Assembly: GCA_944388995.1 (NCBI GenBank)
Contig: CALXKN010000009.1
Location: 1 to 64,000, forward strand
DNA from: an uncultured Spirochaetota bacterium
Lineage (GTDB): Bacteria > Spirochaetota > Spirochaetia > JAFGXN01
Direction: 5' to 3'
DNA length: 64,000 nt
How positions within the stretch are numbered: the first letter of the stretch is position 1; each line of letters starts with the position of its first letter. Position numbers and translations under genes: made by a program. This document shows positions 1 through 64,000 of this stretch, in pieces. The notes under the pieces were generated by a model. That model did not search any database. It was not told the origin of the DNA and saw nothing but the letters and a program-made list of their open reading frames with translations.

Positions 1-631
<631 letters not shown>

Positions 632-1708
632 CAGTTACGCCGACAACGGCGATGACGGCGTTTTTGCCTACGGCGGCAGGCTTGCCATTCGCCCGCCGTA
701 CCAGCGGGAGTTTGTATATAACACAGCGCAGGCACAAGCCGTTATCCACACGGTACTAAAGGGCTTTCCTCTGAATGTGATGTACTGGGTAAAGACCGGA
801 AACGATACGTATGAAGTGCTTGACGGTCAGCAGCGGACATTATCCGTCATGCAGTTTCTTGACCACAAGTTTTCTGTTACGCTTGATGGAAAACAATACT
901 ACTGGGATTCTCTTACCGATGACAAGTACAACGCAATTATGGACTATGAGTTTATGGTTTATATTTGTGAAGGCGAGGAATCCGAAAAATTAGAATGGTT
1001 CAAAGTTGTCAATATCGCAGGGAAAAAGCTGTCAGAGCAGGAATTGCGCAATTCCGTGTATACCGGCGAGTGGCTTTCAGACGCAAAGCGCTATTTTTCA
1101 AAACGGAACTGCGCTGCAAAAAATCTATCTGATAAGTACATAACAGGCGACCCGAACAGGCAAGAACTTCTTGAAAAAGCGTTAAAAGGAATATGCGAAT
1201 ATCAAGACATCAAAGAAATCACAGAATATATGGCGCGGCACAAATCAGACGCGGACGCAGACGAATTGTGGCAGTACTTCCAAGATGTGATTCATTGGGT
1301 TGAGAAGATTTTCCCAAAATACTTTTCGGATATGAAAGGTTTGGACTGGTGTCATTATTATAATAAATATGGAAAGAAAGAATATAATTCATCAAAGATG
1401 AAAGATGAAGTAAAACAGCTGCGCGAAGACGATGAGGTGAAGAAAAAGAAAGGCATCTACGAATTTCTGCTTTGCCGGGATACAGACCCGTTTGCGGGCA
1501 GATTGCTCAATCTGAGGACGTTTGATAAGCGGGATAAAATAGCGGCATACAGCCGGCAAAACGGAATATGCCCTGTCTGCGGCGAACGTTTTGAATACGA
1601 CGAAATGGAAGGCGACCACATCAAACCGTGGAGCAAAGGCGGTGAAACAATACCGGAAAACTGCCAAATGCTCTGCAAAAACTGCAATGCAAAAAAAACG
1701 GATAAATA

Positions 1709-2452
1709 TTAATCACCACGACATCCTCCCTCATTTTGCGACAGAGACACCGTTCCCTCAGTCAAAACCTTTTTGTCTTTATCGAAATAAAGTTCCTGCG
1801 TATAATACTGAACATCAAACGTGACAACCCCGCCAAACAGTGTTTTTCCGAAATCGAAATTGTAATTTCCGCTTCGGTTGCCGACAATCGATTCCGGCAA
1901 AATCATTACATTTTCTTCTGCCAAAAGAATTTCGCCGGCACGCCCTTTCAAAAACGAAAGAAGGATTGAATAAAGCCGGTTTTTAACGATATTGTTATCG
2001 GCCCATATTTCAATGGAAATCCGTTCTGTCGTATGCGTTTGGTATCCGATAACGGGAACCGGTTGATTTCCTTCCGTTGCCTCTTTTATGGCCGCAACCG
2101 TCTCGGGAGAACAAATAACCCCTCGGTCATCCGTTTTCTTTTTTAACTCCGTTTCCAAAGAAGCTGCAAAATCGGACGAAATCCTCATCTCTCTCCGACC
2201 GGCATCGGCAACTTCTATCGGGTTGTCCCCTTCCGATATAACCGTTACGGAAGGAAATAATCCCGTTGCGTTTTGCGCCGGTGTTGCCCCTTGTGATCTT
2301 GCAAAGAAATATTCGAAAGGATGTATCAGCGACACATTTATTTTTTCGATATTGGAAAAAATTGTCCGTATATCGACCGTTTCGTTAAAGTGACGATCAA
2401 TGACGCGTCTTAACGCCTCTTCCACGGCAGGGGTAACACACAGATATTTCAT
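1709..2452 (-). CDS. Phage neck/tail-terminator-like protein
   Basis: 247 aa, last visible gene of the leftward late operon. ATG 2452 overlaps the preceding stop as ATGA, so that start is preferred over an upstream GTG. The C-terminal half (residues about 140-240) has the pattern of tail-terminator/completion proteins: an isoleucine-rich strand, a helix ending in a leucine-rich segment, then a glycine-rich pair of strands (KTLFGGVVTFDVQYY). Assignment to head-tail joining is inference from this pattern and from its place beside the gp10-like and tape-measure genes. Confidence 0.5.
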   Translation of the reverse strand: MKYLCVTPAVEEALRRVIDRHFNETVDIRTIFSNIEKINVSLIHPFEYFFARSQGATPAQNATGLFPSVTVISEGDNPIEVADAGRREMRISSDFAASLETELKKKTDDRGVICSPETVAAIKEATEGNQPVPVIGYQTHTTERISIEIWADNNIVKNRLYSILLSFLKGRAGEILLAEENVMILPESIVGNRSGNYNFDFGKTLFGGVVTFDVQYYTQELYFDKDKKVLTEGTVSLSQNEGGCRGD

Positions 2453-5400
2453 GGCAACCACCCCGAAAGTGCCTTTCTGATAGCATTCGTCTCTTTTACG
2501 ACCCGAAAGAGGTTGTCAAAAGCCTCGTTGATTTTTTTTCGTTCATTACCGGACGGATACGGTTCTCCGCCCCTGTAATAACGATTGCTGGTTTTATAAG
2601 CCAAATAATCGTTATGACGATCTTTTTCTCTCAATTTATCGTCTACATAAGCAGAAAAGGCTCTTGCCGCCATCTCATGCGGAGTCGACCAATACGGCTT
2701 TGATCCGCTTTCCAATTGTTGTGCGGCAATATAATAACTTGACGCCGATTTGCCGCTCGGAATCTCAACGGTTCCGCCCTGAGGATTTTTGTCATAATAA
2801 GCGCAAACAATCGGGATCCAACTCTTTCCGTTCGAATATTGCGATAATACTTCAACGGCTTTATCAAGGCTGCCGGCATTCACAATTTTTTGCTTGAATG
2901 TACTGGAAGCAACGGTTCGTTCGTCGAAATGGACCTTCGCCATACGATAATCTCTTTCCGTATAATTCTGTTTTATTTTTATCGGAATATTACCTTCCAG
3001 CATCGCTTTCGTTAAATTGTCAAACGCGCCGCGGACTTTTGCGTAATCCGAATCTTGATCAAGCAAGGCCTGAATATCCATACCCTCATTTTTAGCTTCT
3101 CTGATTTTTCGATCAAGCCGGTATTGCGAATAGGTATCATCTTTTCCCAGAAGCGATTTGATTTCATTGAAGATATCAGCTTTTTTCTTCGGCATAGACC
3201 GTGTCGGATTTGTCAGAAAATCACCGATATGGCCGCCGGTCATCGATTCCGTGAGAAGATTATCAAAGGCGTGAAACCACTCGTGGGCCAAAGCCCCTCC
3301 TCCTTTCATTTTGGTAATATTAATGACCCGCTCAACCGGTTCATAGTGTGCTTTCGCATTTCCTCCCGCTCCGCGGGCGCCGATAGCCATAGCCAAACGA
3401 CCATTCAACGAGATTTGCGCATCGGCGATGCCCGTCATATCAGCCAAATCCGCAAATCCGCTTGCCAAATTATCAACATGAAATTTTGCGGATTCCGGAT
3501 CATTCAACACCCAATTCCCGCTCTGTACATCTCGCAAGCGAAACGCATCTTTCAACTCTTGCGTTGATTCGGCTTTAACGTTTCGACCTCCCTTGCGGGT
3601 CAACACACTCGCAACTTCCAGTTCGAACACGGCTTTTCTTTTGGCTCCTGTCTGTTTTTCTTTAAACTCTGATTTTTGGGACCACTGCCAATCGTCGTAT
3701 TTTCCGCGACGCGCATTCGCTACATGCGTTAAAAAAGAGGGGCTGCGAAGGATATTGTTGAACTTTTTCCCCAGCTGGATCCACGCCTGATGCAACGGAT
3801 TGGCTTTCAATGCCTTCAATGCATGTTGATGTTCGAGTTCTTTCAATTCAGTTTGCAGAGAGTCTCTTTTATCGGCAAGCTTTACCAATCCGCTCTGTTT
3901 CTTAAAATCCGATTCTACTGCAGCTGCCTTAATATAATCCTCGTCTTTTTTTGCAATCTCGGAAGCTTCATTCGTATATTTACTGAAAAGATTATAATCC
4001 TGTATATGGGATAACTTTTTTTGATTCGGCTTCAGATGTCCGTTTTTTTTGGCTTCCGCGACAACAAGTTTCATCGCTTTTTCTCTTGCAACAAAAAAGG
4101 CATGAATTGTCGCTCTTTCCAAAGATTTTGATTTGAGATATACGTTATCAATTTCTTTTAAAACTTTCCAATACTCATCATACAATTTCATATATTCGGG
4201 AGTGTTTCGAACACTCAAAAAAATTCCGTTTCGCTCGTCACGAATCTCTCGCAACACATTAAGAACATCCTCAACCGTTTTGCAACTCTCCAGTCGGTCC
4301 CTCATTCCGTTAACAGCGATGACATAATTTCTTCTGGCTTCCGGATTCGTTTGTTCGGGCTTTGCTCCTGCACTGGCAAAAATACGGTCAACCAAAAACG
4401 CAGCACTGCCGCTCATTCCGTTGTCCTTAAGGTTATCCCAATTCACTTCGCCGAAAATATTCGACTTAACAATCAACTTCTCGGCCATCCTCGGATTTTC
4501 TTCCAGCCCCTCCCAGTCAATTTGGAAATCCTTTACTCTGGCCCTGTTTTTACCGGCAGAAATAAGATATCCTGCGGCAAGCTCCTTTCTCGCTCCGGCA
4601 ATATAGCCCGTATCGCGATACCGGTATTCTTTGCTTTTCGGATCCCATGTTGCGTCATCGACAGCCGAATACCGTTCAAACAGCTCCCGCTTCGGATAGC
4701 CTGCCGCTTCTCTTTCTTTGTCGGTTACATTGCTGATATTCTCTGTTTTATCCTTGACATTTAACACATCCTGGAGTATAAATTTATAAAGAGGCTTACC
4801 GATGAGTAAGGGCAGACTTCCGTCTGTTACTGCATTGTCTGCCTCTTTTTTTATTTCTTCGTCCGTAAAAACCTCATGAACATAAAACCGATTGGTATCT
4901 CCGGCTGTTTCTCTTACTCTGCAAAAAATGATTTTATCTTCATCTCCATATTGTACTTTCCCGGCAAAATAATGATTGTCGATATTTTCTCCATTGAAAT
5001 CTTTTTCATATCCAATGTATACACCTTTTTCCAAAACACTTTTGATAGCAGGCAAAGTCTGGAGTTTTATATATTTATCAGAAGGTTCTCCGTGATGCAT
5101 ATCACGAACGACTGATTTTTTATTTATGATTACATTTCCAATAATTGTTTTTGCATCTGTCTGATGATTATTTTTCACCCACTCAGCAGCAGCACGATCA
5201 TACATTCCGTCCCCATTGTACGGGACAGAATCTTTTTCAATTTTACAAACGATATTTTCTTTGATTGCTTTTCCTTTTTCTATTTTTTCCCCTTCACTCA
5301 AAGAAGAGAACTCTTTCTTTGCATTCTCATTTCCCAACATCGCACGGCTTCTGTTGTCATGTTCATTGGAGAATTTATTTTCTTTATTACTATTGACACC

Positions 5401-6789
5401 GAATATATCTTGCAGTATACTTAAATAAAGGGGGATTCCTCCGGGATCTTCTCCATTTTTGGAAAGACCGGTCTTGAAGGAATCCCCTTTCTTTATAACA
5501 TCATCAGTAAAAATTTCATGGACATAAAAATGTTTTTCTCCGCCTGTTTTGGATTCCCTGACTCTACAAAAAACGATTTTACTTCCATTGGGAAATTGAA
5601 CCCGCCCCGCAAAATAATGATTTTTTAATGGCTTTCCTCCAAAGTCATCCTCATAGCCTATATAACAACCTTTTTCCAAAACATCTTTTATCGAAGGAAT
5701 TGCCTTCAATTTATCTTTTCCGAACCCATGAGAAAGACTATTGGCAATGCCGGATTTTGTAATAAAGACTTCTCCAATGTCCGTATTCGCGGGTGCTGTA
5801 AAGTTCTTTTCTACCCACTCTTTGGAAGATTCAATAATTTTCTTACCTTCCTCGGCAACAATCACTCCGTCTCTCACGGATGAAATAACATTTTCAAGAG
5901 AAATTCTTATTTTTTGTTTATCTTCATTTGTTAATGAAGATAGTTTCTTTGCATTCTCATTTCCCAACATCGCACGGCTTCTGTTGTCATGTTCATTGGC
6001 ATCCGGATCTTTTTGGCCGCTCCCGTTATAAATCGAGTAAATCCGCCGCATTAACGCTTTGGAATAAACCGGCTGATCCGTTTTTTGTTTTTGGTTCTGT
6101 TCTGTCGGGTTCTTCTTTTCCGTTCCGGATGAAGATGCTCCCTCGGAATTTTTCTTTTGTTCTTTTTGCTTTGTTCCGGAAAACACCTTGTCCCATTTTG
6201 CTTTGTTGAGGAAATAATGCAGCACATGCTGCGCAAAGACAGATTTGCTGACACCGAAATCTTTTTCGATATGATTTCCTTCGTAATCCTTTTCTATCCT
6301 TGCTTTTCCGATACCGAAAAAATTAAGCAATGAACGAAAAGGCGTTTTGAAGTCTTTTGCGTAAAAATATCGATATCCTTTCCCGTTTGTTTTCGGAACC
6401 CGTTTGACATATTTGTGTGACCGCGATTTCAACAGATCCATTTTTCTCTCCTTCTTTTCATTTTTTTCAACAACAGGACTTGACTTTTCCTGATTTTGTG
6501 ATATATTTATAGTGGTCGTAAGTGATGCCGATAAACGAGTATTCGGGTGGTCCCCTTCCGGGGAGCATGTATTGCGGGTGCAACTCCCGTCTCTTACGAC
6601 CGATTTTTTTATATTTTTGACTTCACTTCCCCTGTCCACTTTTCCAATTGTTACAAGATAATTTCCTTCTTTATCTTTTCGGTAACGCTCTTCTCCCCAA
6701 ACTCTCACTGTTCCCGGAGGCAAAGGTTTGGCTTTCAATATCAAAAGAAATTTTATTTTTTCTTCTATCTCTTTCAAAAGTTCCGTCAT
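2449..6789 (-). CDS. Giant phage polyvalent protein: two BECR-like nuclease modules plus LPD1-type metallopeptidase-like domain
   Basis: 1,446 aa from ATG 6789 (SD AGAGGT). A second internal start, ATG 6441 after AAGGAGAG, could give a shorter form. Residues about 335-470 and 540-690 are two copies of one module, each preceded by EHDNRSRAMLGNENAKK or similar and carrying a His-Gly segment, LEKGxYIGYE, NHYFAGxVQ and FYVHExFTDE; this resembles the Barnase-EndoU-ColicinE5/D-RelE-like nucleases of phage polyvalent proteins. Residues about 1,090-1,440 match large polyvalent protein-associated domain LPD1: GNWV, LNGRLAMAIGARG, AHYEP, INITK, then ALAHEWFHAFDN (HEXXH type), and PYWSTPHEMAARAFSAYVDDKL. 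Such proteins are thought to be injected with DNA and act on the host early in infection. A structured-RNA candidate lies antisense near its 5' end. Confidence 0.75.
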   Translation of the reverse strand: MTELLKEIEEKIKFLLILKAKPLPPGTVRVWGEERYRKDKEGNYLVTIGKVDRGSEVKNIKKSVVRDGSCTRNTCSPEGDHPNTRLSASLTTTINISQNQEKSSPVVEKNEKKERKMDLLKSRSHKYVKRVPKTNGKGYRYFYAKDFKTPFRSLLNFFGIGKARIEKDYEGNHIEKDFGVSKSVFAQHVLHYFLNKAKWDKVFSGTKQKEQKKNSEGASSSGTEKKNPTEQNQKQKTDQPVYSKALMRRIYSIYNGSGQKDPDANEHDNRSRAMLGNENAKKLSSLTNEDKQKIRISLENVISSVRDGVIVAEEGKKIIESSKEWVEKNFTAPANTDIGEVFITKSGIANSLSHGFGKDKLKAIPSIKDVLEKGCYIGYEDDFGGKPLKNHYFAGRVQFPNGSKIVFCRVRESKTGGEKHFYVHEIFTDDVIKKGDSFKTGLSKNGEDPGGIPLYLSILQDIFGVNSNKENKFSNEHDNRSRAMLGNENAKKEFSSLSEGEKIEKGKAIKENIVCKIEKDSVPYNGDGMYDRAAAEWVKNNHQTDAKTIIGNVIINKKSVVRDMHHGEPSDKYIKLQTLPAIKSVLEKGVYIGYEKDFNGENIDNHYFAGKVQYGDEDKIIFCRVRETAGDTNRFYVHEVFTDEEIKKEADNAVTDGSLPLLIGKPLYKFILQDVLNVKDKTENISNVTDKEREAAGYPKRELFERYSAVDDATWDPKSKEYRYRDTGYIAGARKELAAGYLISAGKNRARVKDFQIDWEGLEENPRMAEKLIVKSNIFGEVNWDNLKDNGMSGSAAFLVDRIFASAGAKPEQTNPEARRNYVIAVNGMRDRLESCKTVEDVLNVLREIRDERNGIFLSVRNTPEYMKLYDEYWKVLKEIDNVYLKSKSLERATIHAFFVAREKAMKLVVAEAKKNGHLKPNQKKLSHIQDYNLFSKYTNEASEIAKKDEDYIKAAAVESDFKKQSGLVKLADKRDSLQTELKELEHQHALKALKANPLHQAWIQLGKKFNNILRSPSFLTHVANARRGKYDDWQWSQKSEFKEKQTGAKRKAVFELEVASVLTRKGGRNVKAESTQELKDAFRLRDVQSGNWVLNDPESAKFHVDNLASGFADLADMTGIADAQISLNGRLAMAIGARGAGGNAKAHYEPVERVINITKMKGGGALAHEWFHAFDNLLTESMTGGHIGDFLTNPTRSMPKKKADIFNEIKSLLGKDDTYSQYRLDRKIREAKNEGMDIQALLDQDSDYAKVRGAFDNLTKAMLEGNIPIKIKQNYTERDYRMAKVHFDERTVASSTFKQKIVNAGSLDKAVEVLSQYSNGKSWIPIVCAYYDKNPQGGTVEIPSGKSASSYYIAAQQLESGSKPYWSTPHEMAARAFSAYVDDKLREKDRHNDYLAYKTSNRYYRGGEPYPSGNERKKINEAFDNLFRVVKETNAIRKALSGWLP
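6480..6610 (+). ncRNA. Candidate structured small RNA with its own promoter (antisense within the polyvalent gene)
   Basis: TTGACT (6480-6485), 16 bp, TATATT (6502-6507) forms a sigma-70-type promoter on the + strand. Seven bases past the -10 begins GGTCGTAAG (6514-6522), which pairs perfectly with CTTACGACC (6593-6601), followed by a seven-T run (6604-6610). Inside are a TCCCC/GGGGA hairpin (6551-6564) and a hairpin with stem CGGG/CCCG and a 7-nt loop (6574-6590). The predicted transcript is about 97 nt, closed by its own ends. The minus strand stays open as coding sequence, so this may be only coding DNA. Not a recognisable tRNA. Confidence 0.35.
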
Positions 6790-6790
6790 A

Positions 6791-7573
6791 TTACCTCTCA
6801 AACAACACCGAGTCGGCAAGAGCCTCTATCTCTCCCCGAACCTTGTTTACCACATAAGGAATGACCGTCGGCCGTGCTTTTCGAATCCACGAACCGGACG
6901 GAGACTTTGCCGAAATCACCCGAAAAGTAAAGGCCTTCGATTCTCTTCGACTTTTCCCGGCTGCATTGACAAAACTTCGATCCATCATCACCATTCCGCT
7001 GTAACGGGAGAGATCACCTTCATATTTCCCTGTACGACCGCCCCATTGATATGACGATCTGAATATTTGTTCTCCTTTGGCATTCGCCTGCGTATGCGAC
7101 CGACTTTTTGTCACAAAAGAAAACCCGCTTTTTTTGACAGCCTTCTTCAAATCCCCGAAAACCGCACTCGGCATACCGTCGGCAGCTCCCGGTTGATTGT
7201 GCATAAACGGCACAATCAAATACGGAACACCCTTTTTCGAAACCCTCGATTTCTTTCCGTAGGGATGCGTTTTTTTCATGTCAAAATCAGACTCCGCTTC
7301 CTGCATCCATTTCGAATACGGGGATTCGCTGACAACCTTATAATTATATTGATTGACAGATTTGATCCTGATTCCTTTCGCAAATCCGTATTGAGGCCGC
7401 TTCAAGCCGACCTCACTTCTTCTTGCGGTCAACACCTCCCGCCACTCGGCCTGTACAACAACAGCAATACGTGCGGCCAAGGCGCTTTGTTTTTCTTCGA
7501 CCAATCCGAAATCGGAAATCGCATTCAAGAGTTCGGCCAGCTCGTTTAATCCCTGAATTTCAACTTTCAGCAT
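6791..7573 (-). CDS. HK97 gp10-like / virion morphogenesis minor tail protein
   Basis: 260 aa, ATG 7573 after GAGGAA. The N-terminus (L-x-G-L-N-E-L-A-E-L-L, then a helical ALAARIAVVVQAEW stretch) follows the pattern of gp10-like head-tail joining or tail-completion proteins, and the middle is rich in basic and aromatic residues. It lies between the tape-measure gene and the polyvalent gene with spacings of 1-6 bases. These proteins normally cap the tail tube or fit it to the head. Family assignment rests on the N-terminal pattern and synteny. Confidence 0.5.
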   Translation of the reverse strand: MLKVEIQGLNELAELLNAISDFGLVEEKQSALAARIAVVVQAEWREVLTARRSEVGLKRPQYGFAKGIRIKSVNQYNYKVVSESPYSKWMQEAESDFDMKKTHPYGKKSRVSKKGVPYLIVPFMHNQPGAADGMPSAVFGDLKKAVKKSGFSFVTKSRSHTQANAKGEQIFRSSYQWGGRTGKYEGDLSRYSGMVMMDRSFVNAAGKSRRESKAFTFRVISAKSPSGSWIRKARPTVIPYVVNKVRGEIEALADSVLFER

Positions 7574-7579
7574 AGCTCA

Positions 7580-9628
7580 TCATTCCTCGACAACAACCGT
7601 TTCCGTATTGTTGGCAATCCGTTCAATCAATCCAATCAGTTTGGGGATTTCTTCAAGTGTGATAACGCCGTCATCTCTGGCAGCTTTTGCTTCTTTCTTG
7701 TATTCTTTGTATTTTGTGTTATCGTATCTTGTCTCGTATGCTCCGGTATACGGATTAAAATAGTTATACGATTCGAGCAGTTCATCTCTTGTTAATTCTT
7801 TCAGCATCTCCTGAATTTCGAACTCATTCTTATCAATTCCTTTTGCCTTTAAAATACTCCGCAGCTCATCTGTCGACAGAATAGCGTCAACGACTTCGGT
7901 ATCTTTGATTCTTCTTTTTTGATCATCAATCTCGTTTTTATATTCATCACTGTTCCACTGCTTCGCATAATATTCGGGCATTGTTCCCGTCAATGAAGCA
8001 GCTATCAACGCCGTATCTGTTTTGATTTGCTCGACTGTTGATAAAGTACGCTCTTCACTCGATTGCGACAATTCTGTCCACGACATGGACGCCTGTCCGA
8101 AGTTCCCCGTCGACATTCCCTGCGCAAGCATCTCGTAGAGTTTCACCGTATCGGTTGCCGAAAAACCGAAAGTCGACATCAGCTTGTGTTTAATATCGTT
8201 GGCATTTCCCCCTGTTTCTGCCCACAACTGACCGGCAACCGCCTTCATATTTTCGGGAGTCATCCCCTGTTCCATCCTTTGGGCAACAGTCCAGTAATCC
8301 TCTCCGTCCCTCATAATCGCCTGATAGAGCATTGCATCCTGATCACTCTTGATCCCGATAGCCCCGCGCAGAACAGAATCCATTTGTCCCAGTTTCCTTG
8401 CCCCGTATTCCCCTGTCCACGCCTGCCCGCCTTTTGAAAGGAAGTTCATTGACGCTGAAATGTCCGAAAAAGACCGGACAACACCATCAGTCAAAGCCCC
8501 GGTAAAAATCGACGAAAAGGCATCCATGAATTCGCGAAAACGACCGCGGCCGACCCCTTGAGACTCAAGAGTTCCGCCGACATAATTGAGAGCATTCTGC
8601 TGCCCGAATTGAGCCGCATTCCCGTAAAAACCGGCAATGGCTGTAGCATCGACACCAAACTGACGGGAAAAGTACAAAGACTGATTCAATCCTCCGCCGG
8701 CCCCGGTATACTCAGCTAAAGCCGATTTAACCGCCAACCCGACCGACGCATTAAATCCGTATTGATTGGCATTTTTCCCCGCATCTGCCAGAATATCCTG
8801 CGGATTTCCCAACCCTTTCCCTCTTGCCGTCAAAAGTTCCGGAAGATAATTGGAATAAGCCGAAAACATTTTTTCGAGAGCTTCGTCTTTTGTCAGTTCA
8901 TTGTTTTTCCATGCATTAATGGCCGTTGTAATTCCCAAAGTCAAAAAGCCGAGAATCTTTGACTGTAAAAGCTGCCCGCCGATAGAAGATTCATATTCGC
9001 TTCTTTTGGCCCCGGCGATATCTCCTGATGCATACTGACTGAACGCCTGCGCACGACCGGCGGTATATTTCGAGCTCATATTGAACCCGGCGGTAACGAG
9101 ACTGGTAACTGACTTGATTGCCAATGAGGCAACGGCAAGCGGAACTGCAATCTTCTTTATCGCCCCTAAAATTGCCGCACTGCCACCGGCTCCGCCTCCG
9201 TCAATTTGTTTCCCTAACGCATCAAAAACGGCATCGCTTCCTTTCCCTGATATCCCCGGAAAAAATTTCCTGAATAATCCTTTCAGCATTGAAGCCAGAT
9301 TATTTTTCTCATCCGACTCCGGTTTCGGTTTCGGCTTCCCCGATTCCTGCTGCGTCTTATTGATTGCCTCCAATATCTTCTGTGTGATTTCGGTCAGTTT
9401 GTTTAAAGATGCATCCCCTCCCAGAAACCCGGCAAGAACCTCCTGTCCGTTTTCCGCTTTTTCTCCGCCCGCAACAGAGACATCTCCCATTCCGGCAGAT
9501 GTCTGATTCTTCGCCTTTGACTCAAGAGAGGACAAATCACCGCCCAAAACATGAACGGCTTGCGCAAGATTTTTTATGGAATCTGTACCGGTTGCCGATA
9601 CATTAATCCCGATTCCGACCTGTTCCAC
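7580..9628 (-). CDS. Tail tape measure protein
   Basis: 682 aa from a GTG start at 9628. It follows the two tail-chaperone frames directly, the standard tape-measure position. An alanine/glycine-rich N-terminal half is followed by a hydrophobic helical segment at about residues 150-185 and long, mostly helical sequence containing YSNYLPEL and repeated GxxxG-like stretches. Its length sets tail length and it may help membrane passage of DNA. At this size the tail should be of moderate length. The start has a distant GGAGG, so a nearby alternative start is possible. Confidence 0.75.
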   Translation of the reverse strand: MEQVGIGINVSATGTDSIKNLAQAVHVLGGDLSSLESKAKNQTSAGMGDVSVAGGEKAENGQEVLAGFLGGDASLNKLTEITQKILEAINKTQQESGKPKPKPESDEKNNLASMLKGLFRKFFPGISGKGSDAVFDALGKQIDGGGAGGSAAILGAIKKIAVPLAVASLAIKSVTSLVTAGFNMSSKYTAGRAQAFSQYASGDIAGAKRSEYESSIGGQLLQSKILGFLTLGITTAINAWKNNELTKDEALEKMFSAYSNYLPELLTARGKGLGNPQDILADAGKNANQYGFNASVGLAVKSALAEYTGAGGGLNQSLYFSRQFGVDATAIAGFYGNAAQFGQQNALNYVGGTLESQGVGRGRFREFMDAFSSIFTGALTDGVVRSFSDISASMNFLSKGGQAWTGEYGARKLGQMDSVLRGAIGIKSDQDAMLYQAIMRDGEDYWTVAQRMEQGMTPENMKAVAGQLWAETGGNANDIKHKLMSTFGFSATDTVKLYEMLAQGMSTGNFGQASMSWTELSQSSEERTLSTVEQIKTDTALIAASLTGTMPEYYAKQWNSDEYKNEIDDQKRRIKDTEVVDAILSTDELRSILKAKGIDKNEFEIQEMLKELTRDELLESYNYFNPYTGAYETRYDNTKYKEYKKEAKAARDDGVITLEEIPKLIGLIERIANNTETVVVEE

Positions 9629-9633
9629 GATAG

Positions 9634-9918
9634 CTAAAAATCCTCCACAATCTCCGCCGCCTCTTCTTCCGAATATCCCATCTCAAGCATTTCTTCTTTC
9701 GTTTTTTCCAAATCTTCTTTAGATTCCTGGCGCATTTTATACTGTGCGTAGTTTCGTCTGAAATCCTCATCGGAAAGGCTGTGTGCCGAATTCAAAAACA
9801 GAATAATCAGCTGATGTTCGGTTAAAGATTTGATTCTCTCATCAGTCGGTAAACACCGGAAATGCTCGACCGCCCATAGAGTCAGCCGCTGACGAATGGT
9901 CAGATGCTCCTCGATCAT
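9634..9918 (-). CDS. Tail assembly chaperone, downstream frame (GT-type C-terminal part)
   Basis: 94 aa from the first ATG, but the frame stays open upstream and gives convincing protein sequence (KYFEWPVLEEMIEEHLTIR) back to the G5 run at 9977-9981. It is more likely read as a frameshift extension of the upstream chaperone frame, giving a fused product of about 230 aa. The C-terminus is acidic and helical (EEMLEMGYSEEEAAEIVEDF). G/GT chaperone pairs bind the tape measure and recruit tube subunits during tail assembly. Confidence 0.7.
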   Translation of the reverse strand: MIEEHLTIRQRLTLWAVEHFRCLPTDERIKSLTEHQLIILFLNSAHSLSDEDFRRNYAQYKMRQESKEDLEKTKEEMLEMGYSEEEAAEIVEDF

Positions 9919-10324
9919 CTCTTCCAGGACAGGCCATTCGAAGTATTTCCTGTATTTCGAGACAACGCTGAAGAAACCCCCTGTACAATTCTCCGATAAG
10001 ATAGCGGTCAGGGCATTTTTCGGCCCCTCTCCACCACTTCGGCGCAGAAATCAAACAAACATCTATCGATGCCATCGCCGAAATCAGAAGAATTGTCTCT
10101 CCGTCCGCATTCGCGGTATCAAGTCCTTTCAGCATCGCGTTTTTTCGCCGTTCTATTTCAATGCTGTCCGTATTGGACGGATAGCGAAACGCGAACTCTC
10201 CTTTATCCGTCTTTACGGTATGAGAAACGACCTCTCCGGCAAGCAGCTTACCGAAGAGATCATTCGCATAATCAATTTCATTCTGTGAGAGAACCTTTTT
10301 TTTCTCTTCTTTTTTCTTTCTCAA
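9842..10324 (-). CDS. Tail assembly chaperone, upstream frame (G-type)
   Basis: 160 aa from TTG 10324, which has a strong SD (GGAGG, 6 nt). Residues 1 to about 116 are well-behaved protein (NEIDYANDLFGKLLAGE, then MLKGLDTANADGETIL). Beyond the G5 run the sequence becomes low-quality and basic/polar (RDDRGASDHSSAADSMGG), as expected for a short tail after the slip site. It lies between the tube and tape-measure genes. The overlap with the next frame is 77 bases, longer if the frameshift extension is counted. Confidence 0.75.
   Translation of the reverse strand: MRKKKEEKKKVLSQNEIDYANDLFGKLLAGEVVSHTVKTDKGEFAFRYPSNTDSIEIERRKNAMLKGLDTANADGETILLISAMASIDVCLISAPKWWRGAEKCPDRYLIGELYRGFLQRCLEIQEILRMACPGRDDRGASDHSSAADSMGGRAFPVFTD
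9977..9981 (-). promoter_or_regulatory. Probable programmed -2 frameshift site (G5 run)
   Basis: On the minus strand the zero frame reads AGG GGG TTT. A glycyl-tRNA on GGG can slip back two bases and still pair perfectly with GGG, after which the next codon is GGT TTC TTC, exactly the frame of the downstream chaperone ORF. The two frames differ by +1 (equal to -2). A -2 shift is the documented mode of the phage Mu tail-chaperone pair. The site itself is seen; its use is inferred. Confidence 0.6.
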
Positions 10325-10344
10325 AACAGACCTCCTTTTTCGAA

Positions 10345-10800
10345 CTACTTAATCCGTTTGATCGCCACAAGTTTGACATTGTTTGTCACAAAACCGCGGC
10401 CGATAGTGGAACCGTTCGAAGCAACAACAACGTCTTCAAACTGATGCAGAATTTCGCCTGTAGACATGTTGACAATGTTCAGGATGTTATGCTCAGGCAT
10501 CATTCCCGACTCCCAAACTTCGTCGACTTTCGGCAGAAAATCGGAAATCGTAATTTCTCCGCCGTCGGCATATTTTCCCGCAATCTTTTTATTCGGGACA
10601 AAGACGCCCAAATCGATATTGCAGGAATATCCCATCGAATCATAAGAAATGGGAGGCAGCGTGCCGAGACACTCGGCCGCCTGCACTTTAAAATCCTCGT
10701 TATAAGAAACATTTTGCGCCAATCCGATTTGCTTCAGAACGCCGTCAATAGCCAGCTGCATTCTGACCCGCGAACCGTTGGCAATAAGTCCCTGCGCCAT
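10345..10800 (-). CDS. Tail tube protein
   Basis: 151 aa, ATG 10800 after GGAGAA. It lies directly after the sheath gene and before the tail chaperones, the standard tube position. Its size matches contractile tail tubes, and it is mainly beta with a hydrophobic, alternating C-terminal strand (TNNVKLVAIKRI). It would polymerise as hexamer rings forming the DNA conduit inside the sheath. Identified chiefly by synteny and size. Confidence 0.75.
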   Translation of the reverse strand: MAQGLIANGSRVRMQLAIDGVLKQIGLAQNVSYNEDFKVQAAECLGTLPPISYDSMGYSCNIDLGVFVPNKKIAGKYADGGEITISDFLPKVDEVWESGMMPEHNILNIVNMSTGEILHQFEDVVVASNGSTIGRGFVTNNVKLVAIKRIK

Positions 10801-10809
10801 ACGCTTCTC

Positions 10810-12543
10810 CTACTGAATCGTTCCGGAAGACCGGTAAACCATAAAGTTGTTCTTCATCATCACAAAATTGACCGGCAAAGTCGGGCAGCCGAGCCACTGA
10901 ACATCGTAACGGTCGCCGTCGATTGTAATCACAATCGAATCCTCTTCGTAATGACGAATTGTCTTTGCAGAGTTCTTGTAATAAGAAAGTTTCGAGAGAA
11001 CAACACTCATAATTGTCGCCGTAATTCCTTCATCCCCTGCATGACCGACAACGGAATCATCGATGGCCTCCCGCAAATCCCGCTGCATCCACAACGTCTC
11101 TCTCATAACGGAAAACTCGCATTCCATCAGATTGCTGCCCTTATTCATTGTCACCGACCGTACATTGCGGATAATGCCTTTTTTCGAAAGCTCCGCACAC
11201 CAGACACCGGCTTGGATCAGCCTGTCTTTTTCTCCCTCTTTGTAATTTTTTTCTAAAGAGAGACAGGAAATCGCCTTGTATGTCGGCGGTTCGGGAACGC
11301 TCATCGCCATCAGCCGCCCCATTTCCTTGGCCGCATAATAACCGGAATGGAAGTTCATTGTCCGTTTACGGTCCACATCGGACGGATCATAATCGACAAA
11401 CCCGGGTGACAGCAGTGCACCGTACCGCGAACCGACAGACATTGCCAGCTGCACAACGGAATCAATATCCGCTCCCCACTCGTGCCCGATAAGAAATTGC
11501 CGTTCGCCCTTGCCGGTACGGGAGCTCATTCTTTCGCAGTGATCGGCCAAAAGCAATGCTACAGCCAAATCAGTCGACGGAGTTGTGATAAACTGAATAT
11601 CTTCCTGTTCCAGCAACTCCAGCGCATTGGCAAAATCAACAGCCGTACAGGGACCGTTCTGTCCACCCGACAAAGCAAGAATATTATCGCTATCGTTGCA
11701 CTTGACATCATTTTTAAACCCATCAAGCTTTTCGACAATAACAATTCCAGATTGATTGAGAATCTCAATCAAATCATTCGTATCAGCCGTCAGCGTCAAC
11801 GCAGAAGCTTTTGCGATTTGCAATCCGGTTTTTGCATCTAAAACAGATGAATCCTCTGTCTGAAAATCCGGACTTAACAAAGTCACTTCCAATCCGAAAG
11901 CTTTCAACCCTTCAACAATATCCCCGATAATCGAATATTGCGAAAATTCAAGCGTTTTCGACTGGTCTCCGACCGTAACAACAAGAGAATCCACATTTAC
12001 ATCAATCGTTCCAGATTCCTGCGCCGCTGATTGCGACATCTGAACCGTCATAATCTCTTTCCCGAACTCTGACTGCAGCAGAGCAGAATCATTCTTTTTA
12101 ACAACGACCCTTTTAACGCCATCCTCATCGGGATAAGAACGAACATTGATTGTCAGTGCATTGCCGTCTACCCCGAAATCACGGGAAAGAACTTTGAAAA
12201 TCTCTGTCCCATCCGCATCTGTTAACGCAACAGACGCCCTTGTCTTTTGATTGATTGCCATCGCCTTTACCCGTTGCGGCTTATATCCGCCGCCGGGATT
12301 AAAAGCGAACCGCACCGCATCCAAAAGAGAACCGCGTTTGAGCACCTGCTCGGCATCGCCGACCGAATAGAACGTATAAATCTGATTCGGTTCACCGCCG
12401 ACGGCATCTCCGAGAATCACCCCGTTGTTCACGGAAGCCACACCGCCGTTGGAATCGATGAACTTGGAATCCGAATACGCACCCGGCTGCAGATGCTGCG
12501 TCAACTTTCCGTTGAAATCAAAACTAACCGGTTTGACACCCAT
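10810..12543 (-). CDS. Contractile tail sheath protein
   Basis: 577 aa, ATG 12543 after GGAGG. It has the sheath layout: an N-terminal segment beginning with PGAYSD, an inserted variable beta domain (about residues 110-300), then a conserved C-terminal part starting with LSGGQNG (about 290) and ending in the characteristic strands (WLGCPTLPVNFVMMKNNF). It forms the contracting outer tube of a myovirus-type tail and shows that the prophage has a contractile tail. It is followed by the tube gene with a 9-base gap. Confidence 0.85.
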   Translation of the reverse strand: MGVKPVSFDFNGKLTQHLQPGAYSDSKFIDSNGGVASVNNGVILGDAVGGEPNQIYTFYSVGDAEQVLKRGSLLDAVRFAFNPGGGYKPQRVKAMAINQKTRASVALTDADGTEIFKVLSRDFGVDGNALTINVRSYPDEDGVKRVVVKKNDSALLQSEFGKEIMTVQMSQSAAQESGTIDVNVDSLVVTVGDQSKTLEFSQYSIIGDIVEGLKAFGLEVTLLSPDFQTEDSSVLDAKTGLQIAKASALTLTADTNDLIEILNQSGIVIVEKLDGFKNDVKCNDSDNILALSGGQNGPCTAVDFANALELLEQEDIQFITTPSTDLAVALLLADHCERMSSRTGKGERQFLIGHEWGADIDSVVQLAMSVGSRYGALLSPGFVDYDPSDVDRKRTMNFHSGYYAAKEMGRLMAMSVPEPPTYKAISCLSLEKNYKEGEKDRLIQAGVWCAELSKKGIIRNVRSVTMNKGSNLMECEFSVMRETLWMQRDLREAIDDSVVGHAGDEGITATIMSVVLSKLSYYKNSAKTIRHYEEDSIVITIDGDRYDVQWLGCPTLPVNFVMMKNNFMVYRSSGTIQ

Positions 12544-12560
12544 CTTTTGCCTCCGAGCCG

Positions 12561-12851
12561 TTATTTATACAGAACCTGATCCAACAGCAAATACTGCAGA
12601 TAATCTTTATTCAACAGATAAAGCCACCACGCCCAAAAATACAAAATAATATTGGCGGATTTAATCAAAGCCGGGTTGTCTCCGAACTTCTTCTTTGCCA
12701 GACCGTACAGAATCCCCCATACAACCAGCATCAGCAACGTAAACCCGATGAAAACACACACAAACACAAGCACCGGCTTCAAAAAAAACAAACCGATAAC
12801 CCCAACCAGTGCCACCAGCACCGGCAAAATCAAACGTTTAATCCAATCCAT
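12561..12851 (-). CDS. Small integral membrane protein in the tail operon (holin candidate)
   Basis: 96 aa, ATG 12851 with an AAGGAG ribosome site. Two adjacent hydrophobic segments (about residues 7-25 and 27-50) and a third, tryptophan-rich one (about 66-80) follow a short charged start, with a basic cytosolic loop (LAKKKFGDN). Size and topology would fit a holin, but no endolysin was recognised anywhere in the window, so the lysis role is speculative. Confidence 0.55.
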   Translation of the reverse strand: MDWIKRLILPVLVALVGVIGLFFLKPVLVFVCVFIGFTLLMLVVWGILYGLAKKKFGDNPALIKSANIILYFWAWWLYLLNKDYLQYLLLDQVLYK

Positions 12852-12872
12852 TTTTTTCTCCTTCTTGATTGA

Positions 12873-13145
12873 TTAAATTCTCTTCGTTTCGATTTCCGAA
12901 CGAAGCGCTTCCCATTCCGAATCCGTCTTTTTGACACCCTTTTTTGTCATCAAAGACATTATCTTTTTAACTGTCTCCCCACACTTTGCCTTTTTCGCCC
13001 ACTCATCAAACGTCAAAAGCTCTTCCGTCTTCCCCTCTTCGGAAGAAACAACCGGCTGCACCTCCGGCACAACGGAATCACCGCTTTCCGTCAATGCCTC
13101 AGTCACTTCTGCCTCTTCTTCAACACTCTTTTTTGTTCCGGCCAT
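12873..13145 (-). CDS. Small acidic phage protein, unknown function
   Basis: 90 aa from ATG 13145 (AAAGGAGAAG upstream). The first 50 residues are low-complexity and rich in Glu/Ser/Val; the C-terminus is a compact helical segment (TFDEWAKKAKCGETVKKIMSLM). First gene after the promoter and double terminator at 13172-13312, so it heads the segment that carries on into sheath and tube. No family recognised. Confidence 0.6.
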   Translation of the reverse strand: MAGTKKSVEEEAEVTEALTESGDSVVPEVQPVVSSEEGKTEELLTFDEWAKKAKCGETVKKIMSLMTKKGVKKTDSEWEALRSEIETKRI

Positions 13146-13171
13146 AAATCTTCTCCTTTCGATTTGGACAC

Positions 13172-13244
13172 AAAAAAAGCCCTTTCCCCGGAAAGGAAAA
13201 GGGCACAAAAAAAAGCACGGCTATTCCTTTTCGGAATATCGTGC
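13172..13244 (-). terminator. Tandem intrinsic terminators in a gene leader
   Basis: Reading leftward, the first hairpin pairs GCACGATATTCC-type sequence with GGAATAGCCGTGC (13215-13244) and ends in eight T. The second pairs GCCCTTTTCC with GGAAAGGGC (13179-13204) and ends in seven T. Both lie between the promoter at 13283-13312 and the SD of the gene starting at 13145, so read-through needs antitermination, or the segment encodes short RNAs of about 70 and 105 nt. Confidence 0.8.
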
Positions 13245-13266
13245 TTTTCTCTATCCACATCGATAT
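13238..13266 (-). repeat. 29-bp leader repeat, copy 1
   Basis: This segment matches 18227-18255 at 28 of 29 positions. In both places it forms the 5' leader between a consensus promoter and a GCAC...GTGC terminator. The conserved part contains ATCGATGTG then ATAGAGAAAAGCAC, read leftward. Confidence 0.9.
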
Positions 13267-13282
13267 TTCAATGTTATACGCT

Positions 13283-13312
13283 ATTATACACTCTACAACT
13301 GTATGTTGTCAA
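13283..13312 (-). promoter_or_regulatory. Sigma-70 promoter upstream of the sheath gene block
   Basis: Leftward TTGACA (13307-13312), 18 bp, TATAAT (13283-13288). Transcription would start near 13276 and meet the tandem terminators within about 35-70 nt. It lies just downstream of the SecB-like gene, so it could restart expression after the inserted module. Confidence 0.75.
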
Positions 13313-13344
13313 GATTGTATTTGATAATTTAATTAATCACTCTC

Positions 13345-13752
13345 TCAATTACTAACATTAACAATCGGCAAAACAATAACGGGAATATTTGCCCCGACCG
13401 TTAAATTGCTGATAAAGGCTCTGACATAAGGAAACAATATTGCAATTGTATTTTCTTCTTTTATGGCCTTTATTGTTGCTTCATCTAAGTCATCATCCTC
13501 TTCAAAATGAAAAATTCCATACGCGGAAACTTCTATATAAAGCGGACTATTATCATCCTTTTCACCAATTTTAACTACTAAAGTAGCCTTTATTTCTGTC
13601 TCATTAATTTGAGTTATCTTTTTTTCAAAGTCTAATTTCAGTCTTTGTTTTTCATTTTTGCGACTGCTATCAGAACCGAGATCCTTATTATTCAATTGGT
13701 AAATGACATTATCTATTTTAAAGCCCTTAAATTGTAAACAACTGTTTTTCAT
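13345..13752 (-). CDS. SecB-like chaperone of a toxin-antitoxin-chaperone-type operon
   Basis: 135 aa. ATG 13752 overlaps the upstream stop as ATGA, with GGAG in the preceding gene. The N-terminal strand (LQFKGFKIDNVIYQL) and the C-terminal segment (AILFPYVRAFISNLTV, then IPVIVLP) follow the SecB fold pattern, in which the proline-tyrosine-x-arginine stretch leads into the dimerisation helix. Solitary SecB-like proteins beside two small genes are typical of TAC modules, where the chaperone guards an unstable antitoxin. The surrounding DNA is markedly AT-richer than the phage genes, indicating separate acquisition. Confidence 0.75.
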   Translation of the reverse strand: MKNSCLQFKGFKIDNVIYQLNNKDLGSDSSRKNEKQRLKLDFEKKITQINETEIKATLVVKIGEKDDNSPLYIEVSAYGIFHFEEDDDLDEATIKAIKEENTIAILFPYVRAFISNLTVGANIPVIVLPIVNVSN

Positions 13753-14246
13753 GCTGCATACACTCCTTTCTCTGTTCTGGAAAAATTAAAATTCGCAGTA
13801 GAATTATAATTTGGCATAACTAGTGTGGTCAAACTGTCGCCCCAGGAAATAGAATCCACGGTAGAATTATAATTTTGCATATCCATAAGATGATCTGCAT
13901 TACAAACTGCATCCGCAATTCGAACTGCATCTGTATTTTTTTCCTCATCAAGCAGTAAAGAAGATTCCATTGCATTAATATCATATTGATCTATAAAAAT
14001 TTCTTCCTGTTGATTTAACGAAAAATTTTCTTTCGTCTGAGAGCAAATGAAAACATTTGTTACGCCAGCATTCCTTAAAATTCTCTTAGCATAGCGATAA
14101 AACTCCATCCCTTTATCCGAACAAAAGAATGATTTTTCAATAAAAATGAAATATTCATTATCATCATAGTCATAACGATATTCAGAACAAATATCAGGAT
14201 ACTTCTTTCTAAACTCTTCTAAAATTTTTTCTACAAGAAGCCTCAT
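13749..14246 (-). CDS. Middle gene of the SecB-like module; candidate antitoxin or chaperone client
   Basis: 165 aa, ATG 14246 (SD GGAGAGA), overlapping the upstream gene by 38 bases and the downstream SecB-like gene by 4. Residues 1-85 look like a compact alpha/beta domain (DNEYFIFIEKSFF, then AKRILRNAGVTNVFIC). The last 50 residues are polar and repeat NYNST twice, ending in an aromatic tail (ANFNFSRTEKGVYAA). Hydrophobic C-terminal tails of this kind serve as chaperone-addiction segments in known TAC antitoxins. No DNA-binding motif was seen, so an antitoxin role is inference from operon order. Confidence 0.6.
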   Translation of the reverse strand: MRLLVEKILEEFRKKYPDICSEYRYDYDDNEYFIFIEKSFFCSDKGMEFYRYAKRILRNAGVTNVFICSQTKENFSLNQQEEIFIDQYDINAMESSLLLDEEKNTDAVRIADAVCNADHLMDMQNYNSTVDSISWGDSLTTLVMPNYNSTANFNFSRTEKGVYAA

Positions 14247-14868
14247 TGGTCTCTCCTATAATTTTCTCATCTAAAATCTTTGAGTATAACTTAACACTGT
14301 CAAAATAGGATCTGACATCTTCTTTTGTAATAGGTTCGGTAATTAATCCTATTTTACTTTTATATGTGTAATCAAAAATTTTTCTTTTAATGTATAATTC
14401 TTCCCACAATGCATCAAAATCTTTCAGTTGTTCAGATAACTGCGTGACATCAATAATCTCATTTACCGCACTATAAATAGACCCATGAGAATATGCTCTC
14501 TCTTCTAAATACAAATCATTTTCGCATTTTTTTATTTTTTTTTCATACTTTTCTATCTTCCGATTGTCTTTCTGCTTCTTTGAACGTTCAGTTTTTAACT
14601 TTTTTTTATATTCGTTTAGTTCTTGTTTAGTTTTTGCATAGTTAGGATCTCTCTTTTTTTGCGAAGTCAATTCTTTAATAAAGTTACTATAATTAAATTC
14701 TTTCTTAATTAAGAACCATTTACTTTTTTGAAAAGCTATGTAATATATCTTACTAACCAATGAAGCGACAAAAAGTTCATCTTCTGAATTTAAAGCATGC
14801 TCAACTAATCGAATATTTTCATTCGCAATATCATTTAAATTGTTACAAATATACTCGACTTTATCCAT
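14209..14868 (-). CDS. First gene of the SecB-like module; HEPN-like candidate toxin
   Basis: 219 aa from ATG 14868 (SD AGGGAAGA). The N-terminal helices (NLNDIANENIRLVEHALN, then ASLVSKIYYIAFQKSKWFL) resemble the first helices of HEPN domains, where a tyrosine-rich helix follows a four-helix start. A long charged coiled coil (about 95-140) leads to ERAYSHGSIY, an Arg-x3-His that is close to, but not exactly, the RX4-6H motif of HEPN RNases. It heads a tight three-gene operon with the SecB-like chaperone. Toxin identity is inferred, not shown. Confidence 0.6.
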   Translation of the reverse strand: MDKVEYICNNLNDIANENIRLVEHALNSEDELFVASLVSKIYYIAFQKSKWFLIKKEFNYSNFIKELTSQKKRDPNYAKTKQELNEYKKKLKTERSKKQKDNRKIEKYEKKIKKCENDLYLEERAYSHGSIYSAVNEIIDVTQLSEQLKDFDALWEELYIKRKIFDYTYKSKIGLITEPITKEDVRSYFDSVKLYSKILDEKIIGETNEASCRKNFRRV

Positions 14869-14982
14869 AAATCTTCCCTGGCATATATACACCTTGTTAA
14901 AGTCAAAACTTCAGGTTTACAAACAAACCCGAATGCTCACAAACTGTAAAACCAGTATTCGGAGTAACCTCTCCTCCTATAT

Positions 14983-15011
14983 ATTATCGTATAATCGTAA
15001 AAATAAGTCAA
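14983..15011 (-). promoter_or_regulatory. Promoter of the SecB-like module
   Basis: Leftward TTGACT (15006-15011), 17 bp, GATAAT (14983-14988). A leader of about 100 nt follows, containing a GGTTT...AAACC hairpin, before the first gene at 14868. The module thus has its own promoter, as expected for a gene expressed from the prophage. Confidence 0.65.
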
Positions 15012-15070
15012 TCTATTTTACAGCAGACTTTATTATCCTATAACGAAATCACTCTGAAATCAGGAAATTC

Positions 15071-15099
15071 TTGCAAAACAATTGATAGAAGTATATAAT
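15071..15099 (+). promoter_or_regulatory. Promoter of the lipoprotein gene
   Basis: TTGCAA (15071-15076), 17 bp, TATAAT (15094-15099), 21 nt before the SD (AGGAGG) of the gene at 15126. It is divergent from the promoter at 14983-15011. Confidence 0.7.
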
Positions 15100-15125
15100 G
15101 ATTATACCAAACAGGAGGCCTTCCC

Positions 15126-16499
15126 ATGAAAAAATCATTTCTCATTCTCTCTCTTCTGGCGCTGACATTTATCGCCTGTCCCCCGCCCGACCCCGAACCG
15201 CAGCCGGAACCCGAAAAACCGACGCTCTCCAAAATCGACATCACCGACGCCGCCGCCCTCTTCGTCGAACCCTCCGGCACCGATGCAGGCAAAATCTTTA
15301 AAATCAAAAAAGACCTGACCACAATCGAGGAAGTCAAATACACCAACACCGACGGCAGCAGTGCCGACATGGGCAGCCTCAAAGCCTCCTACGTTATCAA
15401 CGCCCATAACGACTACGCCATCATCGGTTTCGCTGCCGACCCGAACAAAGCCAAAACATACGACTTTGAACTCATCGCCGATAAAGCCTATCTCGTACGC
15501 AAAAGCGACGGGAAAGTGTTTTCGGAATTGATAAATCTACCGTCAACAAAATACATCTTATCATCACAAAATTATATTTACTATCATAGCGGTGCTATAC
15601 AAAATGATACTGGGGTTTATTATTACGGAAATAACATTGTTAAAGTCGATGTCATTTCAAAAACAGAAAAAATTATTTCACCATCCTATGAAGACAAATT
15701 CGGCCTCTTTTTTATAGATAAAAACAACAACGTTGTGTACATGAACAAAAATGAATCCCTTTCTCTTATTTCACCTGACGATAAATCTTTATCGATAGTT
15801 GCTGAATTTTCATTTCCGGCACCATTCGGATGGATGGAAGATAAAGACGGATACCTGACTGCATTTAATTCATCAAGTGGAGAACAGGAATATTTTTCAG
15901 AAAAACCTTTTCCCGACTATGGTGAATCAGATGAAACAACTTTAACTCCGGACTCATACCCCTTTGAGATACACTGGAAAACCATAACCCCTTATAAAAT
16001 ATATTCCGGAAACGAGTTCTTTATTTGTTTCTATAAAAATCTACCAAGATATGGAAACGGAATTGCCGGAGAAATAACTGATTACGAGAATGTTTTTACA
16101 GTACATAAAAAAGATTCCGCATCAATGATTAAGCGCGGATGTGTAGTTTCCTCTTATGCACAGGAGAAGGACATTGTTGTCTATATTGATGATAATGGAA
16201 TTTCCATGTACGGAACTCAAAAAGAATCGATGGCTTATATTTTCTCGACAATCAATCTTAATGATTACACAGAAAAGGTGTACCCGACAACTGATAATAA
16301 AAATAAAGTTCAATCTTTTATTGTACGTAAAGATGAAAGAATCTCTGTAAAGAATAAAGGCGAAAAAATTGTTATTGTGAAGGATACCTTGTCATTGGAA
16401 AAAGATTTAAAACAACTGAATGTCTCCCCATCAGATACAATAGAACTTATTGACATGGAACACTTGCAACTGACGGGGATTCCGATTATTCATCAATAA
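15126..16499 (+). CDS. Prophage-borne lipoprotein, unknown function
   Basis: 457 aa. A lipoprotein signal peptide (KKSFLILSLLALTFIAC, cleavage before Cys-18) is followed by a proline/glutamate spacer (PPPDPEPQPEPE) and a mostly beta domain that could be a propeller. AGGAGG precedes the ATG. It is the only rightward gene in the late region, with its own promoter, converging on the tail-fibre gene with a 7-base overlap: a typical moron. The first ~400 bases are much richer in GC than the rest, with the change near 15,525, suggesting a mosaic gene. Surface lipoproteins of prophages often change host surface properties or block superinfection; no specific function is claimed. Confidence 0.75.
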   Translation: MKKSFLILSLLALTFIACPPPDPEPQPEPEKPTLSKIDITDAAALFVEPSGTDAGKIFKIKKDLTTIEEVKYTNTDGSSADMGSLKASYVINAHNDYAIIGFAADPNKAKTYDFELIADKAYLVRKSDGKVFSELINLPSTKYILSSQNYIYYHSGAIQNDTGVYYYGNNIVKVDVISKTEKIISPSYEDKFGLFFIDKNNNVVYMNKNESLSLISPDDKSLSIVAEFSFPAPFGWMEDKDGYLTAFNSSSGEQEYFSEKPFPDYGESDETTLTPDSYPFEIHWKTITPYKIYSGNEFFICFYKNLPRYGNGIAGEITDYENVFTVHKKDSASMIKRGCVVSSYAQEKDIVVYIDDNGISMYGTQKESMAYIFSTINLNDYTEKVYPTTDNKNKVQSFIVRKDERISVKNKGEKIVIVKDTLSLEKDLKQLNVSPSDTIELIDMEHLQLTGIPIIHQ

Positions 16500-18136
16500 T
16501 TTTTCATAATAAAAATAACCGCATAACCTTTGATATTTTTACTCATATCAACTGCAGCATTGCCTCCGATGGAGCCGGTATTGCCGCTTCCACCAGGAGG
16601 GATGGTTATTCCGTGATTGTGACTCGGAAGTGAAACCTTTACCGTATGAGTATGGCTTCCTGCATTTTGACAATTATGTGAATGGGACGGAATTGCAACA
16701 CTCCATTCCCAATAATACTTATCATCAGTATAATCAAGAACCCTTGTTTTCGCGCCACTACCTCCAATATTATAAAGCTTATGCTTAAGAGTTAGTTCCT
16801 TACCATCAATCGTATGTTTATGACCTTCGTGTGAAGTAACACTACAAAGATGATCCGTTACACTACCTCCATCAGCAATCGTCCCCGTATGATTATGCGC
16901 CGGAATGGAATGGGCGTGCGACGGCAGATGATCGGTTTTCAGCCTGAAAGAGTTATCCCCGCCGAAATTTCCGGGCGCATTAGGAATCGTTCTCTTTGTC
17001 GAATACGAACAGCCGGCAATAAAGCGTTCGCGCAAATCGGGCGTGCCGTTCTGCCCGTCACACATATACCACCCGGGAATCGTCACGTCATTCTGCCAGT
17101 TTGTGCCGTTGTACATCAGAATCGTCCCCGGCGGAAGAATATCGTACTGTTCGTCCAAAATCTTGTCGACACGCTGCTTTTCGTCCTGCATCACCATATC
17201 CACATAGTAGCGATTAACCAAATCGACATTGTCGAATTTGGTCTTATAATTCTCCGTGATACGCGTCTGCAATTTACCGCCGTTTCCCCAACGGACAAGA
17301 TTCCCGCTCGAGTCTTTTTTCATGTCGCACGCATCGTTGTAATTGAAAAACGGTTTTTTCTCGCTTCCGGCATTGTATAACTCCCTCACGATTTGTGAGA
17401 AATTTGTTTGAAAAGAGCCCATAAATAAGCGGCTGCTTCCGCCTCCAGAAATAAAGGCAAACGGGAACCACCCGTCAAGCATAAGCTGTCTAATCGCTTG
17501 CTGATCGCTAACATTCTCTGCAATCGTGAACTCAATGTCGTACACCTTCATTGTATTGTATTGCTTGACATATGATTTACCTGTGTTGCTGTCGCGCGTC
17601 AGAATGTTTTTCGGCTCGCTCTCAACCTCAATCGCCCGCCCCATAATAGCGAAATTCTTGGCTCTCCAATCTGCTCCGTCAGCGGTCAAATTGACCGTCT
17701 TAACTTCGGACGAAACCACCAGTTTGTTTGCCTCTGGAATCCGAATGTCGGCATCGGAGTTGTAACGATTGTCCGCGCAAAACAACCCAATTCCAGGAGT
17801 GAAATGAAGTTGACCGGTTTTCACTTGCTCAACAATCAAATCCGCATCCATTCCCTCTTTCTGCTTGAGTACATTTCCCTTAAAATCGCACGGCAAAAAA
17901 CCGTCAAAGACAAAAAAATTAAACAGTTCATTGCCAATGCCGTTGTTGAATGCAGGATACTCCGAACCATGTCCCCACTTTCCGAACTCAGCCTGATAGC
18001 GGATTCCGTCAAATCCGCTCAAAGCGCGCAGAATAGCCAACAGATTCCCCGTCTGTGCATCGCGCAGATTGGAAAAATCTTCCGTTCGTAAAACCGTGTT
18101 ATCATGATACAACGGTTCCTTCACTTCATAACCCAT
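16493..18136 (-). CDS. Tail fibre / collar-domain protein
   Basis: 547 aa from ATG 18136 (SD AAGGAGG). The C-terminal half is a phage tail collar domain: PPGTILMYNG (about 350), PGWYMCDGQNGTPDLRERFIAG, then a histidine-rich tip with repeated HxH pairs (SHAHSIPAHNH, SHSHNC, SHTHTV, SHNHG) as in iron-binding fibre tips, and a closing strand (GYAVIFIMKNY). The N-terminal part should attach to the baseplate. It recognises the cell surface during adsorption. Its leader holds a promoter and terminator like those at 13.2 kb. Confidence 0.85.
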   Translation of the reverse strand: MGYEVKEPLYHDNTVLRTEDFSNLRDAQTGNLLAILRALSGFDGIRYQAEFGKWGHGSEYPAFNNGIGNELFNFFVFDGFLPCDFKGNVLKQKEGMDADLIVEQVKTGQLHFTPGIGLFCADNRYNSDADIRIPEANKLVVSSEVKTVNLTADGADWRAKNFAIMGRAIEVESEPKNILTRDSNTGKSYVKQYNTMKVYDIEFTIAENVSDQQAIRQLMLDGWFPFAFISGGGSSRLFMGSFQTNFSQIVRELYNAGSEKKPFFNYNDACDMKKDSSGNLVRWGNGGKLQTRITENYKTKFDNVDLVNRYYVDMVMQDEKQRVDKILDEQYDILPPGTILMYNGTNWQNDVTIPGWYMCDGQNGTPDLRERFIAGCSYSTKRTIPNAPGNFGGDNSFRLKTDHLPSHAHSIPAHNHTGTIADGGSVTDHLCSVTSHEGHKHTIDGKELTLKHKLYNIGGSGAKTRVLDYTDDKYYWEWSVAIPSHSHNCQNAGSHTHTVKVSLPSHNHGITIPPGGSGNTGSIGGNAAVDMSKNIKGYAVIFIMKNY

Positions 18137-18196
18137 AAAAAAAAGCCTCCTTCGATGATTAAGATTCCGCTGCCACCACCGAAGAACGCTGTAAAC

Positions 18197-18233
18197 AAAA
18201 AAGCACAATACACCCTTCATGGTGGTATCGTGC
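18197..18233 (-). terminator. Intrinsic terminator in the tail-fibre leader
   Basis: Reading leftward, GCACGATA...ACC pairs with GGTGTATTGTGC and is followed by TTTTTTG. It lies between the promoter at 18271-18299 and the tail-fibre SD, about 60 nt into the transcript. Confidence 0.7.
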
Positions 18234-18255
18234 TTTTCTCTATTCACATCGATAT
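18227..18255 (-). repeat. 29-bp leader repeat, copy 2
   Basis: Direct repeat of 13238-13266 with one mismatch, in the same promoter-leader-terminator setting. The two copies bracket the tail fibre, the lipoprotein and the SecB-like module. Confidence 0.9.
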
Positions 18256-18270
18256 CAAAAATTATAATTT

Positions 18271-18299
18271 ATTGTATACCCTACAAAAGAGCTTGTCAA
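18271..18299 (-). promoter_or_regulatory. Promoter upstream of the tail-fibre gene
   Basis: Leftward TTGACA (18294-18299), 17 bp, TACAAT (18271-18276). The layout parallels the promoter at 13283-13312, including the shared 29-bp leader and terminator. Confidence 0.7.
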
Positions 18300-18315
18300 G
18301 ATGATTACAGGTAAA

Positions 18316-18909
18316 TCATGACTCGACTTTTACAGAACCGCCTCCGATTCCGATAGACAAACTGCAATCGGGAACAGAAATTCCGATTCGATTACTTTTG
18401 CTGTCAAAGTAACAGAAAACCGGTATAGGTTGTGCAAACACAGGAAGATACATAAACATAAAAGATTTCACATGATCATGAAACCAATTAAAGGCACTGG
18501 AATAATTATTCCATTCGCTGCCTCTGTCAGTATAATAATTAACAGGTTTCAAATACGTCCTTCCTTCATAATCAAAAGTCCCTTCCGTGAGAAGCTCAAT
18601 GTCGCATTTTCCTTTCCATCCTCCGGCTCCGACACCACCGAAAGCTAAATAAAGCTCATGACCGCGCGTTCCTGATGGAATAACATGGTCATAAATTTTC
18701 GTCCAACCTCCAAACAATATAAATCCTCCGGAATAATCTGCCGAATGGACAACCAGCGAATTGTCAGTGCTGTCATTTTCTCCATTTTTACTTTCACTGT
18801 TTCTTTTCAAGGCTCTATTGACGTCTTCTGCAAACTTATTAATCTCTTTTTCACTCCATTTCAACTCTTCGATAATCCTGTTTGTTTGCTCTTCAATCTT
18901 ACTTAACAT
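18316..18909 (-). CDS. Tail-region protein, unknown function
   Basis: 197 aa, ATG 18909 (SD GGAGAGG). Residues 1-45 are a charged helix or coiled coil (SKIEEQTNRIIEELKWSEKEIN); the rest is a beta-rich, glycine- and aromatic-rich domain (SGGFILFGGWTKIYDHVIPSG, then AFGGVGAGGWKGKC) with an Ile-Gly-Ile-Gly-Gly-Gly end. It sits between the metallopeptidase moron and the tail fibre, so it may be a baseplate or fibre accessory. The 217 bases to its right hold no gene I can support. Confidence 0.55.
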   Translation of the reverse strand: MLSKIEEQTNRIIEELKWSEKEINKFAEDVNRALKRNSESKNGENDSTDNSLVVHSADYSGGFILFGGWTKIYDHVIPSGTRGHELYLAFGGVGAGGWKGKCDIELLTEGTFDYEGRTYLKPVNYYTDRGSEWNNYSSAFNWFHDHVKSFMFMYLPVFAQPIPVFCYFDSKSNRIGISVPDCSLSIGIGGGSVKVES

Positions 18910-19126
18910 AAAAACCTCTCCTAATAAAAATGTAACAAGACCGATGATCTTGCTCTATAATCATAACCTTAAATTTTATAAATCACAATAATTTTTTTAA
19001 ATTATATATTGGAAGTTTTTTTCTATGATAGATTCTATAAAACAAGAGAATTTAATAAATGTATAGCAAATAAGAGTATGCTTTCAGAAAATTTAACGAA
19101 ACACTTCAGTCAAACATTAATAGAAC

Positions 19127-19669
19127 TTATTGATGATGACGATAATATTCATTAAGGCTATGCACAATATTATTTTGAAAATCTGACACCCTTTTTTTTA
19201 CAAAGTCGATGGATAAATTTTCTTTTTGGCATATCTCTTTTTCTATTTCATCAATAACGGCTCTGGCGCTTTTTGAATCATCTGATTCTTTCAAAGCACG
19301 AAAAAGTTGCTCTTTTCTATGATCTGTAAAAAATTTTGATAATAATTCATAGTTCAGTAAAAGATTAATATATAAATCGCTATATGAGAATTTAAAGTCC
19401 TCATCTCCTGTTCTAAAATGTTCGTCCGGAAAATGCAAAGAATATTCCCCTTTTGGGCGATTTGCGGTAATATCCCATAAAATCTTCTGAGTGTCATCTT
19501 CTGCAATTAAATGAATTTTTTTTCTTAATCTTTCTTCTTCTCGTTTTGTAAGCTTTACGTCATCAAGACGGAGGACTGTCAGTATGTGAGCAATACAATG
19601 AGTAAACTCATGCATAAAAATTGCTTTTTGGATTATTCTTTTTTCATTATTATTAATATCATCAAACAA
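19127..19669 (-). CDS. HEXXH metallopeptidase-like domain, downstream half of a frameshifted gene
   Basis: 180 aa if started at TTG 19669. MHEFTHCIAHIL near the N-terminus is a zinc-metallopeptidase HEXXH motif, of the kind seen in IrrE/ImmA-type proteins. Reading its frame upstream gives FTLYIVLNNDLF, the strand that normally precedes the motif, and this joins the upstream frame at an A8 run (19701-19708). No ribosome site precedes the TTG. It is probably the C-terminal part of one protein split by a one-base change. Confidence 0.6.
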   Translation of the reverse strand: MFDDINNNEKRIIQKAIFMHEFTHCIAHILTVLRLDDVKLTKREEERLRKKIHLIAEDDTQKILWDITANRPKGEYSLHFPDEHFRTGDEDFKFSYSDLYINLLLNYELLSKFFTDHRKEQLFRALKESDDSKSARAVIDEIEKEICQKENLSIDFVKKRVSDFQNNIVHSLNEYYRHHQ

Positions 19670-19673
19670 ATCG

Positions 19674-19946
19674 TTATTGAGGACTATATATAATGTGAAG
19701 TTTTTTTTCTTCTATAAAACGCCATATAAACAATCCTTTTATAGATAATTTGCTCTTCTCGAATGACACTTTTTTGGGAATAACAATACACCTCTCCAGT
19801 GAACGATGGCAAAGGTGCTTGAAACTTGTCACGACAATATATTTAAGATTTTGAGGTGGATTCAAAAACTGCAGTTCCAAATTTTTCATTAATTCCTTAA
19901 AAATTTGAACTGCATCATCTATAGATTGTATATCCTTAATATCCAT
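19674..19946 (-). CDS. Upstream half of the frameshifted metallopeptidase-like gene
   Basis: 90 aa, ATG 19946, no good SD. It ends 27 nt after an A8 run. Deleting one A joins it smoothly to the HEXXH frame (FIEEK then NFTLYIVLNN). The intact product would be about 280 aa. Possible explanations: a slippery tract that produces both forms, a phase-variable switch, a pseudogene, or an assembly error. Confidence 0.55.
   Translation of the reverse strand: MDIKDIQSIDDAVQIFKELMKNLELQFLNPPQNLKYIVVTSFKHLCHRSLERCIVIPKKVSFEKSKLSIKGLFIWRFIEEKKLHIIYSPQ
19701..19708 (-). repeat. A8 homopolymer at the frameshift point
   Basis: Eight A on the coding strand, exactly where the two metallopeptidase-like frames meet. 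Seven A would restore one continuous frame. Confidence 0.7.
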
Positions 19947-19958
19947 TTATGTATTTTA

Positions 19959-20147
19959 TTATTTCTTAGGGCTGTGTTGTTTAATGCTTTTTTCTATTTC
20001 ATCAAAATCAAGAACATCATTTTGTACTATATCCATTGCAAATTTTGCAACATCTAAAGAAATATCTTCAGATGAAGCCCGGATGCTTAAAATCCCCAAT
20101 TTCTTAAGCTCTTCGTTAATTTTTTTAATATTCTGATGTTGTTTCAT
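19959..20147 (-). CDS. Small protein upstream of the metallopeptidase-like gene
   Basis: 62 aa, ATG 20147 after AAGG. Helical and charged, with LGILSIRASSEDISLDVAKFAMDIVQNDVLDF; no family recognised. It is co-transcribed with the metallopeptidase-like frames from the promoter at 20255-20283 and shares their low GC content. Small-protein plus IrrE-type peptidase pairs can be regulator/antirepressor modules, but nothing here proves it. Confidence 0.5.
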   Translation of the reverse strand: MKQHQNIKKINEELKKLGILSIRASSEDISLDVAKFAMDIVQNDVLDFDEIEKSIKQHSPKK

Positions 20148-20254
20148 AATGTACCTTACTGTTGTTTTCTAAAATATTGTGTAACTTCAATGCCACAAAT
20201 CCTATCAAACAATAATACTGTTTGGAAAATATGAAGAACCCTCCTGCCACTTTT

Positions 20255-20283
20255 AGTATATATATCCCGAGTCAAAAAGTCAA
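20255..20283 (-). promoter_or_regulatory. Promoter of the metallopeptidase moron
   Basis: Leftward TTGACT (20278-20283), 17 bp, TATACT (20255-20260). It is followed by a leader of about 100 nt to the gene at 20147. Confidence 0.65.
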
Positions 20284-20299
20284 CTAACTTTTTTTTTAC

Positions 20300-21658
20300 C
20301 TAACTCAAAATCTGAATCTCATACTCAATCCCGGCCGCTTTCACCATTGAAAAAACCTCGGCTACAAAAGAGCTGCTGACAGCCCGCGAAAGAACACCGA
20401 TAAGCCACGTTTTATATTTCCACTCTTTGACACCCTTAATCTCCTCAATTGTAGTCGGCAGCTTAATCTTCTTGGAAGAATAAACATAATCCGGATGCTT
20501 CAAAACACTCTTCGCGCCGTTAAAATAATCCTCGCCCTCTTTCTCGGGAATCTCGTTGTCGGCATCATCGCTGCCGCTCCATTTCTGCCCGTCCTCTTCG
20601 TCAAAATCATCCTGCGGTTTGGCTTTGGCAATCACTGTAAAACACGGATTTTCCTCTTTGTCGTAAAGTTCCACATGGTCGATATACACAGGATTTCTCT
20701 GCTGCCCGCAGGAAATAATCTCGACAAAAAACTTCTCCGAAGAATCACTGACCGGAACATCAATCGCGTATTCATAATGCTGCCATTTCGAATCTCCTCC
20801 GGCATCTGCATTCAATCCGGCAGAAGAGCTGAACAGACAAAACGAATCGGCAATCGCGCTGCGTTCGTTAATATCGCTTCTTTCCATTTTGGATAAATCA
20901 ATATACTTCACATCGTCACCGACAGCCGATTTGACAGCAATCCGAAACAGCCTTGTCCCCGCCGCTTCCGTATCCAATGCGAAGAAAGACAAGCGAAACT
21001 GCGCCGCTTTCAGGGCCGCCACTTTGGCCTTGTCCTGATCGGCATAACGCGGGAACGGATAATCGGCCACCTCATTGCCGCTCATATCGTACGAAACACC
21101 CGTTTGACTGCACAAATACTTTTGCTCACCCGGTGAAATGACGACAGAATTGACTCCGAAAAAAGCGGCCTCGCGACTTAAAGAGGCATCGCTGTCCCAT
21201 CCGTTCAGATCCGACTCAAAATAACTGTTCCCATAGCGCTGATACTTCTCCACGGATTCGATAATCTCTGCGTCCGAAAAAAGCTCTTTGGCAATGGGCA
21301 AAATACCCTCTTTTGTCACACGCTTATCGGCTCCGGCCCGGTAGAGAACCATCATAAAATTGCGCAGAAAATCATCGTCATCCTGATCATATCCGCGTTT
21401 CCAGCCGAGCGTCATTCCGATTAAAAAATCGAGAAAAGAACCGTTTGATTTTTCGACATCCCGATTCTGCACGTGCGACAGAATGCACTTGCGGGCAAAC
21501 TCGATTTCGTTGACGACAGACCCTCTGTTTACATCTGCCGACTTTCCGACAATCACATTTTCCTGATTGCGGTAATCGCCGAAAAACTTTTTAAAGAAAT
21601 CATTTTGACTCAACCCTTTCGGCCAGTTTTGACTGATATTATCCAATACGCCGCTCAT
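20300..21658 (-). CDS. Baseplate protein, tail protein I-like, with inserted jelly-roll-like domain
   Basis: 452 aa. ATG 21658 is 5 nt after GGGGAG, preferred to two in-frame starts just upstream. Residues 1-115 (FLDFLIGMTLGWKRGYDQDDDDFLRNFM, then ITKEGI-type segments) follow the pattern of gpI-like baseplate wedge proteins; about 125-360 is a beta-rich domain ending in VYIDHVELYD, a typical carbohydrate-binding-module edge; the C-terminus resumes the helical baseplate part. It follows the J-like gene directly, as gpI follows gpJ. The insert may decorate the baseplate. Confidence 0.6.
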   Translation of the reverse strand: MSGVLDNISQNWPKGLSQNDFFKKFFGDYRNQENVIVGKSADVNRGSVVNEIEFARKCILSHVQNRDVEKSNGSFLDFLIGMTLGWKRGYDQDDDDFLRNFMMVLYRAGADKRVTKEGILPIAKELFSDAEIIESVEKYQRYGNSYFESDLNGWDSDASLSREAAFFGVNSVVISPGEQKYLCSQTGVSYDMSGNEVADYPFPRYADQDKAKVAALKAAQFRLSFFALDTEAAGTRLFRIAVKSAVGDDVKYIDLSKMERSDINERSAIADSFCLFSSSAGLNADAGGDSKWQHYEYAIDVPVSDSSEKFFVEIISCGQQRNPVYIDHVELYDKEENPCFTVIAKAKPQDDFDEEDGQKWSGSDDADNEIPEKEGEDYFNGAKSVLKHPDYVYSSKKIKLPTTIEEIKGVKEWKYKTWLIGVLSRAVSSSFVAEVFSMVKAAGIEYEIQILS

Positions 21659-21660
21659 CA

Positions 21661-22734
21661 TCACTCCCCGTCTACGGAAACAGAAAAATCACTGCCCAAA
21701 ACAATAATCTGTTCGGCAGGACAACTGATAAGATTATCCTTTGCCTGTTTACACGTCACAACCACGTTGTCCACATTGTCCAAACCCAACAGATTATAGA
21801 CCAAAACCGAAAGATTCATTGATTCTCCGATTTTCATCTGCGAAAAAAACGTTTGCGTGTATTCGTCTACCTCCTCGATTAAAACCGAGTTCTCAACAAC
21901 ACCCTTCTTCATGACAGTAATCGAAAGATTGTTCACCGGTAATTTTTCCGGAGATCTGACTGTGTAATTGACACCGCAGGCCTTATTGCGTTTGACGGCA
22001 TCGGAAACAAGCTCTCTTTTCCCCTCCGTTAAAAATCCGCCGCTTTCGCAGGCCAGAACAGTGAAATTAATCCCGCTTTTGGGCGGAAAATGCTCAATGA
22101 TTTTTACTGAATAAATACCGGAAATCTTCCCGATTTCGTAAAGAATGCCGTCCTGTTCGGATCCGCCGAGTCCTCTGATTTTATTGATAAATCTCTGCTC
22201 GTACTCATAATCCCCCTCTTCGTCTTCTCCGCCGCTCATGATTGCCGGATTGGTAACGGAATCGACACCGGGAATATACGTATTGATAATCGTAACGGAA
22301 TCACTCTTGACATTGGCCCCCGTTCCGCTCTCCTGCGCTTCGACAGCCACCTCATCGGAATCGGTTTCACCCTGAAGAATCAGCCCCTGCGTAATCGTTT
22401 TAAACTGAACACCCTGTGCCGTCGAAACCACCGTCCCGGCCGGTATTTCAATTGTCTGCGCCGCCGGTTTCACGCAGGAAAAAACCACTTTTCCGACAGC
22501 GTACTGCGCCGATTTTCGCGTATGCTTGAACCACGAATAAAGGAATTCTTTGATTTTGTGCTTCATTCCAATATCGGCATCAATATAAAGCCGCTCCAAC
22601 TCTTGTGCAATCGTCTCAAAAATCGTCATTAAAACAGACCCATCATGACCGCTTGTCACATCATCATTACGGCCAAAAAACCACTCTGCCATATCGTCAT
22701 AAATCTCATTAAAAAACTTAACTTTAAACTCCAT
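21661..22734 (-). CDS. Baseplate J-like protein
   Basis: 357 aa, ATG 22734 (SD GAGAGGAG). Recognisable baseplate_J pattern: an early HDGSVLMTIFETIAQELERLY helix, IPAGTVVSTAQGVQFKT (about 95-112), NVKSDSVTIINTYIPGVDSVTNPAIMSGG-type core, the tripartite DEEGDYEYEQRFINKIR, and a C-terminal wing. It forms the baseplate wedges that trigger sheath contraction. It lies between the LysM/gp25-like gene and the I-like gene. Confidence 0.85.
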   Translation of the reverse strand: MEFKVKFFNEIYDDMAEWFFGRNDDVTSGHDGSVLMTIFETIAQELERLYIDADIGMKHKIKEFLYSWFKHTRKSAQYAVGKVVFSCVKPAAQTIEIPAGTVVSTAQGVQFKTITQGLILQGETDSDEVAVEAQESGTGANVKSDSVTIINTYIPGVDSVTNPAIMSGGEDEEGDYEYEQRFINKIRGLGGSEQDGILYEIGKISGIYSVKIIEHFPPKSGINFTVLACESGGFLTEGKRELVSDAVKRNKACGVNYTVRSPEKLPVNNLSITVMKKGVVENSVLIEEVDEYTQTFFSQMKIGESMNLSVLVYNLLGLDNVDNVVVTCKQAKDNLISCPAEQIIVLGSDFSVSVDGE

Positions 22735-22750
22735 CTCTTTACTCCTCTCT

Positions 22751-24397
22751 TTAAACCATACCGCTGACGGTTACCTGATTCTCTCCGTAAATCAAAGTCA
22801 TCGTCACCTGATAATAAATCTGATCGCCGTCACTTTCTGCCCGGACATTGTCAACCGATAAAATCCGCACATCGGCCAAAAGCGTCTCGATAATGGATGC
22901 CGAAAAATAATCGGCAATATTGGCCATGCTGCCGACACGGCTTAAAATGCCGTATGTGACAAGCCGTTTGCGGGCTCCCAATTCTCCCTGCAGCCGCAGA
23001 TTCACCGCCTGCGTCAACGTTCCGATATTGTCTGCCACATCCATCACGCCTTCTTTCTCATCCGAAAAAACAATATCCCCTGTCTGATTGATTTTGATAT
23101 CTTTACCGTACATGTCATCGTGACTGATGTTGTAAGCAGGATTGGAGGCATTGATGGACACATCCTCGACAGGTATGCGAATCACCATCCCCGGCGCAAG
23201 CTCATCCGACGACTTCATCCCGTTGTATAAAGCAATGACCCCACCCAAAGAGGCATTCCCAAAATATTCTTTGGCCATCGAATCAAGCGAATCAGAAGCA
23301 CTGACCGCCTTCGGGATAAATCCTGCATACCGAAAAGACTGAATCCCCGCTTCCGTTTCAAGCGTAACGGTACTTTCCGCCACAGCGTTAAAGCTTTTGC
23401 CGAAAGTCACAATCGTGCCGAAAAGAGAAGCCATCTTATCGGCATTGGAAAGGACCGTCAAAAACTCAATATCATCCCACATCTTCTCTTTCAAAAGATC
23501 AGCCTTTGCCCGTACGGTTGCCGCCAAATCCATACACGCACCCATTGCCTGCTTCATCGATTCAATCGGAAAGGTAACGGCTGTAAATCCGGTTGTCATC
23601 GCATCGGTAACCAGTCCTCCGACAGCGGAAATTGTCTCGGCTGCAAGACTGCCGGCATTCTCTCCGATAGCAATAAACGAATCAAGCGCACTCAAAGAAT
23701 CCCCGACAACCCCCAGCGCATTGGTTATGACATCTCGAACGGAATTGATTTCATCGATAATAAACCCTGAAATCTCATTTGCTTTTTGAATCTCCGCCCG
23801 TGCCGCGTTGATCTTATTCATCGCTTCTTTGATTTTGGAAACCGTCGGCGGAATATGAGTCTGCAGATTTGATATCGACTTCTGTTTTTCGATTAAAGAC
23901 CGGACACAAAAGAGATCTATCGAATAGTCATAATCAAGCGGCTTCTGCTTCGACCGTTCAATGGCAAACTCTTCCAAACGCACTTCGTACGCATCATAAT
24001 AACCGCTTGCCGAATCCGAAGAAGAAGTCAAATCATAATACCGTATCGTGTAGTCCTCATATCCTTTCCCGTTGAATGACTGTTTGTCTTTATATTTAAT
24101 AATACGGTCCCGAAAGGCGTAAATCTCATCTTTCCCGTTCATGGACGACTCCATGCCTCCGGCAAAACAGACACGAACACGCTTTCCCCCGGTTGTACCG
24201 GAAATCGAAATCCGCTGCTTCCCGATTCCCCAATCGTCAATAAAAACGCCGTCAAACGTATCGGTGATACACTCCCGTTGCGGCAAAGACGTTCTGATAC
24301 TTCCGGGAGGAATCGACATCGCAAAAGAATCGACGACATCCCCCGAACTGCGTTTAACGACCTCAAACAAAATGCTCTTATCATAAAACTTCTTCAT
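22751..24397 (-). CDS. Baseplate hub-associated LysM protein with gp25-like C-terminus
   Basis: 548 aa from ATG 24397 (SD GGGAG). An N-terminal tail-initiator-like beta region (about 1-150, with FDGVFIDDWG), a long helical middle, a LysM domain at about 365-415 (ASDSLDSMAKEYFGNA, LYNGM, LAPGMVIRIP), and a final ~85 residues patterned like gpW/gp25 wedge proteins (RKRLVTYGILSRVG, then LADVRILSVDNV). It appears to combine the tube-cap LysM role with the gp25 wedge part, which are usually separate genes. Confidence 0.65.
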   Translation of the reverse strand: MKKFYDKSILFEVVKRSSGDVVDSFAMSIPPGSIRTSLPQRECITDTFDGVFIDDWGIGKQRISISGTTGGKRVRVCFAGGMESSMNGKDEIYAFRDRIIKYKDKQSFNGKGYEDYTIRYYDLTSSSDSASGYYDAYEVRLEEFAIERSKQKPLDYDYSIDLFCVRSLIEKQKSISNLQTHIPPTVSKIKEAMNKINAARAEIQKANEISGFIIDEINSVRDVITNALGVVGDSLSALDSFIAIGENAGSLAAETISAVGGLVTDAMTTGFTAVTFPIESMKQAMGACMDLAATVRAKADLLKEKMWDDIEFLTVLSNADKMASLFGTIVTFGKSFNAVAESTVTLETEAGIQSFRYAGFIPKAVSASDSLDSMAKEYFGNASLGGVIALYNGMKSSDELAPGMVIRIPVEDVSINASNPAYNISHDDMYGKDIKINQTGDIVFSDEKEGVMDVADNIGTLTQAVNLRLQGELGARKRLVTYGILSRVGSMANIADYFSASIIETLLADVRILSVDNVRAESDGDQIYYQVTMTLIYGENQVTVSGMV

Positions 24398-24419
24398 TCC
24401 CGCTTTCTCTCCCACAGAC

Positions 24420-25295
24420 TCAGCCGACCGGATAATCGTCAAACAATTGCGCAGGATTTTTCGCTTTGGCTTCTGCCTCTGCGATAGCCGTTGACAGCGA
24501 CGCTTCTGCCGTCCCGGTTAAGTTTGTCAATGAACCTTGTCCGACAAACGAAATCGCCGCACAAAGCGTTTGCAGATTTTTAAGCTCCGTAAAAGCGCTC
24601 TTCACCCCGTCCCACAATTCGGATATAGCCTTGCTGATTGGAAAACTTTGGTTTTTGATTGTGACCTTCCCGTTCATCTCCATCGTGATATTGCCGGTAT
24701 CGGAAACGGAAATCGTCGCATTCTGATTGCCGAAAGAGATACTTCCGTCACTTCCGATTTCAACGGATACTTTCCCCTCCCATGTTTTTATAGAGAGAGT
24801 TTTATTTTCTTTGTCTACCTTCAGAGAAAATTGGGAATCATCTTTATCTTTGATCTCGATATTCCCGTTATCTTGATTATAGCTTCGCTCCCAGCCGCTT
24901 TTTAACACCGTTTTTTCTATCTCAACCGAATCGCAAAGGATATTATCTTTGTCGTTCATATCCTCATTCATGGCAATAGAACCCACAACAACAGGCGTCC
25001 CCGTATCGGGGAATAAAATCAAAACTTTTGATCCCGGAAGCGGCAGTTTCTTTTTCCCGTTCACAACCTCGTCTTTTGTGCAGACAGGCTCGTTGACGGC
25101 CACACGAACCCGCTTTAAAATCAGCCCGCAAACCGTCTCCACATCAACCGTCCCGTCCTTATACCGGTCAATCACAATCCCGTAAGTCGGCGGATAATTG
25201 ACTCCCCCGGTATACGAATGGGAGTTTTCGGCTCTTGTTTGCGAAACGGCAGCCGTAAACCCGTAACTGTTTTTATACTTGCGAACAATCTTCAC
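24420..25295 (-). CDS. Baseplate assembly protein V / tail spike
   Basis: 291 aa, ATG 25295, overlapping the hub gene by 4 bases. An OB-like N-terminus (PPTYGIVIDRYKDGTVDV, then VCGLILKRVRVAVNEP, LPLPGSKVLILFPDTGTPVVVGSI) is typical of gpV/gp5 spikes, and is followed by short repeating strands (GNIEIKDKDDSQFSLKVDKENKTLS type) that would form the triple beta-helix needle. The trimer forms the membrane-piercing tip under the hub. Confidence 0.8.
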   Translation of the reverse strand: MKIVRKYKNSYGFTAAVSQTRAENSHSYTGGVNYPPTYGIVIDRYKDGTVDVETVCGLILKRVRVAVNEPVCTKDEVVNGKKKLPLPGSKVLILFPDTGTPVVVGSIAMNEDMNDKDNILCDSVEIEKTVLKSGWERSYNQDNGNIEIKDKDDSQFSLKVDKENKTLSIKTWEGKVSVEIGSDGSISFGNQNATISVSDTGNITMEMNGKVTIKNQSFPISKAISELWDGVKSAFTELKNLQTLCAAISFVGQGSLTNLTGTAEASLSTAIAEAEAKAKNPAQLFDDYPVG

Positions 25296-26716
25296 CGGTT
25301 TATCCCCCTCATGATAATATTATCTCTCACGTCTGCCCCCAATTTCTTGGTTAAATCGGAAATCTCTTTCAGCCCGGGCCCGGTATAATCAAGCCCTCTT
25401 GTAATCAGCAGCTTTGACGTCATCGCTCTCCCGTACGACCAGTAATGGCCGACACGCTCGACATAAAACTCATACGCCAGAAACCCGCATCTCCCGCCGA
25501 CTGACGGCACCTCTCCCGAAACCGTCATCACCTCAATATTGCCACCGTACATTTTGTCATTCATACAAAACCACCCTGCGGCTTTCTCCCCGACTTCTTT
25601 CATCAGCTCGGATGCCGAAACTCCTTTCTGCGTTGCCTCATCACGGTTGAAAAACTTCTGCTCGATGTACATCGGCGAAAATCCGTATTTTCCCAAAAGC
25701 GTCTCATCCAAATACGCACAGGACCCTTTCCCCTGATCAATCACCATTGCCTGCTCTTTGGATATAGCACTTCCGGGCAAAACACCCATGAAAAATGTAT
25801 AAACATCCTCCGACGTTTTTGACAAATCATAAGACTTCAGATTCTGACTGTTGACATAAGTCAACGGCAGCCGATTCCATGCACCGAAATCCCAAATCCC
25901 CGATTTACGGACCGGAAACGGGCACTCCCTCAATACCAATACATACACTCCGCGCGCACTGTCAAACTCAAGAAACATCTCGTACAACGGAGGTGGAAAT
26001 AACATTTTCAACGTCTGCCAAAGAGAGTTTTCTCCCGTTGCATAAAAAGACATCGCCACGGAATATTTGTAATAAATCCCTTTCCCGGCTTGAGAGGTAT
26101 CGATGTACGTCTTAATAATATGATTGGCCGTTTGAGAATTCCCGAGTCTGCTTTTGGCCATCACATCAAAAAAGGAATCAATAATAGCACGTATCGAAGA
26201 TGAAATTTCCTGTCCGACGGAAAAGTTTTGCGCAAGCTTTTCAAACAGCTTTTTATTCTCTCCGTCCGAATCCGGAGAAGTCGAAATAATATGCCGGTCA
26301 AGAACAAAAGACAATCGCTCAAGCATTCCGCCGACAGAATAGCCTGACAATACAATCTTTCGATTGACTCTTCCGCCTTCTCCCATCACCGCATTATAAC
26401 CGGCTTCCGTAATAATCCCGATAAACTCAAGCTTTCCGAACTCATAAATCTTGACGATGTCCTGCATCTCGACAAGATCAATTAAAGACTTATCATCTTC
26501 GAAAATATCCGGCAAAACCGATATACTGAAACTTCCGGGAATAGAATCGATTTGCGTCTGAAAAGAATAATCTGTCATCGAAAAACTGACAGGATGCGTA
26601 AAGTTTTCGTTCAGATGCTTCCTATCGGCAGTCAAAAGGCAGATCATTCTTTCGCTTCCCGATTCAAAGCGTTTGATTTCGATATAAGCCTCAGGCGTTC
26701 TGACTGTATGTATCAC
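25292..26716 (-). CDS. Baseplate hub protein (late control D / gp27-like)
   Basis: 474 aa from GTG 26716, which overlaps the portal-MuF stop as GTGA (upstream GGGAGAGG). Early strands (EAYIEIKRFESGSERMI, then MTDYSFQTQIDSIPGSFSISV), VEMQDIVKIYEFGKLEFIGIIT and LSGYSVGGMLE match the layout of phage hub proteins that sit between tube and spike. It is followed directly by the spike gene. Its position right after portal-MuF rather than after the tape measure is unusual. Confidence 0.7.
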   Translation of the reverse strand: MIHTVRTPEAYIEIKRFESGSERMICLLTADRKHLNENFTHPVSFSMTDYSFQTQIDSIPGSFSISVLPDIFEDDKSLIDLVEMQDIVKIYEFGKLEFIGIITEAGYNAVMGEGGRVNRKIVLSGYSVGGMLERLSFVLDRHIISTSPDSDGENKKLFEKLAQNFSVGQEISSSIRAIIDSFFDVMAKSRLGNSQTANHIIKTYIDTSQAGKGIYYKYSVAMSFYATGENSLWQTLKMLFPPPLYEMFLEFDSARGVYVLVLRECPFPVRKSGIWDFGAWNRLPLTYVNSQNLKSYDLSKTSEDVYTFFMGVLPGSAISKEQAMVIDQGKGSCAYLDETLLGKYGFSPMYIEQKFFNRDEATQKGVSASELMKEVGEKAAGWFCMNDKMYGGNIEVMTVSGEVPSVGGRCGFLAYEFYVERVGHYWSYGRAMTSKLLITRGLDYTGPGLKEISDLTKKLGADVRDNIIMRGINR

Positions 26717-29700
26717 GGATAGAACCTCTCCCAAATACCCTGACAATTCGGATGGAAAGATTCTGCGGCATACCACATCTGAGATCCTTTTCTTCCGAAA
26801 TTGCTTTTCCCGTCCCAGATCCAGACAGAAGCGGTTCCGTCGTCGCACTGATCGTTGTCCATCGGCTTATCGCTCCAGCGGGCTATAACACCGTTTGCGT
26901 CGCGACAAAAAGGACAGATATTGGCCGAGCCTTCATAGCGTTTAAAATAAACAGGCTCCCCATCCGCGACACCGCGCAAACCTTCGCGAATCAGCTCCCG
27001 ATTCGTTATATTGTTCGACTCGGTTTTGACGATGCGCTCATAATTGCGATTAAGATCCCCGAACCAGTCAAAAAGCTCCTGCGATATGGCCCCTTTATCC
27101 TTCTTCCCCGTCACTGCCTGATAGTAGACTTCCTTTATCTTTTTAACGACGTCGGCACCGACAGAGGATATATAATTGCCGACATTGTCACGCGCAAACT
27201 CCAGCCGGTCTATATCCGCTGCACTCAAATCGGGAAACGCCTCCTTTAACCGTTTCCAACTCTCCGTTGCCCGGTAAAACCCGACCTTTTTATCAACCGA
27301 TTCCAATCTTAATTTTTCGATTGCCTCGCGCGTGTTATTCTTCAAAAGATGAGAGATGATTTTGGCAACGGCAGCATTTTGCATAACAAGCCGCTGATCC
27401 TGATCACTCATTTTTCTACCGATGTATTTCTCTATGGCGTTTATAAGCCGCTGCCAATCACGATTTTTTAACGGCTCTCCCGTTTCCGGAGAGAAAATGA
27501 CGCGACCGTTTAAAATCAACGGCTCTTCTTCATTGCCTCTCGCTTTCAACATCGTTTCCGAAACCTCCGGCAGCCCGAGATACCGGCACAATGTTTTGTA
27601 TATGACATTAAGCGTCATATTAAAATGCCGGCACAATCCATCCTGTACATCTTCCAACATCTTGTATGCAGGCCGTTCTCCCTCTTTTTCTGCTTTTCCT
27701 TTTAACAACACTTGACTTTCTCCCAATTCGGGAATATGATATTTATGGTTGTTTTCTTGAAGAGCGGAATACGTTTGAAAAGGCTTGGGTACCGGTCGTT
27801 CAACATTGAGCGATGACGCCGCCCGCGGAATCTTCTCCGTTTCAATGACGGGAAGAGAAATACGCCCACGGAGCATGATGGCAGACTTTGACAACCGCCT
27901 GTCGACAAACGGTTCCGCGCTTTTGTTTAATGATTCTGTAAAAACAGAAAGATACAGCATTTTCTGCTTATCTCTAAAATATCTGTTAGAATCCGTTAAA
28001 ATTACAGAAACAAATCTTTCTTCTCCGTGAACATTCACTTTTGAAATAAGCTCATAATCCTTATTTTGGGGATTAAATTTATTTTCTCGAATACTGACAA
28101 CAGCTGTTTTTTCTTTATTCCGATTCTCTATAATCGCAGGAATAAAAGGCATAACTTCAATTCGTTTGATAACCTCTTTTATATCTCTCTTCTCGTTTCC
28201 CTTAAAAAATAAATGACGTTTTATCGGATCAGAAAGATAGACTTTCCTTCCGCCTAAAAGTTCACAGAATCCTCGTTTTTTATCATTAAATAACTCTCTT
28301 AACCTTTTATATTCTTGATTTCCGATTTTTACGAAGTTACTTTCATCCACCTTCAACGGCTCAATTCCGTCAATCGGTTTCAATTCGGATGCAACACGTA
28401 TTCGAAATTGCGTTAAGCTCTCCCCGTCCTTCTGCTTTGGTATCAAATCTTCCGGATAAACATAACGCCATTGGCCGTCTTTAAAATATTTGTATGCATA
28501 TTTTTTCCCGACAGATTTTGTGATTGGCTCTTGACTTTCTCCCGATTCTTGACTATAATTACCATAGTTGCTTGAATCGCAAGTCGCCGTACCGAACGCT
28601 GGTTGAAAGAGTACCGGTAATTCGACTGCTTCAATGCAGGGAATTACCACCGCCTTGGTAAGCAAAGCAGACTTTCGCAACGGTCTGGAGGAACGGGGCT
28701 TGCGGTTATCTTTTATTTCATTCGAAAATATTGAAATATACAGGATATCATCCTTTTTCGTATCAGACAAGATTACACTAATCGCCAATTCTTTATTACC
28801 GATGCTCCCTTTGCCGATAATTTCATAATAAGATTCATTTCTCTTTTTTTGGACGTCTATTAACTTTGTATAATCTTTTTCCCCTTGGATAATAGAGGGA
28901 ATAAAAGGCATAACTCGAATCCGATTAATAATTTCATCATTTTCTCTCTCGGCTTTCCCTTTATAATATAAGTGTTTTATCAAATTTGAAGTCATTACAA
29001 CCCGTCTGTTTCCCAGCGCAGGACAGGTAATTTTGTTTCTGTTAAACAACTGCATCAGACGCTCATATTCTCTTTTCCCGACCTCCGTAAAGTTTGATCC
29101 ATCCACATCCAACGGATTAACCCCGGTAATCGGTTTCAAATCTTTAGCCAATCTGATTCGTCTCTGCGACCGACTTTCACCTTCCAACGGAGGATCAGGC
29201 ACCTCATAAACATAACGCCATTGGCCGTCTTTAAAATATTTGTAAATATACTTGTGACTGCCTCTCTCACTTTTATTGAAATTGTCAGCCGACATCGACT
29301 TTTCGAGATTATCTTCACCGTCGGGCTCATCCTCTTGCGTGTTTTCGGGAGAGCTGCCCCCTCGCGGTTTGTCCGGCGAAGGATCATCATCATCTCCGCC
29401 TTCCTCACCGGTTTCCTCATCATCGACAACAGCGCTTTCATCCATTTTTCCGCCCTGCTGCCCTTTGAGAATGACCAGCTGCGGATTAAGCGGAGTATCA
29501 CACAAAGGATCGTCAATCGGTTTCAAGTCCTCTTCTGCGCGTAATTCATTGATGCTCATAATCGTTTCAAGGCGCGCTTTTCGGCTTTCGTCTTTCTTGC
29601 GAATATCATCAACTTCATACCCTACAAACTCGAAATCGTATTTATCGTCAATCTCATCCAGGATATTCTGCAGATGAGTATCCCAAAAAGAAAGCAAATC

Positions 29701-30927
29701 ACCCAAAATACGGCTCCGGGAATTGACAATGCGGGCTTCCGGATTTTCGGGAATAACCGATGTTTGACCGTTCAGGCGGATGCCTAACTCTTCTAAATCA
29801 ACACCGAAAAGTGCGGCCACACTGGCCCACAGCCGGCTTGTCCATTCGCCGAACTCCATATCTTTATTTTTACTTTGGAGAGACAACCACTGAATCGAGC
29901 TGCCGTCACTTCCCGACGGAATCAGCGGTATGCGCCACTTGTCGGCGGGGGACGACATAACCGATACAATGTATTCTTCGAACGCCTCAACCGTTCCCGG
30001 ATCAGGGTCCCCGTTCAAAAGCAGCATTCCCCGCGGCAGGTTGTCCGAATCGAAATTGCCCATATTGTACGTAAAGGACTTAATCATTCCGGAAATCAGA
30101 TCCATCGCCTGCTCAACGTAAGAATAACCGTACATCGAATGTTCGATATCACTTCTTGGATTCATAATATCGAACTCAAGATCCTTATCCGTAAAAAAAG
30201 CAACGTCATGCATATCGACTTCCTGCACGTATTTAACCCTGTCACGCTCCGGAAGCAGCTCATCCTCTTCGCATACCGTTACCTTCGAAATCGTTGCCGG
30301 GTCTACCGTCCAAAACGCATACAGCCGCCCGTCTTTTGTTCTTTGCTTCTCCGTACATATCTGATCAATCGTCAATAAATCACGATTGCCTTTTTTGATG
30401 AACGAAATTAAATTGCCGCGGTCTTTATTTTTGTCGAACCCGGTATTGAAAAAGAAATCTTCCAACTCACGCATTCTTGCTTTCTCTTCATCGGTCGGAA
30501 CCTTCGATGAATCTTTCAGGCGGATTTTAAAACCACGCTCATTATTCCGCGTCGATACCTTACAAAACGGCGCAATAATCCGGTTGGTATGAGTGATGAT
30601 AATGTTGATCAAAAAGGCTTTTTCGGCAACCGCCCGCAAAACCCGATACGAAATATACGTCCCCTGCCGTTTATCGATAACGGTTCTGCCGGCAAAACTT
30701 CGAAACGTGTTCAGTGTATTGTTATAAGCCAAAGAATGCAGTCGTTTAATCTGCCCTCCGACTCCGTCCCCCGGCGTTAAAATCTTTCCGTCGGCAGAAA
30801 TCGACTTTACAACATCAGATTCAACAACCGGGGGCTGCACGGCAACCGCCGTTGTTGTCACCGCAGATGCTTTTTCCGCCGAATCGGATAAATAAATATT
30901 TCTCTCTCCGTACCGTTTCTTTATCAT
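26713..30927 (-). CDS. Portal protein fused to a MuF-like head morphogenesis domain, with two inserted BECR-like modules
   Basis: 1,404 aa, ATG 30927. Residues ~60-490 are a portal protein (YSYVEQAMDLISGMIKSFTYN, then GVDLEELGIRLNGQTSVIPENPEARIVNSRS). An acidic linker (about 500-550) leads to two homologous modules, ~560-780 and ~810-1,020, each starting with YKYFKDGQWRYVY and containing KDLKPI, a HLYYKGKAERE-type helix, R-x-MPFIPxII, and ILSD...LYISIF strands; these resemble the phage BECR-fold nucleases of polyvalent proteins. Residues ~1,100-1,404 end in an SPP1 gp7/MuF domain: KTESNNITNRELIREG, CPFCRDANG, FHPNCQG. Portal and MuF are normally separate neighbours. Effector modules carried on MuF are known; here they sit between portal and MuF. 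Two antisense promoter-like sites lie inside. Confidence 0.8.
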   Translation of the reverse strand: MIKKRYGERNIYLSDSAEKASAVTTTAVAVQPPVVESDVVKSISADGKILTPGDGVGGQIKRLHSLAYNNTLNTFRSFAGRTVIDKRQGTYISYRVLRAVAEKAFLINIIITHTNRIIAPFCKVSTRNNERGFKIRLKDSSKVPTDEEKARMRELEDFFFNTGFDKNKDRGNLISFIKKGNRDLLTIDQICTEKQRTKDGRLYAFWTVDPATISKVTVCEEDELLPERDRVKYVQEVDMHDVAFFTDKDLEFDIMNPRSDIEHSMYGYSYVEQAMDLISGMIKSFTYNMGNFDSDNLPRGMLLLNGDPDPGTVEAFEEYIVSVMSSPADKWRIPLIPSGSDGSSIQWLSLQSKNKDMEFGEWTSRLWASVAALFGVDLEELGIRLNGQTSVIPENPEARIVNSRSRILGDLLSFWDTHLQNILDEIDDKYDFEFVGYEVDDIRKKDESRKARLETIMSINELRAEEDLKPIDDPLCDTPLNPQLVILKGQQGGKMDESAVVDDEETGEEGGDDDDPSPDKPRGGSSPENTQEDEPDGEDNLEKSMSADNFNKSERGSHKYIYKYFKDGQWRYVYEVPDPPLEGESRSQRRIRLAKDLKPITGVNPLDVDGSNFTEVGKREYERLMQLFNRNKITCPALGNRRVVMTSNLIKHLYYKGKAERENDEIINRIRVMPFIPSIIQGEKDYTKLIDVQKKRNESYYEIIGKGSIGNKELAISVILSDTKKDDILYISIFSNEIKDNRKPRSSRPLRKSALLTKAVVIPCIEAVELPVLFQPAFGTATCDSSNYGNYSQESGESQEPITKSVGKKYAYKYFKDGQWRYVYPEDLIPKQKDGESLTQFRIRVASELKPIDGIEPLKVDESNFVKIGNQEYKRLRELFNDKKRGFCELLGGRKVYLSDPIKRHLFFKGNEKRDIKEVIKRIEVMPFIPAIIENRNKEKTAVVSIRENKFNPQNKDYELISKVNVHGEERFVSVILTDSNRYFRDKQKMLYLSVFTESLNKSAEPFVDRRLSKSAIMLRGRISLPVIETEKIPRAASSLNVERPVPKPFQTYSALQENNHKYHIPELGESQVLLKGKAEKEGERPAYKMLEDVQDGLCRHFNMTLNVIYKTLCRYLGLPEVSETMLKARGNEEEPLILNGRVIFSPETGEPLKNRDWQRLINAIEKYIGRKMSDQDQRLVMQNAAVAKIISHLLKNNTREAIEKLRLESVDKKVGFYRATESWKRLKEAFPDLSAADIDRLEFARDNVGNYISSVGADVVKKIKEVYYQAVTGKKDKGAISQELFDWFGDLNRNYERIVKTESNNITNRELIREGLRGVADGEPVYFKRYEGSANICPFCRDANGVIARWSDKPMDNDQCDDGTASVWIWDGKSNFGRKGSQMWYAAESFHPNCQGIWERFYP
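27712..27740 (+). promoter_or_regulatory. Antisense promoter-like site A inside portal-MuF
   Basis: TTGACT, 17 bp, TATGAT on the + strand, predicted start near 27747. It lies just before the MuF part of the fusion gene. Its sequence around the -35 and spacer (TTGACTTTCTCCC-ATTC) is shared with the site at 28531. Confidence 0.4.
28531..28559 (+). promoter_or_regulatory. Antisense promoter-like site B inside portal-MuF
   Basis: TTGACT, 17 bp, TATAAT: a near-perfect sigma-70 promoter on the + strand within a gene read from the - strand. Downstream, GGTAATTC (28616-28623) pairs with GAATTACC (28641-28648) and CTGC with GCAG, giving a 12-bp hairpin with loop TTCAAT. Site A is followed by a comparable hairpin with the same loop but a different stem. 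Confidence 0.45.
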
Positions 30928-32489
30928 TTCCCCACTCCTTTGATCATCGCCTGCAGCACAGATTGTGCCGTTCTTGCTTTCTTCATGTAATCATACCCGG
31001 GCCGCTTGCCCTCGGACTCATCGTCTTTAATTCCGGAATAAAACCGGCTGTGCTGATTGACTCTTTTGCTTTCTCCCGCATGACGGGCAAGAGCCATCGC
31101 CCAAAAACTGTCCTGGTGACCGTGTATATCACGACCTCCGTCAAACCGAAAATGCCCCCCGCTCGTCGGCGTTTTCTGTATCGCGTGAATCTGCCGATGC
31201 AGTTCCTGATCCGCCGGCAATTCCCACACCCCCAGCTCAAAATCGTGATGAAGATTCATGGCCAAAACCTCCTTCATCTGGTTAGTAAACTCAACCGACT
31301 CGATTCTGTCAGAAAACTCCTTTGTCAAATAATCAACAACGCCTATTCCCAGCCCCGTACCGTCGATGCACATCCGCACAATCGGAAGAGACTTCATCGC
31401 CTTCCTAAGCAAATCAACCTGATCGGGAATAGACATCTTTGACAGCTCGACACGAACAAACGCCCGCTTTTTTCCGCCGTGGTTGTGATACAAAAACAGT
31501 GACGACTTATCCTTGACTCTGGCCACGTCATATCCGCCGTATAAAACGCCCATATCGGATTTGTAATTCAAAATCGCCTTGTCGACTGTATCAAAACAGA
31601 CAACCTCAATACGGGCTTCCTCTTCTTCATCATGAAGCATAGATTCTCTCTCTCCCTGATGCCCGGGAGTGTTTTTGTGTATCAATTCCAACGGAAAATA
31701 AGAAACCGCCTCGTCAACAAACCGGCATTCGTACTCCTGTTGAAACTGATCTTCGTCCATCGACGCATACAAATCCCTGACAATTTCGGATCCGAAACGC
31801 ATGACACGCTCGATAGTATTCATGGACCCAGCTTCTCTGACGGCAGTCTCCACATCGACACACAAATCGCGGACAAACCACCACGGAACAGTCATGCGCG
31901 TAAACTTGTTATATCGTGCCCTATCGTTCCATATCTCAGCGAATTTACCGATTAACCCGAGAGGCGTTGATCCGATTTCGACTTTGCCGTTGTTACGCGA
32001 TATAACCGGCAAGGCAGCCGTATAAATCAGCTCGGAAAGTCGCACCGGGTAAAACGCAAACTCATCCAGTGCAATATCTCCGCCTTTTCCTCGCGGAGGA
32101 CGACAGGCCGTCGAAATTAAACGGGAAACACTGCCGCCGCCGACATCGGCAAAAGCAATCGACGTTGCGTTGCTGTGCACAATCTTTTTCTTTGCCTGCA
32201 TCGGTATAGAGTCGTAGAATTGCCTGGCAAAATTGATTTTTTCGATGGCATCATCCTCATTGTATGAGACAAACTGCTTCGTGTATCCTTTGACATCCGG
32301 ATCCAGCGCCGTTGCCAATCCTTTCAACGCAGTCGAAAACGAAAAGCCGGTTCTCCGGGATTTATTGAGTATCACAAACCGATCTTCGTTCATAATAAAT
32401 CCTTCCTGCCAAAAGTCCAGATCAATCTGCGCATCCTTGTATTTGACAAACCCGTAAATATAGCGCAGCAGGTTTTCCCCTCTCCACAT
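30924..32489 (-). CDS. Terminase large subunit
   Basis: 521 aa, overlapping portal-MuF by 4 bases. ATPase: NKSRRTGFSFS (Walker A variant, about 37-47), KGGDIALDEFAFYP (Walker B with catalytic Glu, about 135-148). Nuclease: YDVARVKDKSSLFL (first Asp), CIDGTGLGIGVVDYL (second) and HQDSFWAMALARHA (third). It packages DNA into the procapsid through the portal and cuts it. Start preferred at 32489, one base overlapping the small subunit stop. Confidence 0.85.
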   Translation of the reverse strand: MWRGENLLRYIYGFVKYKDAQIDLDFWQEGFIMNEDRFVILNKSRRTGFSFSTALKGLATALDPDVKGYTKQFVSYNEDDAIEKINFARQFYDSIPMQAKKKIVHSNATSIAFADVGGGSVSRLISTACRPPRGKGGDIALDEFAFYPVRLSELIYTAALPVISRNNGKVEIGSTPLGLIGKFAEIWNDRARYNKFTRMTVPWWFVRDLCVDVETAVREAGSMNTIERVMRFGSEIVRDLYASMDEDQFQQEYECRFVDEAVSYFPLELIHKNTPGHQGERESMLHDEEEEARIEVVCFDTVDKAILNYKSDMGVLYGGYDVARVKDKSSLFLYHNHGGKKRAFVRVELSKMSIPDQVDLLRKAMKSLPIVRMCIDGTGLGIGVVDYLTKEFSDRIESVEFTNQMKEVLAMNLHHDFELGVWELPADQELHRQIHAIQKTPTSGGHFRFDGGRDIHGHQDSFWAMALARHAGESKRVNQHSRFYSGIKDDESEGKRPGYDYMKKARTAQSVLQAMIKGVGK

Positions 32490-33205
32490 CAGTTTTCCTC
32501 CTGCCGCGCCCCCGCCGTCTCTCCGCCGCGCTCAATCCAATCCGCCTGTGCCGATAATTCCCCCCGCTCTTCCAGCCGCTTTATTTTAACTTCAACGCCT
32601 TTTCCCGCAATATCCTGGATAACTTTGATATCAACCGTATCCGCCACGTTATCCGGCTTGATGATATTCATATATTTCGTCAGCATATCAAGTGCTTTCA
32701 CTCTGTCGGAAAGGATATACACCGCTTCCTCGCCGGTATTCTTTTTGACTCCGTCAATACAAACCCGCTCTTCCGGCGGAATCTTTGACAAAGGTTTCAT
32801 TCTCCCTTTGTCATCAAAGAAATTGGCCAAATCATAAAAAGCCCGATGAATATTTGTTTTGATGATTTTGTAATGGAGTGACTCTTTATAATCTTTGAGA
32901 GCCTCTTCGAGATAGGCCTTAATGGCCTGCTGAATATGAGGCCGGCATTTCATATCGTAACCCGATTGCGCCGCCTTGTAGTCTCCCTCTTTCCCCTCGG
33001 GACAGGACGGTTCGGCAGCCCTGTATGCTTTTGCCGCGTTAAATCCGTTTGAACAATAAGCGCAAACGAAAATCTTCTCCTTCATCGTCAAAGACGAATC
33101 AGAGATCTTAAAGACCTCGACATTTTCAACCAAAGAGACTTGAGACTGTTTTCTGACTTTTTTTGACGGTTTATCGGGCTGCGGACCGGCTGTCTTTTTG
33201 CTCAT
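32489..33205 (-). CDS. Terminase small subunit-like protein
   Basis: 238 aa from ATG 33205 (GGGAG 8 nt upstream), preferred over ATG 33226. After a basic leader, LTMKEKIFVCAYCSNGFNAAKAYRAAEPSC is the helix-turn-helix start of small terminases (the FNAAKA motif), followed by long helices. It recognises packaging-site DNA and feeds it to the large subunit. It overlaps the zinc-ribbon gene upstream by 35 bases. Confidence 0.75.
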   Translation of the reverse strand: MSKKTAGPQPDKPSKKVRKQSQVSLVENVEVFKISDSSLTMKEKIFVCAYCSNGFNAAKAYRAAEPSCPEGKEGDYKAAQSGYDMKCRPHIQQAIKAYLEEALKDYKESLHYKIIKTNIHRAFYDLANFFDDKGRMKPLSKIPPEERVCIDGVKKNTGEEAVYILSDRVKALDMLTKYMNIIKPDNVADTVDIKVIQDIAGKGVEVKIKRLEERGELSAQADWIERGGETAGARQEEN

Positions 33206-33377
33206 CTTCCCGCTCCCGGCAGACATGGAGTCTGTACCCCGAATGCCGTCTGCCCATCTCCGAAATAATTACAGTCTTTTCCGGCTCGCAATCATAAACG
33301 GAATCTCCGTAAACCGACGGAATACAACGAATCTTCGCCCCGCACTCAGGGCAAATATTGGCCAATAATCCGGACAT
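33171..33377 (-). CDS. Small zinc-ribbon phage protein
   Basis: 68 aa from ATG 33377 (SD GAGGAG). CPECGAKIRC at residues 9-18 is one CxxC knuckle; a second possible ligand set lies at YDCEPEK and HVCRERED. Overlaps the small terminase by 35 bases. Function unknown. Confidence 0.6.
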   Translation of the reverse strand: MSGLLANICPECGAKIRCIPSVYGDSVYDCEPEKTVIISEMGRRHSGYRLHVCREREDEQKDSRSAAR

Positions 33378-33385
33378 ACGGCTCC

Positions 33386-33562
33386 TCACAACTGCGGCTT
33401 TGCGCCGACTTTATCCAGCTCGGACGGTACGATTGTTTGATTCATTCGGATGCGCATGACTTCACCGTTCGAATACGACAATTCGACACCGCCGCAAAAT
33501 CCGGACTGCGCCAATTTCGATAAAAACTGATTAATTTGAGTTTCGGTCTTTTTAACAGGCAA
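33386..33562 (-). CDS. Small phage protein, first gene of the late operon
   Basis: 58 aa from TTG 33562, 4 nt after GGTGGGGGA; an in-frame GTG at 33574 lies inside the leader hairpin and is less likely. TETQINQFLSKLAQSGFCGGVELSYSNG suggests a helix plus two strands. No family recognised. Confidence 0.5.
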   Translation of the reverse strand: MPVKKTETQINQFLSKLAQSGFCGGVELSYSNGEVMRIRMNQTIVPSELDKVGAKPQL

Positions 33563-33563
33563 T

Positions 33564-33598
33564 GCATCCCCCACCCCGAATGAAGGTGGGCATGCATC
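33564..33598 (-). promoter_or_regulatory. Inverted repeat in the late-operon leader
   Basis: Reading leftward, ATGCATGCCCACC pairs with GGTGGGGGATGCAT around an 8-base loop. It sits directly on the ribosome site of the first late gene (GGTGGGGGA is part of the 3' arm), so folding would hide the SD. No T run follows, so it is not a terminator. Confidence 0.5.
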
Positions 33599-33633
33599 AA
33601 CGGGAAAATGTATGGTATTTAATTTATATGTGT

Positions 33634-33662
33634 AGTATAAGGCATAAATCCAACTAAATCAA
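33634..33662 (-). promoter_or_regulatory. Candidate late promoter
   Basis: Leftward TTGATT (33657-33662), 17 bp, TATACT (33634-33639), upstream of the first gene of the terminase block. Start near 33627; the leader carries the inverted repeat at 33564-33598. Confidence 0.6.
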
Positions 33663-33678
33663 TATCTGACGCTATATC

Positions 33679-33990
33679 TTAGCGGATTTTTTGAAATCCT
33701 GCTATAGTATACTTCTTATCATTGTCTATATGATCTTTAAGTTCCTGACATTTCATTTGAACCTGAATTTCGTCTTGAAACTCAAATGTCAAAATAGTGG
33801 CATCGTTTCTGCGAATTAGTAATTCTTTTGGATACTTACAACCGCAAATCACCTCTATTACGTTAACGTAATGCACTTGATCAGTGTTCCCGCGTCCATC
33901 CTGATATTCAAAAAACATTTTTTTATCTTTATTCGGACACGGAGCATTAGCTACTATTCTTCTTATTGCTTCATTCAATTTTTCATCCAT
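33679..33990 (-). CDS. Hypothetical protein between replication and late genes
   Basis: 103 aa, ATG 33990 without a visible SD. It contains DEKLNEAIRRIVANAPC, a beta-rich middle with VNVIEVICGC, and EFQDEIQVQMKCQELKDHI. AT-rich and isolated by about 110 bases on each side, so possibly a moron. Not recognised. Confidence 0.5.
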   Translation of the reverse strand: MDEKLNEAIRRIVANAPCPNKDKKMFFEYQDGRGNTDQVHYVNVIEVICGCKYPKELLIRRNDATILTFEFQDEIQVQMKCQELKDHIDNDKKYTIAGFQKIR

Positions 33991-34098
33991 GGTTTTATTT
34001 TATCATAAGATAACCAATCCGTTAATGTTTTTAACAAATAATTTATATAAAAATACTTTATTTTGACTTTAACCTATTGAACACACCTCTGTGAAAAC

Positions 34099-35412
34099 TC
34101 AACAGCTTCCGGTAAGTTCATTTTCTCCCTCCGCCTCCTCCGCCGCCGCAAAAAGACTCTTTTTGATCTCTCTCATTGTTCGCTGAATCTCATCCCGTCG
34201 CTTTTGCTGCCACAGAACAAACTCCGATTCTGATAAGTGCTTTCGCATTTGCGCCGTCTCGATATCGGCCGGTGACGAACGCGGAGACAGATCACAGTCC
34301 GGACAACGTAAATTATCACCGGAATAAACCTTCCCGCAACAGGGACAGGTAAACGACTTCAAAGCCGACTGCGACTGCTCGCCCTGCATGCGCATCTGAT
34401 AACGGGCAAAAGCCTCCGGTTTACAGAACACCGAATAAATATATCCTGCCGGAGATGTTTTTTTAATGGCTATCTCACACAAAGAATTAATATACCCTTC
34501 GGCGTCGGCTCTTGTTGCTTTGTTGTGAGACAAAAACTGCGCTGCGCGCGAAAAGAAATCGTCATCGAAAGTCAGATTGTTTTTAAAAAACTGCTGTTTG
34601 ACAAAATTATAAACTGAATTGGGCGGCTTCGGCGGCTCTTTTTCGTTGTCTGATTCGTTTTCTCTTGTCTGACTAAGATATATCTTTGAAGCAGCCGAAT
34701 TTTCTTTTTCTTTTTCTTTTTCTTTTTCTTTTTCTTTTTCTTTTTCTTTTTCTTTTTCTTTTTCTTTTTCTTTTTCCCCATAGGGTATTGATACGGTATT
34801 CATAGGGTATCCATAGGGTATTGATACGGTATTCATAGGGTATCCATAGGGTATTGATACGGTATCGGAATCGTTTTCGGGAGGCGTCTCCATATCGTCA
34901 TTTTCGCTTAAATCTTCCGTATTGCAAAGAATGGCGTTGGTTCGAATAATATCCTCTTCACCGAACTCCTCATCCGAATCAACAGGGACCGCATCTCCAT
35001 CGGCGACTTCTTCACCGACAGAAACCCCATAAAACTCCTCGAAAGATTTTTTTGACTCATTGTAAAACTTCTCGGATTTGATTCCTCTCAATTCCTTGAA
35101 AATACATTCTCTGACCTTCGGCGATTTAATCCAGTTATAACGACTCCAGTTTTTGATATAAACTTCGTGCGTTTTCTCGTCATAATCGATAACCCCGTAC
35201 TCCCTCAATCGATTGATACAGTGATCTATCTCTTCCGGAGTCAATCCGGTCATAAACGCCATTCGCCTTTTCCCGATTTCGTAAACACCGATCTGTGACG
35301 AAAGATCATTCGTCATTAAAAAGAGCATGAAGAAACGTTCGTTCGGCGTAAAATCCTCAGAAACCTTTGCATCTGTCCAAAAAGTTGTGTGTACCAATCT
35401 GTATACAGCCAT
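34099..35412 (-). CDS. Phage replication initiation protein with internal repeats
   Basis: 437 aa, ATG 35412 (SD GGAGG). Residues ~1-120 are a winged-helix replisome-organiser domain (TNDLSSQIGVYEIGKRRMAFMTGLTPEEIDHCINRLREYGVI, then YIKNWSRYNW) as in phage DnaD/O-like initiators. The middle is acidic and then holds a repeated VSIPYGYPMNT segment (34778-34865) and about a dozen Lys-Glu pairs (34705-34776). The C-terminal part has a helical domain and a zinc knuckle pair (CPCCGKVYSGDNLRCPDC). It should melt the origin and load helicase; no helicase or loader gene was found nearby. Confidence 0.7.
   Translation of the reverse strand: MAVYRLVHTTFWTDAKVSEDFTPNERFFMLFLMTNDLSSQIGVYEIGKRRMAFMTGLTPEEIDHCINRLREYGVIDYDEKTHEVYIKNWSRYNWIKSPKVRECIFKELRGIKSEKFYNESKKSFEEFYGVSVGEEVADGDAVPVDSDEEFGEEDIIRTNAILCNTEDLSENDDMETPPENDSDTVSIPYGYPMNTVSIPYGYPMNTVSIPYGEKEKEKEKEKEKEKEKEKEKEKEKENSAASKIYLSQTRENESDNEKEPPKPPNSVYNFVKQQFFKNNLTFDDDFFSRAAQFLSHNKATRADAEGYINSLCEIAIKKTSPAGYIYSVFCKPEAFARYQMRMQGEQSQSALKSFTCPCCGKVYSGDNLRCPDCDLSPRSSPADIETAQMRKHLSESEFVLWQQKRRDEIQRTMREIKKSLFAAAEEAEGENELTGSC
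34705..34776. repeat. TTTTTC hexanucleotide repeat, 12 copies
   Basis: Twelve perfect TTTTTC units, plus a partial one, form a homopyrimidine tract. In the gene's frame it encodes Lys-Glu repeats; six-base steps keep the frame when copy number changes. It lies beside the 33-bp repeats. Confidence 0.95.
34778..34865. repeat. 33-bp tandem repeat, 2.7 copies (iteron-like; origin candidate)
   Basis: Units at 34778, 34811 and 34844 (partial, 22 bp) are identical. Each full unit holds CATAGGGTAT twice and GATACGGTAT once, so the block contains eight related decamers at 11-bp steps, one helical turn apart. Such phased sites inside a replication gene parallel the lambda origin inside gene O. Confidence 0.85.
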
Positions 35413-35430
35413 TACGACCTCCTCCCGATT

Positions 35431-35715
35431 TTATTTAAGGCCCATTTCTCTTAATTTCCGCGTATAAATCCGGATGCATAAACGGTAAACCTCTGCCGGT
35501 TTATTCCCGATGTTGACCGCATCATTACAGCGATTACAGCAAACCATCTCTCCGTTATCAATATCATCGATAATGACTGATCCGTATTTTCGTCTGTAAT
35601 CGTCCCTGTTCGCGATTTTATGCGCAAACTGCGGATTCTGCATATAAGCCCCGCAAACAGAACAATATCCGCCTTGCCGGTTTATCTTATAAACGTTATC
35701 GCGCTTTGTTCTCAT
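35431..35715 (-). CDS. HNH-like zinc protein (recombination/nuclease-type)
   Basis: 94 aa, ATG 35715 (SD GGAGGAGGG), ATGA-type overlap with the upstream gene. GYCSVCGAYMQNPQFAHKIANR and MVCCNRCNDAVNIGNKP give paired cysteines around a central His, the layout of an HNH fold. Probably a small phage nuclease or NinG-like recombination factor; which one cannot be decided. Confidence 0.6.
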   Translation of the reverse strand: MRTKRDNVYKINRQGGYCSVCGAYMQNPQFAHKIANRDDYRRKYGSVIIDDIDNGEMVCCNRCNDAVNIGNKPAEVYRLCIRIYTRKLREMGLK

Positions 35716-36179
35716 CTTTCGCCCTCCTCCAGCCGGATGGAATGCTCGGCCGCAAACTGTTTAATCGTATCAATCAGCATTGCCGCCTGTTCAACAGATA
35801 TCTTTGTCTCCGACTCGGGAACCGGTTCGCCGTCAAACGGAGAAATAACAATATCCCCGTATTTGTCATGCATAAAAGGATATCCGCGATTAAACGCCAT
35901 CCTCTTCATTGCAAACTTCACAACCGCAAAATCCATGCCCAATTCAACCGAGATCTGCTTGCAGTATCCGTTGATAGCGTGATTCTGACTCTTATATCCG
36001 GTAGAGCGCAAGTGAACCGGAAGAGAAATAATCACCTGAAGAAAGCCTCCGTGCTTCTTTCTCGCTTCATCGACAATCTCGTTCACCGCGCCGCCGAGCC
36101 CCCGGTAGTTGGCAAAATCTTTCAATCCGGCGGCAGCCTTTTCTGTCGCAAACGCCACAATTTCCAATCGCTTTTTCAT
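35712..36179 (-). CDS. Possible NinB-like recombination protein
   Basis: 155 aa from ATG 36179 (SD GAGGG). HLRSTGYKSQNHAINGYCKQIS, then VVKFAMKRMAFNRGYP and a closing SVEQAAMLIDTIKQFAAEHSI, resembles NinB-type phage proteins in motif order and ending. It sits with an HNH-like gene, SSB and RecT, which fits recombination. Assignment tentative. Confidence 0.5.
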   Translation of the reverse strand: MKKRLEIVAFATEKAAAGLKDFANYRGLGGAVNEIVDEARKKHGGFLQVIISLPVHLRSTGYKSQNHAINGYCKQISVELGMDFAVVKFAMKRMAFNRGYPFMHDKYGDIVISPFDGEPVPESETKISVEQAAMLIDTIKQFAAEHSIRLEEGER

Positions 36180-36194
36180 ATCTGCCCTCAATTT

Positions 36195-36422
36195 TTACAT
36201 TTTTGCTACTATCGGAAAGTAAACATTTGTTTTATCATCTCTTTCGTTTGGATAGCAAGGAGCAGAACATCCATCTTTTGTGTCAAATGCGCAAAAATAA
36301 CAACAGGATTTCTTTTTTTTATTCTCCTCTGGCCCGGCAACTTTGATTTTATCACCATTGTATTCGACAACTTCACCGACTTTTATTTTCGCTAATTCTT
36401 TAACCTCTGTTATTTTTACCAT
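36195..36422 (-). CDS. Small cysteine-rich phage protein
   Basis: 75 aa, ATG 36422 (SD GAGGAGG). The N-terminal half forms short strands (VGEVVEYNGDKIKV); the C-terminal half has five Cys in KSCCYFCAFDTKDGCSAPCYP, probably a metal site. Not recognised. Confidence 0.55.
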   Translation of the reverse strand: MVKITEVKELAKIKVGEVVEYNGDKIKVAGPEENKKKKSCCYFCAFDTKDGCSAPCYPNERDDKTNVYFPIVAKM

Positions 36423-36434
36423 CTTTTTGCCTCC

Positions 36435-36482
36435 TCATATTCCGTGCGACCGGAAAAACTTTGCTTTCTTTTCGTCTGTCAT
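36435..36482 (-). CDS. Possible 15-residue ORF between two genes
   Basis: ATG 36482 lies 4 nt after GGGAGGAT and reads MTDEKKAKFFRSHGI before TGA; the stop lies just before the SD of the next gene. The strong ribosome site suggests translation, perhaps only to couple the neighbours. Could be chance. Confidence 0.3.
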   Translation of the reverse strand: MTDEKKAKFFRSHGI

Positions 36483-36483
36483 T

Positions 36484-36759
36484 TTATCCTCCCAGAACAG
36501 CCGAAAAGAATTCGTTTATTTCTTCTTCAGAGAGATAAAGCCGGATTGCAATATCTCTACAAATAAATTCCAAAATCCCGTGTATGTCTGTTATTGTCCA
36601 ATCGTCCATACTCACATACTCATTTTCATCTCCCCACACTTCCGCTTGACCAATAATTGTAGTATATGTTTCTGAACCATTATTTTTTATTTTTATATCG
36701 ATTCGTTCTTTTGTTGCCACGATATTAAATGTATCTGTCTTTTTTTGAAATTTTTTCAT
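36484..36759 (-). CDS. Hypothetical phage protein
   Basis: 91 aa from ATG 36759 (SD GAGGAG). Beta-rich start (DTFNIVATKERIDIKIKNNGSETYTTI), then an aromatic-acidic middle and a C-terminal helix (SEEEINEFFSAVL). Not recognised. Confidence 0.5.
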   Translation of the reverse strand: MKKFQKKTDTFNIVATKERIDIKIKNNGSETYTTIIGQAEVWGDENEYVSMDDWTITDIHGILEFICRDIAIRLYLSEEEINEFFSAVLGG

Positions 36760-36829
36760 ATTTACTCCTCTTTCATTCTCCCACAAATTGTTCTGCCCAC
36801 TTTATCTGATTTATTTTCTTCATATTTTG

Positions 36830-37114
36830 CTATTTAACCTCCAAAATATCGATTATTTGGAGGATATACACCTTTCTGTCTGCCGGCGCGCCCCATTCCG
36901 GACGACCAAACCCGACTGTTTTTTCAACAATCAAATCCGCATAAGGCGCATCTTTTTGACAACCGCTTTTTATTCTCACCCAAAAATTGAGCCCAGCATA
37001 ACCATATCTGCGTATACGTGCATCCCAATACGGAGTTACATCCCGATACACCTCTTTCTTCGCCCCAGAACAGACCATGTCAAACCACTTACGCTTCATC
37101 TGAAGTATCAGCAT
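36830..37114 (-). CDS. ASCH-domain protein
   Basis: 94 aa, ATG 37114 (SD AGAGGAAG). MKRKWFDMVCSGAKKEVYRDVTPYWDARI is the conserved start of ASCH proteins, small beta-barrels thought to bind RNA or modified bases, and sometimes RNases. It overlaps the DUF1064 gene by 26 bases. Common in phage early regions. Confidence 0.75.
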   Translation of the reverse strand: MLILQMKRKWFDMVCSGAKKEVYRDVTPYWDARIRRYGYAGLNFWVRIKSGCQKDAPYADLIVEKTVGFGRPEWGAPADRKVYILQIIDILEVK

Positions 37115-37478
37115 GTTTTGTTTCTTCCTCTCGAAATATTTCCTTGAAAATCACATCCTCGCCGGAAGCGGCAAGCCTCGACAACAGTAACTTTTTCTTT
37201 ATCTTGTAGTCTTTTGTCAAAAATCCTTTAACATCTTCGATCACTTTTTGCCCGTTTTTCGTCATATAAGAAAAATCGGCGATATAAACAACCTTCCGTA
37301 CACATTGACCGCGGTAGTAAAATTTTGGCAAAAGTTCGTATTTCGGCTGCAGTTCCAAAGCGGTAATTTCTCCTCTTTTCTGCATTTCCTTTAACACCTT
37401 ATACCGGGCCGCTTCCCGTGCACTGTCAAAAAGGATCCCGTCTGCTTCTGTTTTCCGGTTAAAGAACTTATTTCTCAC
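37089..37478 (-). CDS. DUF1064 family phage nuclease-like protein
   Basis: 129 aa from GTG 37478, overlapping the previous stop as GTGA with GGAAG upstream. DGILFDSAREAARYKVLKEMQKRGEI, LQPKYELLPKF and YIADFSYMTKNGQKVIEDVKGFLTKDYKIKKKL show the DUF1064 pattern: Glu, Asp and ExK-like residues of a restriction-endonuclease fold, as in Holliday-junction or structure-specific phage nucleases. Confidence 0.75.
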   Translation of the reverse strand: MRNKFFNRKTEADGILFDSAREAARYKVLKEMQKRGEITALELQPKYELLPKFYYRGQCVRKVVYIADFSYMTKNGQKVIEDVKGFLTKDYKIKKKLLLSRLAASGEDVIFKEIFREEETKHADTSDEA

Positions 37479-37849
37479 TTCCTTTCACCCCTCCAAAATT
37501 TACGCGAAAAATTCTCGATTTTTTTCTTTGCTTCATCGATTTCCGATTCAGTTAAACTGATACTCGCCATAAAACAATTCCCGTTAATATGTATTGAGTC
37601 CGCATAAAAGACAACAGTAAATTTATCTTTCATGTAACTTCGGAAGGTAACAATTTTCTCTCCGTCAGGGGTGACCGTATGACAAATAGATTTTATTACG
37701 ATAAAATAATTTAAATGATCTTTTTTGTTTTTCCTGCATTCGAGTGCTATCACATACCCACTGATTTTTTTTATTACTAAGCTAATGTTCTCTTTTTTAA
37801 AAATCGTCATGACATTCATACAACGCAAAAAATAACCCGCTTTTACCAC
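37475..37849 (-). CDS. Hypothetical phage protein
   Basis: 124 aa if GTG 37849 is used; ATG 37810 (MTIFKKENIS) is another choice, neither with a clear SD. Mostly beta with hydrophobic alternation and a C-terminal helix (SLTESEIDEAKKKIENFSR). A weak likeness in build to the gene at 36484. Function unknown. Confidence 0.45.
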   Translation of the reverse strand: MVKAGYFLRCMNVMTIFKKENISLVIKKISGYVIALECRKNKKDHLNYFIVIKSICHTVTPDGEKIVTFRSYMKDKFTVVFYADSIHINGNCFMASISLTESEIDEAKKKIENFSRKFWRGERK

Positions 37850-37859
37850 CGTCGCATAT

Positions 37860-37937
37860 TTATTCCTTATATTTCAACAGTATCGCCGTTATAATTATTG
37901 TTGTCCAAATGACAAAAATAATCTTCATGTCAATCAT
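37860..37937 (-). CDS. Possible 25-residue membrane peptide
   Basis: ATG 37937, 8 nt after GAGGAT, encodes MIDMK then a single hydrophobic helix (IIFVIWTTIIITAILL) and a basic end. It lies just after ssb. Small, so it may be chance, but ribosome site, start and membrane helix agree. Confidence 0.4.
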   Translation of the reverse strand: MIDMKIIFVIWTTIIITAILLKYKE

Positions 37938-37947
37938 TTGATCATCC

Positions 37948-38403
37948 TCAAAACGGAATATCATCCTCGAACTCCGTCGACTGCGCCCTCTGATACTGCC
38001 CCACCGGTGCGGCCGCTGCCGTTTGCGGTGTGTAATACCCGGTATCACCGCCGCCGTAATTCCCGGACTCGGCAGCAGCGGGCCCGCCGAGAAGCTGAAC
38101 CTGATGGACAAATACGGTAACTTTACTGCGGTTAATCCCATCCTGCTGCCATCGTTGCTGCACCAATTCTCCATCAATGGCAATCTGCTTCCCCTTTCGA
38201 AGATATGTACTCAAAGATTCGGCCATTTTGCCGACAATATCACACTCGAAAAAACTGACTTCATCCGCATAGCCGGACTCCGTTTTTCGGCTGCGATTGA
38301 CCGCAACCGAAAAATGTCCGAAACAAACACCGGAGTTCGAATAACGCAGCTCGACATCCTTCGTCAGTCTACCGATTAAAACCACACGGTTAAGATCCTT
38401 CAT
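37948..38403 (-). CDS. ssb: Single-stranded DNA-binding protein
   Basis: 151 aa, ATG 38403 (SD AAGGAG). OB fold starting LNRVVLIGRLTKDVELRY with GVCFGHFSVAVNR, FFECDIVGKMAESLSTYLRKGKQIAIDGEL, then a glycine/glutamine-rich linker and the acidic tip DDIPF that recruits partner proteins. It works with the RecT/YqaJ recombination genes downstream in the cluster order. Size is slightly short of host SSBs. Confidence 0.9.
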   Translation of the reverse strand: MKDLNRVVLIGRLTKDVELRYSNSGVCFGHFSVAVNRSRKTESGYADEVSFFECDIVGKMAESLSTYLRKGKQIAIDGELVQQRWQQDGINRSKVTVFVHQVQLLGGPAAAESGNYGGGDTGYYTPQTAAAAPVGQYQRAQSTEFEDDIPF

Positions 38404-38693
38404 ACGTAACTCCTTACCTGCACCGACGGATGCTTCAGGAAAATCATCGAATTTCTCAATGCACCGATATTCTCACTCTTCACGTAATATTTGGCATGCA
38501 AAGATCCGTTTTGGTTTTTGACCGGTTCAGTCTCGATAATAGCCCCGTATTTTCGAAGCTCATGGATAATCGACGACAACCTCATCGAACCGAACAGATT
38601 CAGAGCATCCAGCGGTGTCAGAGTCTTACCCTCGGCCAGCCACTCGGCGGCCGAAAGGATTTGACTTTTAACTCTTTTATTCACGTTTGCCAT
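38400..38693 (-). CDS. Helix-turn-helix phage protein
   Basis: 97 aa, ATG 38693 (SD GAGGGG). SAAEWLAEGKTLTPLDALNLFGSMRLSSIIHELRKYGAII is a winged-helix pattern common to small phage proteins near recT/ssb. It may bind DNA or regulate the early operon; role unknown. Overlaps ssb by 4 bases. Confidence 0.6.
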   Translation of the reverse strand: MANVNKRVKSQILSAAEWLAEGKTLTPLDALNLFGSMRLSSIIHELRKYGAIIETEPVKNQNGSLHAKYYVKSENIGALRNSMIFLKHPSVQVRSYV

Positions 38694-38705
38694 AGTTCCC
38701 CTCCA

Positions 38706-39665
38706 TTAAAACGTAAAATCGTTTTCCGGCTGCGGATCACGGCTGAACAGCCCTTCAATGACATCATCCTTCTTTGGAATCGAAGCCCGAATCACAGGGT
38801 CCGCTTCCGGCAAACTCTGTTCGGGATTCTCCGCCGGCGGTAAATCGTATGTCGGCGTCAGGGACAAAACATTATCGTCAACGCGAAAATCAATCGAGCT
38901 TTCGTCTGACGAAAACGCTGTCTGCATTTCAACCGATTTCGGCGCGTATTTCAATAAATCAATCAACACCGTCTTTTTAGCCATCGAATCAAAAGCCGTC
39001 GCCCAGGACGAAGAAGAAGCAAAAGACTTCGTCTTTTCGTTGAACGATTTCGAATACTTTCGCGCATGATTCATCACATCGGTACGACTCCAAACCGAAA
39101 AATTGTATCCGCCGTTTTTCAGCCGATAAATGGCGTAATAGTACGACGGCTCACTGTCCGCCTTCCGGTTGTTGGCCGGAATATGCTTCAACACCGGCTC
39201 AAGTCCGAAAGCAAACTCAAACTTATCTTCCGGGTATACCGCCATCGCCGTCAAAGACTGATACTCTCCCGACCGGTAGGCCAGTTCCAACACTCCGCGG
39301 TATCCAATCTGAAAATTACAGATCATCATATTCCGCTTGCTGTCAAAATACGGGATAAGGTACGACTGCCCCATCGGGGTGTTGACCTCCAACCCCAGCT
39401 GCGCCGATAACATTACAGACGCCAAAAACGAATTGGGATCACATTGCGCCAGTTTCGGAGTCGTCCGCAAGGCCGTTACAATAATCCGCACCAGTCTGTC
39501 CGGAGACAGAAATTTCGGCAACGCACTGGAAATCTGATCTATCTGCCGACGCAAAAGCGTTATCAGATTTTCACCGCTTCCGGCAGGCTTCTGCGGCTGC
39601 GTAAACGGCGCACCCCCTCCGACATTCTGCCCGTTCGGCATATAACCTCTTTGATTCACCACCAT
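38706..39665 (-). CDS. recT: RecT single-strand annealing recombinase
   Basis: 319 aa, ATG 39665 (SD AGGAGG). ALPKFLSPDRLVRIIVTALRTTPKLAQCDPNSFLASVMLSAQLGLE, then GQSYLIPYF, CNFQIGYRGVLELAYRSGEYQSL and SSSWATAFDSMAKKTVLIDLLKYAP are core RecT family segments. It anneals complementary strands produced by the YqaJ-type exonuclease encoded two genes upstream. The C-terminal ~70 residues are variable and acidic. Confidence 0.9.
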   Translation of the reverse strand: MVVNQRGYMPNGQNVGGGAPFTQPQKPAGSGENLITLLRRQIDQISSALPKFLSPDRLVRIIVTALRTTPKLAQCDPNSFLASVMLSAQLGLEVNTPMGQSYLIPYFDSKRNMMICNFQIGYRGVLELAYRSGEYQSLTAMAVYPEDKFEFAFGLEPVLKHIPANNRKADSEPSYYYAIYRLKNGGYNFSVWSRTDVMNHARKYSKSFNEKTKSFASSSSWATAFDSMAKKTVLIDLLKYAPKSVEMQTAFSSDESSIDFRVDDNVLSLTPTYDLPPAENPEQSLPEADPVIRASIPKKDDVIEGLFSRDPQPENDFTF

Positions 39666-39668
39666 AAA

Positions 39669-40583
39669 TTACCTCCTGATTTGATAATATTTGATTTCAT
39701 GGGCAACCATATATTCTTTCAGTTTCCCAAGCTGCGTGCGTGTTCCGCTGATTTCCAAAATACAACGGACAACCGGTTCCTCTTCCCTTGCACAAGGATA
39801 ATCCCGTTCCTCAATCTCTTTTTCCGGCTGAAAGGATTCCACGGGTCCGCTGACTTCCGCAACTTCGGCCTCATCAACCTCATCCGCGGAATGCGCTTCT
39901 TCTGCCCGCCGCAACTCTTCGGCCTTTCTTCTGGCCGCCTCTTCGCCGATTTTGGAAATAACCGCGCTCAACGGAATCCCCAACTCATACTGAGATATAA
40001 AAAGTTCGGGCGAAATAGCCGTGTAGAGACCGGCCGACTGAACCTCGCAGCTTTTGACGATAGCCTCTTTGTCGTTTTTTTCGCCCTCGGCTTTTGCGGC
40101 CAAAACCGAAAACAGCTCATCCAATTCGGCATCGATGTCTTTATCTTTCGCCGTTTTGTTAAGCCATTTGTCTTTAACACTTACCTGCAAAAAATACTTC
40201 TCCGGCAGATTCCACTTTGCCTGTTTGACGGCAATTTTGTCTTTAATCCGATCCGCACGCGCCGCCCTGTCTGACTCCTCAAACGCCTCAATCTGCCGCT
40301 TCAACGGATGCTCGACTTCGGCCACAATGGCCAGCAATTCCTTACAGGCCGCGTCAAAATCATCAACCGGCTTTTGCAACTCCTTCTTAATTTTTTTCCG
40401 TTGCGAATCAATCTGAATCCGTAACGACGCCAAATCCTTCTGCAGCGATTGAGATTCTTTCAGATTTTCTTCCGTCACTACAAGATTCTTCATCGATTCC
40501 AGTTTAGAAGAAAGCTGCGTTTTCACTTCTTCGTTATTCCAGACAATCGACCCGCTGTTGATTTTCGAAACAACAATCTCCAT
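39669..40583 (-). CDS. DUF1351 family phage protein
   Basis: 304 aa, ATG 40583 (SD AGGAGG). The N-terminal VTEENLKESQSLQKDLASLRIQIDSQRKKIKKELQKPVDDFDAACKEL pattern and a long coiled coil are typical of DUF1351, which regularly lies between recT and the exonuclease gene. The C-terminal ~50 residues resemble a small ACT-like strand-helix unit (RCILEISGTRTQLGKLKEYMVAHEI). Probably a recombination accessory. Confidence 0.75.
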   Translation of the reverse strand: MEIVVSKINSGSIVWNNEEVKTQLSSKLESMKNLVVTEENLKESQSLQKDLASLRIQIDSQRKKIKKELQKPVDDFDAACKELLAIVAEVEHPLKRQIEAFEESDRAARADRIKDKIAVKQAKWNLPEKYFLQVSVKDKWLNKTAKDKDIDAELDELFSVLAAKAEGEKNDKEAIVKSCEVQSAGLYTAISPELFISQYELGIPLSAVISKIGEEAARRKAEELRRAEEAHSADEVDEAEVAEVSGPVESFQPEKEIEERDYPCAREEEPVVRCILEISGTRTQLGKLKEYMVAHEIKYYQIRR

Positions 40584-41638
40584 TAAAAGACCTCCTTAAT
40601 CCCGACTGTTAATCGTGAAGTTTTATTTGTCGACAAACATTCCGAATACACATCTGGATACTTCCCTTTCAGTTTTCCCGTATCTACACGGGACGATTCG
40701 CCGGCGCTGAAAGACAAAGAAACGCCTTTGTCATTTTTGGCCAGCGTTACTTTGGTCGATTCGCTCTCGCTCCCGGAAGCATCCACATTCCGGTAAATGT
40801 AATCGCGGATCATCAACCCGATTTTCTCTTTTTTCTCCGAAGCCTCTTTCTCGGCCTTCTGCGATGCCGTATATGACCGAATCAGCTCATACAAATCTTC
40901 GTCTAACTCAATCTCGTATTCCCCGCCGGGCATCGCCGCATTGATAATCGATTTTTCGGCGTCAATCAGCTTCGGTGCCGGGGGCACTTTCGCAAGCACA
41001 TGCTCGTTCCAAAAACGCGACTCCTCGGCAATCAGCTGCTCGATAAACTCCGGATTTCTCTCGACAATAAAAATCATCAGCTTATCGGAACTCATCACAT
41101 ACACCGGCAGCAGAAAACGATCTATCCCGCTGACAGCCATCTGATGCTGAATCTGATAATAATAATCATCAGGAATTTCCTCCCGTTCCGGGGAATCCGA
41201 AAACCCGAAACCGTCCCGAGACGATTTGATTTCCACTCCCGTTTTTCCGATAAACCCCTGCCATTTGTATTTGAACTCATCGGTAATGACCCCGTCCAGA
41301 TTCGCACCCATAAACGGGAACCGTTCGCTTACCAACGCATACGGACAGGTATGAATCTTGATCCCCAGCGCCCGCTCCGTGTATTTACGGATAAACTCCT
41401 CAATCAAGGATCCGCGCTCGGTGGCCCCGTTCCCGCTGAAACCGCTGACTCCCTCAACCTTGTTCATGTACAAAGAAAACAGTGAGTGATAACGGCTTTC
41501 CGGATTGAACGACCCCGCATCGCTTCCGCCGATAAACCCGCGGCGAATATCCAGCCACTCCTTAAACTCTTCTTCGTTGTCTTTATAATTTTCGCCGTAT
41601 CGGATCACACGGCATCCCGGCCAATCAATCTTTTTCAT
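40583..41638 (-). CDS. YqaJ-type viral recombinase / exonuclease
   Basis: 351 aa from ATG 41638 (SD GAGGAG); the longer frame upstream is out-of-gene sequence. WLDIRRGFIGGSDAGSF, ATERGSLIEEFI, FMGANLDGVI and GVEIKSSRDG give the lambda-exonuclease fold with its Asp, Glu and Lys catalytic set, and YYYQIQHQMAVSG is the C-terminal signature. It resects double-strand ends 5' to 3' for RecT annealing. Confidence 0.85.
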   Translation of the reverse strand: MKKIDWPGCRVIRYGENYKDNEEEFKEWLDIRRGFIGGSDAGSFNPESRYHSLFSLYMNKVEGVSGFSGNGATERGSLIEEFIRKYTERALGIKIHTCPYALVSERFPFMGANLDGVITDEFKYKWQGFIGKTGVEIKSSRDGFGFSDSPEREEIPDDYYYQIQHQMAVSGIDRFLLPVYVMSSDKLMIFIVERNPEFIEQLIAEESRFWNEHVLAKVPPAPKLIDAEKSIINAAMPGGEYEIELDEDLYELIRSYTASQKAEKEASEKKEKIGLMIRDYIYRNVDASGSESESTKVTLAKNDKGVSLSFSAGESSRVDTGKLKGKYPDVYSECLSTNKTSRLTVGIKEVF

Positions 41639-41687
41639 TGACGTTTCTCCTCTATAATTTTTCCGAGAGAATGAAATGCCGCAACTG

Positions 41688-41858
41688 TCATCTCCATGCC
41701 CTCCATGCTCCGCGGCTCTTCGGCGCGTATATCGGCGCCTCGTCATCGTCGCATAATTGCTCATAGTAGTCGTCGTACCCGTCAAGGTATTCTTGATATT
41801 CGTCGTCGTCATCGTAAACGTCGGTTATCTCTGACGCATCATCATACGTTCCGCGCAT
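41688..41858 (-). CDS. Small acidic protein
   Basis: 56 aa from ATG 41858, 6 nt after AAGGAGG. The middle is strongly acidic and tyrosine-rich (TDVYDDDDEYQEYLDGYDDYYEQLCDDDEAP) and the end basic. DNA-mimic proteins that inhibit host nucleases or gyrase have such composition, but no homology is claimed. The 49 bases to the next gene hold nothing else. Confidence 0.6.
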   Translation of the reverse strand: MRGTYDDASEITDVYDDDDEYQEYLDGYDDYYEQLCDDDEAPIYAPKSRGAWRAWR

Positions 41859-42057
41859 CGTCCGCCTCCTTGCGCGCCTCGATAACCCGGCACGCCTCGT
41901 GATACGCGTTGACGACCAACTCGTCCGCCCGATTGATTGCGAAAAGTAAAACCTCGTAATCCTCAAACAACCGCTCCGAATCTTTTATTGCGGCGTACAT
42001 GTCGAATAATGCCGTGTGCATTTTCCCCAGTTTTTTGACGATTTTCGCGTCTTTCAT
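41842..42057 (-). CDS. Small helical phage protein, first gene of the recombination operon
   Basis: 71 aa, ATG 42057 (SD GGAGAGAG). Entirely helical (KIVKKLGKMHTALFDMYAAIKDSERLFEDYEVLLFAINRADELV). It follows the promoter at 42206-42234 and the leader terminator at 42079-42115. Function unknown. Confidence 0.6.
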   Translation of the reverse strand: MKDAKIVKKLGKMHTALFDMYAAIKDSERLFEDYEVLLFAINRADELVVNAYHEACRVIEARKEADDARNV

Positions 42058-42078
42058 TTTCTCTTCTCTCTCCTAAAA

Positions 42079-42160
42079 AAAAGAAGGCCGCCCGTTCTCA
42101 CACAAACAAGCGGCCCCGCCATTAACGGCGGGGAATGGTGTGAGTCATTCCCCGCAGTTA
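42079..42160 (-). terminator. Leader hairpins and intrinsic terminator before the recombination operon
   Basis: Reading leftward from the promoter: GCGGGGAATG/CATTCCCCGC (10 bp), CCCCGCC/GGCGGGG (7 bp), then GGCCGC paired with GCGGCC over a 19-base loop and followed by TTCTTTTTTTT, immediately before the SD of the first gene. The promoter would be silent for the genes unless the last hairpin is bypassed. Confidence 0.75.
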
Positions 42161-42179
42161 AATCCTTTTCGTTAAAACC

Positions 42180-42193
42180 ATTCAAAACTGAAT
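42180..42193. promoter_or_regulatory. Operator 1 of repressor I (ATTCAA palindrome)
   Basis: ATTCAAAACTGAAT, a near-perfect palindrome just downstream of the leftward -10 box at 42206, placed to block transcription start. Confidence 0.6.
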
Positions 42194-42205
42194 GATTTAT
42201 GCTTT

Positions 42206-42234
42206 ATAATACTTCTGTTTAGATTTATTGTCAA
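42206..42234 (-). promoter_or_regulatory. Leftward early promoter (PL-like) of the recombination/replication operon
   Basis: TTGACA (42229-42234), 17 bp, TATTAT (42206-42211), flanked by two ATTCAA-type operators. It drives the genes from 42057 leftward to the replication gene, with an attenuator in the leader. Confidence 0.8.
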
Positions 42235-42243
42235 TACTTTTTT

Positions 42244-42257
42244 ATTCAATTTTGAAT
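42244..42257. promoter_or_regulatory. Operator 2 of repressor I (ATTCAA palindrome)
   Basis: ATTCAATTTTGAAT, centred about 30 bases before the repressor ATG at 42281 and just upstream of the PL -35. It overlaps the place where the repressor's own -35 should be, as in lambda PRM. Confidence 0.65.
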
Positions 42258-42280
42258 TATTTTTCCCCGATATTAAATCT

Positions 42281-42547
42281 ATGGACGCTAAAACATTCTG
42301 GAACAACGTAAAGCCCTTAATCAAACAGCGAAACAAAACGCAAGAAAGTCTTGCCGCAGAGCTGAACATTCCTTTCGGGACATTCCAAGGATGGATTGCA
42401 AAATCAATTCTGCCAGATGTTATCTCCGCTTCCAAAATCGCCCGCGCCCTCGGCGTGTCGGTGGAGTATCTCGTGACCGGACAGGAGACCGACGGAAAAA
42501 AACAATTCATCGAAGACTTGAAAAACTTCATCGATGCGCACTCCTAA
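42281..42547 (+). CDS. HTH (XRE/CI-type) repressor I, no peptidase domain
   Basis: 88 aa. Residues ~15-67 are an XRE helix-turn-helix (QESLAAELNIPFGTFQGWI, ASKIARALGVSVEYLVTG), and a short helical C-terminus follows. It lacks the S24 domain, so it cannot self-cleave. There is no SD; GATATT lies 6 nt before ATG, so the mRNA is probably leaderless. Divergent from PL at 42206 and flanked by ATTCAA palindromes. Convergent with, and overlapping by 4 bases, the small gene at 42544. Confidence 0.8.
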   Translation: MDAKTFWNNVKPLIKQRNKTQESLAAELNIPFGTFQGWIAKSILPDVISASKIARALGVSVEYLVTGQETDGKKQFIEDLKNFIDAHS

Positions 42548-42723
42548 TCAATCACGATTAACACAGTCGCAAACCCATCAACCCCGATTGTTACCTTCTC
42601 CTCGTTTGGCACATCTATCCAATTAACACCCCTTCTTCTTTTCAGCTCTTCCATCAGTTCACCAGTCGTGCATTCACACAGAATACAAGCCTTTCTTTGC
42701 TCGTCGATTTCATCCTCGTTCAT
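42544..42723 (-). CDS. Small phage protein, 59 aa
   Basis: ATG 42723 overlaps the radical-SAM stop as ATGA, with GGAGGT 6 nt upstream. Starts MNEDEIDEQRKACILCECTTG, then a basic helix (MEELKRRRG) and two strands to the end. Last gene of the leftward operon starting at 45830. Not recognised. Confidence 0.6.
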   Translation of the reverse strand: MNEDEIDEQRKACILCECTTGELMEELKRRRGVNWIDVPNEEKVTIGVDGFATVLIVID

Positions 42724-43700
42724 TTTTTACCTCCATAACAACTTAAATCAGTCATTGACCGGGCAAAAAACGGGGATTCGTCATTGACCGGTTCTCCTGA
42801 TACATACTTCAGCCCTCGCTTTCTTTTGTACTCTTCAAACGTTTCCCGCTTGTAAAGTCGGCCGTATACATACCGCTGCGCAAATTCAAGCTGCTCTTTC
42901 GTCGGGACAACCCCCTTGCTTGAGTTCCTTTCTGCTTGCGCATATATGCATATATTCGAGTGCAACTTTTTTAGCTCTTCAACGCGGGTTGCAGCGTCGT
43001 TTACATCCCTTCGCACAAGCAAATAGATAAACAGCTTGTTGTGCATCTTCTTCTTTCGAAGCAACGGCATCCACTTCGCAAAATAATCGACCTGATACAT
43101 TTTGTCGCACGAAAACCGGATATAATTGATCCATTTAATCCGGGATAATAAATCGATAATCTCGGGTGTTAAAAGCATGATGTCCATTCCCTGATTGAGA
43201 TCAACCTCAATCCCGCTTCCCGCAATTTTTTCAAGTTCTCGGATCCCAAAATCGCTTGCCAAAATATTGTTGTCCATCAATACCAGTTTATTCGAGTCGG
43301 ATCTGATTAAATCCTTCACACTCCTGTACGGCCTGATTTTCCCCTCTTTTTTTGGCACAACGCAAAAATCGCAATTATTAATGCAGCCTCTTGTTATGAA
43401 GCCGACTGCATAATCAACTTTCGGATATATCGAATAGTCCGGAAAAGCACTATCTACTTCATCCGGCAAATCATTATAGGCTCCGTACCCAGTACCTCCT
43501 TTAATCGTATTCCGCGGCAAATACTGATTCTCTGGCGTAAAGTCAAAAACCTTAGACGAATACACAAGATCATAGCTATCTCGATAAAATGGATCAAAGA
43601 CTTCGACCTTATCCCCTGCCTTCTTGTGGTATGCGCTAATTTTCATTATTGCGTAATTAGGGTATGTTGTCGCGTCTGAATCATGCAATGCTATTTTCAT
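42720..43700 (-). CDS. Radical SAM-type phage protein
   Basis: 326 aa from ATG 43700 (weak upstream purines). TRGCINNCDFCVVPKKEGKIR (about 105-125) holds the CxxxCxxC cluster of radical SAM enzymes; the following segments (LVLMDNNILAS, VDLNQGMDIMLLTPEIIDLLSRIKWINYIRFSCD) follow the family's barrel. The N-terminus has an ALHDSDATTYPNYAIMKISAYHKKAGD stretch seen in phage members that lack a known substrate. An upstream cobalamin-binding-like half (about 1-100) is possible. In an early operon, so it probably modifies DNA, RNA or a nucleotide. Confidence 0.75.
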   Translation of the reverse strand: MKIALHDSDATTYPNYAIMKISAYHKKAGDKVEVFDPFYRDSYDLVYSSKVFDFTPENQYLPRNTIKGGTGYGAYNDLPDEVDSAFPDYSIYPKVDYAVGFITRGCINNCDFCVVPKKEGKIRPYRSVKDLIRSDSNKLVLMDNNILASDFGIRELEKIAGSGIEVDLNQGMDIMLLTPEIIDLLSRIKWINYIRFSCDKMYQVDYFAKWMPLLRKKKMHNKLFIYLLVRRDVNDAATRVEELKKLHSNICIYAQAERNSSKGVVPTKEQLEFAQRYVYGRLYKRETFEEYKRKRGLKYVSGEPVNDESPFFARSMTDLSCYGGKK

Positions 43701-43765
43701 TTTCTTCGCCGCAAAAAAAAGCCCTCTCGGAACTGCCCACCGTTCGTCAAGGGCAACCGTTCCCC

Positions 43766-44071
43766 TCAGTTTGCCTGCCCTCTGCAACGGGCAATATATT
43801 CCTCAATGTTTTCATCCGTAATATCAAGCCACTCCTCGATACTTTCGGATTTCCACATCTTTCGGCCGTTAATCAACGCGTCCGGACGACCGCCCAACGG
43901 CTGCCTGTAACTGTCGCATTTAACAGTCCCGTATGTCACACCTTTATACTCGCAGGCATCTTTCAGATTGTACCACCGCTGCCGCCCGGCCGTTTGCACC
44001 ATAGCGGCAACCATCTCACGCACAATCTTCTCCAGATCCTCAACCGCATCAAGTTTGACCTCAAAAACCAT
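43766..44071 (-). CDS. Excisionase-like helix-turn-helix protein
   Basis: 101 aa from ATG 44071. A helical start is followed by RQRWYNLKDACEYKGVTYGTVK, then GGRPDALINGRKMWKSESIEEWL, a winged MerR/excisionase-type DNA-binding pattern. Could act in excision or early regulation. Confidence 0.6.
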   Translation of the reverse strand: MVFEVKLDAVEDLEKIVREMVAAMVQTAGRQRWYNLKDACEYKGVTYGTVKCDSYRQPLGGRPDALINGRKMWKSESIEEWLDITDENIEEYIARCRGQAN

Positions 44072-44074
44072 CAC

Positions 44075-44380
44075 TCACCGCCCTTCACCCTCATAACTTC
44101 CGCGTCTGCTTAACCGCTTTGCAATCCGGTTATAAATAACCTTCCGCTCTATTTGACTGTCCGTCATCTTCTGCACACGGGCAATAATCCCGAAAATAAG
44201 CCGCTCCGTATCGTCCATGGAAACAGGCTTAACGGCATGACTTTTTTTCATGTAATCGCGTAAATCATTCTCCGTCCAAACGAAATGGCCGTTTTTTTTC
44301 GGCAGCCGGTGACGCAAGGCCCACGCTGTAACAGACGTAATGTTTTTACAGGCAATTTTCGCCACTTCAGCCGACGTCAT
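44075..44380 (-). CDS. Helix-turn-helix protein
   Basis: 101 aa from ATG 44380 (GGAG-type SD). MTSAEVAKIACKNITSVTAWALRHRLPKKNGHFVWTENDLRDYMKK is a MerR/excisionase-like winged helix; the C-terminus is helical and basic. It ends 3 bases before the next, similar HTH gene, so the two may form a pair. Confidence 0.6.
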   Translation of the reverse strand: MTSAEVAKIACKNITSVTAWALRHRLPKKNGHFVWTENDLRDYMKKSHAVKPVSMDDTERLIFGIIARVQKMTDSQIERKVIYNRIAKRLSRRGSYEGEGR

Positions 44381-45176
44381 CTGCTCCACTCTCCCCGTTG
44401 GATTCAATCAATTTTGTGATTTCGTCGAGACGCCATCTCATACGGGTAATCTGATTTTCAATCCGCTTCTTCTCCGCAATCAGTTTCTCCGTATTGTTCC
44501 CTTCATTTTTCCTTTTCTTCAATTTTTCCCGCACCTCGGCTGCCGACAACCCCTCGCATTCACGTATATCCGCACCGGTAAAAGTTTTTTCTTTATCCGG
44601 AACGGAAAGAAAATCCTGAATCAGAAACGACCCCACTTCCGGCAAGCGCGAAGCTGCCATAATCTTTCTGGCCGAAACTTCGTCAATTTTCAGATTCTCC
44701 GAGAAAACAGCTTTCAACATATATCCGTTGTCAACAGCCTGATTGTGAATCTTTTCGAGAATCTTCCCGTATTCACGCTTCAGCTGTTGGATTTGAGAGT
44801 CGATTTTTTTCAACTCGTCGACCAACGCCATGAACGACTCATCCTCTTCATGCCGGAAACGAAGAACACCGGTCTCTTTCGCCTTTCTCAAAAGCGAATT
44901 ATTCAGCGCGTAGAAATCACTTCCGTGATGCCTCCCGCTGTAAAGAGACTGACCCGAATCCGCTTCTCCCAACAGGTGATGGGTATATTCGTGTATGGCC
45001 GTTCCCATCATTTCATGCTCGGTCCTGAAATTCAAATTATTCAGACAAATCGTCCGATCCGCAATTGTGTAAAACCCGTTGCAAACCTTGCTCTTCTTGC
45101 CTGTCAAAATGACATTGAAATCAGTTTTGCAGGGCTGCAGTGATTTCAATTTCTCTTTAATCTCTACAACCGTCAT
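44367..45176 (-). CDS. HEXXH metallopeptidase-like phage protein (SprT-like build)
   Basis: 269 aa from ATG 45176 (SD GGAGGT). GTAIHEYTHHLLGEADSGQSLYSGRHHGSDFYALNNSLL holds HEYTH with a downstream His, as in SprT-like/minigluzincin peptidases. Residues ~115-160 and ~215-260 are charged coiled coils (LVDELKKIDSQIQQLKREYGKI). Possible processing or anti-repressor role in the early operon; unproven. Confidence 0.6.
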   Translation of the reverse strand: MTVVEIKEKLKSLQPCKTDFNVILTGKKSKVCNGFYTIADRTICLNNLNFRTEHEMMGTAIHEYTHHLLGEADSGQSLYSGRHHGSDFYALNNSLLRKAKETGVLRFRHEEDESFMALVDELKKIDSQIQQLKREYGKILEKIHNQAVDNGYMLKAVFSENLKIDEVSARKIMAASRLPEVGSFLIQDFLSVPDKEKTFTGADIRECEGLSAAEVREKLKKRKNEGNNTEKLIAEKKRIENQITRMRWRLDEITKLIESNGESGADDVG

Positions 45177-45387
45177 CTCCAACCTCCAAAGTTCCCTGAC
45201 GGGAATCAGCCTCTCTCTTCTTTAACGCTCTGTATTCTCTGATGAACCCTTTCAGCCGCTGCCGTTCCCGCTTCTGCTCGGTCGGCTTTAGCCGGTCAAA
45301 CGCATCCGAAACGACAAACTCCGTTTGTGACGCAATCTGTCGGGCAAGCCGTAATTTTTCCGATACCACACAGAGCCCGCAGTCCAT
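45157..45387 (-). CDS. Small helical phage protein
   Basis: 76 aa from ATG 45387 (SD GAGGG). Paired Cys in DCGLCVV at the start, then basic helices (TEQKRERQRLKGFIREYRALKKRE). Overlaps the metallopeptidase-like gene by 20 bases. Not recognised. Confidence 0.55.
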   Translation of the reverse strand: MDCGLCVVSEKLRLARQIASQTEFVVSDAFDRLKPTEQKRERQRLKGFIREYRALKKREADSRQGTLEVGDDGCRD

Positions 45388-45391
45388 ATTT

Positions 45392-45616
45392 TCAAACCCT
45401 CGCTTTCGCATCCTCGATTCTCTCGCTGAGAATATCGGCGTAATTCTGCATGGCCGTCAATTGCTGCCATAACAGTAACAGTTGCTCTACCGAGACAGTC
45501 AAACGGCAAAGCGTTTGTTCTTTAACAAAAGGCTTGAGTTTCGCAATTTTTTCATCCAATTCCGCCTTTTCTTTTGTCAGCGATTCGATAAGCTCTTCGT
45601 TTGTCTTTAATTCCAT
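45392..45616 (-). CDS. Small coiled-coil phage protein
   Basis: 74 aa from ATG 45616 (SD GAGGAGG). Helical throughout: TNEELIESLTKEKAELDEKIAKLKPF, then QTLCRLTVSVEQLLLLWQQL. One base after the upstream stop. Function unknown. Confidence 0.55.
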   Translation of the reverse strand: MELKTNEELIESLTKEKAELDEKIAKLKPFVKEQTLCRLTVSVEQLLLLWQQLTAMQNYADILSERIEDAKARV

Positions 45617-45617
45617 A

Positions 45618-45830
45618 TCATTCCTCCTCAAACAAAGCCGCCTTTTCGGCAAGAACCTCGTCGTATTCCCGCACGATTTCAAGCTCTTTCCGAAGCACTG
45701 TACAATATTCCGTTGTGTTGTATTTTTGCGTCGCCAAGAACTTGTCGAGATGCTCGATTTTATCCGCCAGTCTTTTTCTCTCTGCACCAATCTCGTCAAG
45801 CAACTCTTTTTCCTTTTTTGTCAGTCTCAT
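45618..45830 (-). CDS. Small coiled-coil phage protein, first gene of early operon II
   Basis: 70 aa from ATG 45830 (SD GGAGGAAG). LTKKEKELLDEIGAERKRLADKIEHLDKFLATQKYN indicates a coiled coil. Heads the operon running to 42544, controlled by the promoter at 45971-45999 and the leader terminator at 45841-45880. Confidence 0.55.
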   Translation of the reverse strand: MRLTKKEKELLDEIGAERKRLADKIEHLDKFLATQKYNTTEYCTVLRKELEIVREYDEVLAEKAALFEEE

Positions 45831-45840
45831 CACTTCCTCC

Positions 45841-45880
45841 AAAAAAGAAGCCCGTCCTGCGCGGCTGACACAGGACAGGC
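45841..45880 (-). terminator. Leader terminator before early operon II
   Basis: Reading leftward, GCCTGTCCTG pairs with CAGGACGGGC and runs into TTCTTTTTT, directly before the SD GGAGGAAG. Same design as the leader terminator at 42079-42115. Confidence 0.75.
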
Positions 45881-45899
45881 AAAATAACATCATCTTCCG

Positions 45900-45918
45900 C
45901 CGCAGCCGTCGGCGTTTT
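45900..45918. repeat. 19-bp leader repeat, copy 1
   Basis: CCGCAGCCGTCGGCGTTTT, identical to 46413-46431. Both copies lie in the transcribed leader, downstream of leftward promoters, next to a small hairpin. Confidence 0.85.
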
Positions 45919-45947
45919 TGGAGGGAGAGCTTTTAAGGCTCTTTAAA

Positions 45948-46020
45948 TCACACTTGTGATTTACATATAAAATATAAATCACTATCGTGATATTGTCAAT
46001 ATATTTTTTCACTTTTGTGA
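45948..46020. promoter_or_regulatory. Three operators of repressor II (TCAC-N4-GTGA)
   Basis: TCACACTTGTGA (45948-45959), TCACTATCGTGA (45979-45990) and TCACTTTTGTGA (46009-46020). Centres are 31 and 30 bp apart, about three helical turns, so dimers would lie on one face. The middle one fills the spacer of the leftward promoter. Confidence 0.8.
45971..45999 (-). promoter_or_regulatory. Leftward promoter of early operon II
   Basis: TTGACA (45994-45999), 17 bp, TATATT (45971-45976). The spacer is occupied by an operator, with one operator on each side. The transcript starts near 45964 and carries a small AGAGC/GCTCT hairpin, the 19-bp repeat and the leader terminator. Confidence 0.85.
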
Positions 46021-46052
46021 TTTTTTTTGTATTTATACCCGATATTGTAGAT

Positions 46053-46403
46053 ATGAACATGATTGTAGAACGCATTGATTCACTTTTAAAAAGCAGAAAC
46101 GAAAAAAGAAAAGATTTATGCAACGGGCTCGGAATGGCAGAAAACACTATCTCCGCTTGGTCAAGCAGAGGGACAATCCCGGCAGCCGACATACTGAATG
46201 ATATAGCTATTTATCTTGATACCTCTATCGAATATCTGCTGACAGGAACGGATAAAAGCGGCTTCTCCCAAAAAGAAATTTCATTAATGAAATCTTACAG
46301 GACACTTTCAGACCGTGACAAAAAAACAATTGACGACCTGCTCTCCTCTCTTCTCTCCGATAAACAGTACGAAAGCAATCATGACTCATACTCGAATAAC
46401 TAA
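46053..46403 (+). CDS. HTH (XRE/CI-type) repressor II, no peptidase domain
   Basis: 116 aa from ATG 46053. XRE domain at ~5-65 (EKRKDLCNGLGMAENTISAWSSRGTIPAADILNDIAIYLDTSIEYLLTG), then a short helical tail (LMKSYRTLSDRDKKTIDDLLSSLL), which also occurs in repressor III. No S24 domain. No SD; GATATT is 6 nt before ATG, so probably leaderless. Operators of TCAC-N4-GTGA type lie directly upstream. Confidence 0.8.
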   Translation: MNMIVERIDSLLKSRNEKRKDLCNGLGMAENTISAWSSRGTIPAADILNDIAIYLDTSIEYLLTGTDKSGFSQKEISLMKSYRTLSDRDKKTIDDLLSSLLSDKQYESNHDSYSNN

Positions 46404-46412
46404 GAACGATTC

Positions 46413-46431
46413 CCGCAGCCGTCGGCGTTTT
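46413..46431. repeat. 19-bp leader repeat, copy 2
   Basis: Identical to 45900-45918. Lies downstream of the leftward promoter at 46490-46519, next to an AAGAACCC/GGGTTCTT hairpin. Confidence 0.85.
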
Positions 46432-46465
46432 CGGGAGGAAGAACCCGCAAGGGGGTTCTTATCAA

Positions 46466-46542
46466 TGAGAAATATCTCATCGATAATTAAATATACTGTG
46501 ATTTATCTCATTTTGTCAAGTCGTTTTTTGAGAAATTTCTCA
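46466..46542. promoter_or_regulatory. Operators of repressor III (TGAGAAATNTCTCA)
   Basis: TGAGAAATATCTCA (46466-46479), an imperfect copy TGTGATTTATCTCA (46497-46510) and TGAGAAATTTCTCA (46529-46542). Same layout as the repressor II operators: one downstream of -10, one in the spacer, one upstream of -35. Confidence 0.8.
46490..46519 (-). promoter_or_regulatory. Leftward promoter facing repressor II
   Basis: TTGACA (46514-46519), 18 bp, TATATT (46490-46495), covered by repressor III operators. Transcription leftward would run antisense through the repressor II gene. Confidence 0.8.
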
Positions 46543-46564
46543 TTTTTTTGTCGATAATAAAAAC

Positions 46565-47443
46565 ATGGGAATGGGTGAAGATATTGTCAGAAGAATTGAT
46601 ACTTTGCTGAGAGAAAGGAATGAGAAGCGACTCTCCCTTGCCGAACACTGCGGATTTTCTTTACACGCTATAACAGACTGGTCAAAAAAAGGTTCCGTTC
46701 CGTCGGCGGATAAAGCCGTCGCGATTGCCAACTATTTGGGAGTTTCGATTGAATGGTTGCTGACAGGCAGCGAAAAAGAGGGATTAACGCCCAAACAACG
46801 GGAACTGATTCGAAACTACGAAACCCTCTCCGACCGCGACAAGCGCGCCGTCGACGCCCTCATCGCCTCGCTTCTGACCTCGGAGAACGCCCCCGCCGGT
46901 GAACTCAAAGAGAGCGCGCCCGTCTACCGCGCCGGAAAAAAAACGCCGCCCCTTTCAAAGACGGCGGCCAATACTGCCGAAGAACCGGCGCCGGAATACG
47001 CGGCTGAAAAAAAGAAAGGCTCTCTTGAATTTCTTGATGCAGGAGAAATCATTATGATCCCTTGTCGCGGAATCACGGCCGCAGGCTCGCCGATTGACAT
47101 CTATTCCGTTCCGGATGAATACATCCCCTTCCCGAAAAAACTCCTTCCCGGCGGAAACCCCGAAGACTACTTCTTCGTCAACCTACACGGCGTCTCCATG
47201 ACACAGGCTGACATGAACGACGGCGATTACGTCCTGATTCGCCGCTGCAACGAGCCTCAAGTCGGGAAAATCATGCTGGTACAGCACGACGGCGAAAGCA
47301 CTCTCAAAAAAATCGAAATGGACAAAAACGGCCTCTACCGCCTCTGCTGGCAAGACGGATCCGGGCGCACGCAAACCATCGACTCCGAAAACTGGTCTGT
47401 CCTCGGCGTCTACTGCTGGACAATCAAAGGCTGGCGGAAATAA
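46565..47443 (+). CDS. CI/LexA-type self-cleaving repressor III (HTH + S24 peptidase)
   Basis: 292 aa. XRE domain (~10-70, EKRLSLAEHCGFSLHAITDWSKKGSVPSADKAVAIANYLGVSIEWLLTG), linker, then S24 peptidase: TAAGSP (Ala-Gly cleavage site, about 177), HGVSM (catalytic Ser) with MNDGDYVLI, and ESTLKKIEM (catalytic Lys). It should hold lysogeny and self-cleave on RecA-ssDNA. Start ATG 46565; no SD, GATAAT 6 nt upstream, so probably leaderless. The linker is GC-rich and variable. Confidence 0.9.
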   Translation: MGMGEDIVRRIDTLLRERNEKRLSLAEHCGFSLHAITDWSKKGSVPSADKAVAIANYLGVSIEWLLTGSEKEGLTPKQRELIRNYETLSDRDKRAVDALIASLLTSENAPAGELKESAPVYRAGKKTPPLSKTAANTAEEPAPEYAAEKKKGSLEFLDAGEIIMIPCRGITAAGSPIDIYSVPDEYIPFPKKLLPGGNPEDYFFVNLHGVSMTQADMNDGDYVLIRRCNEPQVGKIMLVQHDGESTLKKIEMDKNGLYRLCWQDGSGRTQTIDSENWSVLGVYCWTIKGWRK

Positions 47444-47459
47444 AGAAAAGAAAAAAGCA

Positions 47460-48230
47460 CTACGAGACCAATTCCTCTTTACGGTCCTCTTTTTCTGACC
47501 AAAGCAAAATATTTATCCCGTAATTGGAAAAGGCTTCTTTTACAGAACCGCTTACAGGTTTATATAAATCATTGAGAAGAACATATAACTTTGAGGCATC
47601 AGGGCGAACATCTTTCGTATCAAGCCACTTAAATACAAGGTTTGTTGCGTTCTCTTTTGTGGAGCTTGTAACAGCTTGAACAAGTCTTTCCGGATATTTT
47701 TTTGACTTCGGAATGCTAAAATCAAACATATGATCAAATCCTGATTTTCCGGAAAACTTTACATGAGGAACGTATCGGACATCATTTTCATCGAACCATG
47801 TGGCAACATCATCAAAAAATAAATTTTGAGTGTGTGATTTTGACAAATAGAACAAATCCCCTACGGACAGCATTGCCTGAATGAGATCATGTTTTTTCCT
47901 CGGAAATGAATCTGCCTCGCAATCAACCGTCAACTGACCGTTGCGTAAATTGACACCGAATCCGGAAACAGTTGACTGTAAAATCTTTTTTCGTTTATCC
48001 GATTCAAACTGACATCCGCAACTGATCAAATCATCAAGAACGTATCCTCCGTCTGTGAGACATATTTTTCCGTTACATTTCGTTGCATAAATTTGGAGAC
48101 AGTCATTATGGCGATCTAAATACGGAGTCGTGATCTCATACATATCGTCTTTTATAAAATCTACAGTCGTATTATCCTTGAGCCATTTATAATATTGGTC
48201 TATATAATCATTAATTTCATTCTTTATCAT
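47460..48230 (-). CDS. DUF1828/DUF1829-type protein
   Basis: 256 aa, ATG 48230, overlapping the previous stop as ATGA. The N-terminal YEITTPYLDRHNDCLQIYATKCNGKICLTDGGYVLDDLISCGC is the DUF1828 pattern; the C-terminal half (FDHMFDFSIPKSKKYPERLVQAV, then LLNDLYKPVSGSVKEAFSNYGINILLWSE) fits DUF1829 and looks like a restriction-endonuclease-related fold. It sits between repressor III and the integrase, the usual place for prophage anti-phage genes. Biochemical role unknown. Confidence 0.7.
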   Translation of the reverse strand: MIKNEINDYIDQYYKWLKDNTTVDFIKDDMYEITTPYLDRHNDCLQIYATKCNGKICLTDGGYVLDDLISCGCQFESDKRKKILQSTVSGFGVNLRNGQLTVDCEADSFPRKKHDLIQAMLSVGDLFYLSKSHTQNLFFDDVATWFDENDVRYVPHVKFSGKSGFDHMFDFSIPKSKKYPERLVQAVTSSTKENATNLVFKWLDTKDVRPDASKLYVLLNDLYKPVSGSVKEAFSNYGINILLWSEKEDRKEELVS

Positions 48231-48673
48231 GTAAATAAATCCGTATTAATTTTCGGCTTTTGTACAATATGACAATAGTCCATAAATACGTTTAAGAACT
48301 CTATACTGTTTGTACATTTATTAAATTCATTGGGCAAAGGATACGCAAATCTATCCCCAAAGCCTTCTTTATAGATATGCAAATGAGTTCCCGGTAATTT
48401 TTTTCCGTCAGGATTTCTGTGCGGAGCAGCATTAATATCCAATCGTAAAAGGATAAGTGTTTTCCTTCCTCTGTTCTGAAAAGTTGTTTTTTCCAGAACA
48501 AAAACGGAGCGGGTTATATCTAAAGAAAACTCTTCGGATTTATCGATAGAAAATAAAGGAATACTCAATTTTCCTCCCATTGACGGAAAGATAAACTTTC
48601 GAGACTCCGTGCAAATCTTTCTTATTTCGAGAAGATAATCTATTACCGACTGCTCCGTATCATCTGCATTCAT
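48227..48673 (-). CDS. DUF6978-like protein, partner of the DUF1828 gene
   Basis: 148 aa from ATG 48673; TATAAT (48680-48685) stands 6 nt before it and there is no SD, so it is probably leaderless. FSLDITRSVFVLEKTTFQNRGRKTLILLRLDINAAPHRNPDGKKLPGTHLHIYKEGFGDRFAYPLP is a distinctive segment often found next to DUF1828/1829 genes. The overlap of 4 bases with the partner implies joint function. Confidence 0.65.
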   Translation of the reverse strand: MNADDTEQSVIDYLLEIRKICTESRKFIFPSMGGKLSIPLFSIDKSEEFSLDITRSVFVLEKTTFQNRGRKTLILLRLDINAAPHRNPDGKKLPGTHLHIYKEGFGDRFAYPLPNEFNKCTNSIEFLNVFMDYCHIVQKPKINTDLFT

Positions 48674-48679
48674 ACATTT

Positions 48680-48685
48680 ATTATA
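48680..48685 (-). promoter_or_regulatory. -10 box 6 nt before the DUF6978-like ATG (leaderless start)
   Basis: TATAAT on the minus strand, ATG at 48673. The -35 area is weak (TTTCAT). No SD is possible in a 0-1 nt leader. Confidence 0.55.
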
Positions 48686-48818
48686 TTGCAAATATACTAA
48701 AAATGAAAGATATATTTAATCGTTAGAGTATAAATTATAATAAAAGGCAATATCGGTAAATCAAAGAATCAGTCAGAAACATTGATTAATCTGTTCCGCA
48801 ATACTTAAAAAGACGCAC

Positions 48819-49934
48819 TCACCCGCCGAACATCTTATCGACATCGGCCTGATATCCGGATAAAGCATTGATTCGCCGCTCCGCCTCTTTATGCGTATAA
48901 TGATCCGTCATCTTTTCGGATTTATGGCCCGTAAAAGCCCTCAGCACATTCTCACTGGTACCGCTGTTAAGAAAGATATCTCTCATCCGCGAATTATAAG
49001 TGTGACGGAGACAGTGCGGCGTAATCGATTTTCCGATCATCGATTCCGAAATCCTTTTCAATTTATTAAAGCGTTCCGGTGTAACATGCAGGCCGTCGAA
49101 ATCAAACATCAAATCATCATCACTTGCATTTTTGAGAGACTTCAGTTCTTTCAAAAAAGAAGTCGTTTGACTCGGAATAATAATATACCGTATTTCGTTT
49201 TGTTTCGGAGACGTTACCCCGTCTGTAACCGACCACTGTTTGGTTATTGAAAGAGCATTTTTCCCGAAATCCAAATCACTCCACCGTAACGCGGCTGCCT
49301 CGCCTCTTCGTATGCCGCTGGACAGCATTAAAACAAAGCAGGCACCCAATGTTGCCGACCCGTAAATCTCTTCCAGTTTTTTAAAATTAAACGGGAACAT
49401 TGTCTTAATGTCCGAATCGGAAAGCACTTCTTTAACCTTAAAGTTTGCCGAGAACGGTTTGATTTTCTCGAGCGGATTTTTCATGATGATATTGTCTTTT
49501 ACGGCAAAATCAAACAAAGATCTGGCTACAATGAGAATCAGATTTTTTGTTGCATTTCTTTTATCCAGATGATTCAGCCAATTCTCGAAATCCCTTGTTG
49601 TAATAGAGGCAAGCTTCTTTTCGCCCCAATGGGAGACAAGTATATTCAACTGCGTCTGTCTTGTCTTTACGGAAGATTTTTTGACGGAATACCCTTTAAC
49701 GTTTTTTTGCTCTTCGTACCGCTCTATATAACCGGCAGCATAATTTTTAAAAATGATTTCGGATTCTATCTGTTTCGGAAGTTTGCCGATATACTCATAG
49801 GCTTCCCGTTTTGTCGCACAGCCCAAACATCTTTTCTGAACACGGACATTTCTCACCGGATCCGTGTAACAATAATACCAATAATGTCCTTTCCCGTTCT
49901 CTTTTTTGCGTTTGAAGATGCTGTAAAAAACCAT
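48819..49934 (-). CDS. int: Tyrosine site-specific integrase
   Basis: 371 aa from ATG 49934. An N-terminal arm-binding AP2-like start (FYSIFKRKKENGKGHYWYYCY), a SAM-like core-binding domain (QLNILVSHWGEKKLASITTRDFENWLNHL) and a catalytic domain with SSGIRRGEAAALRW (Arg), PHCLRHTYNSR (His-x-x-Arg), GHKSEKMTDHYTH (His, Tyr). It inserts and removes the prophage. TTTACT, 17 bp, GATACT ends 6 nt before ATG: leaderless again. It is the rightmost phage gene. Confidence 0.9.
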   Translation of the reverse strand: MVFYSIFKRKKENGKGHYWYYCYTDPVRNVRVQKRCLGCATKREAYEYIGKLPKQIESEIIFKNYAAGYIERYEEQKNVKGYSVKKSSVKTRQTQLNILVSHWGEKKLASITTRDFENWLNHLDKRNATKNLILIVARSLFDFAVKDNIIMKNPLEKIKPFSANFKVKEVLSDSDIKTMFPFNFKKLEEIYGSATLGACFVLMLSSGIRRGEAAALRWSDLDFGKNALSITKQWSVTDGVTSPKQNEIRYIIIPSQTTSFLKELKSLKNASDDDLMFDFDGLHVTPERFNKLKRISESMIGKSITPHCLRHTYNSRMRDIFLNSGTSENVLRAFTGHKSEKMTDHYTHKEAERRINALSGYQADVDKMFGG

Positions 49935-49940
49935 ACAAAA

Positions 49941-49969
49941 AGTATCACCCAAAAAAGGTAAAAAGTAAA
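49941..49969 (-). promoter_or_regulatory. Integrase promoter (leaderless start)
   Basis: TTTACT (49964-49969), 17 bp, GATACT (49941-49946), then 6 nt to ATG 49934. Predicted +1 is the A of ATG or one base away. Confidence 0.6.
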
Positions 49970-50003
49970 GCGTTTGTTGACATTTTGTTGACAGAAAAAA
50001 AGA

Positions 50004-50053
50004 GGGGTTTTCTAACTCGTTATGCTGTAAGCATTTACGAATCAGAAAACCCC
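50004..50053 (-). terminator. htrA terminator and likely right prophage junction region
   Basis: Reading leftward from htrA, GGGGTTTTCT (50053-50044) pairs with AGAAAACCCC (50013-50004) over a 30-base loop containing GTAAATGCTTAC, then TCTTTTTTT. Integrase lies directly to the left, so attR should fall within 49,935-50,071; no matching attL was found in the window. Confidence 0.6.
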
Positions 50054-50071
50054 AAAAACAAAAAGGAGGAG

Positions 50072-51553
50072 TTATTTTTTAACGCCTATAAAGAATGTCG
50101 AGCCCTTGCGTCGGTATTCGACACTTATCTTATCGGTTGACTGACCGACGGCGTTATAAAAATCGGTCACCGACTTGATACTTTGTTCATTGACGGAGAG
50201 AATAATATCCCCCGGGCGCAAACCGCCGACCGCCAACTTACTGTCCTTTTCAATCCGGACAACAGCCACACCTTCAGCATCCTTCTCCAAACCGAAATAA
50301 CTGCGGACGGAATCATCGACGGAGGCGACAATCACGCCGGGCCACAAAGCGCTGTTCTGAGCGTTGATTGCTTCCTCACTCTCCCGTTTGGCAATTTCGA
50401 CTTTCAGCGTTATCTCTTTTCTGTTACGGATCAACCGGAACTCAGGCTGGTCGCCGGCTCTGAAATCGGAAATCAACCTGACCAACATATCCGAATCCTT
50501 CACCTTTTCGCCGTCGGCTTCAATGATGTAATCGCCGGGACGAATGCCTCCCTTATCACCGGGAGAACCGATGAATACATTCGCGACGAAGGCTCCGGAG
50601 CGGTTTTCCAATCCCATTTCCCTGCGCAAGTCATCCTGTAAGTCTGTAATGCTGATTCCCAGCCACCCGTAAGCGACACTGCCGTTGTCAATCAGAGAAT
50701 CGGCTTTTCTGATTACCGAATTGACGGGAATCGCAAATCCCAGCCCGGCATTGTCGCCTGTCTGCGTCGCAATCCAGGTATTGATTCCGATTAAACGCCC
50801 GTACAAATCCACAAGAGCCCCGCCGGAGTTGCCGCGGTTAATGGAGGCGTCGGTCTGGATAAACTCGCTGACGTTACCGGCCGGTCCTTTCCGGCCTTTG
50901 GCGCTGATGATGCCCTGCGTAACGCTCGAGGTGAAGCCGTAAGGACTTCCGACCGCCAAAACAATATCGCCGACTTCGGTCTGATCGGAATCGCCGATTT
51001 GAATCACCGACAGCTCGTCTTTCGTCGCCAATTCCAGAACCGCTACGTCGGAGCGTTCATCACCGCCGACTGTTTTCACGTCGTAAGTTTTGTCATTGTA
51101 CAGCCGGATCGAAACTTCATCGGCTCCTTTCACCACATGATAATTGGTCAGAATATAGTATTTCCCGTCCTGATGCCGGATAATGACGCCGGACCCCAAG
51201 CCGCGGGCACGGAATTCCTGCTTCTCTTCGGATGAATCTTCGGAATCGGAAGATTTTCCTCCGAAACGGTTGCGGAAAAATTCTTCAAACGGATCGATAA
51301 AACGCATTACCCGCCGCTCTTCGATACTGACGGTTTCGATCTGAACAACCGACGGCAGAACGGTCTTTGCCACATTGCGGTATGAAAGCTGCAACGCCTC
51401 CAAATCACCGGATGGGGGCGCGGCCTGAACGACGGAAGCCGGAGAATCCGCATAACGGACACCGTAAAAAAATCCGATGCCGGCGCCCGCAAGCAAAACC
51501 AACAAAACGGCGTTGGCAATAATTAATCCTTTTGAAAAACGATTGCTTTGCAT
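50072..51553 (-). CDS. Do/HtrA-family periplasmic serine protease
   Basis: 493 aa. An N-terminal membrane anchor (ANAVLLVLLAGAGIGFFYGV), trypsin-like domain with His in TNYHVVKG, Asp in ERSDVAVL and Ser in GNSGGALV, then two PDZ domains (about 285-390 and 400-490). Acts in the periplasm on misfolded outer-membrane and exported proteins. First clearly chromosomal gene right of the prophage. Confidence 0.9.
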   Translation of the reverse strand: MQSNRFSKGLIIANAVLLVLLAGAGIGFFYGVRYADSPASVVQAAPPSGDLEALQLSYRNVAKTVLPSVVQIETVSIEERRVMRFIDPFEEFFRNRFGGKSSDSEDSSEEKQEFRARGLGSGVIIRHQDGKYYILTNYHVVKGADEVSIRLYNDKTYDVKTVGGDERSDVAVLELATKDELSVIQIGDSDQTEVGDIVLAVGSPYGFTSSVTQGIISAKGRKGPAGNVSEFIQTDASINRGNSGGALVDLYGRLIGINTWIATQTGDNAGLGFAIPVNSVIRKADSLIDNGSVAYGWLGISITDLQDDLRREMGLENRSGAFVANVFIGSPGDKGGIRPGDYIIEADGEKVKDSDMLVRLISDFRAGDQPEFRLIRNRKEITLKVEIAKRESEEAINAQNSALWPGVIVASVDDSVRSYFGLEKDAEGVAVVRIEKDSKLAVGGLRPGDIILSVNEQSIKSVTDFYNAVGQSTDKISVEYRRKGSTFFIGVKK

Positions 51554-51612
51554 AAGTTCTCTTCTTCCTTCTACACAGATAAAACATCCGCCGGAAAAAA
51601 AGGTTACAAAAT

Positions 51613-53313
51613 TTATTCCGGCAACCAGGATTTGATCGCGTTCCCAATGCGCGAAACCTTCTCCTTTAATGCGGACTCGGCCGTTTCCACGGAAGTGTTT
51701 CCGTCCACACAGGTCGTGCAGTAGAATTTAATTTTCGGTTCCGTTCCGGAAGGCCGTACAGAAATCAGGGAACCGTCTTCCAAAAAGTACTGCAGCACGT
51801 TGGATTTCGGAAAACCGTAAACACCGGAACGATAATCGAGCGAACGGACAACCGGAATCGAAGCAATCTCCTGCGGCGGATTTTTGCGCAGATTTTCCAT
51901 CACTTCATTCATATAACGAGCTCCCGACTCCCCTTCGAAGTATCGTGAAACGGCAAACTCTTCGAAAAATCCGAATTCCGAAAAAATTTCATTCAGGTAA
52001 TCAATCAGTGTGATTCCTTTTGAACGGCAGTAAAGAAGAATTTCACAAATCAGCATTGCCGCGCTGACGGCATCTTTATCGCGCACCTCGGTTTCGATTA
52101 AAAATCCGTAACTCTCTTCAAATCCCATGACAAATTCGAGTCCGCGCTCCTCAAATTCCTCCATTTTCCGGGCAATCCATTTGAAACCGGTCAGAACACT
52201 CGGACACTCGACATCGAATGCGTCAGCAATACGGTTGATCAAATTGGTCGAAACGATGGTCTTGATGACGCCGGCCGGACGGGTCTCTCCCCGTTCCCTG
52301 CGGAACGAAAGCAGGTAATGGGCCAAAATGCAGCCGAACTGGTTTCCGGTGATGAGCCGGTAGGAGCCGTCGTTTAAGGGCACGGCAATTCCGATACGAT
52401 CGGAGTCGGGATCGGTTCCGATAACCAAATCGGCTTTTTCTTTTTTGGCTAAATCGACAGCTTTCTTCATCGCTTCGGCAATTTCGGGATTTGGAAACGG
52501 TGTCGTCGGAAAATCGCCGTCCGGTTCAGCCTGTTCGGGAACAAGGATGACATTCAGTCCCAAATCTTTTAAAATCCTGACAACCGGAACCTTTCCGGCA
52601 CCGTTGAGCGGTGTGTAAACGACTTTCACTTCATTTGAACGGGAAAAGAGATCCGGCCGCCGTGAATAGGTTCGGATCATATTATTGTAGGCGTCATCGA
52701 CCTCTTTGTCGATGTAAACCAATAAACCTTGTTCAACCGCTTCTTTTTCCGACAGTGAAAGAATTTCACCTTTTACAGCTTCGACTTCGGCAATGATTCC
52801 GGCATCAACCGGAGGTGTAATTTGACTTCCGTTTTTCCAAAAAACTTTATATCCGTTGTATTGAGCCGGATTGTGGCTGGCAGTAATCATGACGCCGACA
52901 GTTGTTCTCAGGTAGCGAACAGCAAACGAAAGCAGCGGCGTCGGACGGAGAGAGGTGAACAAATAGGTTTTAATGCCGTTGGCGGCAAAGACCAATGCGG
53001 TTTCAAGCGCGAATTCCTTTGAAAAGTGACGGGAATCGTAGGCAACCGCTGCGGTAAGAGGTTCCCCTGATTTTTTCAGATATTCGGCAAGTCCCTTTGT
53101 CGCCCGGCGGACGACAAACGTATTCATGCGGTTCAAGCCGCCGCCGATGACGCCGCGCAGACCGGCTGTTCCGAATTCCAATTCACGGTAAAACCGATCG
53201 TTGAGCTCTTCCTCATCTCCGGAGTCGATCACTTTTTGAAGATCGTTGCGGAAACGTTCGTCGTTTTCATTTTTTAAATAAAATTCGATTTTTTTTCTGT
53301 ATTCGGGATTCAT
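51613..53313 (-). CDS. Phosphoglucomutase/phosphomannomutase
   Basis: 566 aa, ATG 53313 (SD CAGGAGG). FGTAGLRGVIGGG, TASHNPAQYNGYKV (phosphoserine loop), GTDPDSDRIG (metal loop) and GFEESYGF/RPSGTEPKIKFY (sugar and phosphate loops) are all present. Interconverts hexose 1- and 6-phosphates; its length fits the long PgcA/PGM2-like subgroup. It precedes htrA with a 59-base gap. Confidence 0.9.
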   Translation of the reverse strand: MNPEYRKKIEFYLKNENDERFRNDLQKVIDSGDEEELNDRFYRELEFGTAGLRGVIGGGLNRMNTFVVRRATKGLAEYLKKSGEPLTAAVAYDSRHFSKEFALETALVFAANGIKTYLFTSLRPTPLLSFAVRYLRTTVGVMITASHNPAQYNGYKVFWKNGSQITPPVDAGIIAEVEAVKGEILSLSEKEAVEQGLLVYIDKEVDDAYNNMIRTYSRRPDLFSRSNEVKVVYTPLNGAGKVPVVRILKDLGLNVILVPEQAEPDGDFPTTPFPNPEIAEAMKKAVDLAKKEKADLVIGTDPDSDRIGIAVPLNDGSYRLITGNQFGCILAHYLLSFRRERGETRPAGVIKTIVSTNLINRIADAFDVECPSVLTGFKWIARKMEEFEERGLEFVMGFEESYGFLIETEVRDKDAVSAAMLICEILLYCRSKGITLIDYLNEIFSEFGFFEEFAVSRYFEGESGARYMNEVMENLRKNPPQEIASIPVVRSLDYRSGVYGFPKSNVLQYFLEDGSLISVRPSGTEPKIKFYCTTCVDGNTSVETAESALKEKVSRIGNAIKSWLPE

Positions 53314-53325
53314 AATTCCTCCTGT

Positions 53326-54678
53326 TTACATTCGTTCAGAAAGCGGAATATACGGCTGTGATTTAGCGACACTTCGGTATGCGGGACGAATGAGTCGTTG
53401 GTTGCCAAAAATTTCCTCAATTCGGTGGGCGCACCAACCTGCCACACGGGAAACAGCAAACAACGGGGTGTAGAGTTCTTCGGGAATATTGAGCATTTCA
53501 TAAACAAATCCGGAGTAAAGATCAACATTGGCGCTCATGATATTGTCATATCCCTTCACTTCTTTAAATACGCCGGGCGTCAGCTTTTCTATTCTCTCAT
53601 AAAGAATAAAATCATCCATTCTGTCAGATTTTTCCGCCAATTCGCGTGCTTTTTCTTTTAAAATGACGGCGCGCGGATCGGAAAGCGTGTAAATAGCGTG
53701 TCCCATTCCGTAAACCAAACCGGTACCGTCACCGGCTTCTTTTTTGATGATTCTTACAAGATAGTCGCGCAATGCGGTTTCGTTAGTCCAATCAGAAACG
53801 TTTTCCCGAATTTCATTGACCATCTGTTTAACTTGAATGTTGGCGCCGCCGTGTTTGCGTCCTTTCAGCGATCCGATAGCGGCAGAAACAGCGGCATAAG
53901 TGTCGGTTTCGGCAGAGGAAACAACACGGGCCGTAAATGCTGAATTATTACCGCCGCCGTGTTCAGCATGCAAAACAAAACAAAGATCCAACAGCTCGGC
54001 TTCAAGAGGCGTGAATTTCCGATCGGGACGAATCAAGTGGAGAAAATTTTCACCTGTAGAATATTCCGGTTCATAATTATGAATGAAAAGACTTTTATTG
54101 TCATAATAGTGACGTTTTGCCTGATAGCCATATGCGGATAAAATCGGCAGACGGGCAATCAGTTGAATGCACTGTTTCAAAATGTTACCGATCGAAAAAT
54201 CTTCGGCAGCAGGATCGATTGAATAGAGTGCCAGTACGGTTCGTCCCAATTTATTCATGACATTGGAACTGGGCTGCCGTAAAATCATATCTTCAATGAA
54301 ATTTCCCGGTAAATCGCGGTACTTCGACAGAATTTGTTTAAATTCTTCCAACAGAGGAGCAGTCGGCAATTTCCCGAAAATCAGCAGGTAAGCTGTCTCT
54401 TCGAATCCGAATCTTTTTTCTTTCTGAAATCCGGAGACCAAATCCTTAATATCGATTCCGCGATAACGCAACCGGCCTTCCGTTGGAATTTTCACACCTT
54501 CGTCCATAATATAGCCGTGAACTTCTCCGATTGCGGTTACGCCGGCAACAACACCCGTTCCGTCATTGTTTCGCAATCCTCGCTTGATGTTCCATTTATC
54601 GAAAACTTCCGGAGAAATGGAAACACTGCTTTTGATTCGATTCACATAAGCTTCCAAAACTTTTTCATTGTCCAACAT
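53326..54678 (-). CDS. gltA: Citrate synthase
   Basis: 450 aa from ATG 54678 (SD AGGAG), preferred over an in-frame ATG two codons upstream. EGRLRYRGIDIKDLV, LHAEHGGGNNSAFTARVV (catalytic His), KGRKHGGANIQV and YGMGHAIYTLSDPRA (catalytic His and Arg) are typical. It condenses oxaloacetate and acetyl-CoA. It overlaps trmB by 14 bases. Confidence 0.9.
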   Translation of the reverse strand: MLDNEKVLEAYVNRIKSSVSISPEVFDKWNIKRGLRNNDGTGVVAGVTAIGEVHGYIMDEGVKIPTEGRLRYRGIDIKDLVSGFQKEKRFGFEETAYLLIFGKLPTAPLLEEFKQILSKYRDLPGNFIEDMILRQPSSNVMNKLGRTVLALYSIDPAAEDFSIGNILKQCIQLIARLPILSAYGYQAKRHYYDNKSLFIHNYEPEYSTGENFLHLIRPDRKFTPLEAELLDLCFVLHAEHGGGNNSAFTARVVSSAETDTYAAVSAAIGSLKGRKHGGANIQVKQMVNEIRENVSDWTNETALRDYLVRIIKKEAGDGTGLVYGMGHAIYTLSDPRAVILKEKARELAEKSDRMDDFILYERIEKLTPGVFKEVKGYDNIMSANVDLYSGFVYEMLNIPEELYTPLFAVSRVAGWCAHRIEEIFGNQRLIRPAYRSVAKSQPYIPLSERM

Positions 54679-55372
54679 AAGCACTCCTTTTTACATAGAA
54701 AAAATCAAAAATGCGGTGTCCTTTTTCCAACCCTTTCTTTTCAAATTTCGTCATTGGCCGTTGAGACAGTCGTTCAAAATGCGGGCGGCTGCTGTTTTTC
54801 AACTCGGGAAATGACGACAGTACGGTTTGAATTTGCTCCGCATAATCGATCCAATCGGTCGCCGCTAAAATGTAGCCATTCGGTTTTAAAAGTTCAGTCA
54901 GGCGCCGTACAAACGAATCGGTTATCAACCGCCGTTTGCGATGGCGCTTTTTTTGCCACGGATCCGGGAAAAAGATGTGAAAACCGTCGACGGCGGCCGC
55001 AGCAGCTTTCGATGAATTCAAAATCCGCTGAGCATCGCCTTCAACCGCTTTCAGATTTTCCAGTTGACGGTCGTTTATTTCGGAAAGTAATTTTCCGATT
55101 CCCGGACGGTGAACATCGATGGCCAGGTAATTGGTTTGCGGATTTTCACACGCTATGATTACCGTCGCATCCCCCATTCCAAAACCGATTTCTACAATCA
55201 ACGGACGGTCATTTCCGAATAGCGCTTCGGAGGTGATTTTCGGCAGCGTCTCTTCATTAAACAGCGCTCCGTCCGGCGGATTTTTCAGAATTTCGGCTCG
55301 GTAACCGCCGATTCTGCCGCTCCGTCGGACAAAGCTGCGGATTTCCCGTCTTGTTTCCGGGGCCGCGCTCAT
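54665..55372 (-). CDS. trmB: tRNA (guanine-N7)-methyltransferase
   Basis: 235 aa, ATG 55372 overlapping the PPDK stop by one base. VEIGFGMGDATV (SAM loop), AIDVHRPGIGKLL, HIFFPDPWQKKRHRKRRLI and AATDWIDYAEQI are signature TrmB segments. Makes m7G46 in tRNA. An N-terminal ~40-residue extension (RSFVRRSGRIGGYRAEIL) is usual. Confidence 0.9.
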   Translation of the reverse strand: MSAAPETRREIRSFVRRSGRIGGYRAEILKNPPDGALFNEETLPKITSEALFGNDRPLIVEIGFGMGDATVIIACENPQTNYLAIDVHRPGIGKLLSEINDRQLENLKAVEGDAQRILNSSKAAAAAVDGFHIFFPDPWQKKRHRKRRLITDSFVRRLTELLKPNGYILAATDWIDYAEQIQTVLSSFPELKNSSRPHFERLSQRPMTKFEKKGLEKGHRIFDFFYVKRSAYVGQ

Positions 55373-58035
55373 TACTTATTCTTTAACACCGTTTGAGCGG
55401 CAGCCAATCGGGCAATAGGAACCCGAAACGGAGAACAGGAGACGTAGTTCAATCCGGCTGTATAGAAAAATTCAATACTTCTCGGATCTCCACCGTGTTC
55501 ACCGCAAATTCCCATCTTCAATTCCGGTTTCGTTTTTCTTCCGAGTCCGACAGCGGTTTGCACCAAGCGGCCGACACCGCTGACGTCGATGCTGGCAAAC
55601 GGATCGTGGTGAAGAATTCCTTTTTCCCGGTAGGCAGGCAAAAAGCTTCCGATATCATCGCGGGAAAATCCGTAAGTCATTTGAGTTAAATCGTTGGTTC
55701 CGAAAGAGAAAAAATCGGCATGAGCGGCGATTTCATCGGCAGTAATGGCTGCTCTCGGAATTTCAATCATACTTCCGATGCGGTACTCGATTTTTGTTCC
55801 GCAATTTTCAATGACCGATTCAGCAACTGAAATGGCGTTTTGACGCAGCATTGCCAGCTCTTCCTGAGTTCCCACAAGCGGAATCATGATTTCCGGCGTC
55901 ACGGAGATCCCTTTGGAGGCAAGTGCGCATGCGGAAGAGATGATCGCCTCCACCTGCATGTCGTAAATTTCCGGATAAGTTACCCCCAGACGGCAGCCGC
56001 GGTGACCGAGCATCGGATTGAGTTCATGAAGCTGATCGACTTTTGTTTTCAGCACAGTCGGATTAATTTGGAGTTTATCAGCCAATTCTTTGATTTCAAA
56101 TTGTGTGTGCGGCAAAAATTCGTGCAGAGGCGGATCCAAAAGGCGGATCGTTACGGGAAGTCCATTCATAGCTTCGAAAATGCCGTCAAAATCGGTGCGC
56201 TGCAGTTCAAGAATTTTTTTCAGAGCCTCTTTCCGCTCCCGGAGATTGTCGGCCAGAATCATCCGCTGGAAATGCTCCAATTTACCTTCGCCGAAAAACA
56301 TGTGTTCGGTTCGGCACAAACCGATACCTTCCGCTCCGTACTCGCGCGCCTTAACGGCATCTTCGGGTGTATCGGCATTGGTTCGAACGTGAAACCCTTT
56401 CGTAGGAACGCCTTCGCGAACCGCTGCATTTTTCACTTCGTCAGCCCAGCCAAGAAAGGTTTCCACATCGCCGGTAATGGAAGGCTGAACCAAATCCAAT
56501 TTTTCACCGAAAACTTCGCCGGTTTTTCCATCGATGGAGATCCAATCCCCTTCAGCAAAAGTTTTTCCGCCGACAGTCAGCGTTTTTCCGTCAATGACAG
56601 CGTCTTTGCATCCCGCCACGCACGGACGTCCCATACCGCGGGCAACTACAGCCGCATGAGATGTCATTCCGCCGGTGGAGGTCAAAATTCCCTGCGCGGC
56701 GTGCATACCGCCGATGTCTTCGGGACTGGTTTCCTTGCGGCACAAAATCACCTGCCGCCCCTGCGCTCCCTGCGCTTCGGCATCCTCTGCTGTAAAAACA
56801 ATTTGTCCTGTTGCGGCGCCGGGAGACGCGTTCAATCCGACGGCAATCACTTTTGCGTTTTTTCGGGAAGCCGGACTGAGCATTGGATGAAAGATTTGGT
56901 CCAACTGATCGGGGGTCACTCTGGTTAAAGCGATTTCCTTTGTAATAGCCCCCTCTTTCACCATATCGACGGCAATTTTCACCGCCGCGTTTCCGGTCCG
57001 TTTACCGTTTCTGGTCTGAAGCAAGTAAAGTTTGCCCTGTTCAATGGTAAACTCCATATCCTGCATATCACGGTAATGTGCTTCCAGGCGATCTTTGATT
57101 TCGACGAGCTGCTTGTAGACCGGCGGATTCTCTTTTTCCAAAACCGAAAGTTTCAACGGCGTCCGTATGCCGGCAACGACGTCTTCGCCCTGGGCGTTCA
57201 TCAGATATTCGCCGTAAAAGTAATTTTCTCCGGTGGAAGGATCGCGGCTGAAACAGACGCCGGTACCGGAACCTTCACCGGAATTACCGAACACCATCGA
57301 CTGAACGTTGACGGCGGTTCCCAAAAGTCCTTCAATGTTGTTCAGCCGGCGGTATTTGATTGCCTTTTCGTTTTGCCATGAGCGAAAAACAGCATAAATC
57401 GCGTCAATTAATTGCGATTTGGCATCTTGCGGAAAATCCCGATTTTGATGAACTTTAAACACTTCTTTGTAGCGAATCACAAGATCTTTCAAGTCTGCTG
57501 CATTCAAGTCGGTATCCGATTCGACGCCCCGTTCCTGTTTCTTTTTTTCAAGGAGTGATTCGAAAAGATTGATGTCCATTCCCAACGCGACATCGCTGAA
57601 CATTTGGATAAAGCGGCGGTAAGAGTCCCACGCAAACCGCGGATTTCCCGTCAGTTCTGCCAATCCTTCGACAGCGCTGTCATTTAAACCCAAATTTAAA
57701 ATGGTATCCATCATGCCGGGCATGGAAACGGCCGCCCCCGAGCGCACGGAAACAAGCAGCGGATTTTTCGGATCACCCAACTTTTTGCCGGTTAAATCTT
57801 CGAGTTTCTTTAAGTTTTCGTCAACTTGATCTAAAATCACCTGCGGCAGCTGCCGATTGTTACGATAGTAAAGATCGCATCCTTTTGTCGCAATCGTAAA
57901 TCCGGGAGGAACGGGAATGCCCAATGTCGTCATTTCCGCCAAGTTGGCGCCTTTACCGCCCAACAGATCCCGCATTTCGGCATTTCCTTCCGTCTGATTT
58001 CCGCCGAAAAAATAGACCAATTTTTCGTTACTCAT
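55372..58035 (-). CDS. ppdK: Pyruvate, phosphate dikinase
   Basis: 887 aa from ATG 58035 (SD AAGGAG). LLGGKGANLAEMTTLGIPVPPGFTI (ATP-grasp start), GGMTSHAAVVARGMGRPCVAG (phospho-His), and EGIGLCRTEHMFF with FGTNDLTQMTYGFSRDD (PEP/pyruvate site) place all three domains. Reversibly converts PEP, AMP and PPi to pyruvate, ATP and Pi; common in anaerobes and spirochaetes. Promoter at 58058-58086. Confidence 0.95.
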   Translation of the reverse strand: MSNEKLVYFFGGNQTEGNAEMRDLLGGKGANLAEMTTLGIPVPPGFTIATKGCDLYYRNNRQLPQVILDQVDENLKKLEDLTGKKLGDPKNPLLVSVRSGAAVSMPGMMDTILNLGLNDSAVEGLAELTGNPRFAWDSYRRFIQMFSDVALGMDINLFESLLEKKKQERGVESDTDLNAADLKDLVIRYKEVFKVHQNRDFPQDAKSQLIDAIYAVFRSWQNEKAIKYRRLNNIEGLLGTAVNVQSMVFGNSGEGSGTGVCFSRDPSTGENYFYGEYLMNAQGEDVVAGIRTPLKLSVLEKENPPVYKQLVEIKDRLEAHYRDMQDMEFTIEQGKLYLLQTRNGKRTGNAAVKIAVDMVKEGAITKEIALTRVTPDQLDQIFHPMLSPASRKNAKVIAVGLNASPGAATGQIVFTAEDAEAQGAQGRQVILCRKETSPEDIGGMHAAQGILTSTGGMTSHAAVVARGMGRPCVAGCKDAVIDGKTLTVGGKTFAEGDWISIDGKTGEVFGEKLDLVQPSITGDVETFLGWADEVKNAAVREGVPTKGFHVRTNADTPEDAVKAREYGAEGIGLCRTEHMFFGEGKLEHFQRMILADNLRERKEALKKILELQRTDFDGIFEAMNGLPVTIRLLDPPLHEFLPHTQFEIKELADKLQINPTVLKTKVDQLHELNPMLGHRGCRLGVTYPEIYDMQVEAIISSACALASKGISVTPEIMIPLVGTQEELAMLRQNAISVAESVIENCGTKIEYRIGSMIEIPRAAITADEIAAHADFFSFGTNDLTQMTYGFSRDDIGSFLPAYREKGILHHDPFASIDVSGVGRLVQTAVGLGRKTKPELKMGICGEHGGDPRSIEFFYTAGLNYVSCSPFRVPIARLAAAQTVLKNK

Positions 58036-58057
58036 GACACAATTCTCCTTATCCCCC

Positions 58058-58086
58058 ATTATAGATTTTAAAATTTTTTAAGTCAA
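58058..58086 (-). promoter_or_regulatory. PPDK promoter
   Basis: Leftward TTGACT (58081-58086), 17 bp, TATAAT (58058-58063), 23 nt before the gene's start codon. It shows the host's own consensus and supports reading the phage promoters the same way. Confidence 0.8.
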
Positions 58087-58148
58087 CCCTCCGGCGGACT
58101 GTACTTTTTCTCTCGAATAATGTACACTGTGTTGCGACGGAGGTTTAC

Positions 58149-59054
58149 ATGAAAAAATCAATGGGAGCCGTTTGTCTTGCGGCGGGACTGCTGTTTTCCT
58201 GCAATTTGACCAGCGAAATTACAAAAGAAAACCGTATCGTTCTTGATGATACGGTCACTTCCGTTACCGTCAACAACAATTACATTCCGATTCAAATCGA
58301 AGGAGTCGGAGGAGACGAAATTATCTTCCGCTCGCACGGAATCATTAATTATTTCACAAATGACGAAATCATCAATGAACCGGTCATCAAAATTTCGGAC
58401 ACCGGTATTTTGATTTATTTTCAGGTTTTTAAGGACAATCAGGCAGCCTACTCGTTCAATACCTCGGATGAAAACACTCCGAGACTGACGCTGCAGATTC
58501 CTTCCTCTTACAGCGGAAGTCTGACCATCAATAATTACGGATATAACGCGAAGGCGTCGGTAACGGATTTGCCGAATTTAACCGATTTTATTTATTTGGT
58601 CATCGATTCGGATTTGACGATGAACAACGTCGGCGGACAATCGGCGCTCTTTTATCTGGATAACGCCAACCTGGACGCGCGGAAATTCTATTTTGATGAA
58701 ACCGTTATCAACGCCAAAACATCGTGCACGATTTCCCTTTCCGGCTGTCCCGGCAACTTAAACGCAACGACACAGAATTATATGCCGTTTGACGCCGTCT
58801 ACGAAACTTACGGAGGGCAAATCATCAACATCATCACTTACAGCGGCGGCGGAACGCTGACGCTACCGAAAACGGCCGCCTTTGAGTACGATCTTTTTTC
58901 AACTTCGGGTCTGATTAATTTCAGCGGATTCGATTCGGTTGACAGCGAAACCGATTCGGCAAACAAAAAAACCGGGACGGTTGCCGGTTCCGGCATAACG
59001 GGAAGCATCCGCTACAACTCCGGAACCAACACCTTTTCCGTTGTCGGAAAGTGA
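58149..59054 (+). CDS. Chromosomal lipoprotein with beta-helix-like repeat (DUF4097-type build)
   Basis: 301 aa, ATG 58149 (SD GGAGG). Lipoprotein signal KKSMGAVCLAAGLLFSC, Cys about 18. Repeated short strands (SLTINNYGYNAKASVTDLPNL, then GGTLTLPKTAAFEYDLFSTSG) are like the putative adhesin/auto-transporter-like DUF4097 fold. Ends one base before the sigma-factor stop on the other strand. Function unknown, surface exposed. Confidence 0.7.
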   Translation: MKKSMGAVCLAAGLLFSCNLTSEITKENRIVLDDTVTSVTVNNNYIPIQIEGVGGDEIIFRSHGIINYFTNDEIINEPVIKISDTGILIYFQVFKDNQAAYSFNTSDENTPRLTLQIPSSYSGSLTINNYGYNAKASVTDLPNLTDFIYLVIDSDLTMNNVGGQSALFYLDNANLDARKFYFDETVINAKTSCTISLSGCPGNLNATTQNYMPFDAVYETYGGQIINIITYSGGGTLTLPKTAAFEYDLFSTSGLINFSGFDSVDSETDSANKKTGTVAGSGITGSIRYNSGTNTFSVVGK

Positions 59055-59903
59055 TTACGCGCGGTAGGCTTTCAGATCGCCGACGCCGTCGGTATTCCGC
59101 AACGTTTTGATTGCTTTCTGTTCGATTTGACGGATACGCTCTTTCGTCAGGTTGTAGATTTCGGCGATGTCGCTCAGCGGCATTGCGATTTTTCCGTTCA
59201 GACCGAAGCGCATTTCGAGAATTTCCGCCTCTTTTTCGGGAAGAGCCGACAGAATGCGGTTGATTTCTTCTTTCAGAGAGCTGTTTTCAAGCGCGTCTTC
59301 GGGCGTTCCGTTAACCGAATCGGCAATCGCCTCCCCCAGTTCGGAGTGTCCGTCGCGGCTGCCGGCAATCGGCGCTTCAAGGGAAACCGGACGGACCGAA
59401 ATCTCAACCAGCCGGCGGATCAAATCCTCGTCCAATCCGGTTTCCGCCGAAAGTTTCGCCCAGTCGCCGTTATTCGGCTCGGTAATATTCAGACTCTTCA
59501 TCACTTTTTCGATTTGCATCAGTTCGTTGACCCGGTTCAGCGGCAGCCGGATTGCCCTCGCCTTTTCGTTGACGGCCTTCAGAATCGACTGGCGGATCCA
59601 CCAGACGGCATAGGAAATAAAGTGATAACCTCTCTGCGGATCGTATTTTTCAACCGCGCTCAGAAGACCGAGGTTGCCTTCATTAATCAAATCCATTAAT
59701 CCGAAACCGGTTGATTCATACTGTTTGGCAACGGAAACAACAAAGCGCAGGTTTGAGTTAATCAGTTTTTCGCGCGCCGCCGCATCGCCGGCAACGGCTT
59801 TTTCCGCCAGTTCCGTCTCTTCTTCGGGTGAGAGCAACGGATAGCGTTTGATGTCGTTCATGTAAAGCGTCAGTAAATTATCGGTTGTTTTCGGTGTGTT
59901 CAT
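59055..59903 (-). CDS. RNA polymerase sigma-70 family factor (compact primary/RpoD-like)
   Basis: 282 aa from ATG 59903 (SD GGAGGG). YMNDIKRYPLLSPEEETELAEKA (region 1.2), NLRFVVSVAKQYESTGFGLMDLINEGNLGLLSAVEKYDPQRGYHFISYAVWWIRQSI (2.1-2.4), a region 3 and ALPEKEAEILEMRFGL with LSDIAEIYNLTKERIRQIEQKAIKTLR (4.1-4.2). No region 1.1. It could be the primary sigma factor or an RpoS-like one. Recognises TTGACA/TATAAT-type promoters. Confidence 0.85.
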   Translation of the reverse strand: MNTPKTTDNLLTLYMNDIKRYPLLSPEEETELAEKAVAGDAAAREKLINSNLRFVVSVAKQYESTGFGLMDLINEGNLGLLSAVEKYDPQRGYHFISYAVWWIRQSILKAVNEKARAIRLPLNRVNELMQIEKVMKSLNITEPNNGDWAKLSAETGLDEDLIRRLVEISVRPVSLEAPIAGSRDGHSELGEAIADSVNGTPEDALENSSLKEEINRILSALPEKEAEILEMRFGLNGKIAMPLSDIAEIYNLTKERIRQIEQKAIKTLRNTDGVGDLKAYRA

Positions 59904-60044
59904 ATTCACCCTCCGTACCAAAAGTATAGCAATATTTGTTCCCGAATTCCCGGAGAGCGTCTTTTTTATGTAAGTCATTTTAACAAAATAAATTAAGCGG
60001 TTTCGAAACAAAGAGGAAAAAGAAAAGTGTGTCAGATTGACTCG

Positions 60045-60530
60045 TCAGCCGGGAAAAACAATCAAACTGTTTCCGAATAACTCGATTTTTTCGGACGGAG
60101 AGAGAAAAACGAGCCGCCCGCCGTTTTCGCGGAGGAATTCTTCCCAATTCTCTTCGATTAAATCGTCAACCATATCTTTTTCAGCCGCTTCCGAAAAGAA
60201 AGGGGAATTTTTGGACAGAAGATAATTCACGATTTGAAGAAAGTAATAAATTTTAAAATCGGATTTTTCCCGGCAGCAAAGATAGGAGCGGATCTGCGGC
60301 AACAGCAGCGATTCCAGGCAGAATCCGTTGTTGACGGCGGCCGAACAGAGATGAAGCGCCCTGTGCGCCTCCGCTGTTTTTCCGGCGGCCGCCAGCAAAT
60401 CATAGTCGCGCAACGCCCCGCGGTAAAGGGCGACGGGAGCGCGACCGCGGAAGACCGGAACTTTGACCATCCGGAAATTCTGCGGATGAAGAGATGTCTG
60501 AAAGGAAATTCGGAATGAAGCGCCTCTCAT
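60045..60530 (-). CDS. Hypothetical protein
   Basis: 161 aa at most, divergent from groES. No SD before ATG 60530; ATG 60470 (MVKVPVFRGRAPVALYRGALRDYDLL) is an alternative start. Helical, with SAAVNNGFCLESLLLPQIRSYLCC. Codon use is like its neighbours, so it is probably real. Not recognised. Confidence 0.5.
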   Translation of the reverse strand: MRGASFRISFQTSLHPQNFRMVKVPVFRGRAPVALYRGALRDYDLLAAAGKTAEAHRALHLCSAAVNNGFCLESLLLPQIRSYLCCREKSDFKIYYFLQIVNYLLSKNSPFFSEAAEKDMVDDLIEENWEEFLRENGGRLVFLSPSEKIELFGNSLIVFPG

Positions 60531-60572
60531 AGTTTCAAAATAAGCAGAAGCCGGTGAAAAGTCAAATTTTTC

Positions 60573-60601
60573 TTGACTAAAAAAAGAAAAATCAATATAT
60601 T
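60573..60601 (+). promoter_or_regulatory. groES promoter
   Basis: TTGACT (60573-60578), 17 bp, TATATT (60596-60601), 30 nt before the groES ATG. No CIRCE-type inverted repeat was seen. Confidence 0.75.
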
Positions 60602-60630
60602 TGAGTAAAAGAAATTACGGAGGCATTAAC

Positions 60631-60903
60631 ATGAACATCAAACCGCTCGGATCAAAAGTCGTCTTATCCGTTCAGTTGACCGAAGAAAAAACCGCCGGCG
60701 GACTTTTTATTCCGCAGACAGCGCAGGAAAAAACCCAAATCGGTACTGTAAAGGCAGTCGGACCCGGCACGGAAAAAGTCAAAATGGAAGTGAAACCGGG
60801 GGATAAAATCCTGTTCGATAAATACGCCGGAACATCGGTCAAAGTCGGTGAGGATGAATTTCTGATTATTGACGCGAAAGACATTCTGGCGGTTCTGGAA
60901 TAA
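60631..60903 (+). CDS. groES: Co-chaperonin GroES
   Basis: 90 aa from ATG 60631 (SD GGAGG). NIKPLGSKVVLSV, the mobile loop with EKTAGGLFIPQTAQEKTQIGTVKAVG and KPGDKILFDKYAGTSVKVGEDEFLIIDAKDILAVLE are standard. It caps GroEL. groEL is absent here; separated groES and groEL are a feature of several spirochaetes. Followed by a strong terminator. Confidence 0.95.
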   Translation: MNIKPLGSKVVLSVQLTEEKTAGGLFIPQTAQEKTQIGTVKAVGPGTEKVKMEVKPGDKILFDKYAGTSVKVGEDEFLIIDAKDILAVLE

Positions 60904-60923
60904 TTTCCGCCGCATTCACTGAA

Positions 60924-60947
60924 ACGGCTCTTCGGAGCCGTTTTTTT
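60924..60947. terminator. groES terminator (bidirectional)
   Basis: ACGGCTC-TTCG-GAGCCGT then seven T. An A-run on the other side lets it serve the DinG gene ending at 60946 as well. Confidence 0.9.
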
Positions 60948-63435
60948 ATTGCTCTTCCAGGCGTTCCATAAATTTTTGCGCCGTATCAATGATTTTGCCG
61001 GGATCTCCGATGACGCGGCCGGTCGGCGGAACCGAGCGGTAAAAAAGCGCTCCGTAGCTGCTTTTGGTCACAATACGGTTGTCCAGGACAACCACAACGC
61101 CGCGGTCGTTTTTCTTCCGCATAACGCGGCCGAATCCCTGTTTAAAGCGCATCACCGCCTGCGGAACGGAAATTTCAAAAAAAGAACGTCCGCCCCGCTC
61201 GTCAATCCGCCGGGAACGCGCCTGCAGGACAGGATCATCGGGAACGCGGAACGGCAGACGGAAGATCAGAAGGTGTTCAAGCGTTCTTCCCGGAGCGTCA
61301 ACGCCTTCCCAAAACGAATCCGTCGCGAACAGCACGCTTCCGATGTCTTTCTTAAAACGATCCAGAAGAAGCCGCCGCGACTCGTTTCCCTGCCGCAGCG
61401 CCGTAATGCCTGATTCCTCCAAATCACCGGCAACCGCGTCGAAAACCGCATTCATCTGCGCCACGGATGTGAAAAGCAGCAGCGCCCGTCCTTTCAGAGC
61501 CTTTAAATAGCGGCGGGTAAAATCGACGGCATACGCGTTAAACGCATCGCTTTCGCGCGTAACGTCGGGCGCGTTCCCGGAGGCGACAGCCAGCAAAACG
61601 CGGTTTTTATAATCAAACGGGGAAGGAAAAAGCGCGGTCTGAAGCCGTTCGCCTTCAAAGCGTTTCAGGCCGACCGTCTTCAAAAAATAATCGAATCCCG
61701 AACCGACAGCCAAAGTCGCCGAAGTGCAGACCGCGGTTTCAACGGCCGACCACAGCGACTGTTCCAAAAGCGGTCCGACCTCTGCCGGAGTGATATTGAA
61801 CTGGATATAAAAATCACCGTTCAGCCGGCGTTCTTTTGAAAGCCAGTAGATATTTTCCTCATCTTTTTCAAAGTCAAGAAATTTCGACGCCGTTTCCAGC
61901 AATCCGTCGATTCGCCGCACGGACAGACCGGTCTCCCGGATCACCGAATCGGCCTCGCCGCCTTTGTATTCTCCGTCCAAAAGATCAACGGCCTCGCTCA
62001 ATGCCGCCGTCAGCTTTTCTCCGCAACGGTGGAAGGCAAGCAGCGCCGTCTTTACAAAATCGGGAAGCGGATTTTCCCGGTTGACGGGCAGAGCCCTTAC
62101 GGACGGCTCTGAAAACCGGGTTTGTATCCGCAGTTCATCATCCAAAGCGGCGGCCGTCCCGAGAATTTCTTCCTGCAAATCGGATATTGTTTTGATTAAA
62201 CCGGCCTTGATACAGTGAAATTTCTTCAGCTGCGCGACCAAGCCGAAAACGCCGGTTCCTTTTTTTGATTTGATACGCGTCATGACCCGGCGCACGGCCG
62301 GCGCGCTCAGCGTTAACGTAAAGTAACGAGTGGCGTCCTTTTCCAAATTATGGGCTTCGTCAAAAATGACTTTTGAATACCCCGGAATCAGAATGCTCCC
62401 CTCCTGCGAATCCGCATCCGAACGCAATGCGGCGTCGGCAAAAAGCAGGTGGTTGTTGACAACGATGATTTGCGCCGCGGCCGCCTCTTTCCTCAGCCTG
62501 AAGACAAAACACTTTTCGTAAAACGGACACTGAACGGCGAGACAGTTATCGGATTCGGAACAGACGCGGCTTTTCAGCGAGGGCTCCAACGGAAAGGTCA
62601 GTTCGGAAAAATCTCCCGTTGCGGTCTGAAGGCTCCACTCCCGCAGAGGCTCAAGACCGGCCTCTTCCTCAAAAAGCGTCGTTCCCGATGTCAGCTCTTC
62701 GTCGAAACGGCGGAGGCAAAGGTAGTTGTTCCGCCCTTTCATCAGCACGTATTTGACGTCGGCGTTCAGAATTTTCAGCGCCAACGGCAAATCCTTCTGA
62801 ATCAGCTGATCCTGCAGGGTGATGGTGGCTGTCGAAACGACGATTCGATCGCCGCCGCGGGATTTGTTTTCCTGCGCCCATTTGACGGAAGGAATTAGAT
62901 ACGCCAACGATTTTCCGATTCCGGTTCCCGCCTCGACAACAAGCAGGCGGTTTCCGTTTAAGGCTTCCGCCACCGCCTTCATCATCTGCGACTGGGATTC
63001 CCGGTATTCGTAATCGCCGATAAATTTGGAAAGCCCCTCTTCCGATTCGCAAAAGTCGACCAAAGAACCGCCGTCCACTTCCACCCGTTCGGCCGCCGAA
63101 TACGGTTCGACCGTGACCGTCACGCGGGTAACGAGGTTGTCGACGATGTAACTGCCGATTCCGTCCCGCCCCAACTGCGCGGCGGTTACGATGTCCGCAG
63201 AACTCGGCTTCAGAACGCCGCCCGGATGGTTGTGGATCACCACGTCGGCGTCGCGCATATGAGCCGCGGGGGCCGGAGCCGCCGTTTCATGGCCGGAAGC
63301 GACCGTCGTGATTTCGCTCACCAAGCCGTTTCCGTCAATCAGTCCGCAGAAAACCACCTCCGCCCCGTCGTGCTCCTTGATTTTTTCCCGCATAATCCGA
63401 ATCACATCGGCAGTAAAACGTTCTTCCGCCTTCAA
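60946..63435 (-). CDS. DinG-family helicase with N-terminal JAB domain
   Basis: 829 aa, ATG 63435. Residues ~1-120 are a RadC/JAB-like metal domain (HNHPGGVLKPSSADI). The rest is an XPD/DinG iron-sulphur helicase: EAGTGIGKSLAYLIP (Walker A), four cysteines in CSESDNC...C...C (about 295-312), DEAHNLEK (Walker B), TDSFWEGVDAPG and QGFGRVMRKK (motifs V, VI). Unwinds DNA in repair. The JAB fusion is unusual. Confidence 0.85.
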   Translation of the reverse strand: MKAEERFTADVIRIMREKIKEHDGAEVVFCGLIDGNGLVSEITTVASGHETAAPAPAAHMRDADVVIHNHPGGVLKPSSADIVTAAQLGRDGIGSYIVDNLVTRVTVTVEPYSAAERVEVDGGSLVDFCESEEGLSKFIGDYEYRESQSQMMKAVAEALNGNRLLVVEAGTGIGKSLAYLIPSVKWAQENKSRGGDRIVVSTATITLQDQLIQKDLPLALKILNADVKYVLMKGRNNYLCLRRFDEELTSGTTLFEEEAGLEPLREWSLQTATGDFSELTFPLEPSLKSRVCSESDNCLAVQCPFYEKCFVFRLRKEAAAAQIIVVNNHLLFADAALRSDADSQEGSILIPGYSKVIFDEAHNLEKDATRYFTLTLSAPAVRRVMTRIKSKKGTGVFGLVAQLKKFHCIKAGLIKTISDLQEEILGTAAALDDELRIQTRFSEPSVRALPVNRENPLPDFVKTALLAFHRCGEKLTAALSEAVDLLDGEYKGGEADSVIRETGLSVRRIDGLLETASKFLDFEKDEENIYWLSKERRLNGDFYIQFNITPAEVGPLLEQSLWSAVETAVCTSATLAVGSGFDYFLKTVGLKRFEGERLQTALFPSPFDYKNRVLLAVASGNAPDVTRESDAFNAYAVDFTRRYLKALKGRALLLFTSVAQMNAVFDAVAGDLEESGITALRQGNESRRLLLDRFKKDIGSVLFATDSFWEGVDAPGRTLEHLLIFRLPFRVPDDPVLQARSRRIDERGGRSFFEISVPQAVMRFKQGFGRVMRKKNDRGVVVVLDNRIVTKSSYGALFYRSVPPTGRVIGDPGKIIDTAQKFMERLEEQ

Positions 63436-64000
63436 AGCGAATCTCCTTTTTTCCGCCGCCGGTCTTCGCGGTAACGGCGGCGCATCTCATCCGGAGGAGC
63501 CGGCATCGCTTTCACGCGCGGTAACGTCAGCTTCAGCCTCATGGCCGTCAGCCGCAGCGCAAAAACGAACAAGCCGCCCGCAAGCAGAACAACCGGCGCC
63601 GACAGCGGCGTATGGCGGCCGAGCGCGTACAGAAGCCAGCTTCCGAGAATCGAGGCGGTTGCGTAAAAATCGGTCCGGATCACGACCGGAATTTCTCCGA
63701 CCGTCAGATCCCGGATCATCCCGCCGCCGCAAGCCGTCAGCATTCCGCAAACGGCCACTCCGAACGGCCCCAAACCGAGCGAAAGCCCTTTTGCCGCCCC
63801 GATAACGGTAAAAACGCTCAAACCGAGCGCATCTCCGATCTTTACCCACTTCCAGGCGCACGCAATTTTCCGGGAGAGAAAAAAAACCGCCAACGCCCCG
63901 GCGACGCAAACGGCAAAATACGCTTCGTTCTGCAGCGCCGAAACCGGAACCGTTCCGATCATCACATCGCGGATAACGCCACCGCCGATTCCGGTCAGGA
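63432..64000 (-). CDS. TRIC/UPF0126 (YadS-like) membrane protein, partial
   Basis: C-terminal part, running off the window edge. Two repeats with GGGVIRD (about 63,960-63,980) and GGGMIRD, each followed by a Pro-containing membrane helix, define the TRIC-type cation channel family; the tail is strongly basic (EMRRRYREDRRRKK). Overlaps the DinG gene by 4 bases, so co-translated. Confidence 0.8.
   Translation of the reverse strand, partial: LTGIGGGVIRDVMIGTVPVSALQNEAYFAVCVAGALAVFFLSRKIACAWKWVKIGDALGLSVFTVIGAAKGLSLGLGPFGVAVCGMLTACGGGMIRDLTVGEIPVVIRTDFYATASILGSWLLYALGRHTPLSAPVVLLAGGLFVFALRLTAMRLKLTLPRVKAMPAPPDEMRRRYREDRRRKKGDSL

Follow-up and report, generated by a model that had tools for sequence, protein, structure and literature searches.

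A candidate toxin–antitoxin–chaperone operon with a predicted HEPN toxin in a spirochaete prophage

The closest described relatives of the locus reported here are toxin–antitoxin–chaperone (TAC) systems, which are known to detect phages by a tripwire design. In CmdTAC, the antitoxin CmdA ends in LAA and is degraded through ClpP, a precedent for the mechanism proposed below (PMC11618068, available part). The antitoxin HigA1 ends in Val-Ala (PMC8165232) and carries two similar chaperone-binding motifs (PMC6377645), as described in the accessible portions of those sources. In the parts of the TAC literature available to us, the toxins are HigB, MqsR, HicA or ADP-ribosyltransferases (ART); we found no TAC system with a HEPN toxin there, and HEPN is not named in the available text of PMC5105189. 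As far as we have found, HEPN as the toxin of such a design is apparently new.

Here we describe a compact, predicted three-gene operon, read from open reading frames at positions 13345-14868 (minus strand) of a 64,000-nt stretch of DNA (the window) from an uncultured Spirochaetota bacterium. We consider it probable that the operon is a TAC system with an AF0298-like HEPN ribonuclease toxin, a SecB that guards the antitoxin tail, and a phage trigger.

Operon layout and prophage setting

The three minus-strand genes lie where the initial annotation placed them and overlap by 38 nt (genes 1 and 2) and 4 nt (genes 2 and 3); inspection of the sequence shows AGGAGAG ahead of gene 2 and AAAGGAG ahead of gene 3. 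Phage tail genes flank the operon, which is housed in a contractile-tailed prophage. At 0.297, the GC content of the three-gene operon is below that of two flanking stretches (0.446 and 0.458), bearing out the AT-rich island between tail genes that had been proposed. A lipoprotein-like gene on the opposite strand (15126-16499) also lies within this island.

Upstream of gene 1, a promoter-like TTGACT-17-GATAAT (14983-15011, minus strand) matches the consensus at 10 of 12 positions. The promoter that the annotation assigned to the operon is thus present as a sequence match, but such sites are no commoner in the region than chance predicts (8, against a shuffle mean of 8.4). A terminator-like hairpin with an 11-pair stem and a T run lies downstream of gene 3 (13179-13204, minus strand); six terminator-like sites were found, against 1.0 in shuffles. 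An Rfam search of 12500-19000 returned two matches at E < 1, both under their gathering scores (PyrR, 30.2 bits against 54; IS102, 25 bits against 46). The prophage tail sheath had no match in the other 39 among 40 related genomes searched, and no viral contig matched the tail sheath patterns.

Predicted proteins of the operon

Gene 1 (P0001, 14209-14868, minus strand) encodes 219 residues from its ATG, or 227 from an upstream GTG. By HMM and predicted fold it is a HEPN family member, as first suspected. A leave-one-out HEPN HMM scores it at E 2.5e-12 (49.6 bits, against 6.6 to 10.7 for the best decoys), and an HMM built from relatives without gene 1 recovers it in its own genome at 3.2e-7, the match falling in two pieces. 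The structure prediction that the annotation had called for gives a HEPN fold, aligning with the HEPN protein AF0298 (2hsb) at Z 14.1 over 121 residues and with AbiV (9bj7) at Z 7.9. Foldseek assigns 2hsb a probability of 1.00 but an E of 0.14, with no match at E ≤ 0.001, and Pfam gives no direct HEPN match.

The model places a charged helical hairpin (residues 75-124, 14497-14646, minus strand; helices at 75-96 and 102-124) between HEPN helices 2 and 3, an insert missing from the other seven sequences in the HEPN alignment. The canonical Rx4-6H motif is absent; in its place stands R162-x3-D166, with Asp at the canonical His position. Across 13 HEPN sequences, Arg162 (14383-14385, minus strand) and Tyr167 of this R-x3-D-Y motif are invariant, and position 166 is Asp in 11 and Glu in two. 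His128 (14485-14487, minus strand), a candidate alternative catalytic residue, is His in nine of the 13 as aligned. Loss of the canonical motif has been described for AF0298-like HEPN members, and an alternative catalytic His has been proposed for HEPN proteins (PMC3710099, available part). Gene 1 would be expected to act as an RNase, and it offers a test of this proposed active site (His128/Arg162).

Gene 3 (P0003, 13345-13752, minus strand, 135 residues) encodes the SecB-like chaperone recognised at the outset. It matches Pfam SecB PF02556 at E 2.1e-9 (37.9 bits, cut-off 26), and its closest chaperone profile is PADLOC PD-T4-9_C (1.3e-22), from the defence system PD-T4-9. A leave-one-out SecB HMM gives 6.3e-26 for gene 3 and ≤ 8.6e-11 for the chaperones of the 11 other HEPN operons described below.

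Between them, gene 2 (P0002, 13749-14246, minus strand, 165 residues) is the antitoxin candidate. Its predicted structure, likewise called for earlier, comprises a folded alpha-beta-beta-alpha-beta domain (residues 1-76, 14019-14246, minus strand; pLDDT block means of 86-94 as far as residue 70) followed by an 89-residue tail (residues 77-165, 13752-14018, minus strand) that is predicted to be disordered, with pLDDT < 50 in a prediction from a seven-sequence alignment. This tail is a candidate chaperone-addiction region. It carries the repeated NYNST noted previously, at residues 125-129 (13860-13874, minus strand) and 146-150 (13797-13811, minus strand), both falling in a 35-nt DNA repeat of 83% identity whose copies lie 63 nt apart. 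The protein ends in VYAA, and the terminal Ala-Ala (13752-13757, minus strand) is a candidate ClpX-type degron, an addition to the earlier TAC reading. The same genome encodes ClpX (1.3e-175) and a tmRNA tag, GKANYALAA, that ends in ALAA.

Gene 2 matches no Pfam family at E ≤ 10. Against the antitoxins of other HEPN operons it scores 12.0 to 14.7 bits with best decoys at 9.0 to 10.1, which is not significant; the antitoxins of L083 and L084 do not outscore decoys, and the L010 and L077 antitoxins give no score. Foldseek returns a BolA/KH-like fold as its best match (E 0.18) and nothing at E ≤ 0.001, and the best VIA-align hit is to a designed binder (Z 8.4), followed by PrgH and KhpB folds (7.0 to 7.4). 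No family is assigned to gene 2, which may still be a nucleotidyltransferase. Its position and its domain-plus-tail layout suggest the antitoxin role, with no significant similarity to other antitoxins.

Recurrence of the operon and the Ala-Ala end

The order HEPN, antitoxin, SecB occurs in at least 12 distinct operons (the window and 11 others) in spirochaete genomes and viral contigs. Two identical copies in genome G276 are counted once; L040, whose antitoxin tail is shortened, and three degenerate loci, L056 (G264), L072 (G107) and L009 (G085), are not counted. Where the HEPN gene of L038 begins is ambiguous, and the SecB of L046, missed by both SecB searches, rests on the SecB HMM. Phage genes lie near six of the 12 (the window, L008/L137, L046/L060, L083, L084 and L012, the last recurring in viral contig L040); the other six have no phage gene among those tested. 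Scans of viral contigs with P0001, P0002 or P0003 singly or with the antitoxin alignment, and of genome contigs and phages with P0001, found no close relatives. Scanned with P0003, plasmids gave eight records, the two inspected being one HigBA-type and one ART-type operon, and phages gave one weak match, in Streptococcus satellite phage Javan16 (E 1e-3). Neither plasmids nor phages matched the HEPN relative L035.

Among 392 genomes from the phylum, 16 have SecB matches, at 20 places in all, and a TA-like pair precedes the chaperone at all 19 places that show upstream sequence. Classes at these places were read by eye, HEPN and ART being checked afterwards by HMM. The ART, HigBA, HicAB and MNT labels were first assigned by eye from motifs, and those for HigBA, HicAB and MNT are presumptive by-eye calls. 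PADLOC PD-T4-9_A supports six of ten ART labels (E up to 0.01; not L003, L015, L062 or L079), and an HMM built from those six places all 26 ART rows above decoys at 21 to 192 bits, the weakest being L079 (E 0.0011) and L015 (6.4e-4; Z = 1e5). The 45-row set took 22 of the 35 loci of one listing; left out were six duplicate-SecB flags, four near copies (L089, L092, L095 and L115), and L085, L114 and L117, whose full three-gene set was not read.

The second protein ends in AA in 11 of 12 HEPN operons, the exception ending EVA, and in 19 of 26 ART operons, compared with 0 of 89 partner proteins (toxins and SecBs) and two of 269 other ORFs. All five HEPN operons whose antitoxin stop lies clear of the SecB start have the AA end. 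This end occurs in none of the seven HigBA-type and HicAB-type antitoxins found, and two chaperone-free HEPN pairs (G206) end INF. L040 is near-identical to L012 except that the antitoxin has lost its last 25 residues and the HEPN gene carries a 6-nt deletion. One toxin family thus offers pairs without a chaperone, operons with one and an allele with a deletion in the tail, so that gain and loss of chaperone addiction are directly testable.

SecB trees reject a single HEPN clade; chaperone lineages are common to HEPN and ART toxins. The expectation that tails resemble each other where chaperones do failed: across HEPN/ART pairs, rho was 0.095 with 15-residue tails (176 of 2000 permutations as high), 0.043 with 25 residues (593 of 2000) and -0.07 with 40 (1566 of 2000); a comparison of the last 10 residues gave 0.069 (313 of 2000).

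Proposed mechanism and alternatives

The HEPN toxin is probably held by an antitoxin whose disordered, protease-tagged tail needs SecB-like protection. The N-terminal alpha/beta domain of gene 2 would bind and block the HEPN protein, and the disordered tail would provide one or more chaperone-binding segments ahead of a ClpX-type Ala-Ala degron. The SecB-like protein would bind the tail and hide it. An infecting phage may produce large amounts of a protein to which the chaperone binds in preference, predicted to be a major capsid or tail protein. This would expose the tail to ClpXP, which would remove the antitoxin; the freed toxin would then cut RNA and abort the infection, so that the lysogen is defended from other phages. 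Homology, prediction or comparison supports the assignment to HEPN and SecB, the order and recurrence of the operon, and its prophage location. Predicted tail disorder, the terminal AA, ClpX with the AA-ending tmRNA tag, and the chaperone lineages shared with ART toxins are likewise supported. From these we infer that gene 1 is toxic and acts as an RNase, that gene 2 neutralises it and depends on the chaperone, and that phages trigger a defence. The TAC candidacy raised by the initial annotation held up where its HEPN, SecB, predicted tail and prophage position were tested, and its gene order extends to the 11 further operons.

Working as a TAC, the same three genes could instead maintain the prophage, whose loss would end the supply of antitoxin and chaperone and free the HEPN toxin. 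Addiction classically relies on antitoxins that are short-lived, and the operon does sit inside a prophage. We nevertheless regard maintenance as unlikely: the HEPN operon in G276 faces a CmdT-like gene (4.5e-7) and lies near a type IIG restriction–modification gene (6.9e-174), the chaperone profile closest to gene 3 belongs to a defence system, and some operons lie away from tested phage genes (L140-L142). Somewhat less likely again is that gene 2 controls HEPN by other means, for example as an antitoxin of degenerate nucleotidyltransferase-like type, and that the SecB-like protein helps to fold HEPN or a phage protein instead of guarding the tail. The gene 2 model does bear a weak likeness to a nucleotidyltransferase (1ylq, Z 6.7) and to polymerase beta palms (Z 5.7-5.9). 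Read by eye, MNT-type genes adjoin this HEPN family in L039, L049, L050 and L051, and HEPN pairs without a chaperone exist. Against this, none of eight second proteins scanned has a Pfam match, and no nucleotidyltransferase domain was seen in them; the toxin gene comes first, unlike in MNT–HEPN; and the AA end accompanies the chaperone and is missing from the two chaperone-free pairs.

The location among tail genes would also suit an ordinary phage assembly cassette, in which gene 3 would supply a chaperone for virion assembly and the products of genes 1 and 2 would be its clients or minor structural proteins. This is highly improbable: 12 distinct operons share the gene order, and near several of them no phage structural gene is seen; PD-T4-9_C is the closest profile; and GC content is unlike that of the tail genes.

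Returning to the phage-triggered TAC system, we advance with more reserve, at a little short of even confidence, that HEPN-TAC is an undescribed TAC class. SecB may repeatedly have gained control of HEPN/antitoxin pairs by way of a disordered, ClpX-tagged tail, HEPN, ADP-ribosyltransferase and HigB-type systems having chaperone lineages in common, and prophages may use such systems to sense incoming phage proteins and release an alternative-His/Arg RNase. Such a class would mean that one chaperone tripwire also governs a toxin family unrelated to the others, and would support SecB-plus-tail control as a plug-in sensor.

Comparison with known systems

In CmdTAC (PD-T4-9) of E. coli ECOR22, as far as its available description goes, toxin, antitoxin and chaperone follow in the same order and the PD-T4-9_C profile matches our third gene; as predicted for gene 2, the C-terminal part of CmdA is long and unstructured and ends in AA (PMC11618068). 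The toxins differ, CmdT being an mRNA ADP-ribosyltransferase that is reported to be toxic only when CmdA is also present and gene 1 a predicted HEPN protein without a match to PD-T4-9_A up to E 10, and CmdA has an N-terminal helix pair in place of the predicted alpha/beta domain of gene 2. The HigBA-SecB system of M. tuberculosis and the HigBAC, MqsRAC and HicAB TACs share the SecB-like third gene and, in the portions of the literature available, the chaperone-addiction tail and ClpX degron for which gene 2 has candidates, whereas their toxins and antitoxins come from families other than those of genes 1 and 2.

HEPN–MNT type VII pairs share the toxin superfamily, and by eye the MNT-linked loci carry the same HEPN type; the window operon differs in its toxin-first order, its chaperone and a partner lacking a nucleotidyltransferase Pfam match. 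Finally, AF0298-like HEPN-T proteins and AbiV resemble gene 1 in modelled fold and, where the sources could be compared, in a retained Arg, a replaced canonical His and a His between helices 2 and 3. Gene 1 is set apart from them by the charged helical hairpin modelled between those helices and by its place in an operon with an antitoxin candidate and a SecB-like chaperone.

The module in its prophage setting

The module comprises three overlapping minus-strand genes: gene 1 (14209-14868), encoding the candidate HEPN toxin, gene 2 (13749-14246), encoding the candidate antitoxin and overlapping both neighbors, and gene 3 (13345-13752), encoding the SecB-like protein. As the initial annotation had described, these genes occupy an AT-rich island amid tail genes (GC 0.297 versus 0.446 and 0.458 in the flanking stretches), with a tail-fibre gene (16493-18130) on one side and, on the other, genes that lead up to the sheath (10810-12543). 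The prophage is contractile-tailed, with a PHROG match for the sheath (phrog_279, 1.9e-44) and further PHROG matches for the tail assembly chaperone, tail fibre/collar, baseplate, portal, and both terminase subunits. The annotation also gave the module its own promoter; what stands is a promoter-like site at 15011-14983, no stronger than a consensus match. An imperfect palindrome flagged as terminator-like (14910-14933, minus strand) sits between this site and gene 1 and is a candidate operator or attenuator.

Adjoining the module on the plus strand is a lipoprotein-like gene (15126-16499, 457 aa) that has no match in Pfam or PHROG at the thresholds used and is possibly a further cargo gene of the lysogen. 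A second AT-rich island in the tail region (18750-20250, GC about 0.28-0.31 per 500 bases) holds a 180-aa ORF at 19127-19669, possibly marking another cargo site. A pattern search of the genome located three minus-strand copies of the 28-nt element ATCGATGTGNATAGAGAAAAGCACGATA (13237-13264, 18226-18253, and G000:C12:48961-48988), versus none for the reversed control pattern. Both window copies lie downstream of promoter-like sites (a perfect TTGACA-18-TATAAT for the first, a site read by eye for the second) and run into T-run hairpins ahead of phage structural genes, and the copy on contig C12 lies just before a 448-aa gene adjoining a capsid-like gene. This repeat resembles a leader/terminator control element of a phage.

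HEPN and SecB-like components

Gene 1 is a HEPN protein, as first proposed. The Pfam HEPN model gives no match to it, and a leave-one-out HMM recovers it at E 2.5e-12. A profile of five relatives built without gene 1 finds it in its own genome as two pieces (3.2e-7 and 6.8e-5) flanking an insert. Among its relatives, Pfam HEPN scores above cut-off in L017 (1e-6), L046 (4.2e-5), and L035 (1.4e-4), below it in L012, L008, L084, L014, and L048, and not at all in L083 and L010. The predicted model (mean pLDDT 75), a prediction that the annotation had called for, has the HEPN fold, with its best match to AF0298 (2hsb), aligned over 121 residues at Z 14.1. The entries at ranks 2-6 (Z 8.9-10.2) likewise bear the name HEPN or appear as HEPN in PMC3710099; AbiV, at rank 7 (Z 7.9), scores on a par with unrelated helical proteins (7.6). 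Foldseek gives 2hsb a probability of 1.00 but an E of 0.14. In the predicted model, the insert forms a helical hairpin between helices 2 and 3, where inserts are known from HEPN domains (PMC3710099). Gene 1 lacks the canonical Rx4-6H; R162, Y42, Y43, and Y167 are conserved in 13/13 HEPN sequences and H128, as aligned, in nine of the 13. An alternative active site of such a His and Arg has been proposed for AF0298-like and AbiV proteins (PMC3710099).

Judged by sequence, gene 3 is SecB-like, and the chaperone expected as third gene is borne out by Pfam (2.1e-9), PD-T4-9_C (1.3e-22), and a leave-one-out HMM (6.3e-26). It is the sole SecB match in its genome. Across the phylum Spirochaetota, Pfam SecB (E up to 1e-3) matches 20 places in 16 of 392 sampled genomes; by our reading of the neighborhoods, a HEPN gene lies upstream at eight (one broken), an ART-like pair at seven, a HigA-type pair at three, and a HicAB-type pair at one, while the remaining place begins at a contig end. 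The Pfam model is not exhaustive, having missed further SecB-like genes in genomes G134, G085, and G221. Because 19 of the 20 places have toxin-antitoxin-type genes upstream, the SecBs sampled from this phylum look like toxin-antitoxin accessories rather than general export chaperones.

Recurrence and exchange of parts

Besides the window, 11 distinct loci carry the HEPN operon (L008, L012, L014, L035, L038, L046, L048, L010, L077, L083, and L084), L012 in two identical copies. All 12 SecBs pass the leave-one-out SecB HMM (weakest L046, 8.6e-11); the HEPN membership of L010 and L077 is weak (14.5 and 15.5 bits versus best decoys of 6.1 and 7.6). Phage genes accompany several operons: an endolysin and integrase on the IMG/VR contig L083, a tape measure gene on the IMG/VR contig L084, flanking tail genes and an integrase around L008 (wider locus L137), and a terminase subunit and integrase close to L046 (wider locus L060). 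In genome G276, the operon is divergently oriented relative to a CmdT-like gene (4.5e-7), with a type IIG R-M gene in the vicinity. At L138 and L139 (G276) and at L040, the HEPN operon and a CmdT-like ADP-ribosyltransferase operon stand as two TAC-type systems back to back; L138 has a shorter CmdT-like ORF than L139. A further three loci (L056, L072, and L009) are degenerate. Genome G206 (same phylum, 73% complete) carries two chaperone-free HEPN/antitoxin pairs whose antitoxins end INF, and no SecB match was found in it.

In SecB trees, monophyly of the HEPN operons is rejected (p-AU 1.2e-4 in the 23-row set, 1.8e-6 in the 45-row set). Fully supported groups join HEPN with ART operons (L014 with L011, 100/98; L012 and L035 with L013, L015, L079, and L080, 100/100), and mixing with HigBA-type operons has weaker support (L048 with L007 and L066, 94/76). 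An HMM made from six PADLOC-supported members places every one of the 26 ART labels higher than the decoys. Toxin labels show no clustering on the 23-row tree (8 changes, shuffled mean 7.8) and some clustering on the 45-row tree (8 versus 10.7; 15/500 shuffles as low). Tested across operons, tails showed no association with chaperones that would suggest the two travel together.

The tail of the candidate antitoxin and known TAC systems

Gene 2 is predicted to form an alpha-beta-beta-alpha-beta domain, with a disordered stretch of 89 residues after it, consistent with the C-terminal tail noted at the outset; NYNST indeed occurs twice, spaced 21 residues apart, and the protein ends VYAA. The second protein ends AA in 11/12 HEPN and 19/26 ART operons, versus 0/6 HigBA-type and 0/1 HicAB-type operons, 0/89 toxins and SecBs, and 2/269 other ORFs; its final residue is Ala in 12/12 HEPN and 24/26 ART operons. 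The AA end is present in all five HEPN operons without overlap of the antitoxin stop and SecB start. Sequence similarity of gene 2 to the other HEPN-operon antitoxins is not significant (12.0 to 14.7 bits, best decoys 9.0 to 10.1), and gene 2 is a candidate relative by position, predicted layout, and AA end; this is the main gap. In a spirochaete locus (L076, 468-1731, reverse strand), a HicA/HicB-like pair precedes a SecB-like gene, with GTR rather than AA or VA at the end of the second protein.

The L012 operon and viral contig L040 offer a natural experiment. They are identical over 1186 aligned columns except for two deletions: 6 nt in the HEPN gene, and 58 nt that replace the antitoxin's last 25 residues, including the AA end, with three others and leave SecB open.

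The module is best read as a HEPN toxin guarded by a chaperone. The SecB-like protein would hide the gene 2 tail; were the chaperone drawn away, ClpXP would destroy the antitoxin and the HEPN toxin would be released. We infer the RNase activity of gene 1, its neutralisation, chaperone dependence, and the trigger. The window's genome encodes ClpX (1.3e-175), and its tmRNA tag is GKANYALAA.

Reported TAC toxins include HigB, HicA, and MqsR (PMC5105189) and the ADP-ribosyltransferase CmdT (PMC9519451; PMC11618068). The portions covered of the literature on HEPN with TAC or SecB, and of PMC9098466, PMC7159879, and PMC10440598, with Mets et al. 2024 represented by citing articles (PMC11980606, PMC13236601), contained no HEPN TAC, and such a system is likely, but not certain, to be new. 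The extension of M. tuberculosis HigA1 likewise carries a pair of similar chaperone-binding motifs (PMC6377645), where gene 2 bears NYNST twice, and the Val-Ala end of HigA1 is its ClpX degron (PMC8165232); CmdA ends LAA and is reported to be lost via ClpP in T4 infection (PMC11618068).
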